From Ferrimonas sp. YFM (lineage in GTDB: Bacteria > Pseudomonadota > Gammaproteobacteria > Enterobacterales > Shewanellaceae): 64,000 nucleotides of DNA. Of this stretch, positions 1-64,000 are shown one piece after another. How positions within the stretch are numbered: position 1 is the first letter of the stretch; each line of letters starts with the position of its first letter. Both the position numbers and the translations under genes were made by a program. The notes beneath the pieces are model-generated. The model had not been told where the DNA came from. It saw only the letters and a program-made list of their open reading frames with translations, and did no database searches. The stretch covers positions 1,054,001 through 1,118,000 of the forward strand of contig NZ_AP027368.1 of the NCBI RefSeq assembly GCF_030296015.1, in the 5' to 3' direction.

Positions 1-31
1 GGACGCCAAGCGCAATAAGTGGGCGGATTAG
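1..31 (+). CDS. C-terminal end of an upstream gene (partial)
   Basis: Only the last nine codons (DAKRNKWAD) and a TAG stop at 29-31 lie in the window. In the E. coli cai operon the carnitine/butyrobetaine antiporter caiT precedes caiA, so caiT is the natural guess, but nine residues cannot show it. The 58 bases to caiA hold its ribosome site (AAGG at 77-80) and no terminator, so the two genes are probably co-transcribed. Confidence 0.5.
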   Translation, partial: DAKRNKWAD

Positions 32-89
32 ATTCCATTTGGTGACGACCTACGTCCCCTGAAAGCAAGTAAACAGAAGGTATTGAAAT

Positions 90-1226
90 ATGGACTACAG
101 ATTGACCGACGAGCAGGAACTGTTTGTCAAAGGCGTACGTGACCTGATGGAGCGCGAAAACTGGGAAGCCTACTTCGCTGAGTGCGATGAGACCAGCACC
201 TACCCCGAGCGTTTCGTTAAGGAGCTGGCGGAGATGGGCATCGACAGCCTGCTGCTGCCGGAAGAGCACGACGGCTTCGACGCCGGCCTGACCACCCTGG
301 CGGTGATCTGGGAAGAGCTGGGTCGCCTGGGTGCCCCCACCTATGTGCTGTACCAGCTGGCGGGCTTCACCACAGTGCTGCGTGAAGGCACCGACGAGCA
401 GATCGACAAGATCATGTCCCTGCGCGGTACCGGCAAGCAGATGTGGAACTCCGCCATCACCGAGCCCGGCGCCGGCTCCGATGTGGGCAGCCTGACCACC
501 AACTACCTGCGTAAGGATGGCAAGATCTACCTCAACGGCAGCAAGTGCTTCATCACCTCTGCCGCAGGTTGCCCCTTCCTGGTGGTGATGGCCCGTGACG
601 CGTCCTCCGAGACTCCGGTGTTCTCCGAGTTCTTCGTAGACATGACCAAGGCCGGCATCAAGCTGAGCAAGCTGCCTAAGCTGGGCCTGAAGATGGACAG
701 CTGCTGCGAAGTGACCTTCACCGACGTCGAGCTGGAGGAGAAGGATTTCTTCGGTGCCGAAGGCAACGGCTTCAACCGGGTGAAGGAGGAGTTCGACATG
801 GAGCGCTTCCTGGTGGCCTGCACCAACTACGGCACCGCTTACTGCGCCTTCGAGGACGCGGCCAAGTACGCCAACCAGCGGGTTCAGTTCGGTCAGGCCA
901 TCGGCCGTACCCAGCTGATCCAGGAGAAGTTCGCTCACATGGCCATCCGCCTGAGCAACATGAAGAACATGATCTACCACGTGGCCTGGAAGGCGGACAA
1001 CGGCATGATGACCTCCGGCGATGCCGCCATGTGCAAGTTCTACTGTGCCAACGCGGCCTTCGAGGTGGTGGACTCCGCCATGCAGGTGCTGGGCGGTTAC
1101 GCCATCGCCGGCGAACATCGCATCAGCCGCTTCTGGCGAGACCTGCGGGTTGACCGCGTCTCTGGCGGTTCCGATGAGATGCAGATCCTGACCCTGGGTC
1201 GAGCAGTACTGAAAGAGTACCGCTAA
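90..1226 (+). CDS. caiA: CaiA, crotonobetainyl-CoA reductase
   Basis: An acyl-CoA dehydrogenase-family flavoenzyme of 378 residues (E. coli CaiA about 380) that reduces crotonobetainyl-CoA to gamma-butyrobetainyl-CoA, the electron-consuming step of anaerobic carnitine metabolism. The frame follows E. coli CaiA nearly without gaps: the N-terminal [12 protein letters not shown] stretch, the flavin-binding segment [16 protein letters not shown] (about 121-136), MDSCCE (about 204-209), and the C-terminal [20 protein letters not shown]. These distinguish it from generic acyl-CoA dehydrogenases. ATG at 90 has AAGG nine bases upstream. It opens the caiABCDE run and probably takes electrons from an ETF encoded elsewhere (FixAB-type in E. 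coli). Confidence 0.97.
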
Positions 1227-1233
1227 GCAAGGA

Positions 1234-1274
1234 GCCCGGGGGAGAGATTCCCCCGGGCAGCCGCCACCGGCGGC
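1234..1274 (+). other. Two tandem stem-loops between caiA and caiB
   Basis: A perfect 10-bp stem (1234-1243 with 1249-1258, loop GAGAT) is followed directly by a 6-bp GC stem (1260-1265 with 1269-1274, loop ACC). No T-tract follows, so these are not classical terminators. They fill most of the 67-base caiA-caiB gap. Protection of the caiA message or uneven expression along the operon is a plausible role (inference). Confidence 0.6.
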
Positions 1275-1311
1275 GCTCCAACACAGACAGATTTTGAAAA
1301 GGACGACCATC

Positions 1312-2535
1312 ATGTCCCAAAAGCTTTTCACTCCCGAGTTCGGCCCCCTGGCGGGCGTACGGGTTGTATTCTCCGGCATCGAAATTGCCGGTCCCTTCTC
1401 TGCCCAGATGATGGCGGAGTGGGGCGCCGAGGTGATCTGGATTGAGAACGTGGCTTACACCGACACCATCCGGGTGCAGCCCAACTACCCAGAGCTGTCG
1501 CGCCGTAACCTGCATGCCCTCTCCCTGAACATCTTCAAGGATGAGGGGCGCGAGGCCTTCCTCAAGCTGATGGAGACCACCGACATCTTCATCGAAGCCA
1601 GCAAAGGGCCCGCCTTTGCCCGCCGTGGCATCACCGATGAATTGCTGTGGGAGCGCAACCCCAAGCTGGTGATCGCCCACCTGTCCGGTTTCGGTCAGTA
1701 CGGCACCGACGAGTACACCAACCTGGCGGCTTACAACACCATCGCCCAGGGCTTCAGTGGCTACCTGATGCAGAACGGCGACATCGAACAGCCTGCCGCT
1801 GCCTTCCCCTATGCCGCCGACTACTTCTCCGGCCTGACCGTGACCAGTGCCGCCCTGGCGGCGTTCCACAAGGCCAAGGAGACCGGTAAGGGCGAGAGCA
1901 TCGACGTGGCCATGTATGAAGTGATGCTGCGTATGGGCCAGTACTTCATGATGGACTACTTCAACGGCGGCAAGATGGCCCCCCGTCAGTACAAGGGACG
2001 GGATCCCTACTATGCCGGTTGCGGCCTGTACAAGTGTGAAGATGGCTACATCGTCATGGAGATGGTGGGCGTCAATCAGATTGAGGAGCTGTTCAAGGAT
2101 ATCGGCCTGGGCCACCTGCTGGGTACCGAGGCGATTCCAGAGGGCACTCAGCTTATCCACCGCATCGAGTGTCCTCACGGCCAGGAGATCGAGGATGCCC
2201 TGGACCGTTACATCAATACCCGCTCCGTGGCCGAGGTGCGCGAGCGCTTTGCCGAGCTGAAGATCGCCTGCGCCAAGGTGCTCAGTGCCGAGGACCTGGA
2301 GGAGAACCCCCAGTACGTGGCGCGGGAGTCCATCACCCAATGGCAGACCCTCAAGGGCGACACCTGCAAGGGCCCCAACGTGATGCCCAAGTTCAAGAAC
2401 AACCCCTGCAAGATCTGGCGCGGCATGCCGGGTCACGGCATGGACACCGCCGCCATTTTGAGCGAAATCGGTTACAGCGATGAGGCGATTGAGCAGCTGG
2501 CGGAGAAGGGGCTGGCCAAGGTCTCTGACAAATAG
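1312..2535 (+). CDS. caiB: CaiB, L-carnitine CoA-transferase
   Basis: A class III (Frc-type) CoA-transferase that moves CoA between gamma-butyrobetainyl- or crotonobetainyl-CoA and carnitine. The 407-residue product matches E. coli CaiB (405) throughout, including [20 protein letters not shown] at the start and the long stretch [20 protein letters not shown]. Asp170 in [10 protein letters not shown] corresponds to the catalytic Asp169 of E. coli. I chose ATG 1312, which has AAAAGGA eight bases upstream. An in-frame TTG at 1294 would add six residues that homologues lack and lies upstream of this ribosome site. Confidence 0.97.
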
Positions 2536-2552
2536 TCATTGGAGATCACGAG

Positions 2553-2587
2553 TCCGGAGTGACGGGCGTGACAACCCTCACTCCGGA
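2553..2587 (+). other. Stem-loop between caiB and caiC
   Basis: A perfect 10-bp inverted repeat, TCCGGAGTGA (2553-2562) and TCACTCCGGA (2578-2587), with a 15-base loop in the 100-base caiB-caiC gap. No T-run follows it. Like the caiA-caiB structures, it looks like an intercistronic hairpin rather than a terminator. Confidence 0.55.
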
Positions 2588-2635
2588 AATTAGGGTTTTC
2601 CCATCCTGAACTTGGTTTGATGTGAAAGGTAGCAG

Positions 2636-4192
2636 ATGGACATTATTAACGGACAGAGTTTGCGAGAAGCCTGGGATGACCTGGCGCAACTGCATGGCGA
2701 CAAAACGGCGCTGATCTTTGAGGACGTGGCGGGGCACACCAGACAGTACAGCTACGCCCAGCTCAATGACGAGATCAACCGAACCGCCAATCTGTTCACC
2801 GCCCGAGGCATCAGAAAAGGTGACCGGGTGGCTCTGCATCTGAACAACAGCGTGGAGTTCATCCAGTGCTGGTTTGGCCTGGCCAAGATCGGCGCGGTGA
2901 TGGTGCCCATCAACACTCACCTGCTGCAGGAGGAGTGCGCCTACATCGTTCACCAGTGTCAGGTGAAGGCGGTGGTGACCCGCCCCGAGTTCCTGCCCAT
3001 CTACCTGGAGATTCAGCAGAGCCAGCCGGTGTTGACCGAGCTGCTGATCACCGGCGGCAGCGGCAGCCTCAACGGCACCGCCAACTTTGATCGCCTGCTG
3101 GCTCAGCAATGCACCGAGCTGAAAAGCCAGGAGAGCGTCAGCGCCGAGGATGTGGCGGAGATCATGTTCACCTCAGGAACCACCTCTAGGCCCAAAGGGG
3201 TGGTGATCACCCACTACAACCTGAGGTTTGCCGGCTACTACACCGCTTGGCAGATCGCCCTGCGCAGTGACGATGTTTACCTGACGGCAACCCCGGCGTA
3301 TCACATCGATTGCCAGTGTACCGCCGCCATGGCGGCCTTCTCCTCCGGCGCCACCTTTGTGTTGCTGGAGAAGTTCAGTGCCCGGGCATTCTGGGGTCAG
3401 GTGGTGAAGTACCAGGCCACGGTGACCGAGTGCATACCACTGATGATGCGCACCATGATGATGCAGCCGCGTCAGCCCTGGGAGCGCAACCACCGGCTGC
3501 GTGAGGTGCTGTTCTACCTGAGCATGTCCGATCAGGAGAAGGACGCATTCATCGACCGTTTCGGTGTGCGCATCTTCACCTCCTGGGGGATGACCGAGAC
3601 CATCGTCGGCATCATTGGCGATCGTCCCGGGGATAAGCGCCGCTGGCCCTCCATCGGCCGCACCGGCCTCTGTTATGAGGCCAGAATCGCCGGCCCGGAA
3701 GGGGGCACCTTGGCCCCGGGGGAGATTGGCGAGATTCAGGTGCGGGGAGAGCCGGGTAAAACCCTGTTTAAGGAGTATTACCAGGCTCCGGAGATCACCG
3801 CTCGGGCCTTCACCAGCGACGGCTGGCTGAAAACCGGTGACTCCGCCTATCGGGACGAAGAGGGGTTCTTCTTCTTCGTCGATCGGGCCAGCAACATGAT
3901 CAAGCGTTGCGGTGAGAACGTCTCCTGTCTGGAGATCGAGAACATCATCTCGGAGATTCCCGAAGTGGTGGAGGCCGCGGTCATCGGGGTGAAAGACTCT
4001 ATTCGTGATGAAGCCATCAAAGCTTTCGTGGTAATTAATGACGGGGCTGAGATTGGTGAAGAAGAGATATTGGAATATTGCGTTAAGAACATGGCGAAAT
4101 TCAAAGTTCCCTCCTTTATCGAATTGAGGGGCGCCCTACCCAAAACTTGCACGGGTAAGGTTCAGAAACATTTGCTGTGTGAAGTGAATTAA
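2636..4192 (+). CDS. caiC: CaiC, crotonobetaine/carnitine:CoA ligase
   Basis: An ANL-superfamily acyl-CoA synthetase (518 residues; E. coli 517) that primes the pathway by ATP-dependent thioesterification of carnitine, crotonobetaine or gamma-butyrobetaine. The AMP-binding P-loop is [11 protein letters not shown] (178-188) and is followed by the CaiC-typical [22 protein letters not shown] motif lies near 320, a [15 protein letters not shown] block follows, and the C-terminal catalytic Lys508 is in TGK. The N-terminus ([17 protein letters not shown]) starts where E. coli CaiC does. It is third in the operon. Confidence 0.96.
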
Positions 4193-4244
4193 TACCAACT
4201 TTTAATGGATGGAGTCATTAAATGACTCTTATTGGAGAAAGAGT

Positions 4245-5030
4245 ATGAGCGAATCATTGCACGTTACCCGACATGGCCACGTTCTGGAGATTGTTCTGGA
4301 CCGTCCCAAGGCCAATGCCATTGACGCCAAGACCAGCTACGCCATGGGCGAAGTGTTCATGATGTTCCGGGATGACCCGGAGCTTCGGGTGGCCATCATC
4401 ACCGGTGCCGGCGAGCGCTTCTTCTCTGCGGGCTGGGATCTCAAGGCCGCCGCCGAAGGGGAAGCGCCGGATGCCGACTTCGGTCCTGGCGGCTTCGCTG
4501 GCCTGACCGAGCTGTTCGATCTGGATAAGCCGGTGATCGCCGCGGTGAACGGTTACGCCTTCGGCGGTGGCTTCGAGCTGGCCCTGGCGGCGGACATGAT
4601 CGTCTGCGCCGATAACGCCAGCTTCGCCCTGCCTGAAGCCAAGCTGGGCATCGTACCCGACAGTGGCGGCATGCTGCGTCTGCCCAAGGTGATGCCTCAG
4701 GCCATCGTTACCGAGATGATGATGACCGGTCGCCGCATGGACGCCGAGGAGGCGCTGCGCTGGGGTGTGGTCAACCGTGTGGTACCCGTGGATCAGCTGA
4801 TGGACAGTGCCCGTGAGCTGGCGGCCCAGATCGCTCAGAGTGCCCCTCTGGCGGTGGCTGCCCTGAAGGAGGTGTGTCGCACCACCGCCGAGATGACCGT
4901 GGAAGAGGGCTATCGCTTTACCCGCAGTGGCGCGCTGAAACACTACCCGGCAGTGCTGCACTCCGAGGATGCCCTGGAGGGGCCCGCCGCTTTTGCAGAG
5001 AAGCGCGATCCTGTTTGGAAAGGAAAGTAA
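4245..5030 (+). CDS. caiD: CaiD, crotonobetainyl-CoA hydratase
   Basis: An enoyl-CoA hydratase/isomerase (crotonase) family enzyme that interconverts L-carnitinyl-CoA and crotonobetainyl-CoA. Starting at ATG 4245 gives 261 residues, the E. coli length. The oxyanion-hole segment ([20 protein letters not shown]), [11 protein letters not shown] with Glu111, and Glu131 in [15 protein letters not shown] fall at the positions of the catalytic glutamates in E. coli CaiD. An in-frame ATG at 4209 would add 12 residues, but GGAG at 4234-4237 fits the 4245 start. Confidence 0.96.
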
Positions 5031-5208
5031 TCATCATCGTTTGACCGTTTATTTTTTCTCATGGAATGAGAAGGTAAAAATAAACGCCGTATTCACTTAA
5101 CCCTTTGGGTTATTAGAGTTCAAAACTATTTATCTGGTTTGTTTCTGACAATCCGGAGGGATAAGTGTTTTTTCAACCTGTACCTATCGAGCGTTAGCGT
5201 TATCGCTT

Positions 5209-5275
5209 GGCGAGCTCTACACGAGGAATTCTGGCGGGTGTGCCATAAGTAGAGTCTCGCCCTTTTTTTATTTTT
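5209..5275 (+). terminator. Terminator-like structure between caiD and caiE
   Basis: Arms 5209-5220 (GGCGAGCTCTAC) and 5249-5261 (GTAGAGTCTCGCC) pair over 12 bp with one bulged base, and a T-rich run (5263-5275) follows at once. The loop is 28 bases, longer than in a typical intrinsic terminator. It would cut or attenuate transcription before caiE, 40 bases downstream. Confidence 0.55.
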
Positions 5276-5315
5276 ATCTCGTGAGTTGATATCACGTTTT
5301 TTATCTGGAGTGGTG

Positions 5316-5906
5316 ATGCCCTGTTACCAGTTTGAAGGCCTGACACCTGTGGTGGACCCCAGTGCCTATGTGCATCCGACGGCGGTGCTTATCGGCGACG
5401 TCATCATTGGCGCTGATGTCTATGTTGGCCCCAATGCGGTGCTGCGTGGAGACTTCGGCAGGTTGATCCTGGAGTCCGGCTCCAATCTGCAGGATGGCTG
5501 CATCATGCACGGCTACTGTGACCATGACACCAAGGTGGAGGCCAATGGCCATATCGGTCATGGGGCGGTGCTCCATGGCTGCACCATCGGCCGCGATGCC
5601 CTGGTGGGGATGAACGCCGTGGTGATGGATGGGGCGGTGATCGGCCCCCAAAGCCTGGTGGCAGCCATGAGCTTCGTCAAAGTGGGCTTTCAGGGAGCGC
5701 CCAGGCAGTTGCTGGCGGGCAGTCCTGCCCGGGTGAAGCGCAGCCTCACCGAGCAGGACCTGGAGTGGAAGCGCCTCAACACCCTGGAGTACCAGGCCCT
5801 GGCCAAACGCAGTGCCCTCTCCATGACGCCGGTTGCCCCCCTGACCAGGCCTGAAACGAACAGACCCAGGCTGACAGGCGTTACCGAGGTGACGCCCTCA
5901 GCCTGA
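5316..5906 (+). CDS. caiE: CaiE, carnitine-operon hexapeptide-repeat protein
   Basis: A left-handed beta-helix (gamma-carbonic anhydrase/PaaY-like) protein. It is linked to the carnitine pathway in E. coli, perhaps in cofactor supply or activation; its exact reaction is unsettled. ATG 5316 gives 196 residues, the E. coli CaiE length. Hexapeptide motifs run from about 15 to 150 ([36 protein letters not shown]), with His residues at the usual metal-site positions. The C-terminus ([14 protein letters not shown]) is CaiE-like. The ribosome site is GGAG at 5307-5310. It is set apart from caiD by 285 bases containing a terminator-like hairpin, so expression may be lower or independent. Confidence 0.92.
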
Positions 5907-6060
5907 TACCGATTTTGTCGCCTGCCGGAGGAGCAAACACTGTCATCTGCCGGAGTGTATCCACCTCTCTCATCCTCGGATCCCCTGCGGGCAATTTCGG
6001 GGGGCGACACCCTACACCCCGGGGCGGAAGACCGCCTCATTGATAACCAAGGAGACGTTG

Positions 6061-7002
6061 ATGTCACTGGACCCTCAAGTGGCGGCCTACCTGGAAGAGG
6101 TACGCCAATCCGGAGCCAAGCCCTATGAGGCGATGACGCCGCAGGAAGCCCGGGCCCTGGAGCTCTCTGGCGGCGAGCCAGCCCGAACCCCGGAGCCCGT
6201 GGCGGCCGTAGAGCATCTGTTCATCCCCGGCCCCACGGCGGATCTGCCGGTGCGCCTCTACCGGCCCGCTGGCGTCACCGCTCCCGAGCAGGGGATGCCG
6301 GCGCTGATCTTCTTCCACGGCAGCGGCTGGATGGTGTCCAACGTCGGCACCAACGACCCCTTCGCCCGGGCACTGGCCAATCGCACCGGCGCCGTGGTGG
6401 TGGCGGTCAACTACCAGAAAGCCCCGGAGCATAAGTTCCCCATCCCCATGGAGGACTGCTTCGCATCCACCCAATGGGTGTTTGACCACGCGGCCGCTCT
6501 GGGTCTGGATCCCCAGCGCATCGGCCTGTTTGGCGACAGTGCCGGCGGCAACCTGGCCGCCGCCGTGGCCCTGCGTTGCCGGGATGAGCAGGGTCCAAGC
6601 CTGGCCTGTCAGGTGCTGGTGTACCCCGCCGTCCAGTACGGCCTGGAGACCCGCTCCATGGTGGAGCACGGCACAGGTTACCTGCTTGAGCGGGCCAGCA
6701 TGGAGTATTACTGGGGCCACTATATGCGCGCCCCTACCGACGCCCTGCACCCCTACTGCGCGCCTCTGGGCGCCAGTGACCACAGCCGCTTGCCCCCCAC
6801 CCTGATCTACTGTGCCCAGTATGACCCCCTGTGTGACGACGGCGCCCTCTACTCAGACAAGCTGGCCCGTGCCGGCGTACCGGTGCAGTACCGGGTATTC
6901 GATGGCGTGATTCATGGCTTCATCAAGATGCTGGGCAGTTGCGACCAGGCGGATCACTTCCTCGACGTGGTGGCCCGGGACGTCCGTCCACTGCTGGGCT
7001 GA
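6061..7002 (+). CDS. HSL-family (family IV) alpha/beta-hydrolase esterase
   Basis: A 313-residue carboxylesterase of the hormone-sensitive-lipase group. The oxyanion-hole motif is HGSGW (86-90, in place of the usual HGGG). The nucleophile elbow is GDSAG with Ser160; Asp255 (YDPLCDD) and His285 (GVIHGF) complete the triad. There is no signal peptide, so it is cytoplasmic. ATG 6061 has AAGGAG a few bases upstream; a TTG at 6040 is less likely. It follows caiE by 154 bases and precedes the SMR gene by 10, so those two are probably co-transcribed. The substrate is unknown. Placement by the cai genes makes a carnitine ester or acylated derivative conceivable (inference only). Confidence 0.85.
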   Translation: MSLDPQVAAYLEEVRQSGAKPYEAMTPQEARALELSGGEPARTPEPVAAVEHLFIPGPTADLPVRLYRPAGVTAPEQGMPALIFFHGSGWMVSNVGTNDPFARALANRTGAVVVAVNYQKAPEHKFPIPMEDCFASTQWVFDHAAALGLDPQRIGLFGDSAGGNLAAAVALRCRDEQGPSLACQVLVYPAVQYGLETRSMVEHGTGYLLERASMEYYWGHYMRAPTDALHPYCAPLGASDHSRLPPTLIYCAQYDPLCDDGALYSDKLARAGVPVQYRVFDGVIHGFIKMLGSCDQADHFLDVVARDVRPLLG

Positions 7003-7012
7003 GCGAAATCCG

Positions 7013-7342
7013 ATGACCTATCTGTGGCTGTTGCTGGCCATAGTGGCGGAAGTGGCGGCCACCAGCTTGCTGGAACACACCCGGGGCTTTACCCGGGTGC
7101 TGCCTACCCTGGCGTGTCTGGTCGGGTATCTGCTGGCCTTTGCCCTGCTGGCCAGGGTGGTGACTCAGATGCCGGTGGGCATCGCCTATGCCCTGTGGTG
7201 CGGCATCGGCATGGTGCTGGTGGCGGTCATCGCCTGGTTGGTCCAGGGGCAGAAGCTGGACGGGCCGGCACTGCTGGGGTGTGGCCTGATCCTGGCCGGC
7301 TCCCTGGTTATTCATCTTTTTTCAGCGGTTTCGGTCCGCTGA
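7013..7342 (+). CDS. SMR-family multidrug efflux protein (EmrE-like)
   Basis: A 109-residue inner-membrane protein with four predicted helices. It carries the small multidrug resistance hallmarks: the proton/substrate-binding Glu13 in helix 1 ([10 protein letters not shown]), GFTRVLP after it, and the helix-3 motif [11 protein letters not shown]. Proteins of this group exchange protons for quaternary ammonium or guanidinium compounds. Gamma-butyrobetaine is itself a quaternary amine, so a link to the cai products is possible but untested. ATG 7013 lies 10 bases after the esterase stop. Confidence 0.9.
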
Positions 7343-7376
7343 TACCCAAACGAATCGAGAAGCTAAGGAGTATCAG

Positions 7377-9008
7377 GTGAGAGTCAGTAACCTGAGTGTG
7401 AGAAACAAGATCGCCCTGGGGTATCTGGGCATCGCCCTGGCGTTTGCCCTGCTGATTGGCCTGGTGACCCGTCAGACCATGGAGATGGACAGGACCATGG
7501 CCGAATTCAGCCAGCAAACCCTGCCCAGGCTGATGTTGGTGGAGGACATGCGTGCCTTCATCATCGACTATCGAAAGTATGACTTTTCCCTGGTCTCCAA
7601 TGCCGGGGATCCGGACATGGGCCTGTGGGTCGCCGACGGTCGCAAGATGCCCCTGACCATGGAGGGCCACCTTCAAGAGTATGTGGCCGGTATCGACTCC
7701 GAGCAGGAGCGCCAGACCCTGGCACAACTTCAACAAGCCTGGGAAGCCTATCTCATCGCCAATGCGCCGTTTTTGGATCTGGTCAGTGAAGACCGGTACC
7801 AGGACGCCAACGCCGCCATCATGGCCAGCTACCCCGCCTACCTCAAGCTGATGGAGGCCACCGAGGCCCTGGTGGAGTTCAATCAGCAGGTGGTGGAAGC
7901 AGACACCCTCGCCAGCCAGGAGGCCTCAACCCGCAGCTACTGGGTGCTGGGAGGGGGTGCCCTGTTGGTGGGTGTCTTTATGCTGGGAAGCGCGATGGTG
8001 CTGGTGCGCCAGATCTGCCGTCCATTGGCCAGGGTTCGGACCTTTATCTCAGCAGTGGCCCAGGGGGACCTCACCTGTCAGCTGGATCAGTCCCATTTCT
8101 CCCAGGACGAATTGGGGCAACTGGCCGCCGACAGCAGGCAGATGGGTGAGCGGCTGGCCTCTTTGGTGGCTGAAATAGCCGGGGCCGCCGATCAGCTTGG
8201 CGGGGCCATCGATGAGGTTGGCTCGGTGTCGGAGCAGGTGTCTCAGGGGATGGCGCAACAGCAGGCGCGCATCGGCTCCATCGCCGCCGCCATGACCCAG
8301 ATGCAGACCACGGTGGATGAGGTGGCGCGCAACACTCAGTCCGCCTCGGGTTCGGCGGATCAGGCCAATGGCGACGCCGGTTCCGGCATGAGTGAGGTGC
8401 AAAGCAGCATCCAGGGCATCGGCGAGGCGGAGAGAGTGATCCAGCAGGCGGGGGAACTGGCGGCAGAGCTGGAGCGGGAGACCAACAACATCACCGTGGT
8501 GGTGGACGTGATCCGCGAAATTGCCGACCAGACCAACCTGTTGGCCCTCAATGCCGCCATCGAGGCGGCCCGGGCGGGTGAGCAGGGCAGGGGCTTTGCG
8601 GTGGTGGCCGATGAGGTGCGCACCCTGGCCGGTCGTACCCAGGAGTCCACCAGCCGCATCAACGCCATCATCGAACAGCTGCAGGCCAGCTCCAAGCAGG
8701 CCGGCGAGGCCACCCAGGCCAGCTGCGAGCTGATCAAGAGCTGCGTGGCCCAGGCCGACAGGGCCAGCCACTCCATGACTCAGGTGGTGACCAGCATCGA
8801 TGCCATCGCCGCCATGAACACCCAGATTGCCGGTGCCTGCGCCCAGCAGCAGTCGGTGGCCACCGAACTGGGCCAGAACCTGGAGGGGGTCAGTCAAGCC
8901 TCCCGGGAAGTGGCCGCCGGCTCGGCCCAGACCGCCAGGGCCAGCGTCGAGCTGGGGCAACTGGCCTCCCAGCTGCACGGCGCCGTCAGTCAATTTCGCA
9001 TTCAATAG
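7377..9008 (+). CDS. Methyl-accepting chemotaxis protein
   Basis: A 543-residue chemoreceptor. TM1 is at about 12-30; a periplasmic helical ligand domain of four-helix-bundle type follows (about 31-186), then TM2 (about 188-210), HAMP (about 211-263) and a long cytoplasmic coiled coil. The CheA/CheW-binding tip ([20 protein letters not shown], from about 380) is canonical. The C-terminus (QFRIQ) has no NWETF-type tether for CheR/CheB. The ligand cannot be read from sequence. The start is GTG 7377 with AAGGAG at 7365-7370. It lies 34 bases after the SMR gene and 12 before panD, all on one strand. Confidence 0.93.
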
Positions 9009-9020
9009 AAGAGACCACCT

Positions 9021-9404
9021 ATGATCACAACCATGCTGAAGGGCAAGCTGCATCAGGCCCGAGTGACCCACGCCGAGCTGGAGTATGAAGGCTCCTGCGC
9101 CATCGACCGGGAGTTTCTGGCCCTGGCCGGAATCCTGGAGTACGAGAAGATCGAACTCTACAACGTCGATAACGGCGAGCGATTTGCCACCTATGCCATC
9201 GCCGCCGAGGCGGGCAGCAAGATAATTTCCGTCAATGGTGCCGCCGCCCACAAGGCCTCCCCCGGTGACCGGCTGATCATCTGCGCCTATGTGCAGATGG
9301 CCCAGCATCAGGCCCAGAACCACAAGCCCAGCCTGGTGTACCTGGCCGAGGGCAACCGGGTGAAGGGGGTTGGCCAGGGCGTGCCGGTTCAGGCCGCCGG
9401 TTAA
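9021..9404 (+). CDS. panD: PanD, aspartate 1-decarboxylase proenzyme
   Basis: A pyruvoyl-dependent enzyme that makes beta-alanine for pantothenate and CoA. The 127-residue proenzyme self-cleaves at Gly24-Ser25 (EGSCAID) to form the pyruvoyl group. Lys9, Tyr58-type substrate residues and the [13 protein letters not shown] segment agree with E. coli PanD. It is not next to panB or panC, unlike E. coli. It sits 12 bases downstream of a chemoreceptor gene, probably by operon rearrangement rather than a functional tie. Confidence 0.96.
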
Positions 9405-9409
9405 GGGAA

Positions 9410-9442
9410 CGCCTCGCCGATTCCCGGGGGATTGGCAAGGCG
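9410..9442 (+). other. Strong hairpin downstream of panD
   Basis: A 15-bp near-perfect stem (9410-9424 with 9428-9442; two G-U pairs, one mismatch) starts six bases after the panD stop. Only a short T-stretch follows, so it may be a weak terminator or a message-end structure. The rest of the gap to glyA (9443-9583) shows no clear riboswitch. Confidence 0.45.
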
Positions 9443-9583
9443 GATTTCGATGCGCAGGGATGCGCCAACTATCGCGTTCATTTATGAGGAAACAGCATCC
9501 GGGCTCATTGGACTTGGGATCGGGGTCACACAGGAGTAAACTAGTGGCCGCCTAAAAAATAACCCCCTACGCAGGAGACATGG

Positions 9584-10840
9584 ATGCTGGAAAAAACTAT
9601 GAACATCGCCGATTTTGATCCCGAACTCTGGGAAGCGATGGAAGCGGAGCGTGTCCGTCAGGAAGAGCATATCGAACTGATCGCCTCCGAAAACTACACC
9701 AGCCCCCGAGTGCTGGAGGCCCAGGGCTCTCAGCTGACCAACAAGTACGCAGAAGGCTATCCGCACAAGCGCTATTACGGTGGCTGTGAGTATGTCGACA
9801 AGTCCGAAGAGCTGGCCATCAATCGTGCCAACGAGCTGTTCGGTTCCGACTACGCCAACGTTCAGCCCCACTCCGGCTCCCAGGCCAATGCCGCGGTCTA
9901 CATGGCCCTGCTGCAGCCCGGCGATACCGTACTGGGAATGAGCCTGGCCCACGGTGGCCACCTGACCCACGGCGCCAGCGTCTCCTTCTCCGGGAAAATG
10001 TACAACGCCGTTCAGTACGGTATCTCTCCTGAGACCGGTGAGATCGATTACGACGAAGTGCTGGCCCTGGCCAAAGAGCATCAGCCCAAGATGATCATCG
10101 CCGGCTTCTCCGCCTACTCCGGTGTCATCGACTGGGCCAAATTCCGCGAGATTGCCGATGAAGTGGGTGCCTACCTGTTTGTGGACATGGCCCACGTGGC
10201 GGGTCTGATTGCCGCCGGCGTCTACCCCAACCCGGTGCCTCACGCCCATGTGGTGACCACCACCACTCACAAGACCCTGGCGGGTCCCCGTGGTGGCCTG
10301 ATCCTCTCCGCCTGTGGCGACGAGACCATCTACAAGAAGCTGAACTCCGCGGTGTTCCCCGGCGGTCAGGGCGGCCCTCTGTGTCACGTGATCGCCGCCA
10401 AGGCGGTGGCCTTCAAGGAAGCGCTGCAGCCTGAGTTCAAAACCTACCAGCAGCAGGTGGTGACCAACGCCCAGGCGATGGCCGAAGTGTTCATGGCCCG
10501 TGGTTATAAGGTGGTGTCCGGTGGTACTCAAAACCACCTGTTCCTGTTGGACCTCATCGACAAGGACATTACCGGTAAGGATGCGGACGCCGCCCTGGGC
10601 CGCGCCAACATCACGGTCAACAAGAACTCAGTGCCCAACGATCCCCGCAGCCCCTTTGTGACCTCTGGTCTGCGTATCGGCACCCCGGCCCTGACCCGCC
10701 GTGGCATCGACGAGGCGGAATGTCGCGAGATGACCGGCTGGATCTGCGACATCCTCGACGATTTCGGTAACGAAGCCGTGGTCGAGCGGGTGAAGTCCCA
10801 GGTGAAGGAGCTGTGTGCCCGCCGTCCGGTTTACCGCTAA
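9584..10840 (+). CDS. glyA: GlyA, serine hydroxymethyltransferase
   Basis: A PLP enzyme that converts serine plus tetrahydrofolate to glycine plus 5,10-methylene-THF, the main one-carbon source. It has 418 residues. The N-terminus ([16 protein letters not shown]), the [19 protein letters not shown] block, and the PLP-lysine motif [14 protein letters not shown] (near residue 229) are standard. ATG 9584 matches the MLKxxMNIADYD start of E. coli; a second ATG at 9599 is less likely. It has its own strong terminator and leads into nrdR and the riboflavin genes, as in Shewanella. Confidence 0.97.
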
Positions 10841-10872
10841 TCTGAATCCGGTGCGGTGACCAGTTCGTCTGT

Positions 10873-10906
10873 ACAGGGCCCATCACTCGATGGGCCCTGT
10901 TGTTTT
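10873..10906 (+). terminator. Intrinsic terminator of glyA
   Basis: A perfect 12-bp stem (10873-10884 with 10889-10900), ACTC loop, then TTGTTTT. It separates glyA from the nrdR operon. Confidence 0.9.
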
Positions 10907-11024
10907 CCTACCCACAATGACCCGGAATCTCTTTTTGAGACCCTCCTTTGTTAGCAAAGGGTTATGGAGTCACGTCCAGACGGAGAGCCAGATCAAAGGG
11001 CGAGCCCCAAACCCCCGCAAACCG

Positions 11025-11053
11025 TTAACCTGAGGGCGTAAATCCGCTATTCT
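11025..11053 (+). promoter_or_regulatory. Possible sigma-70 promoter for nrdR-rib operon
   Basis: TTAACC (11025-11030) and TATTCT (11048-11053) are 17 bases apart, each four of six to consensus, 49 bases before nrdR. Moderate match only; no other candidate stands out in this gap. Confidence 0.35.
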
Positions 11054-11102
11054 ATGCAGTCAGTTAAGCTGTCCTGGTAAAAGGGACCCCGCCGGAGGCA
11101 AC

Positions 11103-11552
11103 ATGCACTGTCCATTTTGTTCAACCAACGACACCAAGGTGATCGACTCCCGTCTGGTGGCCGAAGGGCACCAGGTGCGACGCCGCCGTGAGTGTCTTAC
11201 CTGTCATGAGCGTTTCACCACTTTCGAAACCGCCGAACTGGTGATGCCCAGGGTGATCAAACAGAACGGCACCCGAGAGCCCTTTGATGAGGAGAAACTG
11301 CGTCGTGGCATTCAGCGCGCCGTGGAGAAGCGTCCGGTGTCTCAGGAAGCCATCGAGCAGTCCCTGAGTAAGATCAAGTCCGCTCTGCGCGCCACCGGCG
11401 AGCGGGAAGTGGGTTCAGACATGGTGGGTAATCTGGTGATGGAGCAATTGATGGCCCTGGATAAGGTGGCCTACATCCGTTTCGCCTCTGTGTACCGGGC
11501 CTTCGAAGATCTGTCTCAATTCGGCGAAGCGATCGCCAAGCTGGAAAAGTAA
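11103..11552 (+). CDS. nrdR: NrdR, ribonucleotide reductase repressor
   Basis: A nucleotide-sensing repressor of nrd genes, 149 residues. The N-terminal zinc ribbon uses Cys3, Cys6, Cys31 and Cys34 ([15 protein letters not shown]); the ATP-cone spans about 49-139 ([16 protein letters not shown]). Its stop overlaps the ribD start by one base (TAATG), so translation is coupled. The pairing with ribD is conserved in gammaproteobacteria. Confidence 0.97.
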
Positions 11553-12664
11553 TGAACTGGTCAGAAGACGACTTTCAATTCATGCGCCGGGCCATCGAAC
11601 TGGCCCGGCGCGGCCGTTTCTCTACCCGCCCCAACCCTGCAGTGGGCTGCGTCATCGTCAAGGATGGCCAGGTGGTGGGAGAGGGGTTCCATCCCAAGGC
11701 GGGTGAGCCCCATGCCGAGGTGTTTGCCCTGCGCGCCGCTGCCGAGCAGGCCCGGGGGGCCACCGCCTATGTGACCCTGGAGCCGTGCTCCCATTATGGC
11801 CGCACCCCACCTTGTGCCGAGGCCCTGATCAAGGCCGGCGTCGGCCGGGTGGTGGCCGCCATGGTGGATCCCAATCCCCAGGTGGCAGGTCGGGGCCTGA
11901 CCATGTTGCGCGAAGCGGGCATCGAGGTCGCTGCGGGTTTGCTGGAGGGGGATGCCAGGGCGATCAACCCAGGTTTTATCAAAAGGATGTCCACCGGGCG
12001 TCCCTACATCCGCATCAAGCTGGCGGCTTCCATCGATGGCCGCACCGCCCTGGCCAATGGGCAGTCGAAATGGATCACCGGCCCACAAGCCAGGATGGAT
12101 GTCCAGGCGATGCGTCTGGCCCACGGCGCTATCATTACCGGTGCCGACTCGGTGCTGGCGGATGACCCGTCCATGAATGTGCGCCCTGAGCAGCTGCCCG
12201 AGTCGCTGGCGTTGCCTCAGCACTGGTCTCAGCCCCTGCGGGTGGTGGTGGACGGCCGGGCCCGGCTGGCGCCACCACTGAAGATGACCGAGGTGGAGGG
12301 TCCCATGCTGCTGGCGTCCACCCAGGACTACGCTTGTGACTGGCCATCATCGGTAGAGTGCTGGCAGGGTCCCTCCAACGGGGAGAAGCTGGACCTGCAA
12401 GCCCTTATCGCCGAGCTGGCCGAACGCCAGATCAACACCGTGATGGTGGAGGCGGGGGCCTCATTGGCCGGCGCCTTTCTCAGTTCCGGTCTCTGGGATG
12501 AACTAATTCTGTATCAGGCACCTAAGATGATGGGCAGCGACGGCCGCGGGGTGGTAAACCTGCCCGAGCTGGCTGAGATGGCCCAGGTGCCGGAGTTTCA
12601 ATTTAAAGACGTACGCCGGGTCGGCGCCGATTTGCGGCTGACCCTGGTGCGCGCGGAGTCATAG
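11552..12664 (+). CDS. ribD: RibD, bifunctional pyrimidine deaminase/reductase
   Basis: The second and third steps of riboflavin synthesis. The N-terminal deaminase has the zinc site His54-Ala-Glu56 with Cys79 and Cys88 (LEPCSHYGRTPPC). The C-terminal NADPH reductase starts near 148 (RPYIRIKLAASIDGRTAL) and keeps WITG and TVMVEAGASLAGAFL. 370 residues is normal. Its TAG abuts the ribE ATG with no spacing. Confidence 0.96.
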   Translation: MNWSEDDFQFMRRAIELARRGRFSTRPNPAVGCVIVKDGQVVGEGFHPKAGEPHAEVFALRAAAEQARGATAYVTLEPCSHYGRTPPCAEALIKAGVGRVVAAMVDPNPQVAGRGLTMLREAGIEVAAGLLEGDARAINPGFIKRMSTGRPYIRIKLAASIDGRTALANGQSKWITGPQARMDVQAMRLAHGAIITGADSVLADDPSMNVRPEQLPESLALPQHWSQPLRVVVDGRARLAPPLKMTEVEGPMLLASTQDYACDWPSSVECWQGPSNGEKLDLQALIAELAERQINTVMVEAGASLAGAFLSSGLWDELILYQAPKMMGSDGRGVVNLPELAEMAQVPEFQFKDVRRVGADLRLTLVRAES

Positions 12665-13321
12665 ATGTTTACAGGCATTATCGAAGCGGTAGGCACCCTG
12701 CGTCAGCTGGAACGCCGCGGTGACGACCTCAAGGTGACCGTGGCCAGCGGCAAGCTGCCCCTGGAAGACGTGCAACTGGGAGACAGCATCGCCACCAACG
12801 GCGTCTGTCTCACCGTGGTGGAGAAGCTGGCGGACGGCTATGTGGCCGATGTGTCCGGTGAAACCCTGGCACGAACCAATTTTGCTCACTACCAGGTTGG
12901 CCAGAAGGTCAATCTGGAGCGGGCGGTGACCCCGGACACCCGTCTGGGAGGTCATCTGGTCAGCGGCCACATCGACGGCCTGGCCACAGTCGAGAGCGTC
13001 AGCCCCCGCGGACGCGCCATAGAGTATTGGCTGCGGGCCCCATCGGGCCTGGGCCGCTACATCCCCGAGAAGGGGTCGGTGACCATTGACGGCATCAGCC
13101 TGACCGCCAACGAGGTGGACGGTCACCGTTTCCGACTTACCCTGGTACCCCATACCGTCCAGGAGACCACCATAGGTGAGCTCAAGCCCGGTTCTACGGT
13201 GAACCTGGAGGTGGATCTGATCGCCCGTTATCTGGAGCGACTGATGCAACCTCTGGATGATGAGCCTGAGGCCGGCGGCATCACCATGGAGATGTTGGCA
13301 AAAACTGGATTCTTAAAATAA
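12665..13321 (+). CDS. ribE: RibE, riboflavin synthase alpha chain
   Basis: Makes riboflavin by dismutating two 6,7-dimethyl-8-ribityllumazines. The 218-residue chain has two lumazine-binding repeats (about 1-97 and 98-200): [10 protein letters not shown] with ATNGVCLTV, and LVSGHIDG with [10 protein letters not shown]. Called ribC in E. coli naming. It lies between ribD and ribB, 13 bases before the latter. Confidence 0.95.
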
Positions 13322-13334
13322 CAAGGTCATCAAG

Positions 13335-14441
13335 ATGGCACTGAACAGCATTGAAGAGATCATCGAGGATATCCGTCTGGGCAAGATGGTGATCCTGATG
13401 GACGACGAGGATCGCGAGAACGAGGGCGATCTGATCATGGCCGCGGAAGCGGTGACCCCGGAAGCGATCAACTTTATGGCCAAGTATGGCCGTGGATTGA
13501 TCTGCATGCCCATGAGCGGTGAGCGCTGTGACCGTCTGGGTCTGCACCAGATGGTCTCCCGCCACACCGAGCAGTACGGCACCGCCTTTACCGTCTCCAT
13601 CGAGGCGGCCCAAGGGGTGACTACAGGCATCTCCGCCGCCGATCGCGCGGTCACCATTTTGACCGCCGTGGCCAAGGACGCCAAGCCCACCGACCTGGTG
13701 CAGCCCGGGCATATCTTTCCCCTGCGTGCCCGTGAGGGTGGGGTGCTGACCCGAGCCGGTCACACCGAAGCCTCGGTGGACCTGGCCCGCCTGGGTGGAT
13801 ACGAGTCCGCCGCGGTGATCGTGGAGATCCTCAATGAGGATGGCACCATGGCCCGTCGTCCTCAGCTGGAGGAGTTTGCCGCGGAGCATGGCCTCAAGGT
13901 GGGCACCATCGCCGACCTGATTGAGTACCGCAACCTCAATGAGACCACCATTGTCCGTGAAGCCAGCTGCCGCTGGCCCACCCGCTTTGGTGAGTTTGAG
14001 CTGGTGAGCTTCCGCGACACCATTGACGGTGAAGCCCACTTTGCCCTGGTGAAGGGCGACCTGGCTGACAACCCTCTGGTCCGGGTTCATCTGCATGATG
14101 GCTTCAACGACCTGTTGTTCTCCGAACGTGGCGGCGCCAGCCCCTGGGGCCTGGACAGTGCCCTTGGCCGCATCGCCCAGGAGGAGAACGGTGTGCTGGT
14201 GCTGTTGGGTCGTCACCAGACCAGCGAAGAGCTGTTGGAGCAGATCAAAGCTTACGCCGAAGAGGACAAGGGTGCCGTTGGCCCCAAGCACAAGCCTTTC
14301 GGCACCTCCCGCACCGTGGGTGTGGGATCCCAGATCCTGGCGGAGCTGGGGGTCACCCGGATGCGTCTGCTGTCCGGGCAGAAACGTTACCACGCCCTGT
14401 CCGGTTTCGGACTGGAAGTGACCGAGTACATCGGTGAATAA
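13335..14441 (+). CDS. ribB: RibB (DHBP synthase) with degenerate RibA-like C-terminal domain (RibBX type)
   Basis: 368 residues. The N-terminal domain (about 1-200) is 3,4-dihydroxy-2-butanone-4-phosphate synthase, with the acidic metal loop [11 protein letters not shown] (22-32) and [16 protein letters not shown]. The C-terminal half has the length of GTP cyclohydrolase II but lacks its zinc cysteines: where RibA has a GDxxGSxRCDCG-type motif this reads [21 protein letters not shown] cyclohydrolase II activity is therefore not expected, and a separate ribA should exist. This architecture is known from Shewanella and relatives as RibBX, with the C-terminal role unclear. No FMN riboswitch is visible upstream. 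Confidence 0.9.
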
Positions 14442-14551
14442 AACTGGCCGGCCAGCGTTAAGTTTTTAATGCTGGCTGTGCTATCATTACGCCACTTTTC
14501 GCCCCGGTCTCATGCCGGGGCGTATACCAATCTGTTTTTTGGATATAAATC

Positions 14552-15016
14552 ATGATTGTCATCGAAGGAAACATTGAAGCCAAAGGCGCTAAGATCGCCC
14601 TGGTGGTCGGCCGTTTTAACAGCTTTGTCGTAGAGAGCCTGGTAGAGGGCGCCATCGATACCCTGAAGCGTCTTGGTAACGTCAATGACGATGATATCTC
14701 CATCGTTCGCGTACCTGGCGCCTTCGAACTGCCTCTGGCAGCTCGCAAACTGGCTGCCAAGGGTGAGTTTGACGCCATCATCGCACTGGGTGCGGTGATC
14801 CGTGGTGGCACTCCCCACTTCGATTTCGTTGCCGGAGAGTGCAACAAGGGACTGGCACAGGTGATGCTGGAGTTTGATACTCCCGTCTCCTTCGGCGTCC
14901 TAACTACCGATACCATCGAGCAGGCCATTGAGCGTGCCGGCACCAAGGCTGGCAACAAGGGCCACGAGGCCGCAATGAGCGCCCTGGAGATGGTCAACGT
15001 CCTTAAGCAGATTTAA
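14552..15016 (+). CDS. ribH: RibH, 6,7-dimethyl-8-ribityllumazine synthase
   Basis: Condenses the RibB product with the RibD-derived pyrimidine; expected to form a large (60-mer-type) shell. It has 154 residues with [28 protein letters not shown] (catalytic His) and [16 protein letters not shown]. The 110-base gap from ribB holds two hairpins (about 14450-14475 and 14508-14530) without proper T-tracts, so partial read-through regulation is possible. Confidence 0.96.
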
Positions 15017-15043
15017 GAGACGTCTATAATTCAGGAGAACCAA

Positions 15044-15454
15044 GTGAAGCCTTCAGAGCGTCGCAAAGCCCGCCGACTGGCGGTGCAAGCCATCTATTCA
15101 TGGCAATTGAGTAGAAATGATGTGGCTAACGTAGAGCACCATTTCCTCACAGAGCAGGAAACCGACGGCGTGGATGTGGCTTACTTCCGTGAACTGCTGG
15201 TTGGGGTATCGACCCACGCCAAGCAGTTGGATGAAAAGTGCAAGCCTTACCTGGCTCGTCTCATCGAGGAAGTGGACCCCATCGAACTGGCGGTTTTGCG
15301 CCTGGGCGCGTACGAGTTGCTCTATCGCGACGACGTGCCCTTCAAGGTGGCTATCAACGAAGCCATTGAACTGGCCAAGGTTTTCGCCTCCGACGACAGC
15401 CACAAGTTCGTCAACGGGGTGCTGGATAAACTGGCCAACGCCCAGAAGCGTTAA
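15044..15454 (+). CDS. nusB: NusB, transcription antitermination factor
   Basis: Binds boxA RNA with NusE (S10) in rRNA antitermination. The 136-residue all-helical protein has the N-terminal [18 protein letters not shown] and the conserved [18 protein letters not shown]. It starts at GTG 15044 with AGGAG about eight bases upstream. A perfect TATAAT (15025-15030) lies in the short ribH-nusB gap but without a good -35. Confidence 0.95.
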
Positions 15455-15481
15455 GCTTTAGCGTTGATCGATTAATGGAGC

Positions 15482-15507
15482 GGCCACATAACTATGTGGC
15501 CCTTTTT
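15482..15507 (+). terminator. Intrinsic terminator of nusB overlapping the thiL start region
   Basis: Stem GGCCACAT (15482-15489) and ATGTGGCC (15494-15501), loop AACT, then CTTTTT. The U-tract ends only five bases before thiL ATG 15512, and another in-frame ATG (15494) lies inside the stem. Messages that read into thiL from nusB must pass this hairpin. Confidence 0.8.
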
Positions 15508-15511
15508 ATGT

Positions 15512-16483
15512 ATGCCTATTAGCGAATTTGAATTGATCGAGCGGTTCTTCCGTCAGGGATGTCAGCGAGGCAACCAGCGCAAGGACGTATTGATGGGGAT
15601 CGGTGACGATGCCGCCGTCCTGAAGATGCCGGACAACAACCAGCTGGTGGCCACCACGGACACCCTGGTTGAGGGGATCCATTTCCTGCCCTCCATCGAC
15701 CCTCAAGTACTGGCGTATAAGTCGGTGGCGGTCAACCTGTCGGATCTGGCCGCCATGGGCGCGGATCCCGCCTGGCTGACCCTGGCCCTGACCCTGCCGA
15801 CCAGCGATGAAGCCTGGCTGGCCCGTTTCGCCGCCGGTTTGAACCAGATCTGTGAGTACTATGGTATCGCCCTGGTCGGGGGAGACACCACCCGCGGTCC
15901 GCTGACCATCACCCTGACCGCCCTGGGCCATGTGCCCGCGGACCAGTCCCTGACCCGCAGTGGTGCCAAGCCCGGAGACTGGATCTTCGTCACCGGTCAC
16001 CTCGGCGACAGCGCCGCCGGCCTCAAGCTGCTCAAGGGCGAACTGGAGGCCAGTGACGACCACAAAGAGTTTCTGGTGACCCGTCACCTGAGGCCGACGC
16101 CGCGAATCCTGGCGGGACGCTCTCTGCGTGGCATTGCCAGCTCCTGCCTGGATCTCTCCGACGGCCTGGCCGGGGATCTGGAGCACATCGTCAAGGCGTC
16201 AGAGGTGTCCGCTCATGTGGAGATCGATAAGCTGCCTCTGTCCAGGGCGCTGCAGGAGACTCTGGGGCTGGAGGAGGCCCGTCAACTGGCGATCCGTGGC
16301 GGCGAAGATTATGAGCTGCTGTTCACCGTACCCGAGGCTCAGAAGGGCGCCCTGATCACCGCCCTGGGTGAGGCGGGAGTCAGCCACACCTGCATCGGCC
16401 AGGTTCGTGCCGGCAGCGGCATCCACTACTATTGCGATGGTGAGCCTCTGGCTGAGGCGCCCCAGAGCTTCCGCCACTTCTGA
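15512..16483 (+). CDS. thiL: ThiL, thiamine-monophosphate kinase
   Basis: Phosphorylates thiamine monophosphate to the diphosphate cofactor. About 323 residues with GIGDDAAVL, TDTLVEGIHF, VNLSDLAAMGADPAWLTLALTLP and GGDTTRGP, as in E. coli ThiL. The start is unclear: ATG 15512 (MPISEFELIERFF) fits homologues but has no ribosome site. ATG 15494 adds six residues and has GGAG 13 bases upstream, yet lies within the terminator stem. Confidence 0.93.
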   Translation: MPISEFELIERFFRQGCQRGNQRKDVLMGIGDDAAVLKMPDNNQLVATTDTLVEGIHFLPSIDPQVLAYKSVAVNLSDLAAMGADPAWLTLALTLPTSDEAWLARFAAGLNQICEYYGIALVGGDTTRGPLTITLTALGHVPADQSLTRSGAKPGDWIFVTGHLGDSAAGLKLLKGELEASDDHKEFLVTRHLRPTPRILAGRSLRGIASSCLDLSDGLAGDLEHIVKASEVSAHVEIDKLPLSRALQETLGLEEARQLAIRGGEDYELLFTVPEAQKGALITALGEAGVSHTCIGQVRAGSGIHYYCDGEPLAEAPQSFRHF

Positions 16484-16493
16484 GGGAAGAGAG

Positions 16494-16976
16494 ATGACGC
16501 GATTTGCTGGTGTGCGCCTGAGCAACCCGGTGCACTTCCTGGCCCTGGGGGGCGGCCTGGGGCTGGCGCCCAAGGCGCCGGGCACCTTCGGTACCCTGGC
16601 GGCTTTCCCCTTCTACTGGCTGATGCAGGACTGGTCCCTGTTTCCCTATCTGATGACCCTGATCCTGTTCTCTGCGGTGGGGATCTATCTGTGCGGCAAG
16701 ACCGCCGAGGACATGGGGGTGCACGATCATCCCGCCATCGTCTGGGATGAGGTGGTGGGAATGCTGATCACCCTGATCGCCGCCCCGGCGGGGTGGATCT
16801 GGCTGGTGATCGGCTTTGCCCTGTTCCGTCTGTTCGATATCTGGAAACCCTGGCCCATCCGCTTCTTCGACAAGCAGATGGAGGGGGGCCTGGGGATCAT
16901 GATGGACGACATCCTCGCCGGCATCTTTGCCCTGGTGTGGCTGCAAGCCCTGGCCCGCCTGTTCCCCGATCTGTGA
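16494..16976 (+). CDS. pgpA: PgpA, phosphatidylglycerophosphatase A
   Basis: An inner-membrane phosphatase that makes phosphatidylglycerol. It has 160 residues with GLGLAPKAPGTFGTLAAFP, the acidic motif DMGVHDHPAIVWDEVVGM, and KPWPIRFFD with MMDDILAG, as in E. coli PgpA. ATG 16494 follows a GGGAAGAGAG purine-rich site. It lies 10 bases after thiL, a conserved pair. Confidence 0.95.
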   Translation: MTRFAGVRLSNPVHFLALGGGLGLAPKAPGTFGTLAAFPFYWLMQDWSLFPYLMTLILFSAVGIYLCGKTAEDMGVHDHPAIVWDEVVGMLITLIAAPAGWIWLVIGFALFRLFDIWKPWPIRFFDKQMEGGLGIMMDDILAGIFALVWLQALARLFPDL

Positions 16977-16985
16977 TGCTCCCCC

Positions 16986-17010
16986 AAAGGCCCGCGCTCT
17001 GCGGGCCTTT
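16986..17010 (+). terminator. Intrinsic terminator of thiL-pgpA
   Basis: A perfect 10-bp stem AAAGGCCCGC/GCGGGCCTTT with loop GCTCT; the 3' arm ends in TTTT. It isolates the following arsenic operon. Confidence 0.85.
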
Positions 17011-17036
17011 TGTCATCAAAATGTCATCTTCCTCGC

Positions 17037-17090
17037 TTTACATATGCGTTTTGGCGAATATAATTAGTGCATATTCGTTTTTCCATATGT
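17037..17090 (+). promoter_or_regulatory. Promoter and nested operator of the arsR operon
   Basis: TTTACA (17037-17042) and a perfect TATAAT (17059-17064) are 16 bases apart. An inverted repeat CGAATAT (17055-17061) and ATATTCG (17071-17077) covers the -10. A second, outer repeat ACATATG (17040-17046) and CATATGT (17084-17090) encloses it on nearly the same axis. The AT-rich dyad with TATTCG is typical of ArsR/SmtB repressor sites, so ArsR autoregulation with arsenite release is expected. Confidence 0.75.
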
Positions 17091-17098
17091 GAGTCACC

Positions 17099-17446
17099 AT
17101 GAGAGATCCCGTATCCCTGCTCAAGGGGTTGGCCGACGCCACCCGGCTGAAGATCATGCTGCTCATCAGCCGCGAAGGGGAGCTGTGCGTCTGCGAGCTT
17201 TCCACTGCACTGGATGAGAGCCAACCCAAGATATCCCGTCACCTGGCCCGTCTGCGCAGTGAAGGCTTGCTGCGCGATGTGCGTAAGGGTCAGTGGGTGT
17301 TCTACCGCCTGGCGGAACTGCCGGACTGGACCCTGGATACCCTGGATGGACTCAACCAGCAACGGCCCGACGTCATCGACGCCGACATCAAACGACTGGC
17401 GGCCATGGGCGATCGCCCCGACCGCAAAGCACTGTGCTGCGACTGA
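17099..17446 (+). CDS. arsR: ArsR, arsenite-responsive repressor
   Basis: A 115-residue winged-helix repressor of the ArsR/SmtB family. The arsenite-site motif ELCVCEL gives Cys30 and Cys32 at the DNA-recognition helix; the third cysteine of E. coli ArsR (CVCDLC) is absent there. A vicinal pair Cys113-Cys114 at the C-terminus (ALCCD) may serve as ligands. ISRHLARLRSEGLL is the recognition helix. It is first in the operon and sits below a dyad-covered promoter; nine bases separate it from acr3. Confidence 0.93.
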   Translation: MRDPVSLLKGLADATRLKIMLLISREGELCVCELSTALDESQPKISRHLARLRSEGLLRDVRKGQWVFYRLAELPDWTLDTLDGLNQQRPDVIDADIKRLAAMGDRPDRKALCCD

Positions 17447-17455
17447 GGGGAAATC

Positions 17456-18514
17456 ATGGGACTGTTTGAACGTTATCTTAGCCTGTGGGTGGCCCTGGCC
17501 ATTGGCGCAGGCGTCCTGCTGGGCCAGCTGTGGCCCGAGGCCTTCGCTGCCCTGGCCAACTGGCAGGTGGCGCAAATCAATTTGGTCATTGCCGTACTTA
17601 TCTGGGTGATGATCTTCCCGATGATGGTGCAGGTGGAGTTCCGCTCCGTGCGTCAGGTGAGCCGCCAACCCAAAGGGCTGTGGCTGACTTTGGTGATCAA
17701 CTGGCTGATCAAGCCCTTCACCATGGCCGCCATCGCCTGGCTGTTCTTCCGTGGCCTGTTTGCGGATCTGGTGCCTGCCGCCGACGCGGAGCAGTACATT
17801 GCCGGGATGATCCTGCTGGGCGTGGCGCCCTGTACCGCCATGGTGTTTGTCTGGTCACAGCTGACCCGGGGCAACCCGGCCTACACCCTGGTTCAGGTAT
17901 CGGTGAACGACCTCATCATGGTGGTGGCTTTTGCCCCCATTGCCGCCCTGTTGTTGGGGGTGTCTGAGATCACCGTGCCCTGGGAAACCCTGGCCCTGTC
18001 CACCCTGCTCTATGTGGTGCTGCCCCTGGCCGTGGGCATCCTGGTCCGCCAACTGCTACTGCGACGTGGTCAGGCCGCCCTGGCGCGCTTCTGTGACAGC
18101 CTTAAGCCGGCGTCCATGACCGGCCTGCTGGCCACCGTGACGATCCTGTTTGGCATCCAGGCGCCCACTCTGCTGGCCAGCCCCATGGTGATCGGCTTGA
18201 TTGCCATCCCCTTGCTGATTCAGACCTATGGCATCTTCGTGATCGCCTACGGTGGTGCCAAGCTGCTCAAGTTGCCCCATAATGTGGCGGCTCCGGCAGC
18301 GATGATCGGCACCTCCAATTTCTTCGAGCTGGCGGTGGCGGTGGCCATTGCCCTGTTCGGCCTGCATTCCGGTGCGGCGCTGGCGACCGTGGTCGGTGTT
18401 CTGGTGGAGGTGCCGGTGATGCTCTCCCTGGTGGCCCTGGCCAATCGCACCCGCCACTGGTTTCCCCAGGCCGACGACAACCCCCATACTGACGCGGCGC
18501 CACAGTCCGCGTAA
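17456..18514 (+). CDS. acr3: Acr3-family arsenite efflux transporter
   Basis: A 352-residue, ten-helix inner-membrane protein of the BART superfamily that expels arsenite. The key motif [13 protein letters not shown] carries the essential Cys126, and [10 protein letters not shown] and [18 protein letters not shown] are Acr3 signatures. It is not the unrelated ArsB type. It would clear arsenite made inside the cell, or re-entering after periplasmic arsenate respiration by the ArrAB encoded nearby. Confidence 0.93.
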
Positions 18515-18537
18515 TCAACCGACTGAGAGAGAGAAAG

Positions 18538-19545
18538 ATGACGGTAAAAGTAGGCATCAACGGATTCGGGCGCATGGGGCGCCTGGCCCTGCGCGCCGCC
18601 TGGCAGTGGCCGGACTTTGAATTTGTTCAGGTGAATGACCCGGCGGGTGACGCCGACAGCCTGAGCCACCTGCTGGCCTTTGACAGCGTTCATGGTCGCT
18701 GGGATGCGGAGATCCGCAGTGAAGGCGATGCGATGATCATCGACGGCAAACGCATCGAAGTGACCAGCCACAAGACTCCGGCGGAGGGCGACTGGTCCGG
18801 GTGCGACATTGTCATTGAGGCATCCGGCAAGTTCAAGAGCAAAGAGAAACTGCAGCCCTTCCTGGACCAGGGGGTCAAGCGCGTGGTGGTGACGGCGCCG
18901 GTGAAGCAGGAAGGGGTGCTCGATGCAGTCTATGGCGTAAACCATCACTGGTACGACAGGGAGGTGCACCGCATTGTCACCGCCGCCTCCTGTACCACCA
19001 ACTGTCTGGCGCCAGCGGTGAAGGTGATCCAGGAGAAGCTGGGCATCAAGCACGGCTCCATGACCACCATCCACTCCATCACCAACACCCAGACCATTCT
19101 GGATGCGCCCCATAAGGATCTGCGCCGTGCCCGCGCCTGTGGCGAGAGCCTGATCCCCACCACTACGGGGTCGGCTACCGCCATCACCCACATCTTCCCC
19201 GAGCTCAAGGGCCGGCTCAACGGCCATGCGGTGCGGGTGCCTCTGTGCAACGCCTCCATTACCGATTGCGTGTTCGAGCTGGAGCGGGCCACCACGGTGG
19301 AGGAGGTCAATGCCCTGCTGAAAGAGGCCGCAGAAGGTGAACTGAAAGGGGTGCTGGGCTATGAGGAGCGTCCTCTGGTCTCCATCGATTATCGCACCAA
19401 CCCCCACTCCAGCGTGGTGGATGCCCCCTCCACCATGGTGGTGAACGACACCCAGCTTAAGCTCTACCTCTGGTATGACAACGAGTGGGGCTACGTCAAC
19501 CGTACCATGGAGCTGGCCCGCTACCTGGTGGCCCAGGGTCTTTGA
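18538..19545 (+). CDS. ArsJ-associated glyceraldehyde-3-phosphate dehydrogenase
   Basis: A 335-residue type I GAPDH with an NAD-binding [15 protein letters not shown], catalytic Cys152 ([10 protein letters not shown]) and His179. It differs from housekeeping Gap, for example in [11 protein letters not shown] and [19 protein letters not shown]. In ars operons such enzymes use arsenate in place of phosphate to form unstable 1-arseno-3-phosphoglycerate, which ArsJ exports. Gene order GAPDH-arsJ inside an arsR operon supports that role. A terminator-like hairpin follows it. Confidence 0.92.
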
Positions 19546-19549
19546 TTTC

Positions 19550-19574
19550 AGGCCGACCTCTGGGTCGGCCTTTT
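19550..19574 (+). terminator. Terminator-like hairpin between the GAPDH gene and arsJ
   Basis: Perfect 9-bp stem AGGCCGACC/GGTCGGCCT, loop TCTG, then TTT. The short T-run predicts partial rather than full termination, which would lower arsJ relative to the upstream genes. Confidence 0.6.
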
Positions 19575-19599
19575 CTATGCTGGTTTATCTACTGACTCT

Positions 19600-20847
19600 A
19601 TGATTGCCAAGATACGCGGCCTGAGCCCAGGCCTTCGCCAGTACTTGCTGGTGACCTTCAATTACTGGAACTTCACCCTGACCGACGGCGCCCTGAGGAT
19701 GCTGGTGGTGCTCCACTTCCATCAGCTGGGTTACAGCCCGCTGGCCATCGCCTCGCTGTTCCTCTTCTACGAGATCTTCGGGGTGGTCACCAACCTGGTG
19801 GGCGGCTACCTGGGGGCGCGCATCGGCCTCAACCGCACCATGAACCTTGGGTTGGGGATGCAGGTGGTGGCGCTGCTGATGCTGGCGGTACCCTCACCCT
19901 GGCTGTCGGTGCCCTATGTGATGGCGGCCCAGGCGCTGTCGGGCATCGCCAAAGATCTCAATAAGATGAGCGCCAAGAGTGCCATCAAGACCCTGGTGCC
20001 CAAGGGGGAGTCCGGTGCCCTCTACCACTGGGTGGCGGTGCTGACCGGCTCCAAAAACGCCCTCAAGGGGGCGGGGTTCTTCCTCGGTGGCCTGCTGTTG
20101 GTGGTGCTGGGCTTCCAGGGGGCCATGGTGGCCATGGCCGGAGTACTGCTGCTGGTGCTGCTGGCCAGCCTCAACTGGCTGGGGCAGGACATGGGGCGGG
20201 CCAAGAGCAAGCCTAAGTTCTCCCAGCTGTTCTCCAAGAGCCCCAGCATCAACATTTTGTCGGCGGCGCGGTTGTTCCTGTTCGGGGCCCGGGATCTCTG
20301 GTTTGTGATTGCCCTGCCGGTGTATCTGGGCACCACTTTTGGCTGGAGCCACACCGCCGTCGGCGGCTTCCTGGCTCTGTGGGTGATCGGCTACGGCTTC
20401 GTTCAGGGGATCGCCCCCAGAATCACCGGCAGTGACCGTCGCCATGGGGCGGTGCCCGACGGCGCTGGTGCCCTGAAGTGGGCGGCGCTGCTGACAGGGG
20501 TGACCCTGATGGTCGCCCTAGGGGTGCAGCTGCAGTTTCTGCCCCAGTTCACCATAGTGGTGGGGCTGATGCTGTTTGGTGCGGTGTTTGCGGTGAACTC
20601 CAGCCTGCACTCCTTCCTCATCGTCCATTACGCCGGTGAGGACGGGGTGTCCATGGATGTGGGCTTCTACTACATGGCCAACGCCATGGGGCGGCTGGTG
20701 GGCACCATACTGTCGGGGCTGGTGTTCCAACTGGCCGGACTGGCGGCCTGTCTCTGGGTTTCTGCAGCCTTCCTGGCACTGACTACACTGATCTCACTCT
20801 GGCTGCCCAAAGACAGCAGCCAATCCCTCTCACAAGGAGCGCCATAA
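19600..20847 (+). CDS. arsJ: ArsJ, organoarsenical (1-arseno-3-phosphoglycerate) exporter
   Basis: A 415-residue major-facilitator protein with about 11-12 helices. The start (RQYLLVTFNYWNFTLTDGALRMLVVLHFHQLG) and the DLNKMSAKSAIKTLVP loop are characteristic of ArsJ. It exports the product of the neighbouring GAPDH, giving arsenate resistance without reduction. ATG 19600 has no recognisable ribosome site and lies 25 bases after a terminator-like hairpin. Its TAA shares one base with the next start (TAATG). Confidence 0.92.
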   Translation: MIAKIRGLSPGLRQYLLVTFNYWNFTLTDGALRMLVVLHFHQLGYSPLAIASLFLFYEIFGVVTNLVGGYLGARIGLNRTMNLGLGMQVVALLMLAVPSPWLSVPYVMAAQALSGIAKDLNKMSAKSAIKTLVPKGESGALYHWVAVLTGSKNALKGAGFFLGGLLLVVLGFQGAMVAMAGVLLLVLLASLNWLGQDMGRAKSKPKFSQLFSKSPSINILSAARLFLFGARDLWFVIALPVYLGTTFGWSHTAVGGFLALWVIGYGFVQGIAPRITGSDRRHGAVPDGAGALKWAALLTGVTLMVALGVQLQFLPQFTIVVGLMLFGAVFAVNSSLHSFLIVHYAGEDGVSMDVGFYYMANAMGRLVGTILSGLVFQLAGLAACLWVSAAFLALTTLISLWLPKDSSQSLSQGAP

Positions 20848-21332
20848 TGAGCTTTTCTCCCATCACCCTGACCCTGTCCGGGGTTAACCTGGCTCTCCAC
20901 TCGGCCCCCGGGTTGGAGGGGGACCTGACCGGGGATCTGAAGACGCTGAAGCAACTGGGGGTGACCGCCATGGTCACGACCCTCACCGACGAGGAGTTGC
21001 AGCGGTTTGGCATTGCCGGGTTGGGCCCTGAGGCTGAATCCCAGGGGATCGCCTGGCAGCATCTGTCGGTGAAAGACAAGTCTTTGCCGGATGAGGCCTT
21101 TGAGCATCAATGGCCCCAGGCGATGGAGCAACTGCTTCCCCGGCTGCTGAGCAGCGAGCGGGTCTCGGTCCATTGCCGGGGCGGCACCGGCAGAACAGGC
21201 CTGGTGGCAGCCCGATTGCTGCTGGCCGCCGGCATCCCCCTGTCTGAGGTGGTGGAAGCGGTGCGCCAGGCTCGTCCCGGTGCCCTGGCCAGCGAGGAGC
21301 AGGTTGACTATCTGAGCCGGCATCAGGCTTGA
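20847..21332 (+). CDS. CX5R protein phosphatase (dual-specificity/tyrosine type) coupled to arsJ
   Basis: A 161-residue cytoplasmic protein of the cysteine-phosphatase superfamily. The P-loop HCRGGTGRTG has Cys110 and Arg116 in the CX5R signature. An upstream Asp (VKDKSLPDE, about 76-82) could be the general acid. Because the GxGxxG arrangement of true phosphatases is intact, phosphatase activity is likelier than an Acr2-like arsenate reductase role. The start overlaps the arsJ stop, so both are translated together. Its place in arsenic resistance is unknown. Confidence 0.75.
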   Translation: MSFSPITLTLSGVNLALHSAPGLEGDLTGDLKTLKQLGVTAMVTTLTDEELQRFGIAGLGPEAESQGIAWQHLSVKDKSLPDEAFEHQWPQAMEQLLPRLLSSERVSVHCRGGTGRTGLVAARLLLAAGIPLSEVVEAVRQARPGALASEEQVDYLSRHQA

Positions 21333-21450
21333 TTGTGTGTTCGCGCATTGGCCGTCGGGCAGAGCTGCTCTGGGCCTGAATAGGGGGCAGGAGTAGGCGG
21401 GCCGGCCCCCGCGGGGGAGAGAGTGCCCCTTGGGGACCGACCCTTAAGGG

Positions 21451-21822
21451 TCAGAACAGCCTGATCTGCTCAGGGCTGTCGTAGTGAATGATTCTGTTGG
21501 CCATTCCCTCCAGTTCCGGAAGGGTGTTGCATCCATGCTTTTTCAATAATATCAGCGGTTTTCCTGCCGCTGCGCTGTAGCCTGCGGCTACCGCAGCCAG
21601 CATGGAGTCCTGATACACCTCCATGATGGTCATGTCCACGGAGCGCAACTGTTCAACCAGTTGGTCCATGATGCCCTGGGGATACCCCTCCTCCGGATCC
21701 ACCGTCTGCTGCCACAGGCTCAGGGCGACGCCCTGACGCTTCAGAGAACGGGCAATCTGATGGTGGTGAATGCTGGGGTTGCTGCACCCTGTGGGCAGGC
21801 TGATAAAGCTGGCACTTGGCAT
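21451..21822 (-). CDS. Unknown 123-residue protein, possibly nucleoside-deoxyribosyltransferase-like fold
   Basis: I do not recognise this gene. Starting at ATG 21822 (GGAG 10 bases upstream) gives 123 residues without signal or membrane segment. The middle (VDMTIMEVYQDSMLAAVAAGYSAAAGKP, about 62-89) has the D...E...S...A..AGKP pattern of nucleoside 2-deoxyribosyltransferase-like Rossmann folds; a similar layout occurs in TIR-like folds. It follows arrB on the same strand but after a strong terminator, so it is probably transcribed on its own. It converges with the arsJ-phosphatase operon across 118 bases rich in short palindromes. Confidence 0.65.
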   Translation of the reverse strand: MPSASFISLPTGCSNPSIHHHQIARSLKRQGVALSLWQQTVDPEEGYPQGIMDQLVEQLRSVDMTIMEVYQDSMLAAVAAGYSAAAGKPLILLKKHGCNTLPELEGMANRIIHYDSPEQIRLF

Positions 21823-21833
21823 GGTGTCTCTCC

Positions 21834-21862
21834 AAAAAAAACGGCGGGTTGCCCCGCCGTTT
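21834..21862 (-). terminator. Intrinsic terminator of arrAB
   Basis: Read on the - strand: perfect 10-bp stem (21862-21853 with 21848-21839), loop of four, then a run of seven T (complement of 21834-21840). It starts nine bases after the arrB stop. Confidence 0.9.
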
Positions 21863-21871
21863 ATCATGGGC

Positions 21872-22573
21872 TTAGGCCTGTCTTACACCGAAGGTTCGGA
21901 TGTAATAGATGCTGGGCTTGGTGCCCGCTTCAGGCTTGAGCTGCATCGGTTTGTGCATCTTGATCAGGCGGGATACCTCGCTGTTGGGATCGCTGAGATC
22001 CCCAACCACCCGGGCGCCAGCCGGACAGGCGTCCACGCAGGCGGGAGCAAGGCCCACGGCCTGGCGGTGGTCACAACCGGTGCACTTCTCGACGGTACGG
22101 CGGGGGCGGGTGACCGGATAGGTGTCGCCGCGCTCCGGGTTCTCGTGGGGCGAGTGCTTGGCGCCGGTAACCATCAGCACCTCTTTCGGTGAGACGGTAC
22201 CGTTTTCCACCAGGGCGGTGTCATCCTGCCAGCTGCGGTGCGGGGCCTGCTTGTTGAAGCTGATGACGCCGTAGGGGCAGGCGCGCTCACAGCGGCGGCA
22301 GCCGATGCATTTGTCGTTGTCCTGCAGGGTCAGGCCGTTGTCCGCCTTGTACATGGCGCCCTTGGGGCACACCTTCACACAGGCTGCGTCCTCACAGTGG
22401 TTGCACAGAGTGGGGATGTAGCTGTAGCTCACGTCGGGGAATTTCCCCTCGGTTTTGCTGATGTGATGGGACCACTGGATCCCTTCAGGGGTGTTGTTTT
22501 CCGTCTTACAGGCGAGGTCACAGCCGCCGCAACCTACGCATTTTTGCAGGTCGATAACCATTCCAAATTTCAT
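21872..22573 (-). CDS. arrB: ArrB, iron-sulfur subunit of respiratory arsenate reductase
   Basis: A 233-residue ferredoxin-like subunit with 16 cysteines for four [4Fe-4S] clusters: Cys12/15/18/22, 57/60/65/69, 89/92/95/99 and 164/167/179/183. It carries electrons to the ArrA molybdenum site. It has no signal peptide and would be exported with ArrA through the Tat system. Eleven bases separate it from arrA. Size and partner fit ArrB of Shewanella ANA-3 (about 234 residues as I recall). Alone it could pass for DmsB or PhsB; the assignment rests on ArrA. Confidence 0.9.
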   Translation of the reverse strand: MKFGMVIDLQKCVGCGGCDLACKTENNTPEGIQWSHHISKTEGKFPDVSYSYIPTLCNHCEDAACVKVCPKGAMYKADNGLTLQDNDKCIGCRRCERACPYGVISFNKQAPHRSWQDDTALVENGTVSPKEVLMVTGAKHSPHENPERGDTYPVTRPRRTVEKCTGCDHRQAVGLAPACVDACPAGARVVGDLSDPNSEVSRLIKMHKPMQLKPEAGTKPSIYYIRTFGVRQA

Positions 22574-22584
22574 CTGTTGTTACC

Positions 22585-25149
22585 TCACGCTTTCTCGATA
22601 CGGATACGGGTGTGGCCATAGAAGGCCGAGGCGCCGCTGAATCTGTCGTAGCGGGCCGGGATGATGGCGTTGTTGCTGCCACCGCGTGGGGTCTTGCCGA
22701 ACTCCTTGGCGGCGTAGCGGCCGTAGGCCCAGTGACCCTGGCCAAACGCCTTGGCGACACTGCCTGGACGTACCCCTTCCCACAGCTTGGCGGTACAGGT
22801 CAGCTCGCCCACAGTGCTGATGATGCGAATTTCGTCGCCATCCTTGATGCCCAAAGCGTTGGCATCAATGGGGTTCATCTTGGCCACATCCTGATAGGCT
22901 TCATCGCCAGGGGTAACATCGCCAAACTCATAGAACCAGGGGGCGTTCTGAGAACGGCCTTCGTGACTGAGGCGAGACTTGTGGTCCACCAGCAGCAGTG
23001 GGAACTCTTTGGCGTCGCCGTCACGAACCGGCTCCTGGTAGTGAGGCACGAAGGCCAATTCACCGAAGCCGGTGTACTCACAGGCCTTGACCACGTCGTC
23101 GATGGACACATGGTGACGCTTGGCGTGTTTGCCCAGGGCGTGCTCCAGGGTGACGCTGTAGAACTCGAACTTGTGGGTATCGGTCTTAAACTTGCCCCAG
23201 CGCTTGCGGTACTCATAGGGGTGGGAGTTCCATACGCCGCGCTTCACAAACTCGTCCCAGCCGGAGAGCTTCTCACCATACTTGGAGGCGTCTTTCTGCC
23301 AGATGCCGGTGGTCAGGTGCTTGATGGCGATCTCGGCAAACTCTTCGGAGTCCTTGGCCGGCTTGCCGGTTTCCGGATCGACAATCTTGTCATTGATGTA
23401 GCGCCAGGCGTTGTCGAAGCCCTTGTCCGCCAACTTCTTGGCCAGCAGGTAGGGCACCTCGGTCTCATCCTGACGGGTGTCGTACATCCGCTTGATGCTG
23501 GGCACCTGCAGAGACACGTGGCTGACGCCATTACCGGCGGCCTTCAGCAGGCCCCATTTCTCGAACATGTGGTGGCTGGAGGGCAGCAACACGTCGGCAA
23601 ACCAGCTGAACTCGGAGATGCTGGTGGTGATGTGCGCCATGAAGGGCAGGCGGCTCAGGGCCTTCTCCCAACGCTCGGTTTCCGGTGCGGCGAAGGTGAA
23701 GTTGTTGAAGTAGGCCAGCATCACCTCGATCTCATAGGGATCGGCGTTGAGGATGCCGTCGGCGGCGTTGTTGGTGACCACGCCCTTACCGGACTTACCC
23801 TTCTTCAGGGCGGGGAATTCCAGACGGCCACGCTGGTCGATCTTTTCGTGCTTCTTGCCCTTCTTGGCGATGGCGTCAATGTAGTCCGCGGCATCGGGGA
23901 AGGTTTTGCTCACTGGCGCCTTGTTGTAGGGGAACAGGCCGCCTTCATTGTCGATGGCACCGAACAGGCCGTTGAGGGCGTGACAGGCCATGGAGGTGTA
24001 GGTGCCCCGGGTCTGCATCACCGCGCCACGGGCGGTCCACACCTGCACTGCAGGAGCGGCGGATCCCATCTCTCTGGCCATGGTGCGGATGTCATCGGCT
24101 TTCACGCCGGTCACGCTTTCGCCCCACTCGGCGCTGTACTGGTTCAGCGCCAGGTTCCACCATTTCACCAGACCATGGCTGTACTTGTCTTCGAACAGGG
24201 ACTCATCCACCTTGTTGCCGGCAACGAAGTGGTTTTTGCCGTCTTTGAAGTCTCCGACAAACGGCTTGTACCAGACGCCGGCCACCAGAGCTTCGTGGGC
24301 GATGGCCAGGGCCAGGGCGGAATCCTGACCTGTCTCGATGGGGATCCACTTATGGGCCTTGGCCGCGGACGCGGACAGACGTGGGTCCACCACCACCACC
24401 TTGGCGCGGTCTAGGGTGTTGCCCCACTCGCTGGAGTAGAAGCTCACCTGGCGGTTGGATGCGATGGGATCGGCACCAAAGGAGAGGATGTACTTGGTGT
24501 TGGTTACGTCATACTGGTTGTAGCCCCAGTTGCCGTCCTGATAGAAGGGCCCCATCTTGTGGGCCTCGGCACAGATGGCGCTGTGGGAGATGTTGTTGGG
24601 GGAGCCAATGATCTTGGTCATCTTGTCATACAGCAGATCCCGGGCCAGAGAGTAGCGGCCACGGAGCAACGCGTACTTGTGGCTCTCGCCGCGCTCACGC
24701 AGGTCTAGGATGCGATCGGCAATCATATCCAGGGCCTTGTCCCAGCTGATGGGCACAAATTTGGGATCTTCGTTGCGACCCTTCTTGGGGTTGGTGCGCA
24801 TCATCGGAGTCTTGAGGCGATCCGCGTCGTACACCATCTGCAGACCCAGGTGCTGACGGGGGCAACCTGCGGTGTCGTGGATCTTGGAGTAGGGGTTACC
24901 TCGCACCTTGGTGGCGCGACCATCCATGATGTAGACCTGCTTGGCACACCAGGAGGTGCAACCCTGACAGGTGGTGGGGACCCAGGTGCCTGTGTTGGTG
25001 CGCAGGTCTACCTTGGGCAGCTCGGCGGCGATGGCGTCCATTACCGGAGCAAAGGCAAAGCCACCGCTGATCCCGGTGGCGGCAGTGCCGGCCAGTGAAG
25101 CTTTCAATAACGCCCTGCGGGACGTGCTGAACTCTCTTTTTGTGGTCAT
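22585..25149 (-). CDS. arrA: ArrA, catalytic subunit of respiratory arsenate reductase
   Basis: A periplasmic molybdopterin oxidoreductase of 854 residues that reduces arsenate to arsenite as terminal electron acceptor. A Tat signal (SRRALLKAS, Arg11-Arg12) leads to the cluster motif CX2CX3CX27C (Cys61, 64, 68, 96), the spacing reported for ArrA. RGRYS (163-167), SHSAICAEAHK with Ser190, Cys193 (Mo ligand) and Lys198, and Tyr210 fall on the numbers I recall for the ANA-3 ArrA active site (Arg165, Tyr166, Ser190, Cys193, Lys198, Tyr210). No membrane anchor gene follows, which fits electron supply by a CymA-type quinol dehydrogenase. The ATG at 25149 has a weak ribosome site. Confidence 0.9.
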   Translation of the reverse strand: MTTKREFSTSRRALLKASLAGTAATGISGGFAFAPVMDAIAAELPKVDLRTNTGTWVPTTCQGCTSWCAKQVYIMDGRATKVRGNPYSKIHDTAGCPRQHLGLQMVYDADRLKTPMMRTNPKKGRNEDPKFVPISWDKALDMIADRILDLRERGESHKYALLRGRYSLARDLLYDKMTKIIGSPNNISHSAICAEAHKMGPFYQDGNWGYNQYDVTNTKYILSFGADPIASNRQVSFYSSEWGNTLDRAKVVVVDPRLSASAAKAHKWIPIETGQDSALALAIAHEALVAGVWYKPFVGDFKDGKNHFVAGNKVDESLFEDKYSHGLVKWWNLALNQYSAEWGESVTGVKADDIRTMAREMGSAAPAVQVWTARGAVMQTRGTYTSMACHALNGLFGAIDNEGGLFPYNKAPVSKTFPDAADYIDAIAKKGKKHEKIDQRGRLEFPALKKGKSGKGVVTNNAADGILNADPYEIEVMLAYFNNFTFAAPETERWEKALSRLPFMAHITTSISEFSWFADVLLPSSHHMFEKWGLLKAAGNGVSHVSLQVPSIKRMYDTRQDETEVPYLLAKKLADKGFDNAWRYINDKIVDPETGKPAKDSEEFAEIAIKHLTTGIWQKDASKYGEKLSGWDEFVKRGVWNSHPYEYRKRWGKFKTDTHKFEFYSVTLEHALGKHAKRHHVSIDDVVKACEYTGFGELAFVPHYQEPVRDGDAKEFPLLLVDHKSRLSHEGRSQNAPWFYEFGDVTPGDEAYQDVAKMNPIDANALGIKDGDEIRIISTVGELTCTAKLWEGVRPGSVAKAFGQGHWAYGRYAAKEFGKTPRGGSNNAIIPARYDRFSGASAFYGHTRIRIEKA

Positions 25150-25209
25150 AGCTATATGCCTATGTGTGTATATGTGGTTTCACGCATATCTAAGCGGATT
25201 TTGTATTTT

Positions 25210-25233
25210 TTTTGTGAGGTAGTAGTCACAAAA
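25210..25233 (-). promoter_or_regulatory. Inverted repeat upstream of arrA
   Basis: TTTTGTGA (25210-25217) and TCACAAAA (25226-25233) form a perfect 8-bp dyad with an 8-base centre, 60 bases before the arrA start. The half-sites TGTGA/TCACA match CRP, but CRP spacing is six, not eight. It may be an operator for an unidentified regulator. No convincing -10/-35 pair can be placed on it. Confidence 0.5.
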
Positions 25234-25299
25234 GAGAGCGCCCGAATTCGGTATATCCCTCAAAAGAGGTAGTGAATTTAGTTTTTTGCGGTGTAGATC

Positions 25300-25324
25300 A
25301 AAAAAGCCCCGCTTGGCGGGGCTT
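25300..25324 (-). terminator. Intrinsic terminator of yjaG
   Basis: On the - strand: 9-bp stem (25324-25316 with 25312-25304), loop of three, then six T (complement of 25300-25305). It separates yjaG from arrA. Confidence 0.85.
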
Positions 25325-25349
25325 GGTTTGGAATAGTGGCTGGGGAGTC

Positions 25350-25940
25350 TTACAGGCTGATGCCGATGTTGGAAACGCCGCTGCTGCGGATCTCCTTACG
25401 CATCTCCTTGATCTCTTCTGAAGAGGGCTCGGACTCCACCCAGTCCAGCAGTTGGGACTGAATCGATTTCTCCTCCTGCATCATCTCGTGATTGAAGATG
25501 AAATCATCCAGGGCGCGTCCCTCCAGTTCGGGCATCTCGGTCACTTCGATGTAGTTGGTGACCGTGGAGCTGGAGAGCTTGGAGACGTTGATCAGGTCTT
25601 CCTCTACCTTCTGCTGCATGGCAATGAAGATGGTGGAGACGGCGACCACGGCATCCATGGCGGGGTAGACCCCATACATGTCGTGTTGCTCCGGGTCCGG
25701 AGTGATCGCTTCCAGTTTTTCGATCTGCTGTTCCATGGCCAGTTTCAGCCTCTGGGTAAAGCAGCTCTCCCACAGCAGGTCCAGGGAGACCTGGAGCTGG
25801 TCGGCTCCTTCACTCTCTGTAGCGGCACAGAACAGCTGGAAATTGGGCAGCATACGTTCCGCCAGGGCGGTGGCAAACAGGCGTTTTTGATCTGCGCTCA
25901 GCGCTTTGATGCGGCTGAAGAAGCCGGGTGTTTTGCTCAT
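25350..25940 (-). CDS. yjaG: YjaG-family (DUF416) protein
   Basis: A 196-residue cytoplasmic protein of the DUF416/YjaG family, function unknown. It shares with E. coli YjaG the ERMLPNFQLFC start, LDLLWE, DMYGVYPAMDAVVAVS and the closing SSGVSNIGI. ATG 25940 is a clean start. It is 13 bases downstream of barA on the same strand and may be co-transcribed with it; it ends at a terminator ahead of arrA. The family is mostly alpha-helical with no catalytic motif I can name. Confidence 0.85.
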   Translation of the reverse strand: MSKTPGFFSRIKALSADQKRLFATALAERMLPNFQLFCAATESEGADQLQVSLDLLWESCFTQRLKLAMEQQIEKLEAITPDPEQHDMYGVYPAMDAVVAVSTIFIAMQQKVEEDLINVSKLSSSTVTNYIEVTEMPELEGRALDDFIFNHEMMQEEKSIQSQLLDWVESEPSSEEIKEMRKEIRSSGVSNIGISL

Positions 25941-25953
25941 CTATCGATTCCGT

Positions 25954-28680
25954 TTAGGCTGCCAGTATGGTCTCGGCAGCGGATTCTACCTTGTTTAGCT
26001 CGTCGAGTAACTCGAGAATTTCCGGTTCCAGGTCCAGGGTGCCCTGTCCCTGTTTGAGTTGTCCTTCCAGGTTGGCGCACAGGGACTGCAGGGCAGGGAC
26101 GCCGGAATAACAGGTGGCCCCGTGCAGTTTGTGTACCGTCTGCTGCAGGGTGTGGCGGTCCCCCTGGTTCAGGGAGTGTTCTATCTGCTCCCGGGTCTCA
26201 GGAATGCTCTGGGCCAGCATCTTCAGCATCTCCCGGGCCAGGTCATCGTTGCCGCCGGACTGGGTCAGGGCCAGCTCCCAGTCCACCACCTGGCTGGCCT
26301 CGGCGGTGACCGGAGCGGTCCAGCGCACGATCATCTCCTCCAGACCACTCTCGTCGATGGGTTTGGTGAGGATGTCATCCATGCCGCTGGCCAGCACCTC
26401 CTCACGCTCTTCACCCAGCAGGTGGGCGGTGACCGCAATAATGGGGGTGCGGGTGTTCAGCGAGGCGCGGCGGATCTCCCGGGTGGCCTGGATGCCGTCG
26501 ATGTCCGGCATCTGGATATCCATAAAGATCAGGTCGTACTCCTCTTCGGCGGCCCGGCGAATCGCTTCGGTCCCCGAGGAGAGGGTGTCAACCCGGGTGA
26601 CCAGTTCCTGGAGCAGAGTATCGATCAGCTTGAGGTTGGCTCTGTTGTCGTCCACCGCCAGGGTTTTCAGGGCGCGCTTCTCCCGGGGAGGCAACTGGGG
26701 CGGCTCGGCCGCCGGCAGGTGCTGGGGGCCACCATTGGTGAGGCTGGCAAACAGCCGCCGTTCACTCATGGGCAGGGTCAGGCAGTGGTCGATGCCCAGC
26801 TCCTCCACCTGGTGAATCACCTCACTGCTGTCGCTGTCCAGCAGCAGCACCAGGTTGTCACAGTGCTGGCGGATGGTGCCCAGGGTCTCCATCATCGACT
26901 CGCTGGGTTGCAGCTTACGCCAGGCGATCAGCGCGTGGCTGAAGTGACGCCCCTCCAGATAATTCTGCAGTGGTGCGCTGGAACCACAGGCGGTGGTGTC
27001 CATCTGCCAGTTTTCCAGCTGCTGCACCAGGTTGTTGCGGGTGAGCAGCCTGGGCTCGAACACCAGGGCACTCTGGCCCCGTACCTGATCCAGGTTGAGG
27101 GGATCGGAGATGGTAAAGGGGCTCTTCTCTATGCTCAGGGTGAACCAGAAGGTGGAGCCCTGCCCCTCGCTGCTGGTGAAGCCGATCTGGCCCTCCATGT
27201 GGTTGACCAGACGCTTGGTGATCACCAGTCCCAGACCGGTTCCGCCGAAGCGACGGCTGATGGAGCTGTCCGCCTGACCGAAGGCCTGGAACAGCAGGGA
27301 CTGCTGCTCCTTGGAGATGCCGATGCCGGTGTCCGAGACTTCACCGCGGATCAGCACCCGGTCGGCGGTCTCCTTGGCGGCGTCCAGTTGCAGGCGCACG
27401 CTGCCCTTGTCGGTGAATTTGACCGCATTGTTCACCAGGTTGGTGAGGATCTGCTGCAGCCGCATCACGTCACCGTTGAGGCTGTCCGGCAGGTGGTCAT
27501 CGATCTCAATCACCAGTTCCAGCCCCTTCTCGGCGGCAGCGGTGGAGAGCAGCTGCATGGTTTCATCCACGGCGTCCCTCAGGGCGAAGGGCATCTTCTC
27601 CAGCACCATCCGTCCCGCCTCCAGTTTGGAGAAGTCGAGGATGTCATTGATGATGGAGAGCAGGTTGCTGGCGCTGCGCTCGATGGTTTTCAGGTAGTCA
27701 CGCTGGTTGTCGTGGAGCGGGGTCTTCAGCAACTGGCGGGTAAAGCCGATCACTCCGTTGAGTGGGGTGCGCAGCTCGTGGCTCATGTTGGCCATAAACT
27801 CCGATTTCACCCGGCTGGCCTCCAGGGCCCGCTTCTTGGCGATGTCCAACTCGACGTTCTGAATCTCGATCTGCTCCAGGGTCTCCCTCAGATCCGAGGT
27901 GGCCTGGTCGATGTTCTGCTGCATCTCATTGTGGTACTCCGCCAGGGAGGAGGCCATGGCGTTGATGCCCCGCTTGAGCTGGTCCAGCTCGCCGATCAGC
28001 TCGCCCTGGAGCCGGGTATCCAGTTTGCCTTCACGTATCTTGGCCACCGCCGCCACCATGTCGGTGATCGGCCGGGTGACGTTTTTCATCAGCCGGAAGG
28101 TGAACAGCAGGTTCAGCTGCACCCCAATGAGCACGATGATGAAGGCCCAGCCCGCCCCCCGGTACTGACTCACCAGGGCTTCATGCTTGTTGATCTGCAG
28201 CACCACGTAGCCCAGCTGGGTGCGTGGGGTAAAGTTGGTGTCGACGTTGGGGGTGGGCAGGGTGAAGATGGGGGCGCGCATGATCACATGGTCGCCGATG
28301 TGCTCCACGTCCATCCCCTGCTTGAGGTCCCGGTTCAGGGGCAGCTTTATCAGGTCGAAGTTTTGCCGGTACTGGCTGGTGGCAAACACCTGGTTTTCGT
28401 TGTCAAAGATGGCGATCAACTGAATGAACAGGGAGTTCTGCTTGTGGATCATGTCGATCAGGCGCTGGCTGTAGTCCCGGTTACTGGTGCTCAGGCCATA
28501 GCTGGCCGCCATCGCCAGGGGGCTGACGATGTTCTCCCCCCGGTTGATCAGGGACTGGTCCAGCTCAGAAAAGCGGGTCAGGGTAAAGAAGCTGCCCAGC
28601 AGAATGCCGATCAGTATGGTGGGCGCCAACGCCAGCACCAGTACCCAGGCTCTGAGACTGTATTTGGTGACCCCATTCAT
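25954..28680 (-). CDS. barA: BarA, hybrid sensor histidine kinase
   Basis: A tripartite hybrid kinase of 908 residues that phosphorylates UvrY (not in this window) and so controls CsrA through Csr sRNAs. Order: TM1 (about 12-34), periplasmic sensor, TM2 (about 176-196), HAMP (about 197-250), H-box with His301 (MSHELRTPLNG), ATPase N/G boxes (NNAVKFTD, DTGIGI, GGTGLGL), receiver with Asp721 (FMDIQMPDIDG), and HPt with His850 (VHKLHG). It is divergent from rlmD, as in E. coli. Confidence 0.96.
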   Translation of the reverse strand: MNGVTKYSLRAWVLVLALAPTILIGILLGSFFTLTRFSELDQSLINRGENIVSPLAMAASYGLSTSNRDYSQRLIDMIHKQNSLFIQLIAIFDNENQVFATSQYRQNFDLIKLPLNRDLKQGMDVEHIGDHVIMRAPIFTLPTPNVDTNFTPRTQLGYVVLQINKHEALVSQYRGAGWAFIIVLIGVQLNLLFTFRLMKNVTRPITDMVAAVAKIREGKLDTRLQGELIGELDQLKRGINAMASSLAEYHNEMQQNIDQATSDLRETLEQIEIQNVELDIAKKRALEASRVKSEFMANMSHELRTPLNGVIGFTRQLLKTPLHDNQRDYLKTIERSASNLLSIINDILDFSKLEAGRMVLEKMPFALRDAVDETMQLLSTAAAEKGLELVIEIDDHLPDSLNGDVMRLQQILTNLVNNAVKFTDKGSVRLQLDAAKETADRVLIRGEVSDTGIGISKEQQSLLFQAFGQADSSISRRFGGTGLGLVITKRLVNHMEGQIGFTSSEGQGSTFWFTLSIEKSPFTISDPLNLDQVRGQSALVFEPRLLTRNNLVQQLENWQMDTTACGSSAPLQNYLEGRHFSHALIAWRKLQPSESMMETLGTIRQHCDNLVLLLDSDSSEVIHQVEELGIDHCLTLPMSERRLFASLTNGGPQHLPAAEPPQLPPREKRALKTLAVDDNRANLKLIDTLLQELVTRVDTLSSGTEAIRRAAEEEYDLIFMDIQMPDIDGIQATREIRRASLNTRTPIIAVTAHLLGEEREEVLASGMDDILTKPIDESGLEEMIVRWTAPVTAEASQVVDWELALTQSGGNDDLAREMLKMLAQSIPETREQIEHSLNQGDRHTLQQTVHKLHGATCYSGVPALQSLCANLEGQLKQGQGTLDLEPEILELLDELNKVESAAETILAA

Positions 28681-28815
28681 CTGTGGGACAATGCTCCCCT
28701 TATCTGTTTTGGCTCAGGTGATCCGCTCTGCGCCCTGGTAAACCGGGCGCCGCAGGCGATTCCGGCCGTAACCACGCCTGTGTGGATCCCCCTATTGTAA
28801 TCAACGGACCTTTTC

Positions 28816-30150
28816 ATGGCACAGTTTTTTACCCCTAAGTCCAATAAATTAAAGAAGTTGTCGAAAAAAATCATCCTGGATGTCCAGCGCCTGGATCACA
28901 AGGGCCAGGGGGTGGCCGACCACGAGGGCAAGGTGGTGTTCGTCCCTGGCCTGCTGCCCGGTGAGCGCGGCGAGGTTCAACTGACCGAGCAAAAGAAGCG
29001 CTTCGCCCAGGCCAGGCTGCTCAAACGACTGGGAGAGAGCCCACTGCGCATCGCGCCGGAGTGTGAGCACTTCGGCCGCTGTGGCGGCTGTCAGGTTCAG
29101 CATCTGTCCCAGCAGGAGCAGCGGGCCTATAAGCAGCAGGCGCTGCTGGACATGCTGTCCCGCCTGGGGGGCTGTGAACCACAAGAGGTGGCGGAGCCCA
29201 TTAAAGGCGCCGGCTGGCACTACCGCCGTCGTGCCCGCCTGGCCCTCAAGGTGGATAAGGGCGAGCTGCAGATGGGGTTTCGCCGTGAGGGCAGCAGTGA
29301 GATCGAACCGGTGCGCCGCTGCCCCATACTGGTGCAGCCCTTTGCCGATCTGCTGCCTCAGATCCACAGTCTGCTGAACGGCCTCAAGGGAAAACGTCAG
29401 CTGGGACACCTGGAGCTGACCCGCACCGCCAGCGGTGACCTGTTCTGCTTGAGGGTGCTCAAACCCCTCAAGCAGCAGGATTGCGCCGCCCTCGAAGCCT
29501 TTGCCCTCGAGCATGAGCTGACGGTGTTGCTGGATGAGGGGGCGCAGGTGCGCCGCATCGATGGCAAGCCTCTTGCACCTTTCGCCATTGAGCTGGGTGA
29601 GATGAGTGAGCCCCTGGCCTATCTGCCTGGTGACTTCATTCAGGTGAACGATCAGGTGAACCAGGGGATGGTGGCCCAGGCCCTGGACTGGCTGGCACCG
29701 GATGAGGAGGACAGCGTGCTGGAGCTGTTTGCCGGCATCGGTAACTTCAGCTTCCCTCTGGCGCGGCGCTGCCGGTCGGTATTGGCGGTGGAGGGGGTGG
29801 ATACCATGGTGGCCCGGGGCAATGAGCGCGCCCGGGAGCTGCGGGTGGACAACCTCACCTTCTGTCAGGCGGATCTCAACGATGGTGAGGGGGACCCTCG
29901 CTGGCTCAAACCGGTGGACCTGCTGCTGCTTGACCCTGCCCGGGCAGGCGCAGGCGGGGCTCTGACCCACCTGAGCCAATGGTCGCCTAAACGGGTGCTC
30001 TATGTCTCCTGCAACCCCGCCAGTTTGGCCCGTGACGCAAAATTGCTCACTGAGCAGGGATATCGCCTCAAGAGGGTTGGACTGGTGGATATGTTCCCCC
30101 ATACTCAACATCTGGAGTCCATGGCACTTTTCGAAAAAAGTGGGCTCTGA
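28816..30150 (+). CDS. rlmD: RlmD, 23S rRNA (uracil-1939-C5)-methyltransferase
   Basis: A SAM-dependent RNA methyltransferase of 444 residues. A TRAM domain (about 15-70) precedes a [4Fe-4S] site (Cys83, Cys89, Cys92, Cys169; CGGCQVQH). The Rossmann methyltransferase domain has LELFAGIGNFSFPLA (302-316) and the catalytic Cys399 in YVSCNPASLARD. It is followed by relA, the E. coli order. Confidence 0.96.
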   Translation: MAQFFTPKSNKLKKLSKKIILDVQRLDHKGQGVADHEGKVVFVPGLLPGERGEVQLTEQKKRFAQARLLKRLGESPLRIAPECEHFGRCGGCQVQHLSQQEQRAYKQQALLDMLSRLGGCEPQEVAEPIKGAGWHYRRRARLALKVDKGELQMGFRREGSSEIEPVRRCPILVQPFADLLPQIHSLLNGLKGKRQLGHLELTRTASGDLFCLRVLKPLKQQDCAALEAFALEHELTVLLDEGAQVRRIDGKPLAPFAIELGEMSEPLAYLPGDFIQVNDQVNQGMVAQALDWLAPDEEDSVLELFAGIGNFSFPLARRCRSVLAVEGVDTMVARGNERARELRVDNLTFCQADLNDGEGDPRWLKPVDLLLLDPARAGAGGALTHLSQWSPKRVLYVSCNPASLARDAKLLTEQGYRLKRVGLVDMFPHTQHLESMALFEKSGL

Positions 30151-30212
30151 ACAACAGGATGCCGCCGGCAGGCGGTGAAGGAATCACGCTCTACATAGGA
30201 TGACAAAACACC

Positions 30213-32417
30213 ATGGTATCGGTTCGTCAGATCCATTTCGGAGAACAGCAGGTCGATCTTAGCCAGTGGCTGATGCAGCTGGAGCTCAGCGCGGAGTCGC
30301 GCCAGAAGCTGGAGGCCTGTTTCCGATATTGTCAGGAACTGACCGTGGAGGAGCGTCCGGTGCTGGAGGCGTGCCTGATCCGCGCCAGGGAGATGGTGGA
30401 GATCCTGCTGCCCCTGAACATGGACATCGCCACCCTGGAGGCCAGTGTCCTGTTCACCTGCCTGGATGAGGGACTGCTGACCCTGGAGCAGATCGAGGAG
30501 AAGTACGACGCCAAGCTGCTGCCCCTGATCAAGAGCGTTCAGGTGATGGACGCCATCCGCACCCTACAGACCGGCAGCGGCGTGCACGCCTCCGAGGGCC
30601 AGATCGATAACCTGCGTCGCATGCTGCTGGCCATGGTGGAGGATGTCCGCGCCGTGGTGATCAAGCTGGCGGAGGGGGTGGTCATGCTCCGCGAGGTGAA
30701 AAACGCCGACGAGGAGACCCGGGTGGTGCTGGCCCGGGAGGTGCGCGACATCTACGCGCCCCTGGCCAACCGTCTGGGTATTGGTCAGCTGAAGTGGGAA
30801 CTGGAGGACCTCTCCTTCCGTTACCTGCACCCGGACACCTACAAAGATATCGCCAGGCTGTTGGACGAGAAACGCATCGACCGGGAAAGCTACATCCATG
30901 AGTTTGTCTCCGACCTGCAGCAGAACCTGGACAGAGACGGCATCCGCGCCGAGGTCTATGGCCGTCCCAAGCACATCTTCAGCATCTGGAAGAAGATGCA
31001 GAAGAAGAACCTGGCGTTTTCCGAACTGTTCGATGTGCGCGCCGTGCGCATCATCGCCGAGCGGCTGCAGGACTGCTACGCCGCCCTGGGGGTGGTGCAC
31101 ACCAAGTGGCGCCATCTGCCCAACGAATTCGATGACTATGTGGCGACCCCCAAGCCCAACGGTTACCAGTCCATTCATACTGTGGTGCTGGGCCCGGCGG
31201 GCAAGAGTGTGGAGATTCAGATCCGCACCGAGCAGATGCACCAGGACGCCGAGCTGGGTGTGGCCGCCCACTGGAAATACAAAGAGGGGCCCCAGTCCGG
31301 CAAATCCACCGGCTTCGAAGAGAAGATCAACTGGCTGAGAAAGATTCTCCAGTGGCAGGAGGATGTGGTGGAGAGCGGCAACCTCATCGACGAGGTGCGC
31401 AGCCAGGTGTTCGAGGACAGGGTCTACGTGTTTACCCCCAGGGGAGACGTGGTGGACATGCCTGCCGGCAGCACCGTGCTGGATTTTGCTTACTACATCC
31501 ACTCGGTGGTGGGCCACCGCTGCATCGGCGCCAAGATCGATGGCCGCATCGTGCCCTTCACCACCGAGGTGGAGACCGGCCAGCGGGTGGAGATCATCAC
31601 CGCCAAGCAGCCCAACCCCAAGCGAGACTGGCTCAACCCCAACCTGGGTTACATCAAGACCAGCCGCGCCCGGGCCAAGATTGCCCACTTCTTCAAGCAG
31701 GAAGACAAAGAGAAGAACACCGTCGCCGGCCGGGAGATCCTGGAGACCGAGCTGGGCCGTCACGGCCTCAAGCTGGAGGAGGCCAGCTCCGCGGTCGAGC
31801 GCTTCAATATGCACAGCCTGGATGACCTGCTGGCCGCCATCGGCGGTGGTGACATCCGCCTCAATCAGGTGATCAACCACATCCAGAGCCGTCATAAGCG
31901 CGCCATGGAGAACGAAGAGGACGCGGTGGCCGAACTGGTCAATCGGGCCCCCTCCCGCCCCAGCCGCCGCAGTGGCCAGATTGAGGTTAACGGGGTGGGC
32001 AACCTGATGACCCACCTGGCCAAGTGCTGTCAGCCCCTGCCCGGGGATCCCATCTACGGCTACATCACCCAGGGACGCGGCGTCTCCGTGCACCGGGAGG
32101 AGTGTGAGCAGCTCAAGGATATGCTGGAGCGCAGCCCGGAGCGTGGCGTGGACGTGGTCTGGGGCGAGAGCGCCGCCGGCGGCTACAGCGTCAGCATCCG
32201 GGTGGTGGCCAATGACCGCAACGGCCTGCTGCGGGACGTAACCACCTTGCTCACCAATGAGAAGTCCAACGTCACCGAGATGCGCAGCCGCTCGGACAAC
32301 ATGAAACACACCGCCATCATCGAGCTCAAGCTGGAGCTGTACAACATGGAATCCCTGAGTAGGCTGGTGTCCCGGCTGAGCCAAATTCCCGGCGTGGTGG
32401 AGGTAGGCAGACTGTGA
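30213..32417 (+). CDS. relA: RelA, (p)ppGpp synthetase I
   Basis: The ribosome-associated stringent-response enzyme, 734 residues (E. coli 744). The N-terminal pseudo-hydrolase lacks the HD motif of SpoT (LFTCLDEGLL around residue 75). The synthetase domain (about 240-350) has GRPKHIFSIWKKM, VRIIAERLQDCYAALG and PKPNGYQSIHT. TGS (about 400-460), a zinc-finger-like region (AKCCQPLPGD) and a C-terminal ACT domain (about 655-734) follow. Its TGA overlaps the mazG GTG by four bases. Confidence 0.97.
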   Translation: MVSVRQIHFGEQQVDLSQWLMQLELSAESRQKLEACFRYCQELTVEERPVLEACLIRAREMVEILLPLNMDIATLEASVLFTCLDEGLLTLEQIEEKYDAKLLPLIKSVQVMDAIRTLQTGSGVHASEGQIDNLRRMLLAMVEDVRAVVIKLAEGVVMLREVKNADEETRVVLAREVRDIYAPLANRLGIGQLKWELEDLSFRYLHPDTYKDIARLLDEKRIDRESYIHEFVSDLQQNLDRDGIRAEVYGRPKHIFSIWKKMQKKNLAFSELFDVRAVRIIAERLQDCYAALGVVHTKWRHLPNEFDDYVATPKPNGYQSIHTVVLGPAGKSVEIQIRTEQMHQDAELGVAAHWKYKEGPQSGKSTGFEEKINWLRKILQWQEDVVESGNLIDEVRSQVFEDRVYVFTPRGDVVDMPAGSTVLDFAYYIHSVVGHRCIGAKIDGRIVPFTTEVETGQRVEIITAKQPNPKRDWLNPNLGYIKTSRARAKIAHFFKQEDKEKNTVAGREILETELGRHGLKLEEASSAVERFNMHSLDDLLAAIGGGDIRLNQVINHIQSRHKRAMENEEDAVAELVNRAPSRPSRRSGQIEVNGVGNLMTHLAKCCQPLPGDPIYGYITQGRGVSVHREECEQLKDMLERSPERGVDVVWGESAAGGYSVSIRVVANDRNGLLRDVTTLLTNEKSNVTEMRSRSDNMKHTAIIELKLELYNMESLSRLVSRLSQIPGVVEVGRL

Positions 32418-33193
32418 GTCAGATGGACAGACTGCTGGCCATCATGGCCAAGCTGCGCGATCCCGACGGCGGTTGCCCCTGGGATCTGAAACAGGATTTT
32501 GCCTCCATAGTGCCCCATACCCTGGAGGAGGCCTACGAGGTGGCCGACGCCATCGAGCGGGGTGACTGGGAGGGGCTGCCCGGCGAGCTGGGGGACCTGC
32601 TGTTTCAGGTGGTGTTCTATGCCCAACTGGGCAAGGAGAAGCACTGGTTCGATTTCGAGGAGGTGGCCAGACGCATCAGTGACAAACTGGAGCGGCGCCA
32701 CCCCCATGTGTTCACCGACGCCCAGATCCCCGAGACGGAGCTCAAGGCCAACTGGGAAGCCACCAAGTCTGCCGAGCGGGCAGACAAGGGGGAGCACTCC
32801 CTGTTGGATGACATCCCCAGGGGAATGCCTGCCCTGACTCGCTCGGTGAAGATTCAGAAGCGGGTGGCCACCGTCGGCTTCGACTGGGACAGCCTGGGGC
32901 CAGTGGTGGACAAGGTCCACGAAGAGGTGGATGAGGTGCTCGAGGAGGCCCATCAGGTGGTGGTGGATCAGGAGAAACTCACCGAGGAGGTGGGTGACCT
33001 GCTGTTTGCCGTCACCAACCTGGCCCGTCATCTCAAGGTGAACCCGGAGCAGGCCCTGCGCCGGGCCAACGACAAGTTTGAGCGACGCTTCCGTGGGGTG
33101 GAGGCGCTGGCTGGCGAGTCAGGTCGGGAACTTGATGCCCACACCCTGGAACAGCTGGAGGCCTACTGGCAGCAGGTGAAGGGGCGGGAATAG
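32414..33193 (+). CDS. mazG: MazG, nucleoside triphosphate pyrophosphohydrolase
   Basis: A house-cleaning NTP pyrophosphatase of 259 residues with two MazG repeats. Motifs include GCPWDLKQDF, EEAYEVADAIE and GELGDLLFQVVFYA in the first repeat and EEVDEVLEEA with EEVGDLLFAVTNLARH in the second (active) one. The GTG start at 32414 sits in a GTGA overlap with relA, so it is translationally coupled. No mazEF genes are nearby, unlike E. coli. Confidence 0.95.
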   Translation: MSQMDRLLAIMAKLRDPDGGCPWDLKQDFASIVPHTLEEAYEVADAIERGDWEGLPGELGDLLFQVVFYAQLGKEKHWFDFEEVARRISDKLERRHPHVFTDAQIPETELKANWEATKSAERADKGEHSLLDDIPRGMPALTRSVKIQKRVATVGFDWDSLGPVVDKVHEEVDEVLEEAHQVVVDQEKLTEEVGDLLFAVTNLARHLKVNPEQALRRANDKFERRFRGVEALAGESGRELDAHTLEQLEAYWQQVKGRE

Positions 33194-33285
33194 CCCTTTC
33201 GTCGTTACTTCGTCTGGCGCAAAAATCACCAATAAAGGCTTCAGGGGATTGCGATTAATTTGAGACGGATTCAACGCTTCTCAGA

Positions 33286-33314
33286 TTGTCCTGCCCTGGG
33301 GCCTCTGGTATACT
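33286..33314 (+). promoter_or_regulatory. Probable sigma-70 promoter of pyrG-eno
   Basis: TTGTCC (33286-33291), 17-base spacer, TATACT (33309-33314) preceded by TG at the extended -10 position. It lies 60 bases before pyrG in the only sizeable gap of this block. Confidence 0.6.
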
Positions 33315-33334
33315 GTCATCCCGTCCTATAGTGA

Positions 33335-35011
<1,677 letters not shown>

Positions 35012-35022
35012 AGCGAGATTCC

Positions 35023-35047
35023 CGGGCGGGTGCCCTTGTGGCGCCCG
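35023..35047 (+). other. Hairpin between pyrG and eno
   Basis: CGGGCG (35023-35028) and CGCCCG (35042-35047) can pair around a 13-base loop, followed by TCCTTT. It is weak as a terminator. The gap also holds a direct repeat of AACTTTGAAA (about 35054 and 35075), the second copy abutting the eno ATG. Confidence 0.35.
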
Positions 35048-35061
35048 TCCTTTAACTTTGA

Positions 35062-36381
<1,320 letters not shown>

Positions 36382-36410
36382 TGCCTTGACGCGTTGAAAA
36401 CCATACTGAA

Positions 36411-36435
36411 AAGCCGCCTTAGGGCGGCTTTTTTT
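36411..36435 (+). terminator. Intrinsic terminator of eno
   Basis: Stem AAGCCGCC/GGCGGCTT with loop TTAG and seven T (36429-36435). Confidence 0.92.
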
Positions 36436-36503
36436 GTGTCTGATGACTTTCCTTTTTGGTCGCCTTGGGTCAAGATCTTGTCATCATATTGCGGGTGGAT
36501 ACG

Positions 36504-36800
36504 ATGCGACTGCTGCTTATTGTCTTGACGCTGTCCCTGGTTGGGCTTCAGTACCGTCTCTGGAACGGAGAGAATGGCTACGCCGAAGTGCGTCGGCTGG
36601 AGTCACAGATCGCCGAGCAGCAGGCCAACAACCTGCAACTGGAACAGCGCAATCAGATGCTGCGTCAGGAGATCACCGATCTGCGCGATGGGCTGGAGTC
36701 CATCGAAGAGCGCGCCCGGAACGAGCTGGGCATGGTGGGACCCAATGAGCAGTTCTTTCGGGTGATCAAACGCCCCTCCGCTGATTCTGCCCGCCAGTAA
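36504..36800 (+). CDS. ftsB: FtsB, cell division protein
   Basis: A bitopic division protein that links FtsQ and FtsL in the divisome. ATG 36504 (GGGTGG upstream) gives 98 residues: TM at about 2-20 (LLLIVLTLSLVGLQYRLW), then a coiled coil (about 28-70; RRLESQIAEQQANNLQLEQR) and the ERARNELGMVGPNEQFFRV end. A longer frame from 36456 adds 16 residues that do not fit homologues. It is upstream of ispD as in E. coli. Confidence 0.94.
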   Translation: MRLLLIVLTLSLVGLQYRLWNGENGYAEVRRLESQIAEQQANNLQLEQRNQMLRQEITDLRDGLESIEERARNELGMVGPNEQFFRVIKRPSADSARQ

Positions 36801-36821
36801 TCCGCCCATCCCGGAGCCAAG

Positions 36822-37505
36822 ATGTTACCTAAGCACACCCCCATTTACGCCGTGGTGCCCGCGGCCGGCGTTGGCAAGCGCATGGGAGCCGACATTCCCA
36901 AGCAGTATCTGCCACTCAATGGTCGCCCCATACTGTCCCACACCCTGGGCCGGCTGCTCAGCCATCCCGGCATCACTCAGGTGGTGGTGGCACTGGGCAG
37001 TGAGGATGGCTTCTTCGACGCGTTGCCAGAGTCCACCGATCCCAGGTTGACCCGGGTCCCTGGCGGGCAGGAGCGAGCCGATTCGGTGCTCAGTGCGCTG
37101 AGCCATATCGATGACGACCAGGCCTGGGTGATGGTCCATGATGCCGCCCGCCCCTGTCTGAGCCATGAGGATATCGATCGGTTGATCCGACTTTCCGGCG
37201 AGCAGGGAGGCATCCTGGCCGCCCCGGTACGGGATACCATGAAGCGGGCCAATGGCGATGGCGCCATTGACCACACGGTGGAGCGCAGTGGCTTGTGGCA
37301 TGCCCTGACCCCGCAGTTGTTCCCACTCAAGGCCCTGCGTGATGCCCTGGCTCAGGGCCTGGAGCAGGGCGCCAACATAACCGATGAGGCCTCCGCCATG
37401 GAGCGCCTGGGATGGCACCCCACCCTGGTGGAGGGCAGCCCAGCCAACATCAAGGTGACCCACCCTGACGATCTGCGCATCGCCGGGTTGCTGATTAAGG
37501 AGTAG
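36822..37505 (+). CDS. ispD: IspD, 2-C-methyl-D-erythritol 4-phosphate cytidylyltransferase
   Basis: Third step of the MEP isoprenoid pathway. 227 residues with the nucleotidyltransferase loop [20 protein letters not shown] (11-30), GGQERADSV, and [11 protein letters not shown]. It lies two bases before ispF and 21 after ftsB. dxs at the window end serves the same pathway. Confidence 0.96.
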
Positions 37506-37507
37506 AG

Positions 37508-37984
37508 ATGATTCGCATTGGCCATGGTTTCGATGTGCATAAATTTGGTGGTGAGGGTCCGGTGACCCTGGCCGGAGTGAAGGTGCCCTATCACCAGGGG
37601 CTGCTGGCCCACTCCGATGGGGATGTGATCCTGCACGCCATCAGCGATGCCCTGCTGGGGGCCCTGGCCCTGGGGGACATCGGCCACCATTTCCCCGACA
37701 CCGACCCTAAGTTCAAGGGGGCGGACAGCCGGGTGCTGCTGCGCCATTGCTATGCTTTGGTGAAGGAGCGTGGATACACACTGGGCAACCTGGACGTGAC
37801 CGTCATCGCCCAGGCCCCAAAGATGGCGCCCCACATCCAACAGATGCGCGCCAACATCAGTGCCGACCTGGAGTCGGCGCTGGATCAAGTTAACGTAAAG
37901 GCGACCACCACGGAGAAGCTGGGTTTTACCGGCCGTGCCGAGGGGATCGCCACCGAAGCAGTAGTGGTACTTACCCGTGACTGA
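37508..37984 (+). CDS. ispF: IspF, 2-C-methyl-D-erythritol 2,4-cyclodiphosphate synthase
   Basis: Forms the cyclodiphosphate of the MEP pathway; a trimer with zinc ligands Asp8, His10 and His42 ([20 protein letters not shown]). 158 residues. Its last eight bases overlap truD, so the two are translationally coupled. Confidence 0.96.
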
Positions 37985-39029
37985 ATACACCCTGCCCCAG
38001 TGGCACTATCTCCATGGCGAGCCTGACGGCTATGCCATCCTGCGGACCCAGCCTGAAGACTTCATTGTCGAAGAGGGCCTCCCTTTCGAGGCCGACGGAC
38101 AGGGTGAGCACCACCTGCTGCAGATCCGCAAGCGCCTGATGACCACCCACCAGCTGGCCCAGAAGCTGGCCAGTTTCGCCGGGGTGAAGCGGATGGACGT
38201 CTCCTGGGCGGGACTCAAGGATAAGTATGGGGTGACCACCCAGTGGTTCAGTGTCCGCATCCCTGGCAAGGAGACCCCGGACTGGAGCGCCCTCAATGGT
38301 GAGGACCTCCAGGTGTTGCAGGCCCTGCGCCATGGCAAGAAGCTGCGCACCGGCGCCCTGAGCGGCAACCGCTTTACCCTGACCCTGCGTCAGCTGCAGC
38401 CTGGCAGCAATCTGGAGCAGCGCCTGGAACAGATAAAGGCCCAGGGCGTGCCCAACTACTTCGGTGAGCAGCGCTTTGGTCATGGGGGCCGCAACGTGGA
38501 GCGTGCCGCAGAGATGTTCGCCGGCAAGCGCATCAAGGACAGGAACAAGCGCAGCATCTACCTGTCCGCAGCCCGCAGTTTCCTGTTTAACCATGTGGTG
38601 TCCGAGCGTCTGCAGCAGCATGGCCTGGCCTCTCTGTCCGGGGACACGGTGATGATGCCCACCGGGGGCAGCTTCTTTAAGTCTGAGGCCACTGACGCCG
38701 AGATCCCGGGGCGGGTGGTGCGTGGGGAACTGCGTCTGTCCGCGCCCATGGCCGGTGACTACCAGAGCGGTGACGATGAGGCCGACCAGTTTGAGCAGGA
38801 AGTGATGGCTCGCTGGCCAGAGCTGGTCCAGGGACTTAAGGATGCGCGCATGGATCAGGAGCGTCGTCCCCTGTTGCTGCGCCCGGAGCAGATGAGCTGG
38901 CAACTGGAGGGGGAGACCCTGGTGCTCAGCTTCCAGCTGCCTGCCGGGGCCTATGCCACGGCGGTATTGCGTGAGCTGCTCCGCTATGAGGAGGCACACA
39001 ATCTTGAAAATCAAACGGTTAATGGATAA
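37977..39029 (+). CDS. truD: TruD, tRNA pseudouridine(13) synthase
   Basis: Modifies U13 in tRNA-Glu. 350 residues from GTG 37977, which overlaps the ispF end by eight bases. The catalytic Asp82 lies in [13 protein letters not shown], and [15 protein letters not shown] and FPGRxxxGEL-like later blocks ([12 protein letters not shown]) are typical. It is divided by the TRUD insertion domain (about 155-300). Confidence 0.95.
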
Positions 39030-39041
39030 AAATAGCCCACT

Positions 39042-39791
39042 ATGAAGATTCTGGTAAGCAATGATGACGGGGTGCATGCCCCGGGAATCCGCGCTCTGTC
39101 CGAGGCCTTGGCCTCTCTGGCAGAGGTGACGACCGTGGCACCTGACCGCAACTGTTCCGGGGCCAGCAACTCGCTGACCCTGACCAACCCGCTGCGGGTG
39201 CAGTCCATAGAGAACGGCTATCTGGCGGTGAACGGCACCCCCACCGATTGTGTGCACCTGGCGATTCGTGAGCTGATGGAAGGTGAGCCCGACCTGGTGG
39301 TGTCCGGCATCAATGCGGGCGCCAACCTGGGGGACGACACCCTCTACTCCGGCACCGTGGCCGCGGCCATGGAGGGACGCCATCTGGGGCTGCCCACCAT
39401 CGCCGTTTCTCTGGTGGGTCGTGAGCTGCGCCACTACGAGACTGCCGCTCAGTTCACCCTGAAGCTGGTCAAGCACCTGAAACAGAATCCGCTGCCCTCC
39501 AACCAGATCCTCAACATCAACGTGCCCGACCTGCCGGAAGAGGCGATTCAGGGCGTCGTGGTCACCCGCCTGGGCGCTCGTCATAAGGCGGAAGGGATGA
39601 TCCGCACCCAGGATCCCGCCGGTCGCGACATCTACTGGCTGGGACCTCCGGGTCAGCAGCAGGATGCCGGTCCGGGGACCGATTTCCATGCGGTGGCCAA
39701 CGGCTACATCTCCATCACCCCGCTGACCGTGGATCTGACGGCCCACGATCAGCTGGATGGGCTCAAGGGCTGGATGGGCGGCTTGTCATGA
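39042..39791 (+). CDS. surE: SurE, 5'/3'-nucleotidase and survival protein
   Basis: A nucleoside-monophosphate and exopolyphosphate phosphatase of 249 residues. The N-terminal [11 protein letters not shown] holds metal-binding Asp8-Asp9; [18 protein letters not shown] and [13 protein letters not shown] complete the site. ATG overlaps nothing upstream (12 bases from truD) and its end overlaps the pcm start (ATGA). Confidence 0.97.
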
Positions 39792-40426
39792 TAGGTCAGG
39801 CCCAGGTATACGGTCAGCGACTGGCCGACCTGCTTCGGCAGGCGGGCATCCAGAATGAGCGGGTGCTGGCGGCCATCGCCAATACCCCCAGAACCTCCTT
39901 TGTGGAGGGGGCCCTGACGCAAAAGGCCTGGGAGAACACCGCGCTGCCCATAGGCCAGGGACAGACCATCTCCCAACCCTATATCGTGGCGCGCATGACT
40001 CAGGCGCTGCTGCAGGATATGCCCGAAGGGCCGGTGCTGGAGATCGGGACCGGTTCGGGCTACCAGTCGGCGATTCTGGCTCAACTGGTCCCGGAGCTCT
40101 GTTCCGTGGAGCGCATCAAGGGGCTGCAGATCAAGGCCAGGCAACGACTGAAGAAGATGGATCTGCACAACATCGCCTTTAAATATGGCGATGGCTGGCA
40201 GGGTTGGCCGGCTCGGGCCCCCTTCGCCGGGATCATTGTGACCGCCGCCGCCCGGGAACTGCCCCAGGCGTTGCTGCAGCAGATGGCTGACGGTGGCCGG
40301 ATGGTGATCCCCATAGGCGAACAGGTTCAGGTGCTGCACCTGATCACCCGCCAGGGCGATCGCTATCTGAGCGAGGTGCTCGAGGAGGTGCGTTTTGTGC
40401 CCTTGGTGGCCGGTGACACCGAGTAA
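39788..40426 (+). CDS. pcm: Pcm, protein-L-isoaspartate O-methyltransferase
   Basis: Repairs isoaspartyl residues in aged proteins. 212 residues with the SAM-binding [13 protein letters not shown] (about 78-90), [15 protein letters not shown] and [11 protein letters not shown]. Four-base ATGA overlap with surE. Its last 32 bases overlap the next gene. Confidence 0.96.
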
Positions 40427-40946
40427 GGAACACAGGCTGCGCCGCCGTTCTCTGGCGGCGTTTGCCTTTCTGGAGGGGCTGATTCTGCCTATCCCTGCAG
40501 AACTGGCCCTGGCGCCCATGTGTCGGCTGGAGCCCAGGCAGTGGTTTTCCCTGGCCTGCCTGACGGTGTTCTGGTCGGTGCTCGGTGGTTTGCTTGCCTA
40601 CCTGGCGGCGCGTTATGGCATGGAGGCTCTGGTGATGCCTCTGGTGCAGCGCTGGCACTATGAGGCGGAACTGACGGAGATCCTGGCACTCTATGGCCAA
40701 TGGGGAGCGGGGATACTGGCGGTGACCGGATTGACGCCACTGCCCTATAAGCTGGCCACCCTGGCGGCCGGGGCCAGCGGTGTGTCATGGCCCTTATTCC
40801 TGCTGGCGGCGACGGTGAGTCGAGCCAGCCGATATGTTTTGGTGGCCTGGGTGGCTAAGGAGACGGGCCGCCTGCCCAAGTCCTACGCCTGGCTGGGATG
40901 GTTGATACTGGGAGGATTGCTGTGCGCCATGCTGCTCGTTTTGTAA
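40395..40946 (+). CDS. YqaA/DedA-like membrane protein between pcm and nlpD
   Basis: An inner-membrane protein of the VTT/SNARE-associated (YqaA/DedA-like) group; biochemical role uncertain, perhaps lipid or membrane-homeostasis related as for DedA proteins. 183 residues with 4-5 hydrophobic segments and the group motif [18 protein letters not shown], then [14 protein letters not shown] 40395 has a full AGGAGGT five bases upstream, inside pcm; GTG 40413 is an alternative. The 3' end overlaps nlpD by 25 bases. A second paralogue lies at 54582. Confidence 0.85.
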
Positions 40947-41797
40947 GCAGATCTTTCTTTTTGCTTCTGATCTTCTCTCTGGTCGGATGCAGTTTTCAGG
41001 CTCATAAACCTGCGCCTGTGGAAAGTTTATACACAGGCAAAACCTACAAGGACAAGGCCCGCGGCAGTGTCAGTCAATCCAGGTATCAGGTAAAACCTGG
41101 GGATACCCTCTATTCCATTGCCTGGGCGTCGGGCAACGACTACAAGGATCTGGCCCGGATTAACAAGCTGCCATCGCCCTATACAATCCGGGTCGGGCAG
41201 TGGCTTGATTTGCGATCGGTCAAAAAATCAGCAGCAACCACCTCCAGCACCAGAAAACCAGCAAAAACAACTGCGAATGCCAGTCGATCCACATCAAGCT
41301 CTGTCAGATCGCCGAAACAAAAAGAAAACACTAAATCTGTTGATCCCAAAAATTCTCAGGAGTATGCTTCAACAAGAAGCTCACAAAATATTAACAGGTC
41401 ATTAAACTCTTCATTGCCGAAGAAAGTGTCCAAGTGGCGCTGGCCAGCCTCAGGAAAGGTGGTGGCCCGTTACTCCGACTCCGCTCAGGGGCAAAAGGGG
41501 TTGAATATCGCTTCCAGGGAGGGGGCGCCTGTTGTAGCTTCAGCCGAGGGCCGGGTGGTGTACGCCGGAAGTGCTCTCAGGGGATACGGCAAGTTGATCA
41601 TCATTAAACACAGTGACGATTACCTGAGTGCCTATGCCCACAACAGAAAAATACTCGTAAAAGAGAAACAGGCAGTAAAAGCAGGTCAGCAGATCGCCGA
41701 AATGGGAAGTACAGACAGCGATCGGGTGATGTTGCACTTCGAGATCCGTTACCGGGGTAAGTCGGTGGATCCGGAGCGTTATCTGCCGAAGAAGTAA
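40922..41797 (+). CDS. nlpD: NlpD, LysM/LytM lipoprotein (amidase activator)
   Basis: An envelope lipoprotein that activates the AmiC amidase for septal splitting. GTG 40922 with GGAGG at 40911-40915 gives 291 residues: lipobox LVGC (Cys23), LysM (about 54-97; YQVKPGDTLYSIAW), a Ser/Thr/Lys-rich linker (about 100-170), and a LytM domain (about 175-285). The LytM metal site is incomplete: GLNIASREG replaces the HxxxD-type motif, while LHFEIR remains. This fits the non-catalytic NlpD type. The linker uses more A/T than its neighbours. Confidence 0.93.
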   Translation: MRHAARFVSRSFFLLLIFSLVGCSFQAHKPAPVESLYTGKTYKDKARGSVSQSRYQVKPGDTLYSIAWASGNDYKDLARINKLPSPYTIRVGQWLDLRSVKKSAATTSSTRKPAKTTANASRSTSSSVRSPKQKENTKSVDPKNSQEYASTRSSQNINRSLNSSLPKKVSKWRWPASGKVVARYSDSAQGQKGLNIASREGAPVVASAEGRVVYAGSALRGYGKLIIIKHSDDYLSAYAHNRKILVKEKQAVKAGQQIAEMGSTDSDRVMLHFEIRYRGKSVDPERYLPKK

Positions 41798-41882
41798 TCT
41801 TTCTTGAAGGGACGTCAAGGTATATGGAGGCTTTACCGTGAAGTAATCATCAGTGGTTTGGGACAAATTGGGAGACTGGCCA

Positions 41883-42872
41883 ATGAGTCGAAATATCAAG
41901 CAATACAGCAGTGCTGCCGTAGATCTGAACAGGGAAGAAGCAGTTTTGGGGACTGATTCCAACCGGGCAACTTCAGGCAAGCGAAAGGCAGCGAAAGAGT
42001 CCGCAGTAGATCAACTGGTTCAGGATGATCTGCAGAAAAATCTCGATGCCACTCAGTTGTATCTGAGTGAGATCGGATTCTCACCCTTGCTCACCGCCGA
42101 GGAGGAGGTCTATTACGCTCGCCGTGCCCAGCGTGATTGTGCCAAATCCCGTAACCGGATGATCGAAAGTAATCTGCGTCTGGTGGTGAAGATCGCCCGC
42201 CGGTACAACAATCGGGGTCTGGCCCTACTCGACTTGATCGAAGAGGGTAACCTGGGACTGATCCGCGCCGTGGAGAAGTTCGACCCGGAGCGTGGATTCC
42301 GTTTCTCTACCTACGCGACCTGGTGGATCCGTCAGACCATCGAGCGCGCCATCATGAACCAGACCCGTACCATACGTCTGCCCATTCATGTGGTGAAAGA
42401 GCTCAACGTCTACCTGCGCACCGCCCGTGAACTGGCCCACAGCCTGGATCACGAGCCCACCGCAGACGAGATCGCCGCCAAACTGGACAAGCCGGTTGAG
42501 GATGTGAGCAAGATGCTGAAGCTGAACGAGAAGATCAGCTCGGTGGACACGCCCATCGGTGGTGACTCCGACAAGGCTCTGCTGGACATCATTGCAGACG
42601 ACGATAGCTCTGGTCCCGAATCCAAGGTGCAGGAAGACGACATCCAGGACTCGGTGGTCCGCTGGCTTGATGAGCTTAACTCCAAGCAGCGCGAAGTACT
42701 GGCTCGCCGCTTTGGACTGCTGGGCTATGAGCCCTCCACCCTGGAAGACGTGGGGCGGGAGATTGGTCTGACCCGAGAGCGGGTTCGTCAGATTCAGGTT
42801 GAAGCCCTGCGTCGCCTCAAGGATCTGCTGGGATCCCAGGGACTCTCCAGTGAGGCGCTGTTCCGTCCCTGA
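41883..42872 (+). CDS. rpoS: RpoS, stationary-phase sigma factor (sigma-38)
   Basis: 329 residues (E. coli 330). Conserved regions: 1.2 ([18 protein letters not shown]), 2 ([27 protein letters not shown], then [17 protein letters not shown]), 3 ([19 protein letters not shown]) and 4 ([20 protein letters not shown]). ATG 41883 is chosen over an in-frame ATG at 41853 from the MSxN-type start of homologues and GGGAGA upstream. As in E. coli, promoters for rpoS probably lie within nlpD. Confidence 0.97.
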
Positions 42873-42896
42873 TTCTGTCATTTGTTAGCGCAATGA

Positions 42897-42926
42897 AAAA
42901 CGCGGCCACTGGGCCGCGTTTTCTTT
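42897..42926 (+). terminator. Bidirectional terminator between rpoS and mutS
   Basis: Perfect 11-bp stem AAAACGCGGCC/GGCCGCGTTTT with loop ACTG. TTTTCTTTT follows on the + strand, and the A-run (42896-42900) gives a U-tract on the - strand for mutS, which ends 12 bases away. Confidence 0.92.
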
Positions 42927-42938
42927 TGTCGCTCTGGC

Positions 42939-45500
42939 TTACAGCATCGCCTTGAGTCGGTAGATCAGATCCTGGGCCTGGCGGGGGCTGAGGTTATCCG
43001 GGTCGCTCTGCTCCAGCATCTCCAGGGCCGGGTGGGGTTCCGGCTCCGCCGGACTGATGGCCAGAGAGAGCTGGGGTTCAGCCTGAGCCTGGCCCAGCTG
43101 TTCCAGTTGAGCCAGCTTGTGCTTGGCCTGGCGAATCACCCCTTGAGGCACGCCCGCCAGGGCGGCCACCTGCAAGCCATAACTGCGGCTCGCCGGCCCC
43201 TCCTGCACCGCGTGCATAAAGGCGATGGTGTCCCCATGCTCCACCGCATCCAGATGGACATTGACCGCTTCTGCGTGTTGCTCTGGTAGCTGGGTCAGCT
43301 CGAAGTAGTGGGTGGCGAACAGAGTCAGGGACTGACTCTTTCGGGTCAGGAACTCCGCCGCCGCCCAGGCCAGGGACAGGCCATCGTAGGTGGAGGTGCC
43401 GCGGCCAATCTCATCCATCAGCACCAGGCTGCGTTCACTGGCGTTGTTGAGAATGTTGGCGGTTTCGGTCATCTCAACCATGAAGGTGGAGCGTCCGGAC
43501 GCCAGATCGTCCGAGGCGCCGATGCGGGTAAAGATCCGATCCAAACGGCCAATCTCGGCGCTGTCGGCCGGCACAAAGCAGCCGATGTGCGCCATCAGGG
43601 CAATGAGGGCCGTCTGCCTCATGTAGGTCGACTTACCCCCCATGTTGGGGCCGGTGAGCACCAGCATGCGGCGAGAGGGACACAGGGAGACCGGGTTGGC
43701 GATAAAGGGCTCCTTCATCACCTGCTCCACCACGGGGTGACGGCCACCGCGGATCTCGATGCCGATAGAGTCACTCAGAGTCGGGCGGCAGTAGTTCAGA
43801 GCCTCGGCCCTATCGGCGAAGGTCTGCAGCACATCCAGCTCGGCGCAGGCAAAGCCGAACATCTGCAGCTCGGCCAGCTTGGGCATCAGCAGGTCGAACA
43901 GCTCCTCATACAGCTGTTTCTCCAGGGCCAGGGCCTTGCCCTGACTGGTGAGCACCTTGTCCTCGTGCTCCTTGAGCTCGGGGATGATAAAGCGCTCGGC
44001 ATTCTTCAGGGTCTGGCGGCGGATGTAGCTGGCCGGCACCAGGGCCGACTGGGCTTTGGACACTTCGATGAAGTAGCCGTGCACCTTGTTGTACCCCACC
44101 TTGAGGGTGGCGATGCCGGTGACCTCTTTCTCCCGGGCTTCCAGCTCAGCCAGATAGTCTGTGGCTCCCTGGGACAGATCTCGCCAGTAGTCCAGATCGC
44201 TGTTGTAGCCCGGCGCGATCACGCCGCCGTCGCGAATGAGCACCGGCGGATTGTCGATGATGGCTCGCTCCAGCAGCGCCAGCTCTTCGGGAAACTCCCC
44301 CAGCTGTTGGGTCAGGGCATTCAGCCGTGAAGACTGGCACTGGCCCAGGGTGTCTTTCAGCTCCGGCAGCACCCTCATCGCCTGACGCAGCCGGGTAAAG
44401 TCTCGGGGACGGGCGCTGCGCAGGGCCAGGCGTGCCAGTACCCGCTCGATATCGCCAATCTCCTTGAGCAGATCGATAAGGTCGGCGCTCAGCCCCAGCT
44501 CCACGAGTTCCGCCACCGCATCCAGGCGCTGATTCAGGGTGTCGCGGCAGGTCAGCGGCTGGTGGATCCAGCGCTGCAACTGACGGGAACCCATGGCGGT
44601 GGCGCTGGCGTCCAGCACCGACGCCAGGGTGTTGTCATGGCCGCCACTGAGGTTTCGGGTCAGCTCCAGATTGCGCCGGGTGGCGGCATCCAGCACGATG
44701 CCCTCATCGGAGAGATGGCGGCCGATGCTGCGGATGTGGGGCAGGGCGGTACGCTGGGTGTCCTTGACGTATTGAAGCAGACAACCGGCGGCGCACAGGC
44801 CCAGGTTGGCGTCCTCCACCCCAAACCCGGCCAGATCCCGGGTACCGAACTGCTCGGTCAGCTGCTTGCGGGCGGTGGCCAGGTCAAACTCCCATTCGGG
44901 CCGGCGGCGCAGCCCCTTGAGATCCTCCACCAGGTGCATTGCCATCAGCGATTCGCAGTAGAGCAGTTCCACCGGCGCCACCCGTTGCAGCTCGGCGGCC
45001 AGGCTCTCTTCATCGTTCAGCTCATTGAGGAAGAACCGGCCGGAGGTGAGATCCAAAGTGGCAAAGCCAAAACGGCCCTGGTGTTCATACAGGGCGGCCA
45101 CCAGGTTATCGCGACGCTCGGTCAGTAGAGCTTCGTCGGTCACCGTGCCCGGGGTGACGATGCGCACCACTTTGCGCTCCACCGGGCCCTTGCTGGTGGC
45201 CGGATCGCCCACCTGCTCACAGATCGCCACCGATTCACCCATCTGCACCAGCCTGGCCAGATAGCCCTCAACCGCATGGTAGGGAACGCCGGCCATGGGG
45301 ATGGGATCGCCGCCGCTCTTGCCGCGGGCGGTCAGGGTGATGTCCAGCAGAGCCGCAGTGCGCTTGGCATCGTCATAGAAGAGTTCATAGAAGTCGCCCA
45401 TGCGATAGAACAGGATCACATCCTGATGCTGGGCTTTGAGAGTCAGGTACTGCTGCATCATCGGCGTGTGATGCGCTAGGGCGTCGGACTGGGGGCTCAC
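42939..45500 (-). CDS. mutS: MutS, DNA mismatch recognition ATPase
   Basis: Recognises mismatches and recruits MutL. GTG 45500 (AGGAA upstream) gives 853 residues, the E. coli length; longer frames to 45539 lack support. The N-terminal domain has the mismatch-wedge motif [11 protein letters not shown]. The ABC-type ATPase has Walker [10 protein letters not shown] (near 613) and the Walker B/signature region [16 protein letters not shown]. It is inverted relative to rpoS and recA. Confidence 0.97.
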
Positions 45501-45578
45501 GAGTTTCCTGCTGGGCAAAATCGACAAAGCCGTTATCATACCCCGGATCGAAAAACGCCTCCATACAGTAAACAGGGG

Positions 45579-45606
45579 TTGATACTGTATGACTATACAG
45601 TATACT
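45579..45606 (+). promoter_or_regulatory. recA promoter with LexA (SOS) box
   Basis: TTGATA (45579-45584) and TATACT (45601-45606) are 16 bases apart. Between and over them lies TACTGT-N8-ACAGTA (45583-45602), a near-consensus gammaproteobacterial LexA site. A half-like CATACAGTA (45572-45580) lies just upstream. Strong SOS control of recA(-recX) is expected. Confidence 0.92.
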
Positions 45607-45655
45607 GACCCCAGTTAAAGATAACGCCTCATCCAATTTCAGAGTGGAGCTAGCA

Positions 45656-46696
45656 ATGGACAACAACAAACAGCGGGCATTGGCCGCTGCCCTGGGACAG
45701 ATTGAAAAGCAGTTTGGAAAAGGCTCTATCATGCGCCTGGGTGATGCCACTGCCATGGACATTGAGGCCATCTCCACCGGTTCTCTGGGCCTGGATGTGG
45801 CTCTGGGTATTGGCGGTCTGCCCGCCGGTCGTGTTGTTGAGATCTACGGTCCTGAATCTTCCGGTAAGACCACCCTGACTCTGCAGGTGATCGCCGAAGC
45901 TCAGAAGATGGGCAAGACCTGTGCCTTCGTGGATGCTGAACACGCCCTGGACCCCATCTATGCCGAGAAGCTGGGTGTGAACGTGCAGGAGCTGCTGGTG
46001 TCCCAGCCCGATACCGGTGAACAGGCTCTGGAGATCTGCGACATGCTGGTGCGCTCCGGCGCCGTGGACGTGGTGATCGTCGACTCCGTGGCCGCATTGA
46101 CGCCCAAGGCGGAGATCGAAGGCGAGATGGGTGACTCTCACGTGGGTCTGCAAGCCCGTCTGATGTCTCAGGCCCTGCGTAAGCTGACCGCTAACATCAA
46201 GCGTTCCAACACCCTGTGTATCTTCATCAACCAGATCCGGATGAAGATCGGTGTGATGTTCGGTAACCCTGAAACCACCACTGGTGGTAACGCCCTGAAG
46301 TTCTACGCCTCCGTGCGTCTGGATATTCGCCGCACCGGTGCCATCAAAGATGGTGACGAGGTGGTGGGTAACGAAACTCGGGTCAAGGTAGTGAAGAACA
46401 AGGTGGCACCTCCGTTCAAACAGGCCGAGTTCCAGATCCTCTACGGTGAGGGTTCCTCCAAAGAGGGTGAGCTCATCGATCTCGGTGTGAAGCACAAGCT
46501 GGTGGAGAAATCCGGCGCCTGGTACAGCTACAAGGGCGAGAAGATTGGTCAGGGTAAAGCGAACTGCATCCGCTTCCTCAAGGAAAACGTGGCCATCGCC
46601 GAAGAGATCGAGTCCCAGCTGCGTGCCATGCTGCTGGTGAAGGCCGAGCCCCAGGCCGACGAGTTTGACCCTGCTAAAGAGGGTGAGGAAGCCTGA
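45656..46696 (+). CDS. recA: RecA recombinase
   Basis: Strand-exchange protein and SOS co-protease, 346 residues. Walker A GPESSGKT (65-72), Walker [13 protein letters not shown], loop L1 [18 protein letters not shown] and L2 [23 protein letters not shown] 45656 with GGAG six bases upstream. The C-terminal tail is acidic. Its stop overlaps the probable recX start (CTGA). Confidence 0.98.
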
Positions 46697-47145
46697 GCCA
46701 GGCCGACCTCAAACAGGCGGCTCTGAATCTGCTGAGCCGCCGGGATCACGCCAAAGCCGAGCTGAAGCAAAAACTGCGTCAGCGCGGCTTTGATCTTTCT
46801 GGCAGCGACGAACTCTTCCTCCAGCTGGAGGAGTGGGGCTATCTGGATGAGGCGCGCTTTGCCCTCTCTTACGCCCGCAGTCGTGCCCTTCGTGGTCAGG
46901 GGCCTGCCAAGGTGAGGCAGGAGCTGCGTCAGCGGGGCCTTTCCTCTTCCCTGATTACTCAGGCCATAGATCAGGAGGAGCTGGATTGGTGGCAGTGTTG
47001 CCTGGAGCTGGCACAACGACGCTTCGACGCCCAGCAGCTGGCCGACTACAGCGCCCGTCAGAAGGCGTGGCGCTTCCTCACCGGCCGTGGCTTTGACCGC
47101 GACCAGATACACTACGCCTTCGAGGAGCTTTCCCGAAGCGAGTAA
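46693..47145 (+). CDS. recX: RecX, regulator of RecA (probable CTG start)
   Basis: A three-helix-repeat modulator of RecA filaments, about 150 residues. The frame opens after a stop at 46684-46686 and contains no ATG, GTG or TTG before GTG 46912, which lies in mid-domain. The RecX-like sequence starts at once: [56 protein letters not shown] 46693 overlaps the recA stop (CTGA) and has AGAGGG and GAGG upstream. Start from GTG 46912 would leave only the last 77 residues and remove the first helical repeat. Confidence 0.85.
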
Positions 47146-47194
47146 TTTTCCCTTAATTCCCCCATATCGCTGGTTTGCCCGGCCCTGTTACGGA

Positions 47195-47250
47195 TATAAT
47201 CACCCGTTTGAACAGGCAGCGCTGCCAAGCCGATGGACAGTGCGCTGCCT
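47195..47250 (+). promoter_or_regulatory. alaS promoter region with palindromes
   Basis: A perfect TATAAT (47195-47200; only a poor -35) is followed at +8 to +20 by the palindrome GGCAGCGCTGCC (47215-47226). The same arm can instead pair AGGCAGCGC (47214-47222) with GCGCTGCCT (47242-47250). E. coli AlaRS is known to repress its own transcription at a palindrome around the start site, so a similar operator is plausible here. Confidence 0.45.
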
Positions 47251-47283
47251 CAACCCAGATACAACTCTTTTCAGGATGACCGC

Positions 47284-49905
47284 ATGCGTATGACCACTGC
47301 TGAAATTCGGGAAGCTTTCCTGGAATATTTCCGCACTCAGAACCACGAAGTAGTGGAGTCCAGCTCCCTGGTTCCTCATAACGATCCCACTCTGCTGTTT
47401 ACCAATGCGGGGATGAACCAGTTCAAGGACGTCTTCCTCGGCGCAGAGCAGCGCAACTACTCCCGTGCCACCACATCCCAGCGTTGTGTGCGCGCCGGTG
47501 GTAAGCATAACGACCTGGAAAACGTGGGTTACACCGCCCGTCACCACACCTTCTTCGAGATGCTGGGTAACTTCAGCTTTGGTGACTACTTCAAGCGTGA
47601 TGCCATCAACTTCGCCTGGAACTTCCTCACCAAGGAGTTGAAGCTGCCCAAGGAGAAGCTGTGCGTCACCATCTATGAGTCCGATGATGAAGCCTATGAG
47701 ATCTGGCTGAAGGAGATCGGCGTACCTGCCGAGTCCATCATCCGCATCGGTGACAACAAGGGCGCCCCTTACGCCTCTGACAACTTCTGGCAGATGGGCG
47801 ACACCGGCCCATGCGGCCCCTGTACCGAGATCTTCTACGACCACGGCGACCACATCTGGGGTGGCCGTCCCGGTACCCCGGAAGAGGATGGGGATCGCTT
47901 CATCGAGATCTGGAACATCGTATTCATGCAGTACAACCGTCAGGCTGACGGCACCATGGAACCTCTGCCCAAGCCCTCTGTGGATACCGGCATGGGCCTG
48001 GAGCGTATTGCTGCCATCATGCAGGGCGTGCACTCCAACTATGAGATTGACCTGTTCCAGTCGCTGATCAAGCAGGCGGCCCAGCTGCTGTCCGTAGAGG
48101 ATCTGGAGAACAACTCCCTCAAGGTGATCGCCGATCACATCCGCTCCTGTGCCTTCCTGATTGCCGATGGCGTGATGCCCTCCAACGAAGGCCGTGGCTA
48201 TGTGTTGCGCCGCATCATTCGTCGTGCCGTGCGTCACGGTCACAAACTGGGTGCCCGTCAGCCTTTCTTCCACCGTCTGGCCCCTAAGCTGGCTGAGCTG
48301 ATGGGCGCCGCCTACGATGAGCTCAATACCCAGATGCCGGTCATCTCCAAGGTTCTGAAAACCGAAGAGGAGCAGTTCCTGCGTACCGTGGACCGCGGCC
48401 TGGCTCTGCTGGAGGATGTGCTGGAGAACCTGGAAGGGGACACCATTCCTGGTGCCAAGGTGTTCGAACTCTATGACACCTACGGTTTCCCGGCGGACCT
48501 GACCGCCGACATCGCCCGTGAGCGCGACATGAAGATCGACCAGGAGGGCTTCGATGCCGCCATGGCCGAGCAGCGTAAGCGTGCCCAGCAGGCCAGCAAG
48601 TTCGGCATGGACTACAACGAAGTGCTGCGCATCGACAGTGACACCGAGTTCAGCGGTTACACCCTCAACGAGCAGGCGGCCAAGGTTGTGGCCATCTACA
48701 AAGAGGGCGAGTCCGTCGAGCAGCTGCTGGAAGGGGAAGAGGGCCAGGTGATTCTGGACACCACCCCCTTCTACGCCGAAAGCGGTGGTCAGGTGGGCGA
48801 CTCCGGTGAACTGATGATGGCCAACGGCGCCTTCACCGTGAAGGATACCCGCAAGGCGGGCAACGCCATTGTTCATGTGGGCTATGTGTCCGGGGGAGAA
48901 ATTCACGTCGGTGAAGAGCTGACTGCCACCATCGACAGCCATCGTCGTCAGGCGATCAAGCTGAACCACACCGCCACCCACCTGCTGCACGCCGCCCTGC
49001 GCAAGGTGCTGGGTGACCACGTGACCCAGAAAGGTTCTCTGGTCAACGCAGAAGGCCTGCGCTTCGACTTCAGCCACTTCGAAGGGGTCAGCATCAAGGC
49101 GCTGCGCACCGTTGAGAAGATGGTGAACGATCAGATCCGCGCCAACAACGAAGTGGCCACCCGACTGATGAACATCGACGATGCCAAGTCCGCCGGTGCC
49201 ATGGCCCTGTTTGGTGAGAAGTACGACGACGAAGTACGGGTCGTGAACATGGGTGAGTTCTCCACCGAGCTCTGTGGTGGTACCCACGTTAACCGCACTG
49301 GTGACATCGGCTTCTTCAAGATCATCTCCGAAGGCGGCATTGCCGCAGGTGTGCGTCGTATTGAAGCCCTGACCGGCCAGGTGGCCATCGATGCCATGCA
49401 TCAGCTGGGCGAACAGCTGGAAGGCCTGGCGACCATGGTCAAGAGTGACACCACCAACCTGGGCGAACGTGTTCGCACCCTGGTGGAGCGCAGCCGTTGG
49501 CTGGAGAAGGAGGTCGATCGCCTCAACGCCAAGCTGACCGCTCAGGCCGGCGCGTCTCTGGCGGACAACGCCGTTGAGATCAACGGCACCAAGGTAATTG
49601 TGGCCAACCTGGAAGGGGCTGAGCCCAAATCCCTGCGTGACACCCTGGATCAGCTGAAGAACAAGCTGGGCAGCGGCATTGTGGTTCTGGCAACCGCCAA
49701 GGACGACAAGGTCAGCCTGATTGCCGGCGTGACCAAGGATCTCACCGGTCAGGTGAAATCCGGTGAGCTGGTGAACATGGTGGCTCAGCAGGTTGGAGGT
49801 AAAGGCGGTGGTCGTCCTGACATGGCTCAGGCTGGCGGAACCGACGTAACTGCTCTGCCGGCTGCTCTGGCGAGCGTGAACGACTGGCTGGCGCAGCGGC
49901 TGTAA
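47284..49905 (+). CDS. alaS: AlaS, alanyl-tRNA synthetase
   Basis: Class II synthetase of 873 residues. Catalytic core with [21 protein letters not shown] and the class II motif 2/3 regions (about 1-440), the editing domain with zinc motifs [11 protein letters not shown] and [13 protein letters not shown], and the C-Ala domain ending [18 protein letters not shown] 47284 has AGGA seven bases upstream; ATG 47290 is possible; the longer frame to 47233 is unsupported. lysC follows after three bases. Confidence 0.97.
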
Positions 49906-49908
49906 TCA

Positions 49909-51126
49909 GTGTCCCTGTTTGTACAGAAGTTTGGTGGCACCTCGGTGGGGTCTTTTGACCGCATCGAGGCGGTCGCCGACGGTATTGCCCGTACCGTACG
50001 CGAAGGTCACAAGACGGTAGTGGTATTGTCAGCCATGGCTGGTGAGACCAATCGTTTGTTGGAACTGGCCTCCCTGGTGTCGGCTCAGCCTGACCAGCGC
50101 GAGCTGGACATGCTGGTCAGCACCGGCGAGCAGATCTCCATCGCCTTGATGGCCATGGCTTTACATAAGCGGGGAGTCCAGGCTGTCTCCCTGTTGGGAT
50201 TCCAGGTGGGAATTCACACCGACGGCCATCATGGTCGCGCCGAGATTCAGTCCGTCGAACAGCAGCGCCTGGAGCGTTGCCTGGCGGCGGGACAGGTGCC
50301 CATTGTGGCCGGATTTCAGGGGGTGAGTCCTGACGGAGAGGTGACGACACTGGGCCGTGGAGGCTCTGATACCACGGCCGTTGCACTGGCCGCAGCCCTT
50401 GGTGCTGACGAATGTCAGATTTTCACCGACGTAGAAGGGGTTTATACTACTGATCCTAGGATAGAACCTAAGGCGCGCAAAATGAGCCACATCACCTTCG
50501 AGGAGATGTTGGAGCTAGCCAGTCTGGGTGCTAAGGTATTGCAAATGCGCTCTGTTGAATTTGCAGGCCGGCACCAGGTGCCACTCAGGGTGCTGTCCAG
50601 TTTCAAGGAAGGAGAAGGGACTCTGATCGATTACGATGGCCGTTGCCACTCCGGCAACTGCGTTACCGGTATCGCATACAGTCGCGAAGAGGCCAGCCTG
50701 ACCCTGACCGGTCTGGTGGATGAGGCCGGCGTGGCTGCTGCCCTGTTTTCCCCCTTGGCTGATGCCAAAATTGCCGTGGATATGATAGTTCAGGCGGGCG
50801 CCGGAGAAGGCCGTGTCGACCTGACTTTTACCGTTCCTCGGGGTGACCTTCCCCTGGCCCGTTCCGTTATCGAGCCTCTGATGGAGAGGTTTGGTGCCAG
50901 GGAATTGATAGAAACCAGCGACATCTGCAAAGTTTCCGTAGTGGGGGCCTCAATGACCCAGCACACCTCGGTGGCCAAGCAGATGTTCGAAGTCTTGGGT
51001 CGAGAAGGAATTAAGATTCATTTGATTGCGACCTCGGAGATAAAGATCTCCGTTGCCATTGATGAGAAGTATCTTGAGCTTGCCGTCCGAAGCCTCCACA
51101 GCTCGTTTGGGCTGGGTGAAGACTGA
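49909..51126 (+). CDS. lysC: Aspartate kinase (LysC-type, monofunctional)
   Basis: First step of the aspartate family (Lys, Thr, Met). 405 residues: kinase domain (about 1-250) with VQKFGGTSVG, GRGGSDTTAVALAAAL and EGVYTTDPR, then two ACT domains (about 265-405) with SVVGASMTQHTSVA and HLIATSEIKISVAI. Length and layout resemble the Pseudomonas/Shewanella enzyme rather than E. coli LysC (449). GTG 49909 lies three bases after alaS with a weak ribosome site, so it relies on coupling. No lysine riboswitch can fit. Confidence 0.93.
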   Translation: MSLFVQKFGGTSVGSFDRIEAVADGIARTVREGHKTVVVLSAMAGETNRLLELASLVSAQPDQRELDMLVSTGEQISIALMAMALHKRGVQAVSLLGFQVGIHTDGHHGRAEIQSVEQQRLERCLAAGQVPIVAGFQGVSPDGEVTTLGRGGSDTTAVALAAALGADECQIFTDVEGVYTTDPRIEPKARKMSHITFEEMLELASLGAKVLQMRSVEFAGRHQVPLRVLSSFKEGEGTLIDYDGRCHSGNCVTGIAYSREEASLTLTGLVDEAGVAAALFSPLADAKIAVDMIVQAGAGEGRVDLTFTVPRGDLPLARSVIEPLMERFGARELIETSDICKVSVVGASMTQHTSVAKQMFEVLGREGIKIHLIATSEIKISVAIDEKYLELAVRSLHSSFGLGED

Positions 51127-51167
51127 GAATATCTGCCAATGTGGGTAGAATTAATCTAGGCTAACTT

Positions 51168-51173
51168 TATAAT
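51168..51173 (+). promoter_or_regulatory. Possible -10 element for csrA
   Basis: A perfect TATAAT 57 bases before csrA with no recognisable -35, which could mean an activated or RpoS-dependent promoter. The leader then runs through GGAGGAGC-like purines to the ATG. Confidence 0.35.
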
Positions 51174-51230
51174 AGCGCTGCAAGATTCCACCGTCGAAGG
51201 CCGTGGACTTGAAGAGAGAGGAGCGAAAGA

Positions 51231-51425
51231 ATGCTGATTTTGACTCGCCGCGTAGGCGAAACCTTAATGATTGGTGACGAAGTAACCGTTACTGTTTTGG
51301 GAGTAAAGGGCAACCAGGTACGTATTGGTGTGAACGCTCCCAAAGAGGTTTCTGTGCATCGCGAGGAGATCTACATGCGGATTCAAGCCGAGAAAGACGG
51401 CACTCCGCAGGGTGGAAACTTCTAA
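51231..51425 (+). CDS. csrA: CsrA, global post-transcriptional regulator
   Basis: A 64-residue RNA-binding dimer that controls carbon storage, motility and biofilm genes. The beta-strand-1 and -5 RNA-contact residues are intact ([12 protein letters not shown], Arg44 in VHREEIY). The leader has GAGAGAGGAG just before the ATG, containing GGA motifs for autoregulation by CsrA (inference). BarA, encoded at 25.9-28.7 kb, is the upstream sensor. Confidence 0.98.
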
Positions 51426-51430
51426 AAAAG

Positions 51431-51456
51431 ACCGGCGCAACAGCGTCGGTTTTTTT
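51431..51456 (+). terminator. Intrinsic terminator of csrA
   Basis: Stem ACCGGCGC/GCGTCGGT (one G-U), loop AACA, then seven T. The 230 bases after it hold no gene until the tRNA promoter. Confidence 0.9.
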
Positions 51457-51593
51457 ATGCCTGAATCCCGTTTGAAGGGCGCTCTTAGGCACGGCTGCTG
51501 ACAGTAAAATAATCATTTTCAGGGCTTGCTGCCGGAATCTTGGCTGGACTGGATAAAAACAGTGCAGTTGTTATCGCGCCCACCAAAAAGCGT

Positions 51594-51621
51594 TTGACAT
51601 ATTTCTGCTACGACGTAATAT
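51594..51621 (+). promoter_or_regulatory. Promoter of first tRNA Ser-Arg unit
   Basis: Perfect TTGACA (51594-51599), 16-base spacer, TAATAT (51616-51621), then a GC-rich discriminator (GCCCCGC) typical of stringently controlled stable-RNA promoters. It lies 67 bases before tRNA-Ser. Confidence 0.7.
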
Positions 51622-51688
51622 ACGCCCCGCACCACGGCAGAGCGAGCTCTCCAGGTGACCGGGGACCTACCGGAAAACAGGTCGATTA

Positions 51689-51778
51689 GGTGAGGTGGCC
51701 GAGTGGCTGAAGGCGCGCCCCTGCTAAGGGCGTATACCTTGATCGGTATCGAGGGTTCGAATCCCTCCCTCACCGCCA
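51689..51778 (+). tRNA. serV: tRNA-Ser (GCU), copy 1
   Basis: 90 nt with encoded CCA. Acceptor GGTGAGG pairs with CCTCACC; anticodon loop CTGCTAA gives GCU (codons AGC/AGU); the long variable arm (TATACCTTGATCGGTAT) marks a serine tRNA; the T-loop is GGTTCGAATCC. Order csrA-Ser-Arg is as in E. coli (csrA-serV-argV). Confidence 0.96.
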
Positions 51779-51782
51779 TTGC

Positions 51783-51859
51783 GCGCTCGTAGCTCAGCTG
51801 GATAGAGTACCTGGCTACGAACCAGGCGGTCGAAGGTTCGAATCCTTCCGAGCGCGCCA
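51783..51859 (+). tRNA. tRNA-Arg (ACG), copy 1, acceptor type A
   Basis: 77 nt with CCA. Acceptor GCGCTCG/CGAGCGC; anticodon loop CTACGAA gives ACG (read as ICG; codons CGU/C/A). It follows tRNA-Ser by TTGC. The Ser-Arg pair (51689-51859) is repeated exactly at 52988-53158. Confidence 0.96.
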
Positions 51860-51867
51860 TTTTCTTT

Positions 51868-51999
51868 AAGGATGCCTGAGCTGCGCTCAGGGGTTCTACG
51901 CGCTTGGTCGGATTGCCGGCCTGCGGGCAAAGCCCTACGGCGTTGCCGCGGCGAAAGCTTCGCTTTCTAGTGTCCGCGCCAACCCTTCCGAGCGCGCCA
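51868..51999 (+). repeat. tRNA-tailed repeat, copy 1
   Basis: A 132-base unit starting eight bases after tRNA-Arg copy 1 and ending in CCTTCCGAGCGCGCCA (51984-51999), the exact 3' end of the type A tRNA-Arg. A stub GCGCTTGGT (51900-51908) resembling the tRNA 5' end precedes the core CGGATTGCCGGCCTGCGGG. The core can form several hairpins, such as GAAAGC-TTC-GCTTTC. Copy 2 is at 52263-52393; a diverged core is at 52696-52749. Confidence 0.85.
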
Positions 52000-52007
52000 T
52001 ACATAAG

Positions 52008-52040
52008 AAAGCCGCGCAGTGCTTGCGCGGCTTTTATTTT
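52008..52040 (+). terminator. Terminator after first tRNA unit and repeat copy 1
   Basis: Perfect 11-bp stem AAAGCCGCGCA/TGCGCGGCTTT, loop GTGCT, then TTTTATTTT. Confidence 0.88.
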
Positions 52041-52069
52041 CCCCGAGGGGAAGACAACAGAATTAGTGT

Positions 52070-52146
52070 GCGTCCGTAGCTCAGCTGGATAGAGTACCTG
52101 GCTACGAACCAGGCGGTCGAAGGTTCGAATCCTTCCGGACGCGCCA
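52070..52146 (+). tRNA. tRNA-Arg (ACG), copy 2, acceptor type B
   Basis: 77 nt, identical to copy 1 except for the acceptor stem, GCGTCCG/CGGACGC. The two compensatory pair changes keep full pairing, so both types should be functional. Confidence 0.95.
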
Positions 52147-52180
52147 TTAATTCCCAAGCACAGCTTGGAAAATACTTTGC

Positions 52181-52257
52181 GCGCTCGTAGCTCAGCTGGA
52201 TAGAGTACCTGGCTACGAACCAGGCGGTCGAAGGTTCGAATCCTTCCGAGCGCGCCA
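52181..52257 (+). tRNA. tRNA-Arg (ACG), copy 3, acceptor type A
   Basis: 77 nt, identical to copy 1. Repeat copy 2 begins six bases after its CCA, as repeat copy 1 does after tRNA copy 1. Confidence 0.95.
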
Positions 52258-52262
52258 TTTTA

Positions 52263-52393
52263 AAGGATGCCTGAGCTGCGCTCAGGGGTTCTATACGCTT
52301 GGTCGGATTGCCGGCCTGCGGGCAAGCCCTACGGCGTTGCCGCGGCGAAAGCTTCGCTTTCTGGATTCCGCGCCAACCCTTCCGAGCGCGCCA
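52263..52393 (+). repeat. tRNA-tailed repeat, copy 2
   Basis: 131 bases closely matching 51868-51999, with differences clustered at ACGCGC/ATACGC, one A less after GGGCAA, and TAGTGTC/TGGATTC. It also ends in the 16-base 3' tail of type A tRNA-Arg (52378-52393). Confidence 0.85.
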
Positions 52394-52436
52394 TCATTTC
52401 GACACTGGGGTATCCCCGGGTCAAAACCAAATATGT

Positions 52437-52513
52437 GCGTCCGTAGCTCAGCTGGATAGAGTACCTGGCTACGAACCAGGCGGTCGAAGGTTCGAATCCT
52501 TCCGGACGCGCCA
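52437..52513 (+). tRNA. tRNA-Arg (ACG), copy 4, acceptor type B
   Basis: 77 nt, identical to copy 2. No terminator separates it from copy 5, 56 bases on. Confidence 0.95.
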
Positions 52514-52569
52514 TATTTTTAAAAGTTAATGAGTGTCTGACACGAAATTGACTACAATCTGTTTTCTGC

Positions 52570-52646
52570 GCGCTCGTAGCTCAGCTGGATAGAGTACCTG
52601 GCTACGAACCAGGCGGTCGAAGGTTCGAATCCTTCCGAGCGCGCCA
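52570..52646 (+). tRNA. tRNA-Arg (ACG), copy 5, acceptor type A
   Basis: 77 nt, identical to copies 1, 3 and 6. Followed by a GAAA-tetraloop terminator. Confidence 0.95.
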
Positions 52647-52659
52647 TATTGATAAAAAA

Positions 52660-52685
52660 GCCCAAGCGAAAGCTTGGGTTTTTTT
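52660..52685 (+). terminator. Terminator of tRNA-Arg copies 2-5
   Basis: Stem CCCAAGC/GCTTGGG with a GAAA loop and seven T; an A-run upstream extends the stem. Confidence 0.9.
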
Positions 52686-52763
52686 ATGCGCGTCCGTCGG
52701 ATTGCCGGCCTGCGGACGGAGCCCTTCGGCGTCGTTGCGGCGAAAGCTTGGGTTTTTTTATGC
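52666..52763 (+). repeat. 74-base duplication carrying a diverged repeat core
   Basis: The 24-base segment at 52666-52689 (GCGAAAGCTTGGG, seven T, ATGC) recurs exactly at 52740-52763. The DNA between holds GCGTCCGT (52689-52697 region), matching the 5' end of type B tRNA-Arg, then a diverged copy of the tRNA-tailed repeat core (52696-52749). The second terminator half lacks its left arm, so it cannot form the hairpin. Confidence 0.75.
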
Positions 52764-52920
52764 CTGAACCCTGCAAAGAGCACGGGGCCGCGCATTCGCC
52801 GCGATACAGAGGGCAACGCTGGCTGCTTCATCCTGCATCAATTTCTGCTCAGCTCGGGGCCGTATTGAAGCTTTGTTGTGCAATCAAACACCTGGAGTGA
52901 ATTTGTTGCCCTTTAGGGGT
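52764..52920 (+). other. Gene-free stretch between tRNA units
   Basis: The 341 bases between tRNA-Arg copy 5 and the second tRNA-Ser hold the terminator, the duplication above and the next promoter. In 52764-52920 I see no gene, RNA or clear repeat; short open frames here have no ribosome site or plausible protein character. Confidence 0.6.
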
Positions 52921-52948
52921 TTGACATCCTCGCATTAGGCCGTAAGAT
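52921..52948 (+). promoter_or_regulatory. Promoter of second tRNA Ser-Arg unit
   Basis: TTGACA (52921-52926), 16-base spacer, TAAGAT (52943-52948), 40 bases before tRNA-Ser copy 2. Same -35 and spacing as the first unit, but the surrounding sequence is different. Confidence 0.6.
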
Positions 52949-52987
52949 AGCACTCCTGTGTTGGCCACTAAGGCGAACGCAGAGCGT

Positions 52988-53077
52988 GGTGAGGTGGCCG
53001 AGTGGCTGAAGGCGCGCCCCTGCTAAGGGCGTATACCTTGATCGGTATCGAGGGTTCGAATCCCTCCCTCACCGCCA
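52988..53077 (+). tRNA. tRNA-Ser (GCU), copy 2
   Basis: 90 nt, identical to copy 1 at 51689-51778, including the TTGC spacer to the next tRNA. Confidence 0.96.
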
Positions 53078-53081
53078 TTGC

Positions 53082-53158
53082 GCGCTCGTAGCTCAGCTGG
53101 ATAGAGTACCTGGCTACGAACCAGGCGGTCGAAGGTTCGAATCCTTCCGAGCGCGCCA
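53082..53158 (+). tRNA. tRNA-Arg (ACG), copy 6, acceptor type A
   Basis: 77 nt, identical to copies 1, 3 and 5. Last gene of the array. Confidence 0.96.
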
Positions 53159-53170
53159 TATTGATAAAGA

Positions 53171-53197
53171 AGCCCGAGCTGACGCTCGGGTTTTTTT
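53171..53197 (+). terminator. Terminator of second tRNA unit
   Basis: Stem CCCGAGC/GCTCGGG, loop TGAC, seven T. Directly after it ATGC-GCGCTCGT repeats the first eight bases of type A tRNA-Arg. Confidence 0.9.
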
Positions 53198-53254
53198 ATG
53201 CGCGCTCGTCAGTCAGTGGTCCTGCGGCGCGCTAGAGGCGATCAAAAGCAGAGA

Positions 53255-53431
53255 TTAGCCGGGCTGGGTCAGTTCAATCATCAGGGCGAAGAAGCCGATC
53301 AGCCCGAGGCTAAGGCCAAAAATCCAGTAAAACCCCTTCTGTCCCTGTTTCAGGCTGTAGCCGTTCATGGTCAAGTACAGGTACCACAGCAGTGACAGGA
53401 TAATCGGCAGCAGAAACATTCTTCCTATCAT
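53255..53431 (-). CDS. Small two-helix membrane protein, 58 residues
   Basis: Not recognised, and short enough to be missed. ATG 53431 has GAGGAA six bases upstream and the frame runs 58 codons to TAA. The product has two hydrophobic helices (about 4-21, MFLLPIILSLLWYLYLTM; about 33-52, FYWIFGLSLGLIGFFALM) joined by a short polar Lys/Gln turn (SLKQGQKG), a hairpin with positive residues on one side. The reading frame, good ribosome site and clean TM pattern argue that it is real. It faces away from the next gene and toward the tRNA terminator. Confidence 0.7.
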   Translation of the reverse strand: MIGRMFLLPIILSLLWYLYLTMNGYSLKQGQKGFYWIFGLSLGLIGFFALMIELTQPG

Positions 53432-53662
53432 GGTGGTTCCTCATCATTGAGCTGTAGGCAATTTCTTAATAGATACCAAGAGTTTGCCGGGTTTTCAAAC
53501 AGGCTTCCACTACCGGTTTTGCACGAATCCCACGGAAAGATGACAGGGATTGACAATGTTTATCAATACGTTAACCCTTGTGATCTGAGTGTAAAAAATT
53601 GACAAATTGGCTTCTTATTTATCCATTCGCGTGTAGCATATAGCCCTTGGGGGATTATCAAA

Positions 53663-54067
53663 TTGACTATGCGCTACCTGACTTTGCTGACTTTGTTCTC
53701 CCTACCCGTTCTGGCCTGGTTCGACGCGGTTCCCGACTGGCTGGATAAAGAGAGTCATCAGCTGGTGATGGACCTCAACAGTGGTATCGGACAAAGCCAG
53801 AATCCTAACTTCTTAAAAGCCGAATATGGCGATGGTGAGATGATACTGTACTATCGTCAGGTAAATGGCGATCGTCTCGGTGCCTTCGGCGCAGTGGTGG
53901 AAAACCACGCTCAGGAGACCATTTACAGCTTCTGTGCCAGCGCCTACTATCGTAAGCGCTTAGAACTGGGCATGATATATCGTCACCTGTACCAGGATGA
54001 TACGGGCAACACCAATCAGGAGATCCGTATCGACAGATACAGCTGTCTGCAGTCACAGCGTTTTTGA
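53663..54067 (+). CDS. Secreted protein of unknown function
   Basis: A 134-residue protein with a signal peptide (about 1-18, LTLLTLFSLPVLA, cut before WFD). The mature part is a small soluble domain with two cysteines (Cys91, Cys128) that could form a disulfide, and many Tyr residues. I recognise no family. TTG 53663 has GGGGGA eight bases upstream; ATG 53669 is the alternative. The 231 bases upstream contain two TTGACA motifs (near 53550 and 53600) without clear -10 partners. It precedes nsrR by 72 bases. Confidence 0.65.
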   Translation: MTMRYLTLLTLFSLPVLAWFDAVPDWLDKESHQLVMDLNSGIGQSQNPNFLKAEYGDGEMILYYRQVNGDRLGAFGAVVENHAQETIYSFCASAYYRKRLELGMIYRHLYQDDTGNTNQEIRIDRYSCLQSQRF

Positions 54068-54139
54068 CCGCAAGGGGAGCAGAGGCCCCGTCAGCCCGTA
54101 CCTCTGAACGCCTTTGGCGATTGATTGGAGGTAAGATTC

Positions 54140-54577
54140 TTGCAACTCACCAGCTTCAGTGACTTCGCGTTCCGTTCCCTGCTCTACATGGCGACGCTGC
54201 CAGAGGGGGAGTTGACCAGCATCACCCAGGTAACCGAGGTCTACGGTGTATCCCGTAACCATATGGTGAAGGTGATCAATAAGCTGGGTCACGCCGGTTT
54301 CGTGAAGACCGTGCGGGGCAAGAAGGGGGGGATCTGTCTGGCTAAATCCCCTGAAGAGATTGGCCTGGGAGAAGTGATTCGTGCCCTGGAGCCTCTGCAA
54401 CTGATCAATTGCGGCGAACCCTACTGTAAAATTCTTCCCGCCTGTCGCCTGAAGCAGGTGCTGACAGAAGCCACCAATGCGTTTCTGTCGACTCTGGATA
54501 ACTACACCCTGGCGGACATGCTGTCCAACAATGATGAGCTCAAGGCTCTGATGATCCCTTCGGAAACCGTCGAGTAA
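54140..54577 (+). CDS. nsrR: NsrR, nitric-oxide-sensing repressor
   Basis: Rrf2-family [Fe-S] repressor of NO-detoxification genes. TTG 54140 with GGAGGT seven bases upstream gives 145 residues starting [12 protein letters not shown], as E. coli NsrR. Cluster ligands Cys91, Cys96 and Cys102 ([17 protein letters not shown]) fall on the E. coli positions; [15 protein letters not shown] is the recognition helix and [10 protein letters not shown] is NsrR-typical. That separates it from IscR. The yqaA gene follows after four bases. Confidence 0.93.
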
Positions 54578-54581
54578 TCCC

Positions 54582-55016
54582 TTGTTGTCAGCCGAAGGGG
54601 GCCTGTTTGTCAGCGCCTTCGTCTCCGCCACTCTCGCTCCCGGGGGCTCAGAGGTGCTTCTGGGCTATCTGGTTCAATCCACTCCTGCCAATTGGTTCAG
54701 CCTCGTCATAATTGCCACCATAGGCAATACTCTGGGTTCCCTCACCAGTTATCTCCTTGGGCGCCTGGGACGGCGTGCCAGATCCCCCGAAGAGCTGATG
54801 GAGGGGAAGCACCAATGGCTGATCCCCAAGGTGCAGCGTTATGGCGTCTGGAGCCTGCTGCTGGCCTGGCTGCCTCTGATAGGGGATGCCATTCCCCTGC
54901 TTGCCGGATGGTTCCGGTTTGGGATGTTATCTAGTAGTCTGTTGATCTTCATTGGTAAGTTTTTTCGATACCTGGTGATCGCCCTCACCACTCTGGGCAT
55001 CATCAGTCAGTTCTAG
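54582..55016 (+). CDS. yqaA: YqaA-family inner-membrane protein
   Basis: A 144-residue DedA-like (VTT) membrane protein close to E. coli YqaA: SAFVSATLAPGGSEVLLGYLV, ATIGNTLGSLTSYLLGRLG, LLAWLPLIGDAIPLLAGWFR and GKFFRYLVIAL. Function unknown. TTG 54582 (or 54585) with weak ribosome site, four bases after nsrR, so translation is probably coupled. Confidence 0.88.
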   Translation: MLSAEGGLFVSAFVSATLAPGGSEVLLGYLVQSTPANWFSLVIIATIGNTLGSLTSYLLGRLGRRARSPEELMEGKHQWLIPKVQRYGVWSLLLAWLPLIGDAIPLLAGWFRFGMLSSSLLIFIGKFFRYLVIALTTLGIISQF

Positions 55017-55058
55017 GCGCAGCCCGACCGGGCTGTGGGCCGCTACAGGAGGGATTCC

Positions 55059-57896
55059 GTGAAATTGTTCAAGCCACTGGCACTCAGTCTGGCGATTACC
55101 CTGGCCGGATGCGCATCCGACGCACCCACTCCGTCGCTGCCCGACGGGGTCGCTTATCTGGGCTCAAACCTGTCCCAGCAGGCAGAAGTAACAATTCCTT
55201 ACGAAAAGTTCCAGTTGGACAACGGTCTGACCGTGGTGCTGCACAAAGACAGCTCTGACCCTCTGGTCCATGTGGACGTGACCTATCATGTGGGATCGGC
55301 CCGAGAGGAGTTGGGTAAGTCCGGCTTCGCCCACTTCTTCGAACACATGATGTTCCAGGGCTCCGAAAACGTCGCCGACGAGCAGCACTTCCAGCTGGTA
55401 ACCGAGTCCGGCGGTACCCTGAACGGCACCACCAACAGCGATAGAACCAACTATTTTGAAACAGTGCCAGCCAATCAGCTGGAGAAGATGCTTTGGCTAG
55501 AGGCGGACCGCATGGGCTTCCTGTTGCCCGCGGTCACCGAAGAGGCGTTCGAGGTTCAGCGCGCCACCGTTAAGAACGAGCGTGGCCAGAGGGTGGACAA
55601 CCAGCCCTATGGTCGCCTCAACGAACTGGTTTCCCAGGCGCTCTATCCAAAAGGCCACCCCTACTCCTGGCCGGTGATCGGTTGGATGGAGGAGCTGGAC
55701 AACGGCAATGTGGATGACTTGCGCGCCTTCTTCAAGCGCTGGTATGGCCCCAACAACGCCACCCTGACCATTGGCGGCGACTTCGATCGTGAGCAGGTGC
55801 TGCAGTGGGTGGTGAAGTACTTTGGTTCCATCCCGAGGGGCCCGGAAGTGACCGCCCAGCCCAAGGCGCCCGCTTCTCTGGAGGCCGACCGTTACCTCAC
55901 CCTGGAAGACAAAGTGCACTTGCCCCTGATTTACCTCTCCTTCCCTACGGTGTACGCCCGCCATCAGGATGAGGCAGCATTGGACCTGTTGTCTGAGATC
56001 CTCGGCGGCGGCAAGACCTCCATCTTCTACAAGAATCTGGTGAAATCCGGACTGGCGGTGCAGGCGGGCGTTGGCCATCCCTGCCGGGAACTGGCTTGCG
56101 AGTTCACCATGTACGCCCTGGCCAACCCGGGCAAGATGCCTCAGCTGGCCGAGATCGAGAAGGTGATTCGCGACTCCGTGGCCGAGTTTGAGAAGCGCGG
56201 TGTCCTGGCCGATGATCTCAAGAAAGCCCAGGTGGGCCATGAAGCCAACACCATCTTCGGTCTGCAGAGCGTCCGCGGCAAGGTGACCTCACTGGCGTAC
56301 AACCAGACCTTCTTCGACGAGCCCGACCTGCTTCAGCAGGATCTGGACCGTTACCGCAATGTCACCGCCGAAGACGTGATGCGGGTGTTCAACACCTACA
56401 TCAAGGACAAGCACGCGGTGATCATGAGCGTCGTGCCCCAGGGGCAACTGGCCCTGGCCGCCGCGCCAGCCAGTTTCACCGCCCCGGGCCCGATTCCCAA
56501 GGATCAGCTGAGCCACGCCGGTAAGGTGGAACAGGCTCAGATTCAGGACAGCTTCGACCGAAGCCAGGTGCCGGGATCCGGTCCCGCTCCTCAGCTCAAG
56601 GTACCTGCCCTGTGGCAACAGCGCCTGGCCAACGGCATCGATGTCATCGGCACTCAGAGCGATGAGACCCCCACCACAGAGATCATGATTGCCCTCGATG
56701 GCGGTCAGCGCCTGACCTCCGCCTCCGAGGCTGGTCTGGCTCAGCTCACTGCCACCATGATGGGCGAGTCCACCGAGTCCTTTACCACGGTTGAGATGGC
56801 TCAGGAACTGGAGAAGCTGGGGTCCTCCATCTCCGTCAGTGCCTCCGGCTATCGTACCTATGTCAGTGTCAGTGCCCTGACCGCCAACCTGGATCCCACC
56901 CTGGCCCTGTTGCAGGAGCGTCTGCTCAAGCCGGCGTTTAAGGATGAGGATTTCCAGCGGGTCAAGGTTCAGCAGATTCAGGGACTTCAGCACCAGGCCA
57001 ACGATCCTGGCTGGCTGGCCAACACCGCCTGGAGCGAGTTGCTCTACGGTGGCAACAGCGCCGGTAAACCCGTCGGTGGCACCCTGGAGAGCGTTCAGGC
57101 CCTGACTCTGGATCAGGTCAAAGGCTTCTATAACGAGCAGTTCCGCGCCGGCAACGCCAGCGTGGTGGCGGTGTCTGACCTGGATCAGGCTCAGTTACTG
57201 GCCAAGCTCAACTGGCTGGGCCAATGGCAGGGCGACGCCAGTCAGTGGGCTCCGCTGAAAGCGATGCCACAGTTGGCCGGTCCCAAGGTGTACCTGCTGG
57301 ATAAGCCGGGTGCGGCTCAATCGGTGATCAAGATAGGCCGCCGCGGCATGCCCTTTGATGCCTTGGGTGACTACTTCAAGTCCGGGTTGATGAACTATCC
57401 CCTGGGTGGGGCCTTCAACAGCCGCATCAACCTGAACCTGCGCGAAGACAAGGGCTACACCTATGGCGCCCGCAGCAGCTTCCGAGGCGGACCCGAGCTG
57501 GGCTCCTTCGTGGCTGGTGCCAGCGTACGTGCCGATGCCACCGCGGCGTCGGTGAAGGAGTTTGTCGACGAACTTCAGGGTTTCGCAGACAAGGGGATGA
57601 CGGAAGAGGAGCTGGCCTTTATGCGGGCCTCGGTGACTCAGTCCGATGCCCTGAGCTTCGAGACCCCAGGGCAGAAAGCCCGCTTCCTGGGCAAGCTGCA
57701 ACGCTATGACCTGCCCAAGGACTTTGTTGAGCAACAGGGGGACCTGATCCGCAGCATCAGCCGTGAGGAACTCAATCGCCTGGCGAAAGATCAGCTGGAC
57801 CTGTCACAAATGATCATTCTGGTTGTTGGTGATAAAAGCAGCGTTGAGCCCTCTCTGAAAGAACTGGGCTATGATATCGTCACACTGACGCTGTAA
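55059..57896 (+). CDS. M16-family zinc peptidase lipoprotein
   Basis: A pitrilysin-type metallopeptidase anchored as a lipoprotein. GTG 55059 with AGGAGGG five bases upstream gives 945 residues: lipobox LAGC (Cys18), then two tandem M16 halves. The first (about 50-480) has the inverted zinc motif HFFEH (92-96) and a downstream Glu in the KNERGQRVDNQ helix. The second (about 520-940) lacks HxxEH but keeps GRRGMPFDALGDYF and RINLNLREDKGYTYGARS, so it is the non-catalytic half. Probably degrades peptides in the periplasm. Confidence 0.9.
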   Translation: MKLFKPLALSLAITLAGCASDAPTPSLPDGVAYLGSNLSQQAEVTIPYEKFQLDNGLTVVLHKDSSDPLVHVDVTYHVGSAREELGKSGFAHFFEHMMFQGSENVADEQHFQLVTESGGTLNGTTNSDRTNYFETVPANQLEKMLWLEADRMGFLLPAVTEEAFEVQRATVKNERGQRVDNQPYGRLNELVSQALYPKGHPYSWPVIGWMEELDNGNVDDLRAFFKRWYGPNNATLTIGGDFDREQVLQWVVKYFGSIPRGPEVTAQPKAPASLEADRYLTLEDKVHLPLIYLSFPTVYARHQDEAALDLLSEILGGGKTSIFYKNLVKSGLAVQAGVGHPCRELACEFTMYALANPGKMPQLAEIEKVIRDSVAEFEKRGVLADDLKKAQVGHEANTIFGLQSVRGKVTSLAYNQTFFDEPDLLQQDLDRYRNVTAEDVMRVFNTYIKDKHAVIMSVVPQGQLALAAAPASFTAPGPIPKDQLSHAGKVEQAQIQDSFDRSQVPGSGPAPQLKVPALWQQRLANGIDVIGTQSDETPTTEIMIALDGGQRLTSASEAGLAQLTATMMGESTESFTTVEMAQELEKLGSSISVSASGYRTYVSVSALTANLDPTLALLQERLLKPAFKDEDFQRVKVQQIQGLQHQANDPGWLANTAWSELLYGGNSAGKPVGGTLESVQALTLDQVKGFYNEQFRAGNASVVAVSDLDQAQLLAKLNWLGQWQGDASQWAPLKAMPQLAGPKVYLLDKPGAAQSVIKIGRRGMPFDALGDYFKSGLMNYPLGGAFNSRINLNLREDKGYTYGARSSFRGGPELGSFVAGASVRADATAASVKEFVDELQGFADKGMTEEELAFMRASVTQSDALSFETPGQKARFLGKLQRYDLPKDFVEQQGDLIRSISREELNRLAKDQLDLSQMIILVVGDKSSVEPSLKELGYDIVTLTL

Positions 57897-57918
57897 AATT
57901 GTCCCTTTCCATCTACAC

Positions 57919-57943
57919 CGGGAGGGCATCGCCCTCCCGTTTT
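57919..57943 (+). terminator. Terminator after the M16 peptidase gene
   Basis: Perfect 9-bp stem CGGGAGGGC/GCCCTCCCG, loop ATC, TTTT; 14 bases before gshA. Confidence 0.85.
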
Positions 57944-57957
57944 AACGAGTATCTGAC

Positions 57958-59508
57958 TTGACGGAATTTGAACGGAACCTGAGCCGACTCTCCAATGAGG
58001 AGGGGCGGCTCGCCCTGCGCTCTCTGGGGCGCGGGATAGAGCGGGAAGCCTTGCGCATTCTTCCCGAAGGCCTGCTGGCCCGGGACTCCCACCCCCAGGC
58101 CCTGGGCTCAGCCCTGACCAACAAGTGGATCACCACGGACTTTTCCGAGTCTTTGCTGGAGCTGATCACCGGGGTCAACACCTGTGTCGATGGCCTGCTC
58201 GAAGAGCTGGGTGATATCCATCGCTTTGTCAGTCACCACATCGGCGATCAGTTGTTGTGGCCCCAGTCCATGCCCTGCTTCATCGATCATCAGGAAGATG
58301 TGCCCATCGCCCAGTATGGTCACTCCCACGTCGGAAGGATGAAGACCCTCTACCGTGAGGGACTCAAGCGCCGTTATGGGGCCAAGATGCAGTCCATCGC
58401 CGGGGTGCACTTCAACTTCTCGTTGCCAAAATCGCTGTGGAAAGCCCTGTATGGGGACAGCTGCCAGGAGACCATCTCCACCGGCTATTTCCACATGATT
58501 CGCAACTTCCGTCATCAGGCCTGGATCCTGCCCTACCTGTTTGGGGCTTCCCCAACCCTGTGTTCCTCCTTCCTGGATGGTCGCGAAGTGGGGCTGGAGT
58601 TTGACACCCTCTCCAGCGGCTTGCTGGTGCTGCCCTGGGCCACCTCCCTGAGGATGAGCGACCTGGGCTACACCAACAGCGAGCAAACCAATCTGCGCAT
58701 TCGCTATAACTCGGTTCAGGAGTACGTGTCCGACCTTAAGCGTGCCATCACCCTGCCGTCGGAGCGTTTTGCCGAACTGGGTCTGGAGGAGGGGGGCCAG
58801 CGGGTGCAGCTGAACACCAACATCCTGCAGATTGAGAATGAGCTTTACTCGCCCATCCGTCCCAAGCGCACCGCTCACAGTGGCGAGACCCCCTCGGACG
58901 CCCTGGATCGTGCCGGCGTGGAGTACATCGAGGTGCGCACCCTGGATGTGAACCCCTTCGCCCCCCACGGCGTAAGCCGGGATCAGGTGCTGCTGCTGGA
59001 TCTCTTCCTGCTGGATTGTTTGCTGTTGCCCAGCCCCTGCTGGACAGACGAATGTCAGCAACAGACTCAGCGCAACTTCGATACCGTGGTGGCCAGGGGA
59101 CGTCAGCCTGGTCTGGCACTGGAGTCAGGCTGTGGCGACAGCAAACCTCTCAGCCAGTGGCTGGCCGAGAGTTTTGCGCGTTGGCGTAAGATTGCCCGGG
59201 TGATCGACGGTGACCAGGGCAGTGACTATCAGGATGCCCTGGATCTTTGGCAGGGGTGCATCGATGACCCTGAGCAGACCCTCTCCGGCCGCATCCTGGC
59301 CGAACAGAAGGCTCAGGCCAATCCGGTGATGGCGCTGGCCAAGGCCCATCGTCAGCACTGGCTTGACGGTCAGTCTCAACGTCTGCCGGAACAGCGGCTG
59401 CAGCAGGAGGCCAAGGAGTCTGTAGAGCGACAACAGGCGCTGGAGGCCAACCAGGTGGGCACCTTCGAGGAGTACCTGGACCACTACTTCAAAGGATCAG
59501 AGCAGTGA
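57958..59508 (+). CDS. gshA: GshA, glutamate-cysteine ligase
   Basis: First, rate-limiting step of glutathione synthesis. 516 residues (E. coli 518), starting at TTG 57958 as E. coli gshA also does. GIEREALRI, LGSALTNKWITTDFSESLLELITG, WPQSMPC and QYGHSHVGRMKTLYREGLKRRYG match the proteobacterial GshA group. The start lies just after a terminator with only a weak ribosome site. Its TGA overlaps the next GTG. Confidence 0.95.
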   Translation: MTEFERNLSRLSNEEGRLALRSLGRGIEREALRILPEGLLARDSHPQALGSALTNKWITTDFSESLLELITGVNTCVDGLLEELGDIHRFVSHHIGDQLLWPQSMPCFIDHQEDVPIAQYGHSHVGRMKTLYREGLKRRYGAKMQSIAGVHFNFSLPKSLWKALYGDSCQETISTGYFHMIRNFRHQAWILPYLFGASPTLCSSFLDGREVGLEFDTLSSGLLVLPWATSLRMSDLGYTNSEQTNLRIRYNSVQEYVSDLKRAITLPSERFAELGLEEGGQRVQLNTNILQIENELYSPIRPKRTAHSGETPSDALDRAGVEYIEVRTLDVNPFAPHGVSRDQVLLLDLFLLDCLLLPSPCWTDECQQQTQRNFDTVVARGRQPGLALESGCGDSKPLSQWLAESFARWRKIARVIDGDQGSDYQDALDLWQGCIDDPEQTLSGRILAEQKAQANPVMALAKAHRQHWLDGQSQRLPEQRLQQEAKESVERQQALEANQVGTFEEYLDHYFKGSEQ

Positions 59509-59915
59509 AACCTCTGGGGTGGCTGCTGCTTCTGGGCGGGGTTCTGACTGGCTGTGCCAGCAATCAGGAGTTTGCCTGTGGCGTGGTGGCCAGCGGAGTG
59601 CGTCCGCCCGCGGCGCAGGGACTGTATCAGGTGATGGTGACTCACATCGATGGCCAGGCGGTGGTGTCCAAAGCCAGTTATCGCCTGCGTCCCGGTGAAC
59701 ACAAGTTGCGCCTGGTGGAACTGATTGACGATCCCCGGCTGGGGGTGAGCCTGCGAGACCGCAGCTATCGGGAGATGACCCTGTGGGTGGAGGCGGATCA
59801 GCAGTTCTCTCTGGCTGCCCGGTTTGATCCCGCTTCTCAGTCCGCCGAGGGAGGGCGTTACTGGGAGCCCACCATCTGGCAACAGCAGGCCCAGGTCTGC
59901 TCATTGGAGCCCTAG
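59505..59915 (+). CDS. Small lipoprotein of unknown function, coupled to gshA
   Basis: 136 residues from GTG 59505, sharing GTGA with the gshA stop. The signal peptide ends in lipobox LTGC (Cys17). The mature domain is a compact beta-rich sequence (YQVMVTHIDGQAVVSKASYRL, then RLRPGEHKLRLVEL, where a PEGA-like RPGEHxLRL stretch is visible) with Cys25 and Cys132 as a possible disulfide. No family recognised beyond that resemblance. Ser19 rather than Asp after Cys17 suggests outer-membrane sorting. Confidence 0.75.
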   Translation: MKPLGWLLLLGGVLTGCASNQEFACGVVASGVRPPAAQGLYQVMVTHIDGQAVVSKASYRLRPGEHKLRLVELIDDPRLGVSLRDRSYREMTLWVEADQQFSLAARFDPASQSAEGGRYWEPTIWQQQAQVCSLEP

Positions 59916-59924
59916 AAAAACGAA

Positions 59925-59947
59925 AAAGGCCGCATCAGCGGCCTTTT
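59925..59947 (+). terminator. Bidirectional terminator between gshA operon and the LysE-family gene
   Basis: Stem AAAGGCCGC/GCGGCCTTT with loop ATCA; T-run on the + strand and A-run (59923-59927) on the other side. Confidence 0.88.
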
Positions 59948-59964
59948 CTTATTCTACTGGGATA

Positions 59965-60585
59965 TCAGGCGATGGCCATGGCGCCGCCCAGCCCGATAAA
60001 GGTCAGTCCACACAGGCGGTTGAACCGTTTCTGAGCCGTGGTGCTACATAGGCGGTTGGCCAGCTGACAGCCGCCGAAGGCCACCAGGTTGAGCACGATA
60101 AAATCCACCGCGGTAAAGGTGGAGCACAGCACCAGCAGCTGGGGCACCATGGGCTTTGCCGGATTCAGAAACTGGGGAAACAGGGCGGCAAAGAAGATCA
60201 GCCCCTTGGGATTGGCCAGGCCCACCATCAGTGTCTGACGGAACAGGCCGAAGGCGGTGGCGTCGTCCCGGTAGCGGAAGCCGGATTCCAGGTTCTCTTC
60301 GGGGCGCGAGCGCCAGGCCGAAATTCCTAGCCACAGCAGGTAGGCGGCGCCTCCATACTGGAGTAGCTCAAACAGGGCCGGGCTGCTGGTGATCAGGGCG
60401 CCGACGCCGGTGGCGGACAGCAGCATCAATACCAGGCCGGCCAGGTTGGAGCCCAACACGGTGGCCAGGGCTTTCTTGTGGCCGTGACGGACACTGGTAG
60501 ACAGGGTCAGCAGTGTCATGGGGCCGGGGGCCACCAGCAGGATGACCACGGTGGCAAGGTATACCAGGTAAAGCTCAGTCGACAT
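59965..60585 (-). CDS. LysE/RhtB-family amino-acid exporter
   Basis: A 206-residue inner-membrane exporter with about six helices. The family motif LVAPGPMTLLTLSTSVRHG (about 17-36) and GLANPKGLIFFAALFPQFL (about 122-140) are typical of RhtB proteins, which export homoserine lactone, threonine or related amino acids; the substrate cannot be told. ATG 60585 fits homologues though it has no clear ribosome site. An in-frame ATG at 60621 would add 12 residues. Confidence 0.88.
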   Translation of the reverse strand: MSTELYLVYLATVVILLVAPGPMTLLTLSTSVRHGHKKALATVLGSNLAGLVLMLLSATGVGALITSSPALFELLQYGGAAYLLWLGISAWRSRPEENLESGFRYRDDATAFGLFRQTLMVGLANPKGLIFFAALFPQFLNPAKPMVPQLLVLCSTFTAVDFIVLNLVAFGGCQLANRLCSTTAQKRFNRLCGLTFIGLGGAMAIA

Positions 60586-60841
60586 TGGAAAAATGACGGG
60601 TTTAAAAAGAAAGGGGCGCATTTAACCAGTGTGGCAATGGCCTGTAAAGGACCGGGGGGAATTCGGGCACAGGAATTGAGAGCTCACCTGTCAGCTTTGG
60701 CTGACAAAGGGGCAAAATCTTCACCCTTGTGGCATAGCGCTCGTAACCGGTATGCCTTTTGAGCATCTTAAGGTGGCAATTGTCCGTGCCTCAGGGCAGA
60801 ATCAAGGCTTTCAGGGACACTCACGAACATCCAAACCCATG

Positions 60842-61459
60842 ATGAAAATAGTAAAACTGCTGCTGAGCTCGGCGCTTCTGGTTTCTCTGGTTGGCTGTGC
60901 CACGCCGCCTCCCAGAGATCCCGAGAACCTGTGCAACATCTTTATGGAGAATCGGGACTGGTACAAAGCCGCCAAGGACACCCGCGAGAAGTGGGGGGTG
61001 CCTGTGCATGTGCCCATGGCGATGATGTATCAGGAGAGCTCCTTTAAGCACAACGCCCAGCCGCCCATGGAGTGGTTTTTGGGGTTCATCCCCATCGGCC
61101 GGGCCTCCAGCGCCTATGGCTACGCCCAGGCCAAGACCGTCACCTGGGATCAGTATGCCCGGGAAACCGGCAACTCCTGGTCCAGCCGCAGTGACTTCGA
61201 CGACGCCATGGATTTCATGGGGTGGTACATCTACAAGAGCCACAAGATCAATGGGGTCTCCAAATGGGACGCCTACCGCCAGTACCTTAACTACCATGAG
61301 GGCTGGGGCGGCTATAAGCGCGGCAGCTACAAGAAGAAGCAGTGGCTGGTGAAAACTTCCCGTAAGGTGGAGGCACGTTCCAAGCGCTACGCGGCTCAGT
61401 ACAACCAGTGCAAAGAGGATCTGGATCGCAGCTGGCTGTGGCGGCTGTTCTTCGGCTGA
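60842..61459 (+). CDS. SLT-domain lipoprotein (putative murein transglycosylase)
   Basis: 205 residues; lipobox LVGC (Cys19) after a signal peptide from ATG 60842 (ATG 60839 also possible). The domain (about 40-190) has the catalytic-glutamate motif YQESSFKHNA (Glu65) and GRASSAYGYAQAKTVTWDQY, then YLNYHEGWGGYKRGSY. This fits the SLT lysozyme fold of lipoproteins widespread in gammaproteobacteria; its exact peptidoglycan activity is unproven. In the upstream gap a GTCAGC-TTTG-GCTGAC hairpin lies at 60690-60705. Confidence 0.85.
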   Translation: MKIVKLLLSSALLVSLVGCATPPPRDPENLCNIFMENRDWYKAAKDTREKWGVPVHVPMAMMYQESSFKHNAQPPMEWFLGFIPIGRASSAYGYAQAKTVTWDQYARETGNSWSSRSDFDDAMDFMGWYIYKSHKINGVSKWDAYRQYLNYHEGWGGYKRGSYKKKQWLVKTSRKVEARSKRYAAQYNQCKEDLDRSWLWRLFFG

Positions 61460-61478
61460 TTCGTTTCAGAGCCCAAAA

Positions 61479-61505
61479 AAGCCAGCACCCGTTGCTGGCT
61501 TTTTT
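61479..61505 (+). terminator. Bidirectional terminator between SLT lipoprotein and HAD genes
   Basis: Stem AGCCAGCA/TGCTGGCT, loop CCCGT, six T after it and an A-run before it. Confidence 0.9.
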
Positions 61506-61552
61506 ATTACCCTTCATCTGAGCACAAGCGCTCAACGACACCGTTCGGCGTC

Positions 61553-62263
61553 TCAGAGGTATTGTCGGCAGATCTCCGCCAGCGCCATCGGCGTGTCGGC
61601 CACATGGTCCGGTTGGTGCTGCCATTGAGCTGGCGAGGCGCCGCTGTAGGCGGCGGCCACCGCAATCACCCGGCTCTTTGGTCCCAGGGCAGCCCCCAGG
61701 TTGCGGGCAAACTGAACGTCGCCCTGATGGTCACCTATGTAGAACAGGGTCTCTGGGTTGTGGCCGCCAAACATGGTTTCAAGGCACCTCAGCCCTCCGG
61801 CCGGGTGAGGCTTTTGAGTCTCGCCAGACACCTCGTTGTAGCCGATCACCGCCTTGAAGGGGGCCGCGACCCCCTGGCGCTCCAGCTGGCGCCGGATGGT
61901 GAGCGAATCGTTCTGGGAGCAGATGCCGTGGGGCAGGGCCTGAAGCTGCTCCAGCACCTCGCTAATCCCATCAAACAGTGAGACCGCCGTGGTGTTGCGC
62001 CTCTGATGCTGAGCCCACAGAGGGCCCGCTTGGGCGGTTTCCTGAGCCGTCAGCCCATAGTAGTTCTGATAGAGATCCTGCCAGTTCTGCGCCGCGTGAT
62101 TGGCCTGGTGATAGCGGGCCTCACTGCGCAGGCAGTGGGGAAGGCGGTCACCGGTCAGCCTTGGGGCCACTTCATCCAGAATGGAGAGGGTGATGCTGAT
62201 GTTCTTCGGGGCGGAATTCACCAGAGTGCCGTCGTAATCCCACAGGATGGCGCTGGAGTGCAT
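61553..62263 (-). CDS. HAD-superfamily phosphatase (phosphoglycolate phosphatase-like)
   Basis: A 236-residue HAD hydrolase. Motif I DYDGT has nucleophile Asp9 and Asp11; motif II is around SQNDS (117-120); Lys151 (TQKPHP) is motif III; and GDHQGD (Asp178, Asp182) is motif IV. A helical cap lies between 20 and 90. ATG 62263 with AAGGAG upstream; the longer frame to 62359 is unsupported. Substrate unknown; Gph-like or beta-phosphoglucomutase-like enzymes are the nearest groups. Confidence 0.87.
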   Translation of the reverse strand: MHSSAILWDYDGTLVNSAPKNISITLSILDEVAPRLTGDRLPHCLRSEARYHQANHAAQNWQDLYQNYYGLTAQETAQAGPLWAQHQRRNTTAVSLFDGISEVLEQLQALPHGICSQNDSLTIRRQLERQGVAAPFKAVIGYNEVSGETQKPHPAGGLRCLETMFGGHNPETLFYIGDHQGDVQFARNLGAALGPKSRVIAVAAAYSGASPAQWQHQPDHVADTPMALAEICRQYL

Positions 62264-62366
62264 AGGGGTCTCCTTCTGAGCAGTGGCGCTCACTTTGCCA
62301 CTGAACCCCCCTCGGAAAAAGTGCCCTGGCTCGAAATGAGTGTTCTGTGCTCCGGCCAAACGCCAT

Positions 62367-62393
62367 AAAAAAACCGGAGTCAGGCTCCGGTTT
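62367..62393 (-). terminator. Intrinsic terminator of dxs
   Basis: On the - strand: 9-bp stem (62393-62385 with 62379-62371), loop of five, run of seven T (complement of 62367-62373). Confidence 0.88.
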
Positions 62394-62409
62394 TGTTTGG
62401 GAAGGGGGC

Positions 62410-64000
62410 TCAGTCGCCGAAGTAGTCGGCCACCTGTTTGAGGATGCCCGGCCCATCCAGGCCCAACACAGTGTGCATCTCCTCCTGGGTGCCCTGCTCA
62501 ATGAAGCGGTCAGGCAGGCCCAGTTGCAGTACCGGTTTGGCGATCTTGTGGCGGTTCATGCATTCGATCAGCGCCGAGCCGGCGCCGCCCATGATGGCGT
62601 TCTCTTCCAGGGTCACCAGGCGTTCGTGGCTGTTGGCCATCTGCTGAACCATCTCCTCGTCGATGGGTTTGACGAAGCGCATGTTCACTACGGTGGCGTC
62701 CAGCTGCTCGGCCGCCTCCAGGGCGTAGGGCAGCAGGGTGCCGAAGCTGAAGATGCACAGCCCCTTGCCCTGACGACGGATCTCCGCCTTGCCGATGGGC
62801 AGGGTCTCCATCTCCTCCTGAATCTCCACCTTGAGGCCGGTGCCCCTGGGGTAGCGCACCGCCGCCGGGCTATCCATCATGTGGCCGGTGTAGAGCATCT
62901 GGCGACACTCATTGGCGTCCGCCGGCGCCATCACGGTGAAGTTGGGAATGCAGCGCAGGTAGGAGAGGTCGAAGGCACCCTGGTGGGTCTGGCCGTCGGC
63001 GCCCACCAGGCCGCCACGGTCGATGGCAAACAGCACAGGCAGGTTCATGATGCCCACATCGTGGATCGCCTGGTCGTAGGCGCGCTGCAGGAAGGTGGAG
63101 TAGATGGCCACCACTGGGTGATAACCCTCACAGGCAAAGCCGGCACCCAGAGTCACCGCATGTTGCTCGGCGATGGCCGCATCGAAGTACTGGTCAGGGA
63201 ACTGCTGGGAGAACTCCACCATGCCGGAGCCTTCGCGCATGGCCGGGGTGATCCCCATCAGTTTGTTGTCCTTGGCGGCCATATCGCACAGCCAGTCACC
63301 GAACACCTTGGAGAAGGTGGGCTGGCCGGGCTTGGATTTGGGCAGTTTGGACTCCTCGACGTTGAACTTGGGTACGCCGTGGTAGCTGATGGGATCCTCT
63401 TCCGCAGGCTTATAGCCTTTACCCTTCTTGGTCATGATGTGCAGAATCTGCGGACCCTTGAGGTTGCGCATGTTGCGCAGGGTGTCCACCAGACCGCTGA
63501 CATCGTGGCCATCGATGGGGCCGATGTAGTTGAAGCCCAGCTCCTCAAACAGGGTGCCCGGCACCACCATCCCCTTCAGGTGCTCCTCGGCACGGCGTGC
63601 CAGCTCCTTGATGGGAGGCACACCGGAGAGGGCCTTCTTGCCCCCCTCACGAATGGTGGTGTACAGACGGCCGGACATCAGCCTGGCCATGTGGTTGTTC
63701 AGGGCACCGACGTTCTCGGAGATGGACATCTCGTTGTCGTTGATGATCACCAGCATGTCTTTGTGGATGTCGCCGGCGTGGTTCAGGGCTTCGAACGCCA
63801 TGCCACCGGTGAGGGCGCCGTCACCGATGACCGCCACCACCTTGCGATCCTGCCCTTCGCGGTCGGCGGCGATGGCCATACCCAGGGCGGCGGAGATGGA
63901 GGTGGTGGAGTGACCCACGCTCAGGGTGTCGTACTCGCTCTCTTCACGCCAGGGGAACGGATGCAGGCCGTCTTTCTGACGGATTGTGGGCATCTCTTTG
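62410..64000 (-). CDS. dxs: Dxs, 1-deoxy-D-xylulose-5-phosphate synthase (5' end outside window)
   Basis: First MEP-pathway enzyme, a TPP-dependent transketolase-like protein. About 530 of the usual 620 residues are present, and the frame stays open to the window edge ([17 protein letters not shown]). Seen: [14 protein letters not shown], the TPP motif [21 protein letters not shown] to [24 protein letters not shown], the pyrimidine-domain [33 protein letters not shown] and the C-terminal [15 protein letters not shown]. Supplies the pathway that also uses IspD and IspF encoded at 36.8-38 kb. Confidence 0.97.

Follow-up and report, generated by a model that had tools for sequence, protein, structure and literature searches.

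The window analyzed here is a stretch of 64,000 nucleotides from the closed genome of a marine Ferrimonas, and it carries an arsenic locus in which two gene sets converge: arrAB on the minus strand (25149-21872) and arsR-acr3-gapdh-arsJ-phosphatase on the plus strand (17099-21332), with the features collected in Table 1. The preliminary description had these two sets facing each other within 8 kb, and this layout was confirmed, all the named genes being open frames with full-length profile matches on the strand claimed. No account of this Ferrimonas locus was found in the literature searched, with subscription papers mostly outside its reach.

Table 1. Features of the Ferrimonas arsenic locus (positions are those of the window)
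Feature	Position	Strand	Supporting data
arsR promoter region	17037..17098	+	TTTACA-16-TATAAT, 11/12; ATATGCG within the spacer
arsR, As(III)-type repressor	17099..17446	+	NF007528, 110.4 bits (cut-off 97); NF033788, 87.9 (cut-off 55)
acr3, arsenite efflux permease	17456..18514	+	TIGR00832, 392.1 bits (cut-off 282.8)
gapdh, ArsJ-associated glyceraldehyde-3-phosphate dehydrogenase	18538..19545	+	NF033735, 565 bits (cut-off 450)
arsJ, predicted MFS exporter (arsenate or 1-arseno-3-phosphoglycerate)	19600..20847	+	NF033734, 611.5 bits (cut-off 400)
Dual-specificity-type phosphatase, VarH-like	20847..21332	+	Pfam PTP-SAK, 45.1 (cut-off 27); HCX5R
123-aa ORF 3' of arrB	21451..21822	-	Matches at the equivalent site in 3/14 Ferrimonas genomes
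Predicted intrinsic terminator, gap between arrB and the 123-aa ORF	21839..21862	-	10-pair stem and T run
arrB, iron-sulfur subunit of arsenate respiratory reductase	21872..22573	-	NF041715, 485.6 bits (cut-off 450)
arrA, molybdopterin catalytic subunit, Tat signal, 854 aa	22585..25149	-	NF041714, 1721.6 bits (cut-off 1600)
arrA upstream region	25150..25348	-	ATATGCG close to the start codon; inverted repeat

Regarding the 123-aa ORF, it was missing from the gene list of the preliminary description, and the ORF listing starts it at an upstream ATG, giving 138 aa. Its AlphaFold model (pLDDT 83) predicts an alpha/beta fold resembling DNPH1/RCL and the 2-deoxyribosyltransferases; Foldseek searches of the PDB gave a TM-score (query) of up to 0.74, for DNPH1, with similar E-values for the flavodoxin-like SsuE, the best of them, and for dehydroquinase. 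DNPH1 and the 2-deoxyribosyltransferases require a catalytic glutamate; in the alignment, the place of the Glu of GYELGRA is taken by Ala in the 123-aa ORF, and the catalytic residue is missing from all three rows of its family alignment. No plasmid relatives of this ORF were found.

ArrA and ArrB

As for ArrA, 595 of 853 residues (70%) are identical to those of Shewanella ANA-3 ArrA, a twin-arginine motif (SRRALLK) occurs at residue 10, the CX2CX3CX27C motif begins at residue 61, and PDB 6cz7 is the structural match. The ANA-3 positions R165, Y166, H189, C193, K198 and Y210, which we take to be the active-site residues, are all conserved in the alignment. The identity of ArrAB proposed in the preliminary description, which had relied on the CX2CX3CX27C motif, the length and the active-site residues, is supported.

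The alternative is that ArrA is an Arx arsenite oxidase, a polysulfide or thiosulfate reductase or another enzyme of the DMSO reductase family and not an arsenate reductase; the family is broad and rich in such paralogues, and the genome also encodes a PhsA-type protein (1320 bits). However, NF041714 scored Arx-type proteins at 431-438 bits, PhsA at 184-186 and DmsA at 118, all far below the window ArrA, and the latter reached 54.8 bits with the TtrA model, whose cut-off is 1750. Tyr166 and Lys198, both retained in the window protein, are replaced in the two Arx-type rows. The immediate neighbors of arrAB that were scanned include no second iron-sulfur subunit and no NrfD-type or TorD-type protein, and no arrC- or arrD-like gene adjoins arrAB. 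Loci of the ArxA arsenite oxidase have the gene order arxB2-A-B-C-D, which is not matched at this locus, where only arrA and arrB occur; a B-A-B-NrfD-TorD order was seen in loci L132 and L133.

The tree that the preliminary description had proposed comprised 40 rows, namely, the window protein, 34 hand-picked from 76 loci, and five outgroup rows, with TtrA, PsrA and SrdA rows left out. The window ArrA grouped with ANA-3 ArrA, apart from the Arx-type, PhsA and DmsA proteins, in a Shewanella/Ferrimonas-type set of 20 rows (support 91/99), and it belonged to an 11-row subset that excludes ANA-3 (99/99). The split between Arx and ArrA had a support of just 85/87 in a midpoint-rooted tree whose outgroup branches are long; the ArrA call stands despite this modest value because identity and the curated cut-off decide it. 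Arx, Phs and Dms enzymes were ruled out by the NF041714 scores, the tree and Tyr166/Lys198, and the chance of ArrA being something other than an arsenate reductase is very close to nil. Among plasmids, relatives of ArrA were found in 643 records, every one below 60% identity.

Resistance module and cytoplasmic arsenate

In the resistance module, ArsR has Cys30 and Cys32 in the motif ELCVCEL, and the genes for ArsJ and its associated GAPDH lie side by side, both above the curated cut-offs. The phosphatase has the catalytic motif HCRGGTGR (Cys110/Arg116) and displays a trait of the VarH arsenatase, a DSP-type domain with HCX5R adjoining GAPDH-ArsJ; it is VarH-like by domain, motif and neighborhood. 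In PMC9601151, the var operon (arsR-gapdh-phosphatase-arsJ) encodes the same four kinds of proteins, with some differences: the Ferrimonas module adds acr3 and has the phosphatase last, the phosphatase residues are C113/R119 in the var operon, and ArsR retains in Ferrimonas the CxC that is altered in the var protein.

The same source considers VarH rather exclusive to Vibrionaceae, and the occurrence of phosphatase relatives across genera bears on that statement. One of them, 38.6% identical, adjoins ArsJ in Photobacterium sp. GJ3; others adjoin GAPDH-ArsJ in ANA-3 and in other Ferrimonas, or lie near ArsJ on plasmids (at least 12 plasmid records with both genes, from the best 60 of 63 and the best 60 of 66 records, the latter with E up to 1e-40). 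Relatives near ArsJ were observed in Pseudomonas, Methylophaga, Pseudoalteromonas, Shewanella and Ferrimonas, and also in two plasmid arsenic operons with no annotated ArsJ nearby.

Among known systems, the ANA-3 island (NC_008577) has arrAB and relatives of ArsR, the HCX5R phosphatase, GAPDH and ArsJ, with phosphatase-GAPDH-ArsJ 6-9 kb downstream of arrB. It differs in that its two halves are co-directional, whereas those of Ferrimonas are convergent; its ORFs, read by eye, include arsDABC-like genes that diverge from arrA, as well as two genes each of LMW-PTP type and permease-like type, and no acr3 was matched in its 22.6-kb locus. The arsDABC genes of ANA-3 are absent from the Ferrimonas locus, as the preliminary description had held for ArsABC/D. 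Halomonas GFAJ-1, as far as the text consulted of PMC5930303 goes, likewise combines Acr3 and GAPDH-ArsJ without arsC, but its acr3 and mfs-gapdh operons are separate and arsH is present. ICEpMERPH of Shewanella putrefaciens also carries GAPDH and ArsJ followed by a putative tyrosine phosphatase, in the order arsJ-gapdh-phosphatase; it is a mobile element, and the portion consulted of PMC6947025 has no Arr.

As for the substrate of ArsJ, PMC5930303 and PMC9601151 are at variance between 1-arseno-3-phosphoglycerate and free arsenate; PMC9601151 argues that the main export by ArsJ, where its gene shares an operon with arsR, GAPDH and phosphatase genes, is of free arsenate that the phosphatase has liberated. 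With a VarH-like phosphatase present, ArsJ of the Ferrimonas locus may carry either the organoarsenical of the preliminary description or free arsenate. Acr3 would act against arsenite, as had been proposed, judging from its family. No ArsB match was found in the genome; E. coli, a carrier of arsB, was not among the control genomes matched, so this absence is weaker than it appears.

The preliminary description had also stated that there is no arsC, which is correct within the 8 kb but not genome-wide, since TIGR00014 matched an ArsC-family protein encoded elsewhere, at G000:C1:1348500 (147 bits, cut-off 106). This candidate weakens the further claim that cytoplasmic arsenate is handled without reduction: its Cys13, Arg61, Arg93 and Arg106 align with the ANA-3 ArsC-like protein. 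Cytoplasmic arsenate might be mainly reduced by the distant protein and expelled via Acr3, leaving GAPDH-ArsJ as a minor route; against this, the gene is located outside any ars cluster, beside one that is presumably bepA-like. Moreover, PMC9601151 describes an ArsC homologue of another species as inactive although its residues are conserved, and this route is regarded as unlikely. An ArsC of the Trx type was rejected, since LMWPc gave one match only, which on inspection by eye looks like an ordinary LMW phosphatase.

Distribution, regulation and proposed mechanism

ArsJ occurs in all 14 Ferrimonas genomes and ArrA is above the cut-off in 12; G003 and G013 have ArsJ without ArrA. In only three of the 12 ArrA-bearing genomes is arsJ within 5 kb of arrA, and in the other nine it is not nearby (33 kb in G004; different contigs or far in the remaining eight). 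The five-gene module is separate from arrAB in G002, G004, G008 and G012, and it occurs in G003 as well; in F. sediminum, arrB and the pgpA side are direct neighbors, the resistance module being absent from that place. The adjacency of the window recurs in F. futtsuensis, whose ArrA is the nearest to that of the window. Across 394 genomes sampled from the order, ArsJ was found in 186 and ArrA in 8, all eight also carrying ArsJ. In the proposed survey of arr loci, at least 4 of 76 have ArsJ, a lower bound because many loci are on short contigs.

As for regulation, 10 of the 11 arsR promoters of Ferrimonas contain CGCATAT/ATATGCG, and ATATGCG in the arsR promoter of the window is likely an ArsR operator, its function being deduced from sequence; the promoter scan gave 3 hits against 2.0 expected by chance. 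The same motif, chosen only after inspection of the promoters, is present in 8 of 22 arrA promoters (random windows: 135 of 11000); the 14 promoters that lack it include those of F. futtsuensis and ANA-3. Upstream of arrA there is also an 8-bp inverted repeat, TTTTGTGA-N8-TCACAAAA, which, with ATATGCG, may have a regulatory function. In relatives, DUF416 and arrA are separated by about 5 kb, which was considered as a region for an arr regulator and rejected: at the one locus read by eye, L009, the ORFs in this gap look tetR-like, dsb-like and like a large secreted protein.

These data bear on whether arrAB and the resistance module form one selected unit, in which ArsJ would return unreduced arsenate to the periplasm for respiration by ArrAB, resistance thereby recycling the electron acceptor, under the coordination of one ArsR. 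Their adjacency and shared operator-like motif in the window, the VarH-like phosphatase with the free arsenate export argued in PMC9601151, and the lack of an ArsB match favor such a unit. However, the distance of arsJ from arrA in most ArrA-bearing Ferrimonas, the occurrence of ArsJ without ArrA both in this genus and in the order, and the lack of the motif from the arrA promoter of F. futtsuensis despite the adjacency there render it improbable. Still less credit is given to the broader proposal that one arsenite-sensing ArsR links arsenate respiration and export, that GAPDH, ArsJ and the VarH-like phosphatase recycle unreduced cytoplasmic arsenate to ArrAB, and that the arrB-linked 123-aa Rossmann-like protein is a new accessory of arsenate respiration. 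Rather than a new combined system, the adjacency reflects a local arrangement that a few Ferrimonas share; the locus is real and mostly ordinary, because both gene sets are of known kinds and ANA-3 has the same pairing.

The best explanation, with a probability of about 0.9, is a Shewanella-type arrAB beside, and converging on, a resistance module common in Ferrimonas, with the following mechanism. ArrAB would be exported by Tat to the periplasm and would there turn arsenate into arsenite with electrons of the quinol pool, delivered by a tetraheme cytochrome of the NapC/CymA type whose gene lies elsewhere; three NapC/NirT-type cytochromes are above the cut-off in the genome, and one of them may be the donor. 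According to PMC6295460, F. balearica has a CymA homologue, and in Shewanella CymA takes part in arsenate reduction. Arsenite entering the cytoplasm would be expelled by Acr3, while the special GAPDH would convert cytoplasmic arsenate into 1-arseno-3-phosphoglycerate. Aided by the phosphatase, ArsJ would export either this compound or the arsenate that it gives up. ArsR would sense arsenite and repress the resistance operon, and perhaps arrA too.

In conclusion, the preliminary description had singled out the pairing of Arr with ArsJ as unusual, and this impression of rarity is corrected by ANA-3 and by the distribution in Ferrimonas and the order. The locus provides a closed-genome context for arsenate respiration outside Shewanella, in a genus where most of the genomes encode ArrA.

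Identity of the arsenate reductase

The genome of Ferrimonas sp. YFM is closed (4.66 Mb), the window corresponding to positions 1054001-1118000 of contig 1, and open frames were found for all the genes named in the preliminary description; ArrA, ArrB, Acr3, the ArsJ-associated GAPDH and ArsJ were each above the cut-off of their NCBIfam model. Regarding ArrA, it had 595 of 853 residues identical to the protein of Shewanella sp. ANA-3, a reference arsenate respirer, 91% identity with that of Ferrimonas futtsuensis and 88-90% with those of three other Ferrimonas; its twin-arginine motif is at residue 10, the CX2CX3CX27C motif starts at residue 61, and its closest solved structure was ArrA 6cz7 (1394 bits), the second being a thiosulfate reductase (136 bits). 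A tree of 40 rows (midpoint root, long outgroup branches, support of 85/87 for the ArrA/Arx split) placed the protein among the ArrA of Shewanella and Ferrimonas, with two PhsA, one DmsA and two rows that we take to be Arx-type, from their gene order, outside. The presumed active-site residues R165, Y166, H189, C193, K198 and Y210 (ANA-3 numbering) are conserved; in the two Arx-type rows, position 166 is Gly and position 198 is Val or Glu.

At the nucleotide level, arrAB is 87% identical to its counterparts in the Ferrimonas loci L009 and L012, with flanks at 91% and 78-80%, respectively; the mismatch between arrAB and flank identity against L009, L010 and L012 is a hint, from sequence comparison, that arrAB may have been exchanged between species. 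Finally, the ArrA of L017 (NZ_JAHVJZ010000004.1), filed as Marinobacter nauticus strain DP3N21-5, pairs with that of F. balearica, and the species name looks wrong.

The resistance module in Ferrimonas and beyond

In the genus sample, made of the window's genome (G000) and 13 further genomes filed there (G001-G013), ArsJ was over the cut-off in all 14 and ArrA in 12. The distance from arsJ to arrA was at most 5 kb in three of these 12 (G000, G005 and G009) and 33 kb in G004, and in the other eight arsJ was distant from arrA or on a separate contig. The window shares the order arsR-acr3-gapdh-arsJ-phosphatase with G002, G003, G004, G008 and G012, and G003 has it without an ArrA over the cut-off. 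As for the other layouts, the phosphatase match was only partial in G005 and missing in G009; G011 and G013 had acr3-gapdh-arsJ with no arsR matched; a more diverged arsR-gapdh-arsJ set was seen in G001, G006 and G010; G007 had gapdh-arsJ only. In G001 an acr3-phosphatase pair sits on the arrB side instead, and in F. sediminum the stretch from arrB to the pgpA side is continuous, with the module absent between. From these layouts, the five-gene module is best described as a resistance cassette that many Ferrimonas carry and that has come to lie next to arrAB only locally. On the other side of arrAB, about 5 kb separate DUF416 from arrA in the Ferrimonas loci L009, L010, L012 and L016 (in L009, judged by eye, tetR-like and dsb-like ORFs and large secreted proteins); this stretch is absent from the window, where the gap is only about 200 bp.

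The pairing of Arr with ArsJ had been regarded as unusual, and this was not borne out, since the survey of arr loci found ArsJ downstream of arrAB in ANA-3. The order in this strain is arsC-, arsB-, arsA- and arsD-like genes (reverse), arrA, arrB, two reverse genes, ArsR-type and LMW-PTP-type genes, a permease-like gene, and then the phosphatase, GAPDH and ArsJ at 6-9 kb downstream of arrB; of these, only ArsR, the phosphatase, GAPDH and ArsJ had search matches, and the other genes were named from their ORFs. Therefore, the combination already exists in a reference arsenate respirer. In the species collection, ArsJ was seen on the available DNA around ArrA in at least 4 of 76 loci, many of them short contigs: F. 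futtsuensis, F. sediminicola, Shewanella hafniensis and ANA-3. Among 394 genomes of the order, ArrA occurred in 8 (E up to 1e-250; 6 over the cut-off) and ArsJ in 186, including all 8 with ArrA; this co-occurrence carries little information because ArsJ is already present in 33 genomes of the window's family, six of the 8 included.

Fate of cytoplasmic arsenate

Regarding the substrate of ArsJ, PMC5930303, following earlier work cited there, has 1-arseno-3-phosphoglycerate leaving the cell; according to the argument of PMC9601151, what ArsJ exports is mainly free arsenate, once the phosphatase VarH has split this compound, and that paper describes VarH as "rather exclusive" to Vibrionaceae. 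The window phosphatase has the HCX5R motif at Cys110/Arg116, and at least 12 plasmid records (60 of 63 matches listed), from Photobacterium, Methylophaga, Pseudomonas and Pseudoalteromonas, have a relative of it at a distance of about 0.1-1.1 kb from ArsJ. Three plasmid records with such a relative were examined: in those of Pseudomonas sp. CIP-10 and Citrobacter amalonaticus it is in an arsenic operon with no annotated ArsJ within 4 kb, and in that of Thauera no arsenic gene is annotated beside it. A tyrosine phosphatase after arsJ-gapdh is also noted in PMC6947025. Relatives of the window phosphatase, itself VarH-like, occur across arsenic operons outside Vibrionaceae; this is a lead as to how widely VarH-type enzymes may be distributed. 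Inside the presumed operon, a terminator-like hairpin with a T run stands between gapdh and arsJ, and it could set the GAPDH:ArsJ ratio.

The preliminary description had also deduced, from the lack of arsC, that cytoplasmic arsenate is handled without reduction; this lack holds within the 8 kb and not genome-wide, as an ArsC-family protein of 116 aa, scoring 147 bits where the cut-off is 106, is encoded elsewhere; its Cys13, Arg61, Arg93 and Arg106 align with the ArsC-like protein of ANA-3. Its gene is not in an ars cluster and adjoins what we take to be a bepA-like gene. One LMW phosphatase considered as ArsC was discarded, its sequence being unlike ArsC by eye, and ArsB had no match in the genome, although E. 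coli, among the controls of the same search, had none either. The presence of arsC does not decide the reduction question, because an ArsC homologue with conserved residues is inactive in the species studied, according to PMC9601151.

Possible regulation and electron supply, and neighboring genes

A sigma-70-like promoter (11/12 matches) with ATATGCG in its spacer lies upstream of arsR, the scan of the region giving 3 such sites against 2.0 in shuffles. The motif CGCATAT or ATATGCG, picked after promoter inspection, occurs in 10 of 11 arsR promoters and 8 of 22 arrA promoters, compared with 135 of 11000 stretches drawn at random from these loci; neither F. futtsuensis nor ANA-3 has it in its arrA promoter. 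ArsR retains Cys30 and Cys32 in ELCVCEL. Upstream of arrA there is a perfect 8-bp inverted repeat, TTTTGTGA-N8-TCACAAAA, found in none of 13 other arrA upstream stretches, one of them incomplete. As for the electrons to Arr, the three NapC/NirT-type cytochromes over the cut-off in the genome would be candidate donors; according to PMC6295460, F. balearica has a CymA homologue, and CymA takes part in arsenate reduction in Shewanella.

Coordinates of the features in the window and in related loci
Feature	Location	Strand	Remark
Hairpin + T run	window 19550-19571		between gapdh and arsJ
Phosphatase	window 20847-21332	
123-aa ORF	window 21451-21822	(-)	behind arrB, past terminator
Relative of 123-aa ORF	L011 13344-13691		same place behind arrB
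Relative of 123-aa ORF	L016 13338-13706		same place behind arrB
arrAB	window 21872-25149	(-)	
DUF416-arrA gap	window 25150-25348		contains the inverted repeat
Stretch between DUF416 and arrA	L009 5027-9791		absent from window
tRNA cluster	window 51689-53158		eight genes

The 123-aa ORF, present in 3 of 14 Ferrimonas genomes with two relatives 39% and 28% identical, had no family model match and no relative among plasmids. Its AlphaFold model (pLDDT 83, three-row alignment) has a predicted fold similar to DNPH1/RCL (TM-score up to 0.74) and to deoxyribosyltransferases, with SsuE and dehydroquinase chains at similar E-values. The Glu that we take to be catalytic in DNPH1 and deoxyribosyltransferases is missing, and the product may be a non-enzymatic binding protein, with a possible link to Arr suggested by its position. 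Farther along, the tRNA cluster has six tRNA-Arg(acg) and two tRNA-Ser(gct) genes, with the Ser-Arg pair repeated.

Overall, the annotation given in the preliminary description was correct, its claim of novelty was not sustained, and the locus belongs to a type of arsenic gene cluster that is already known.
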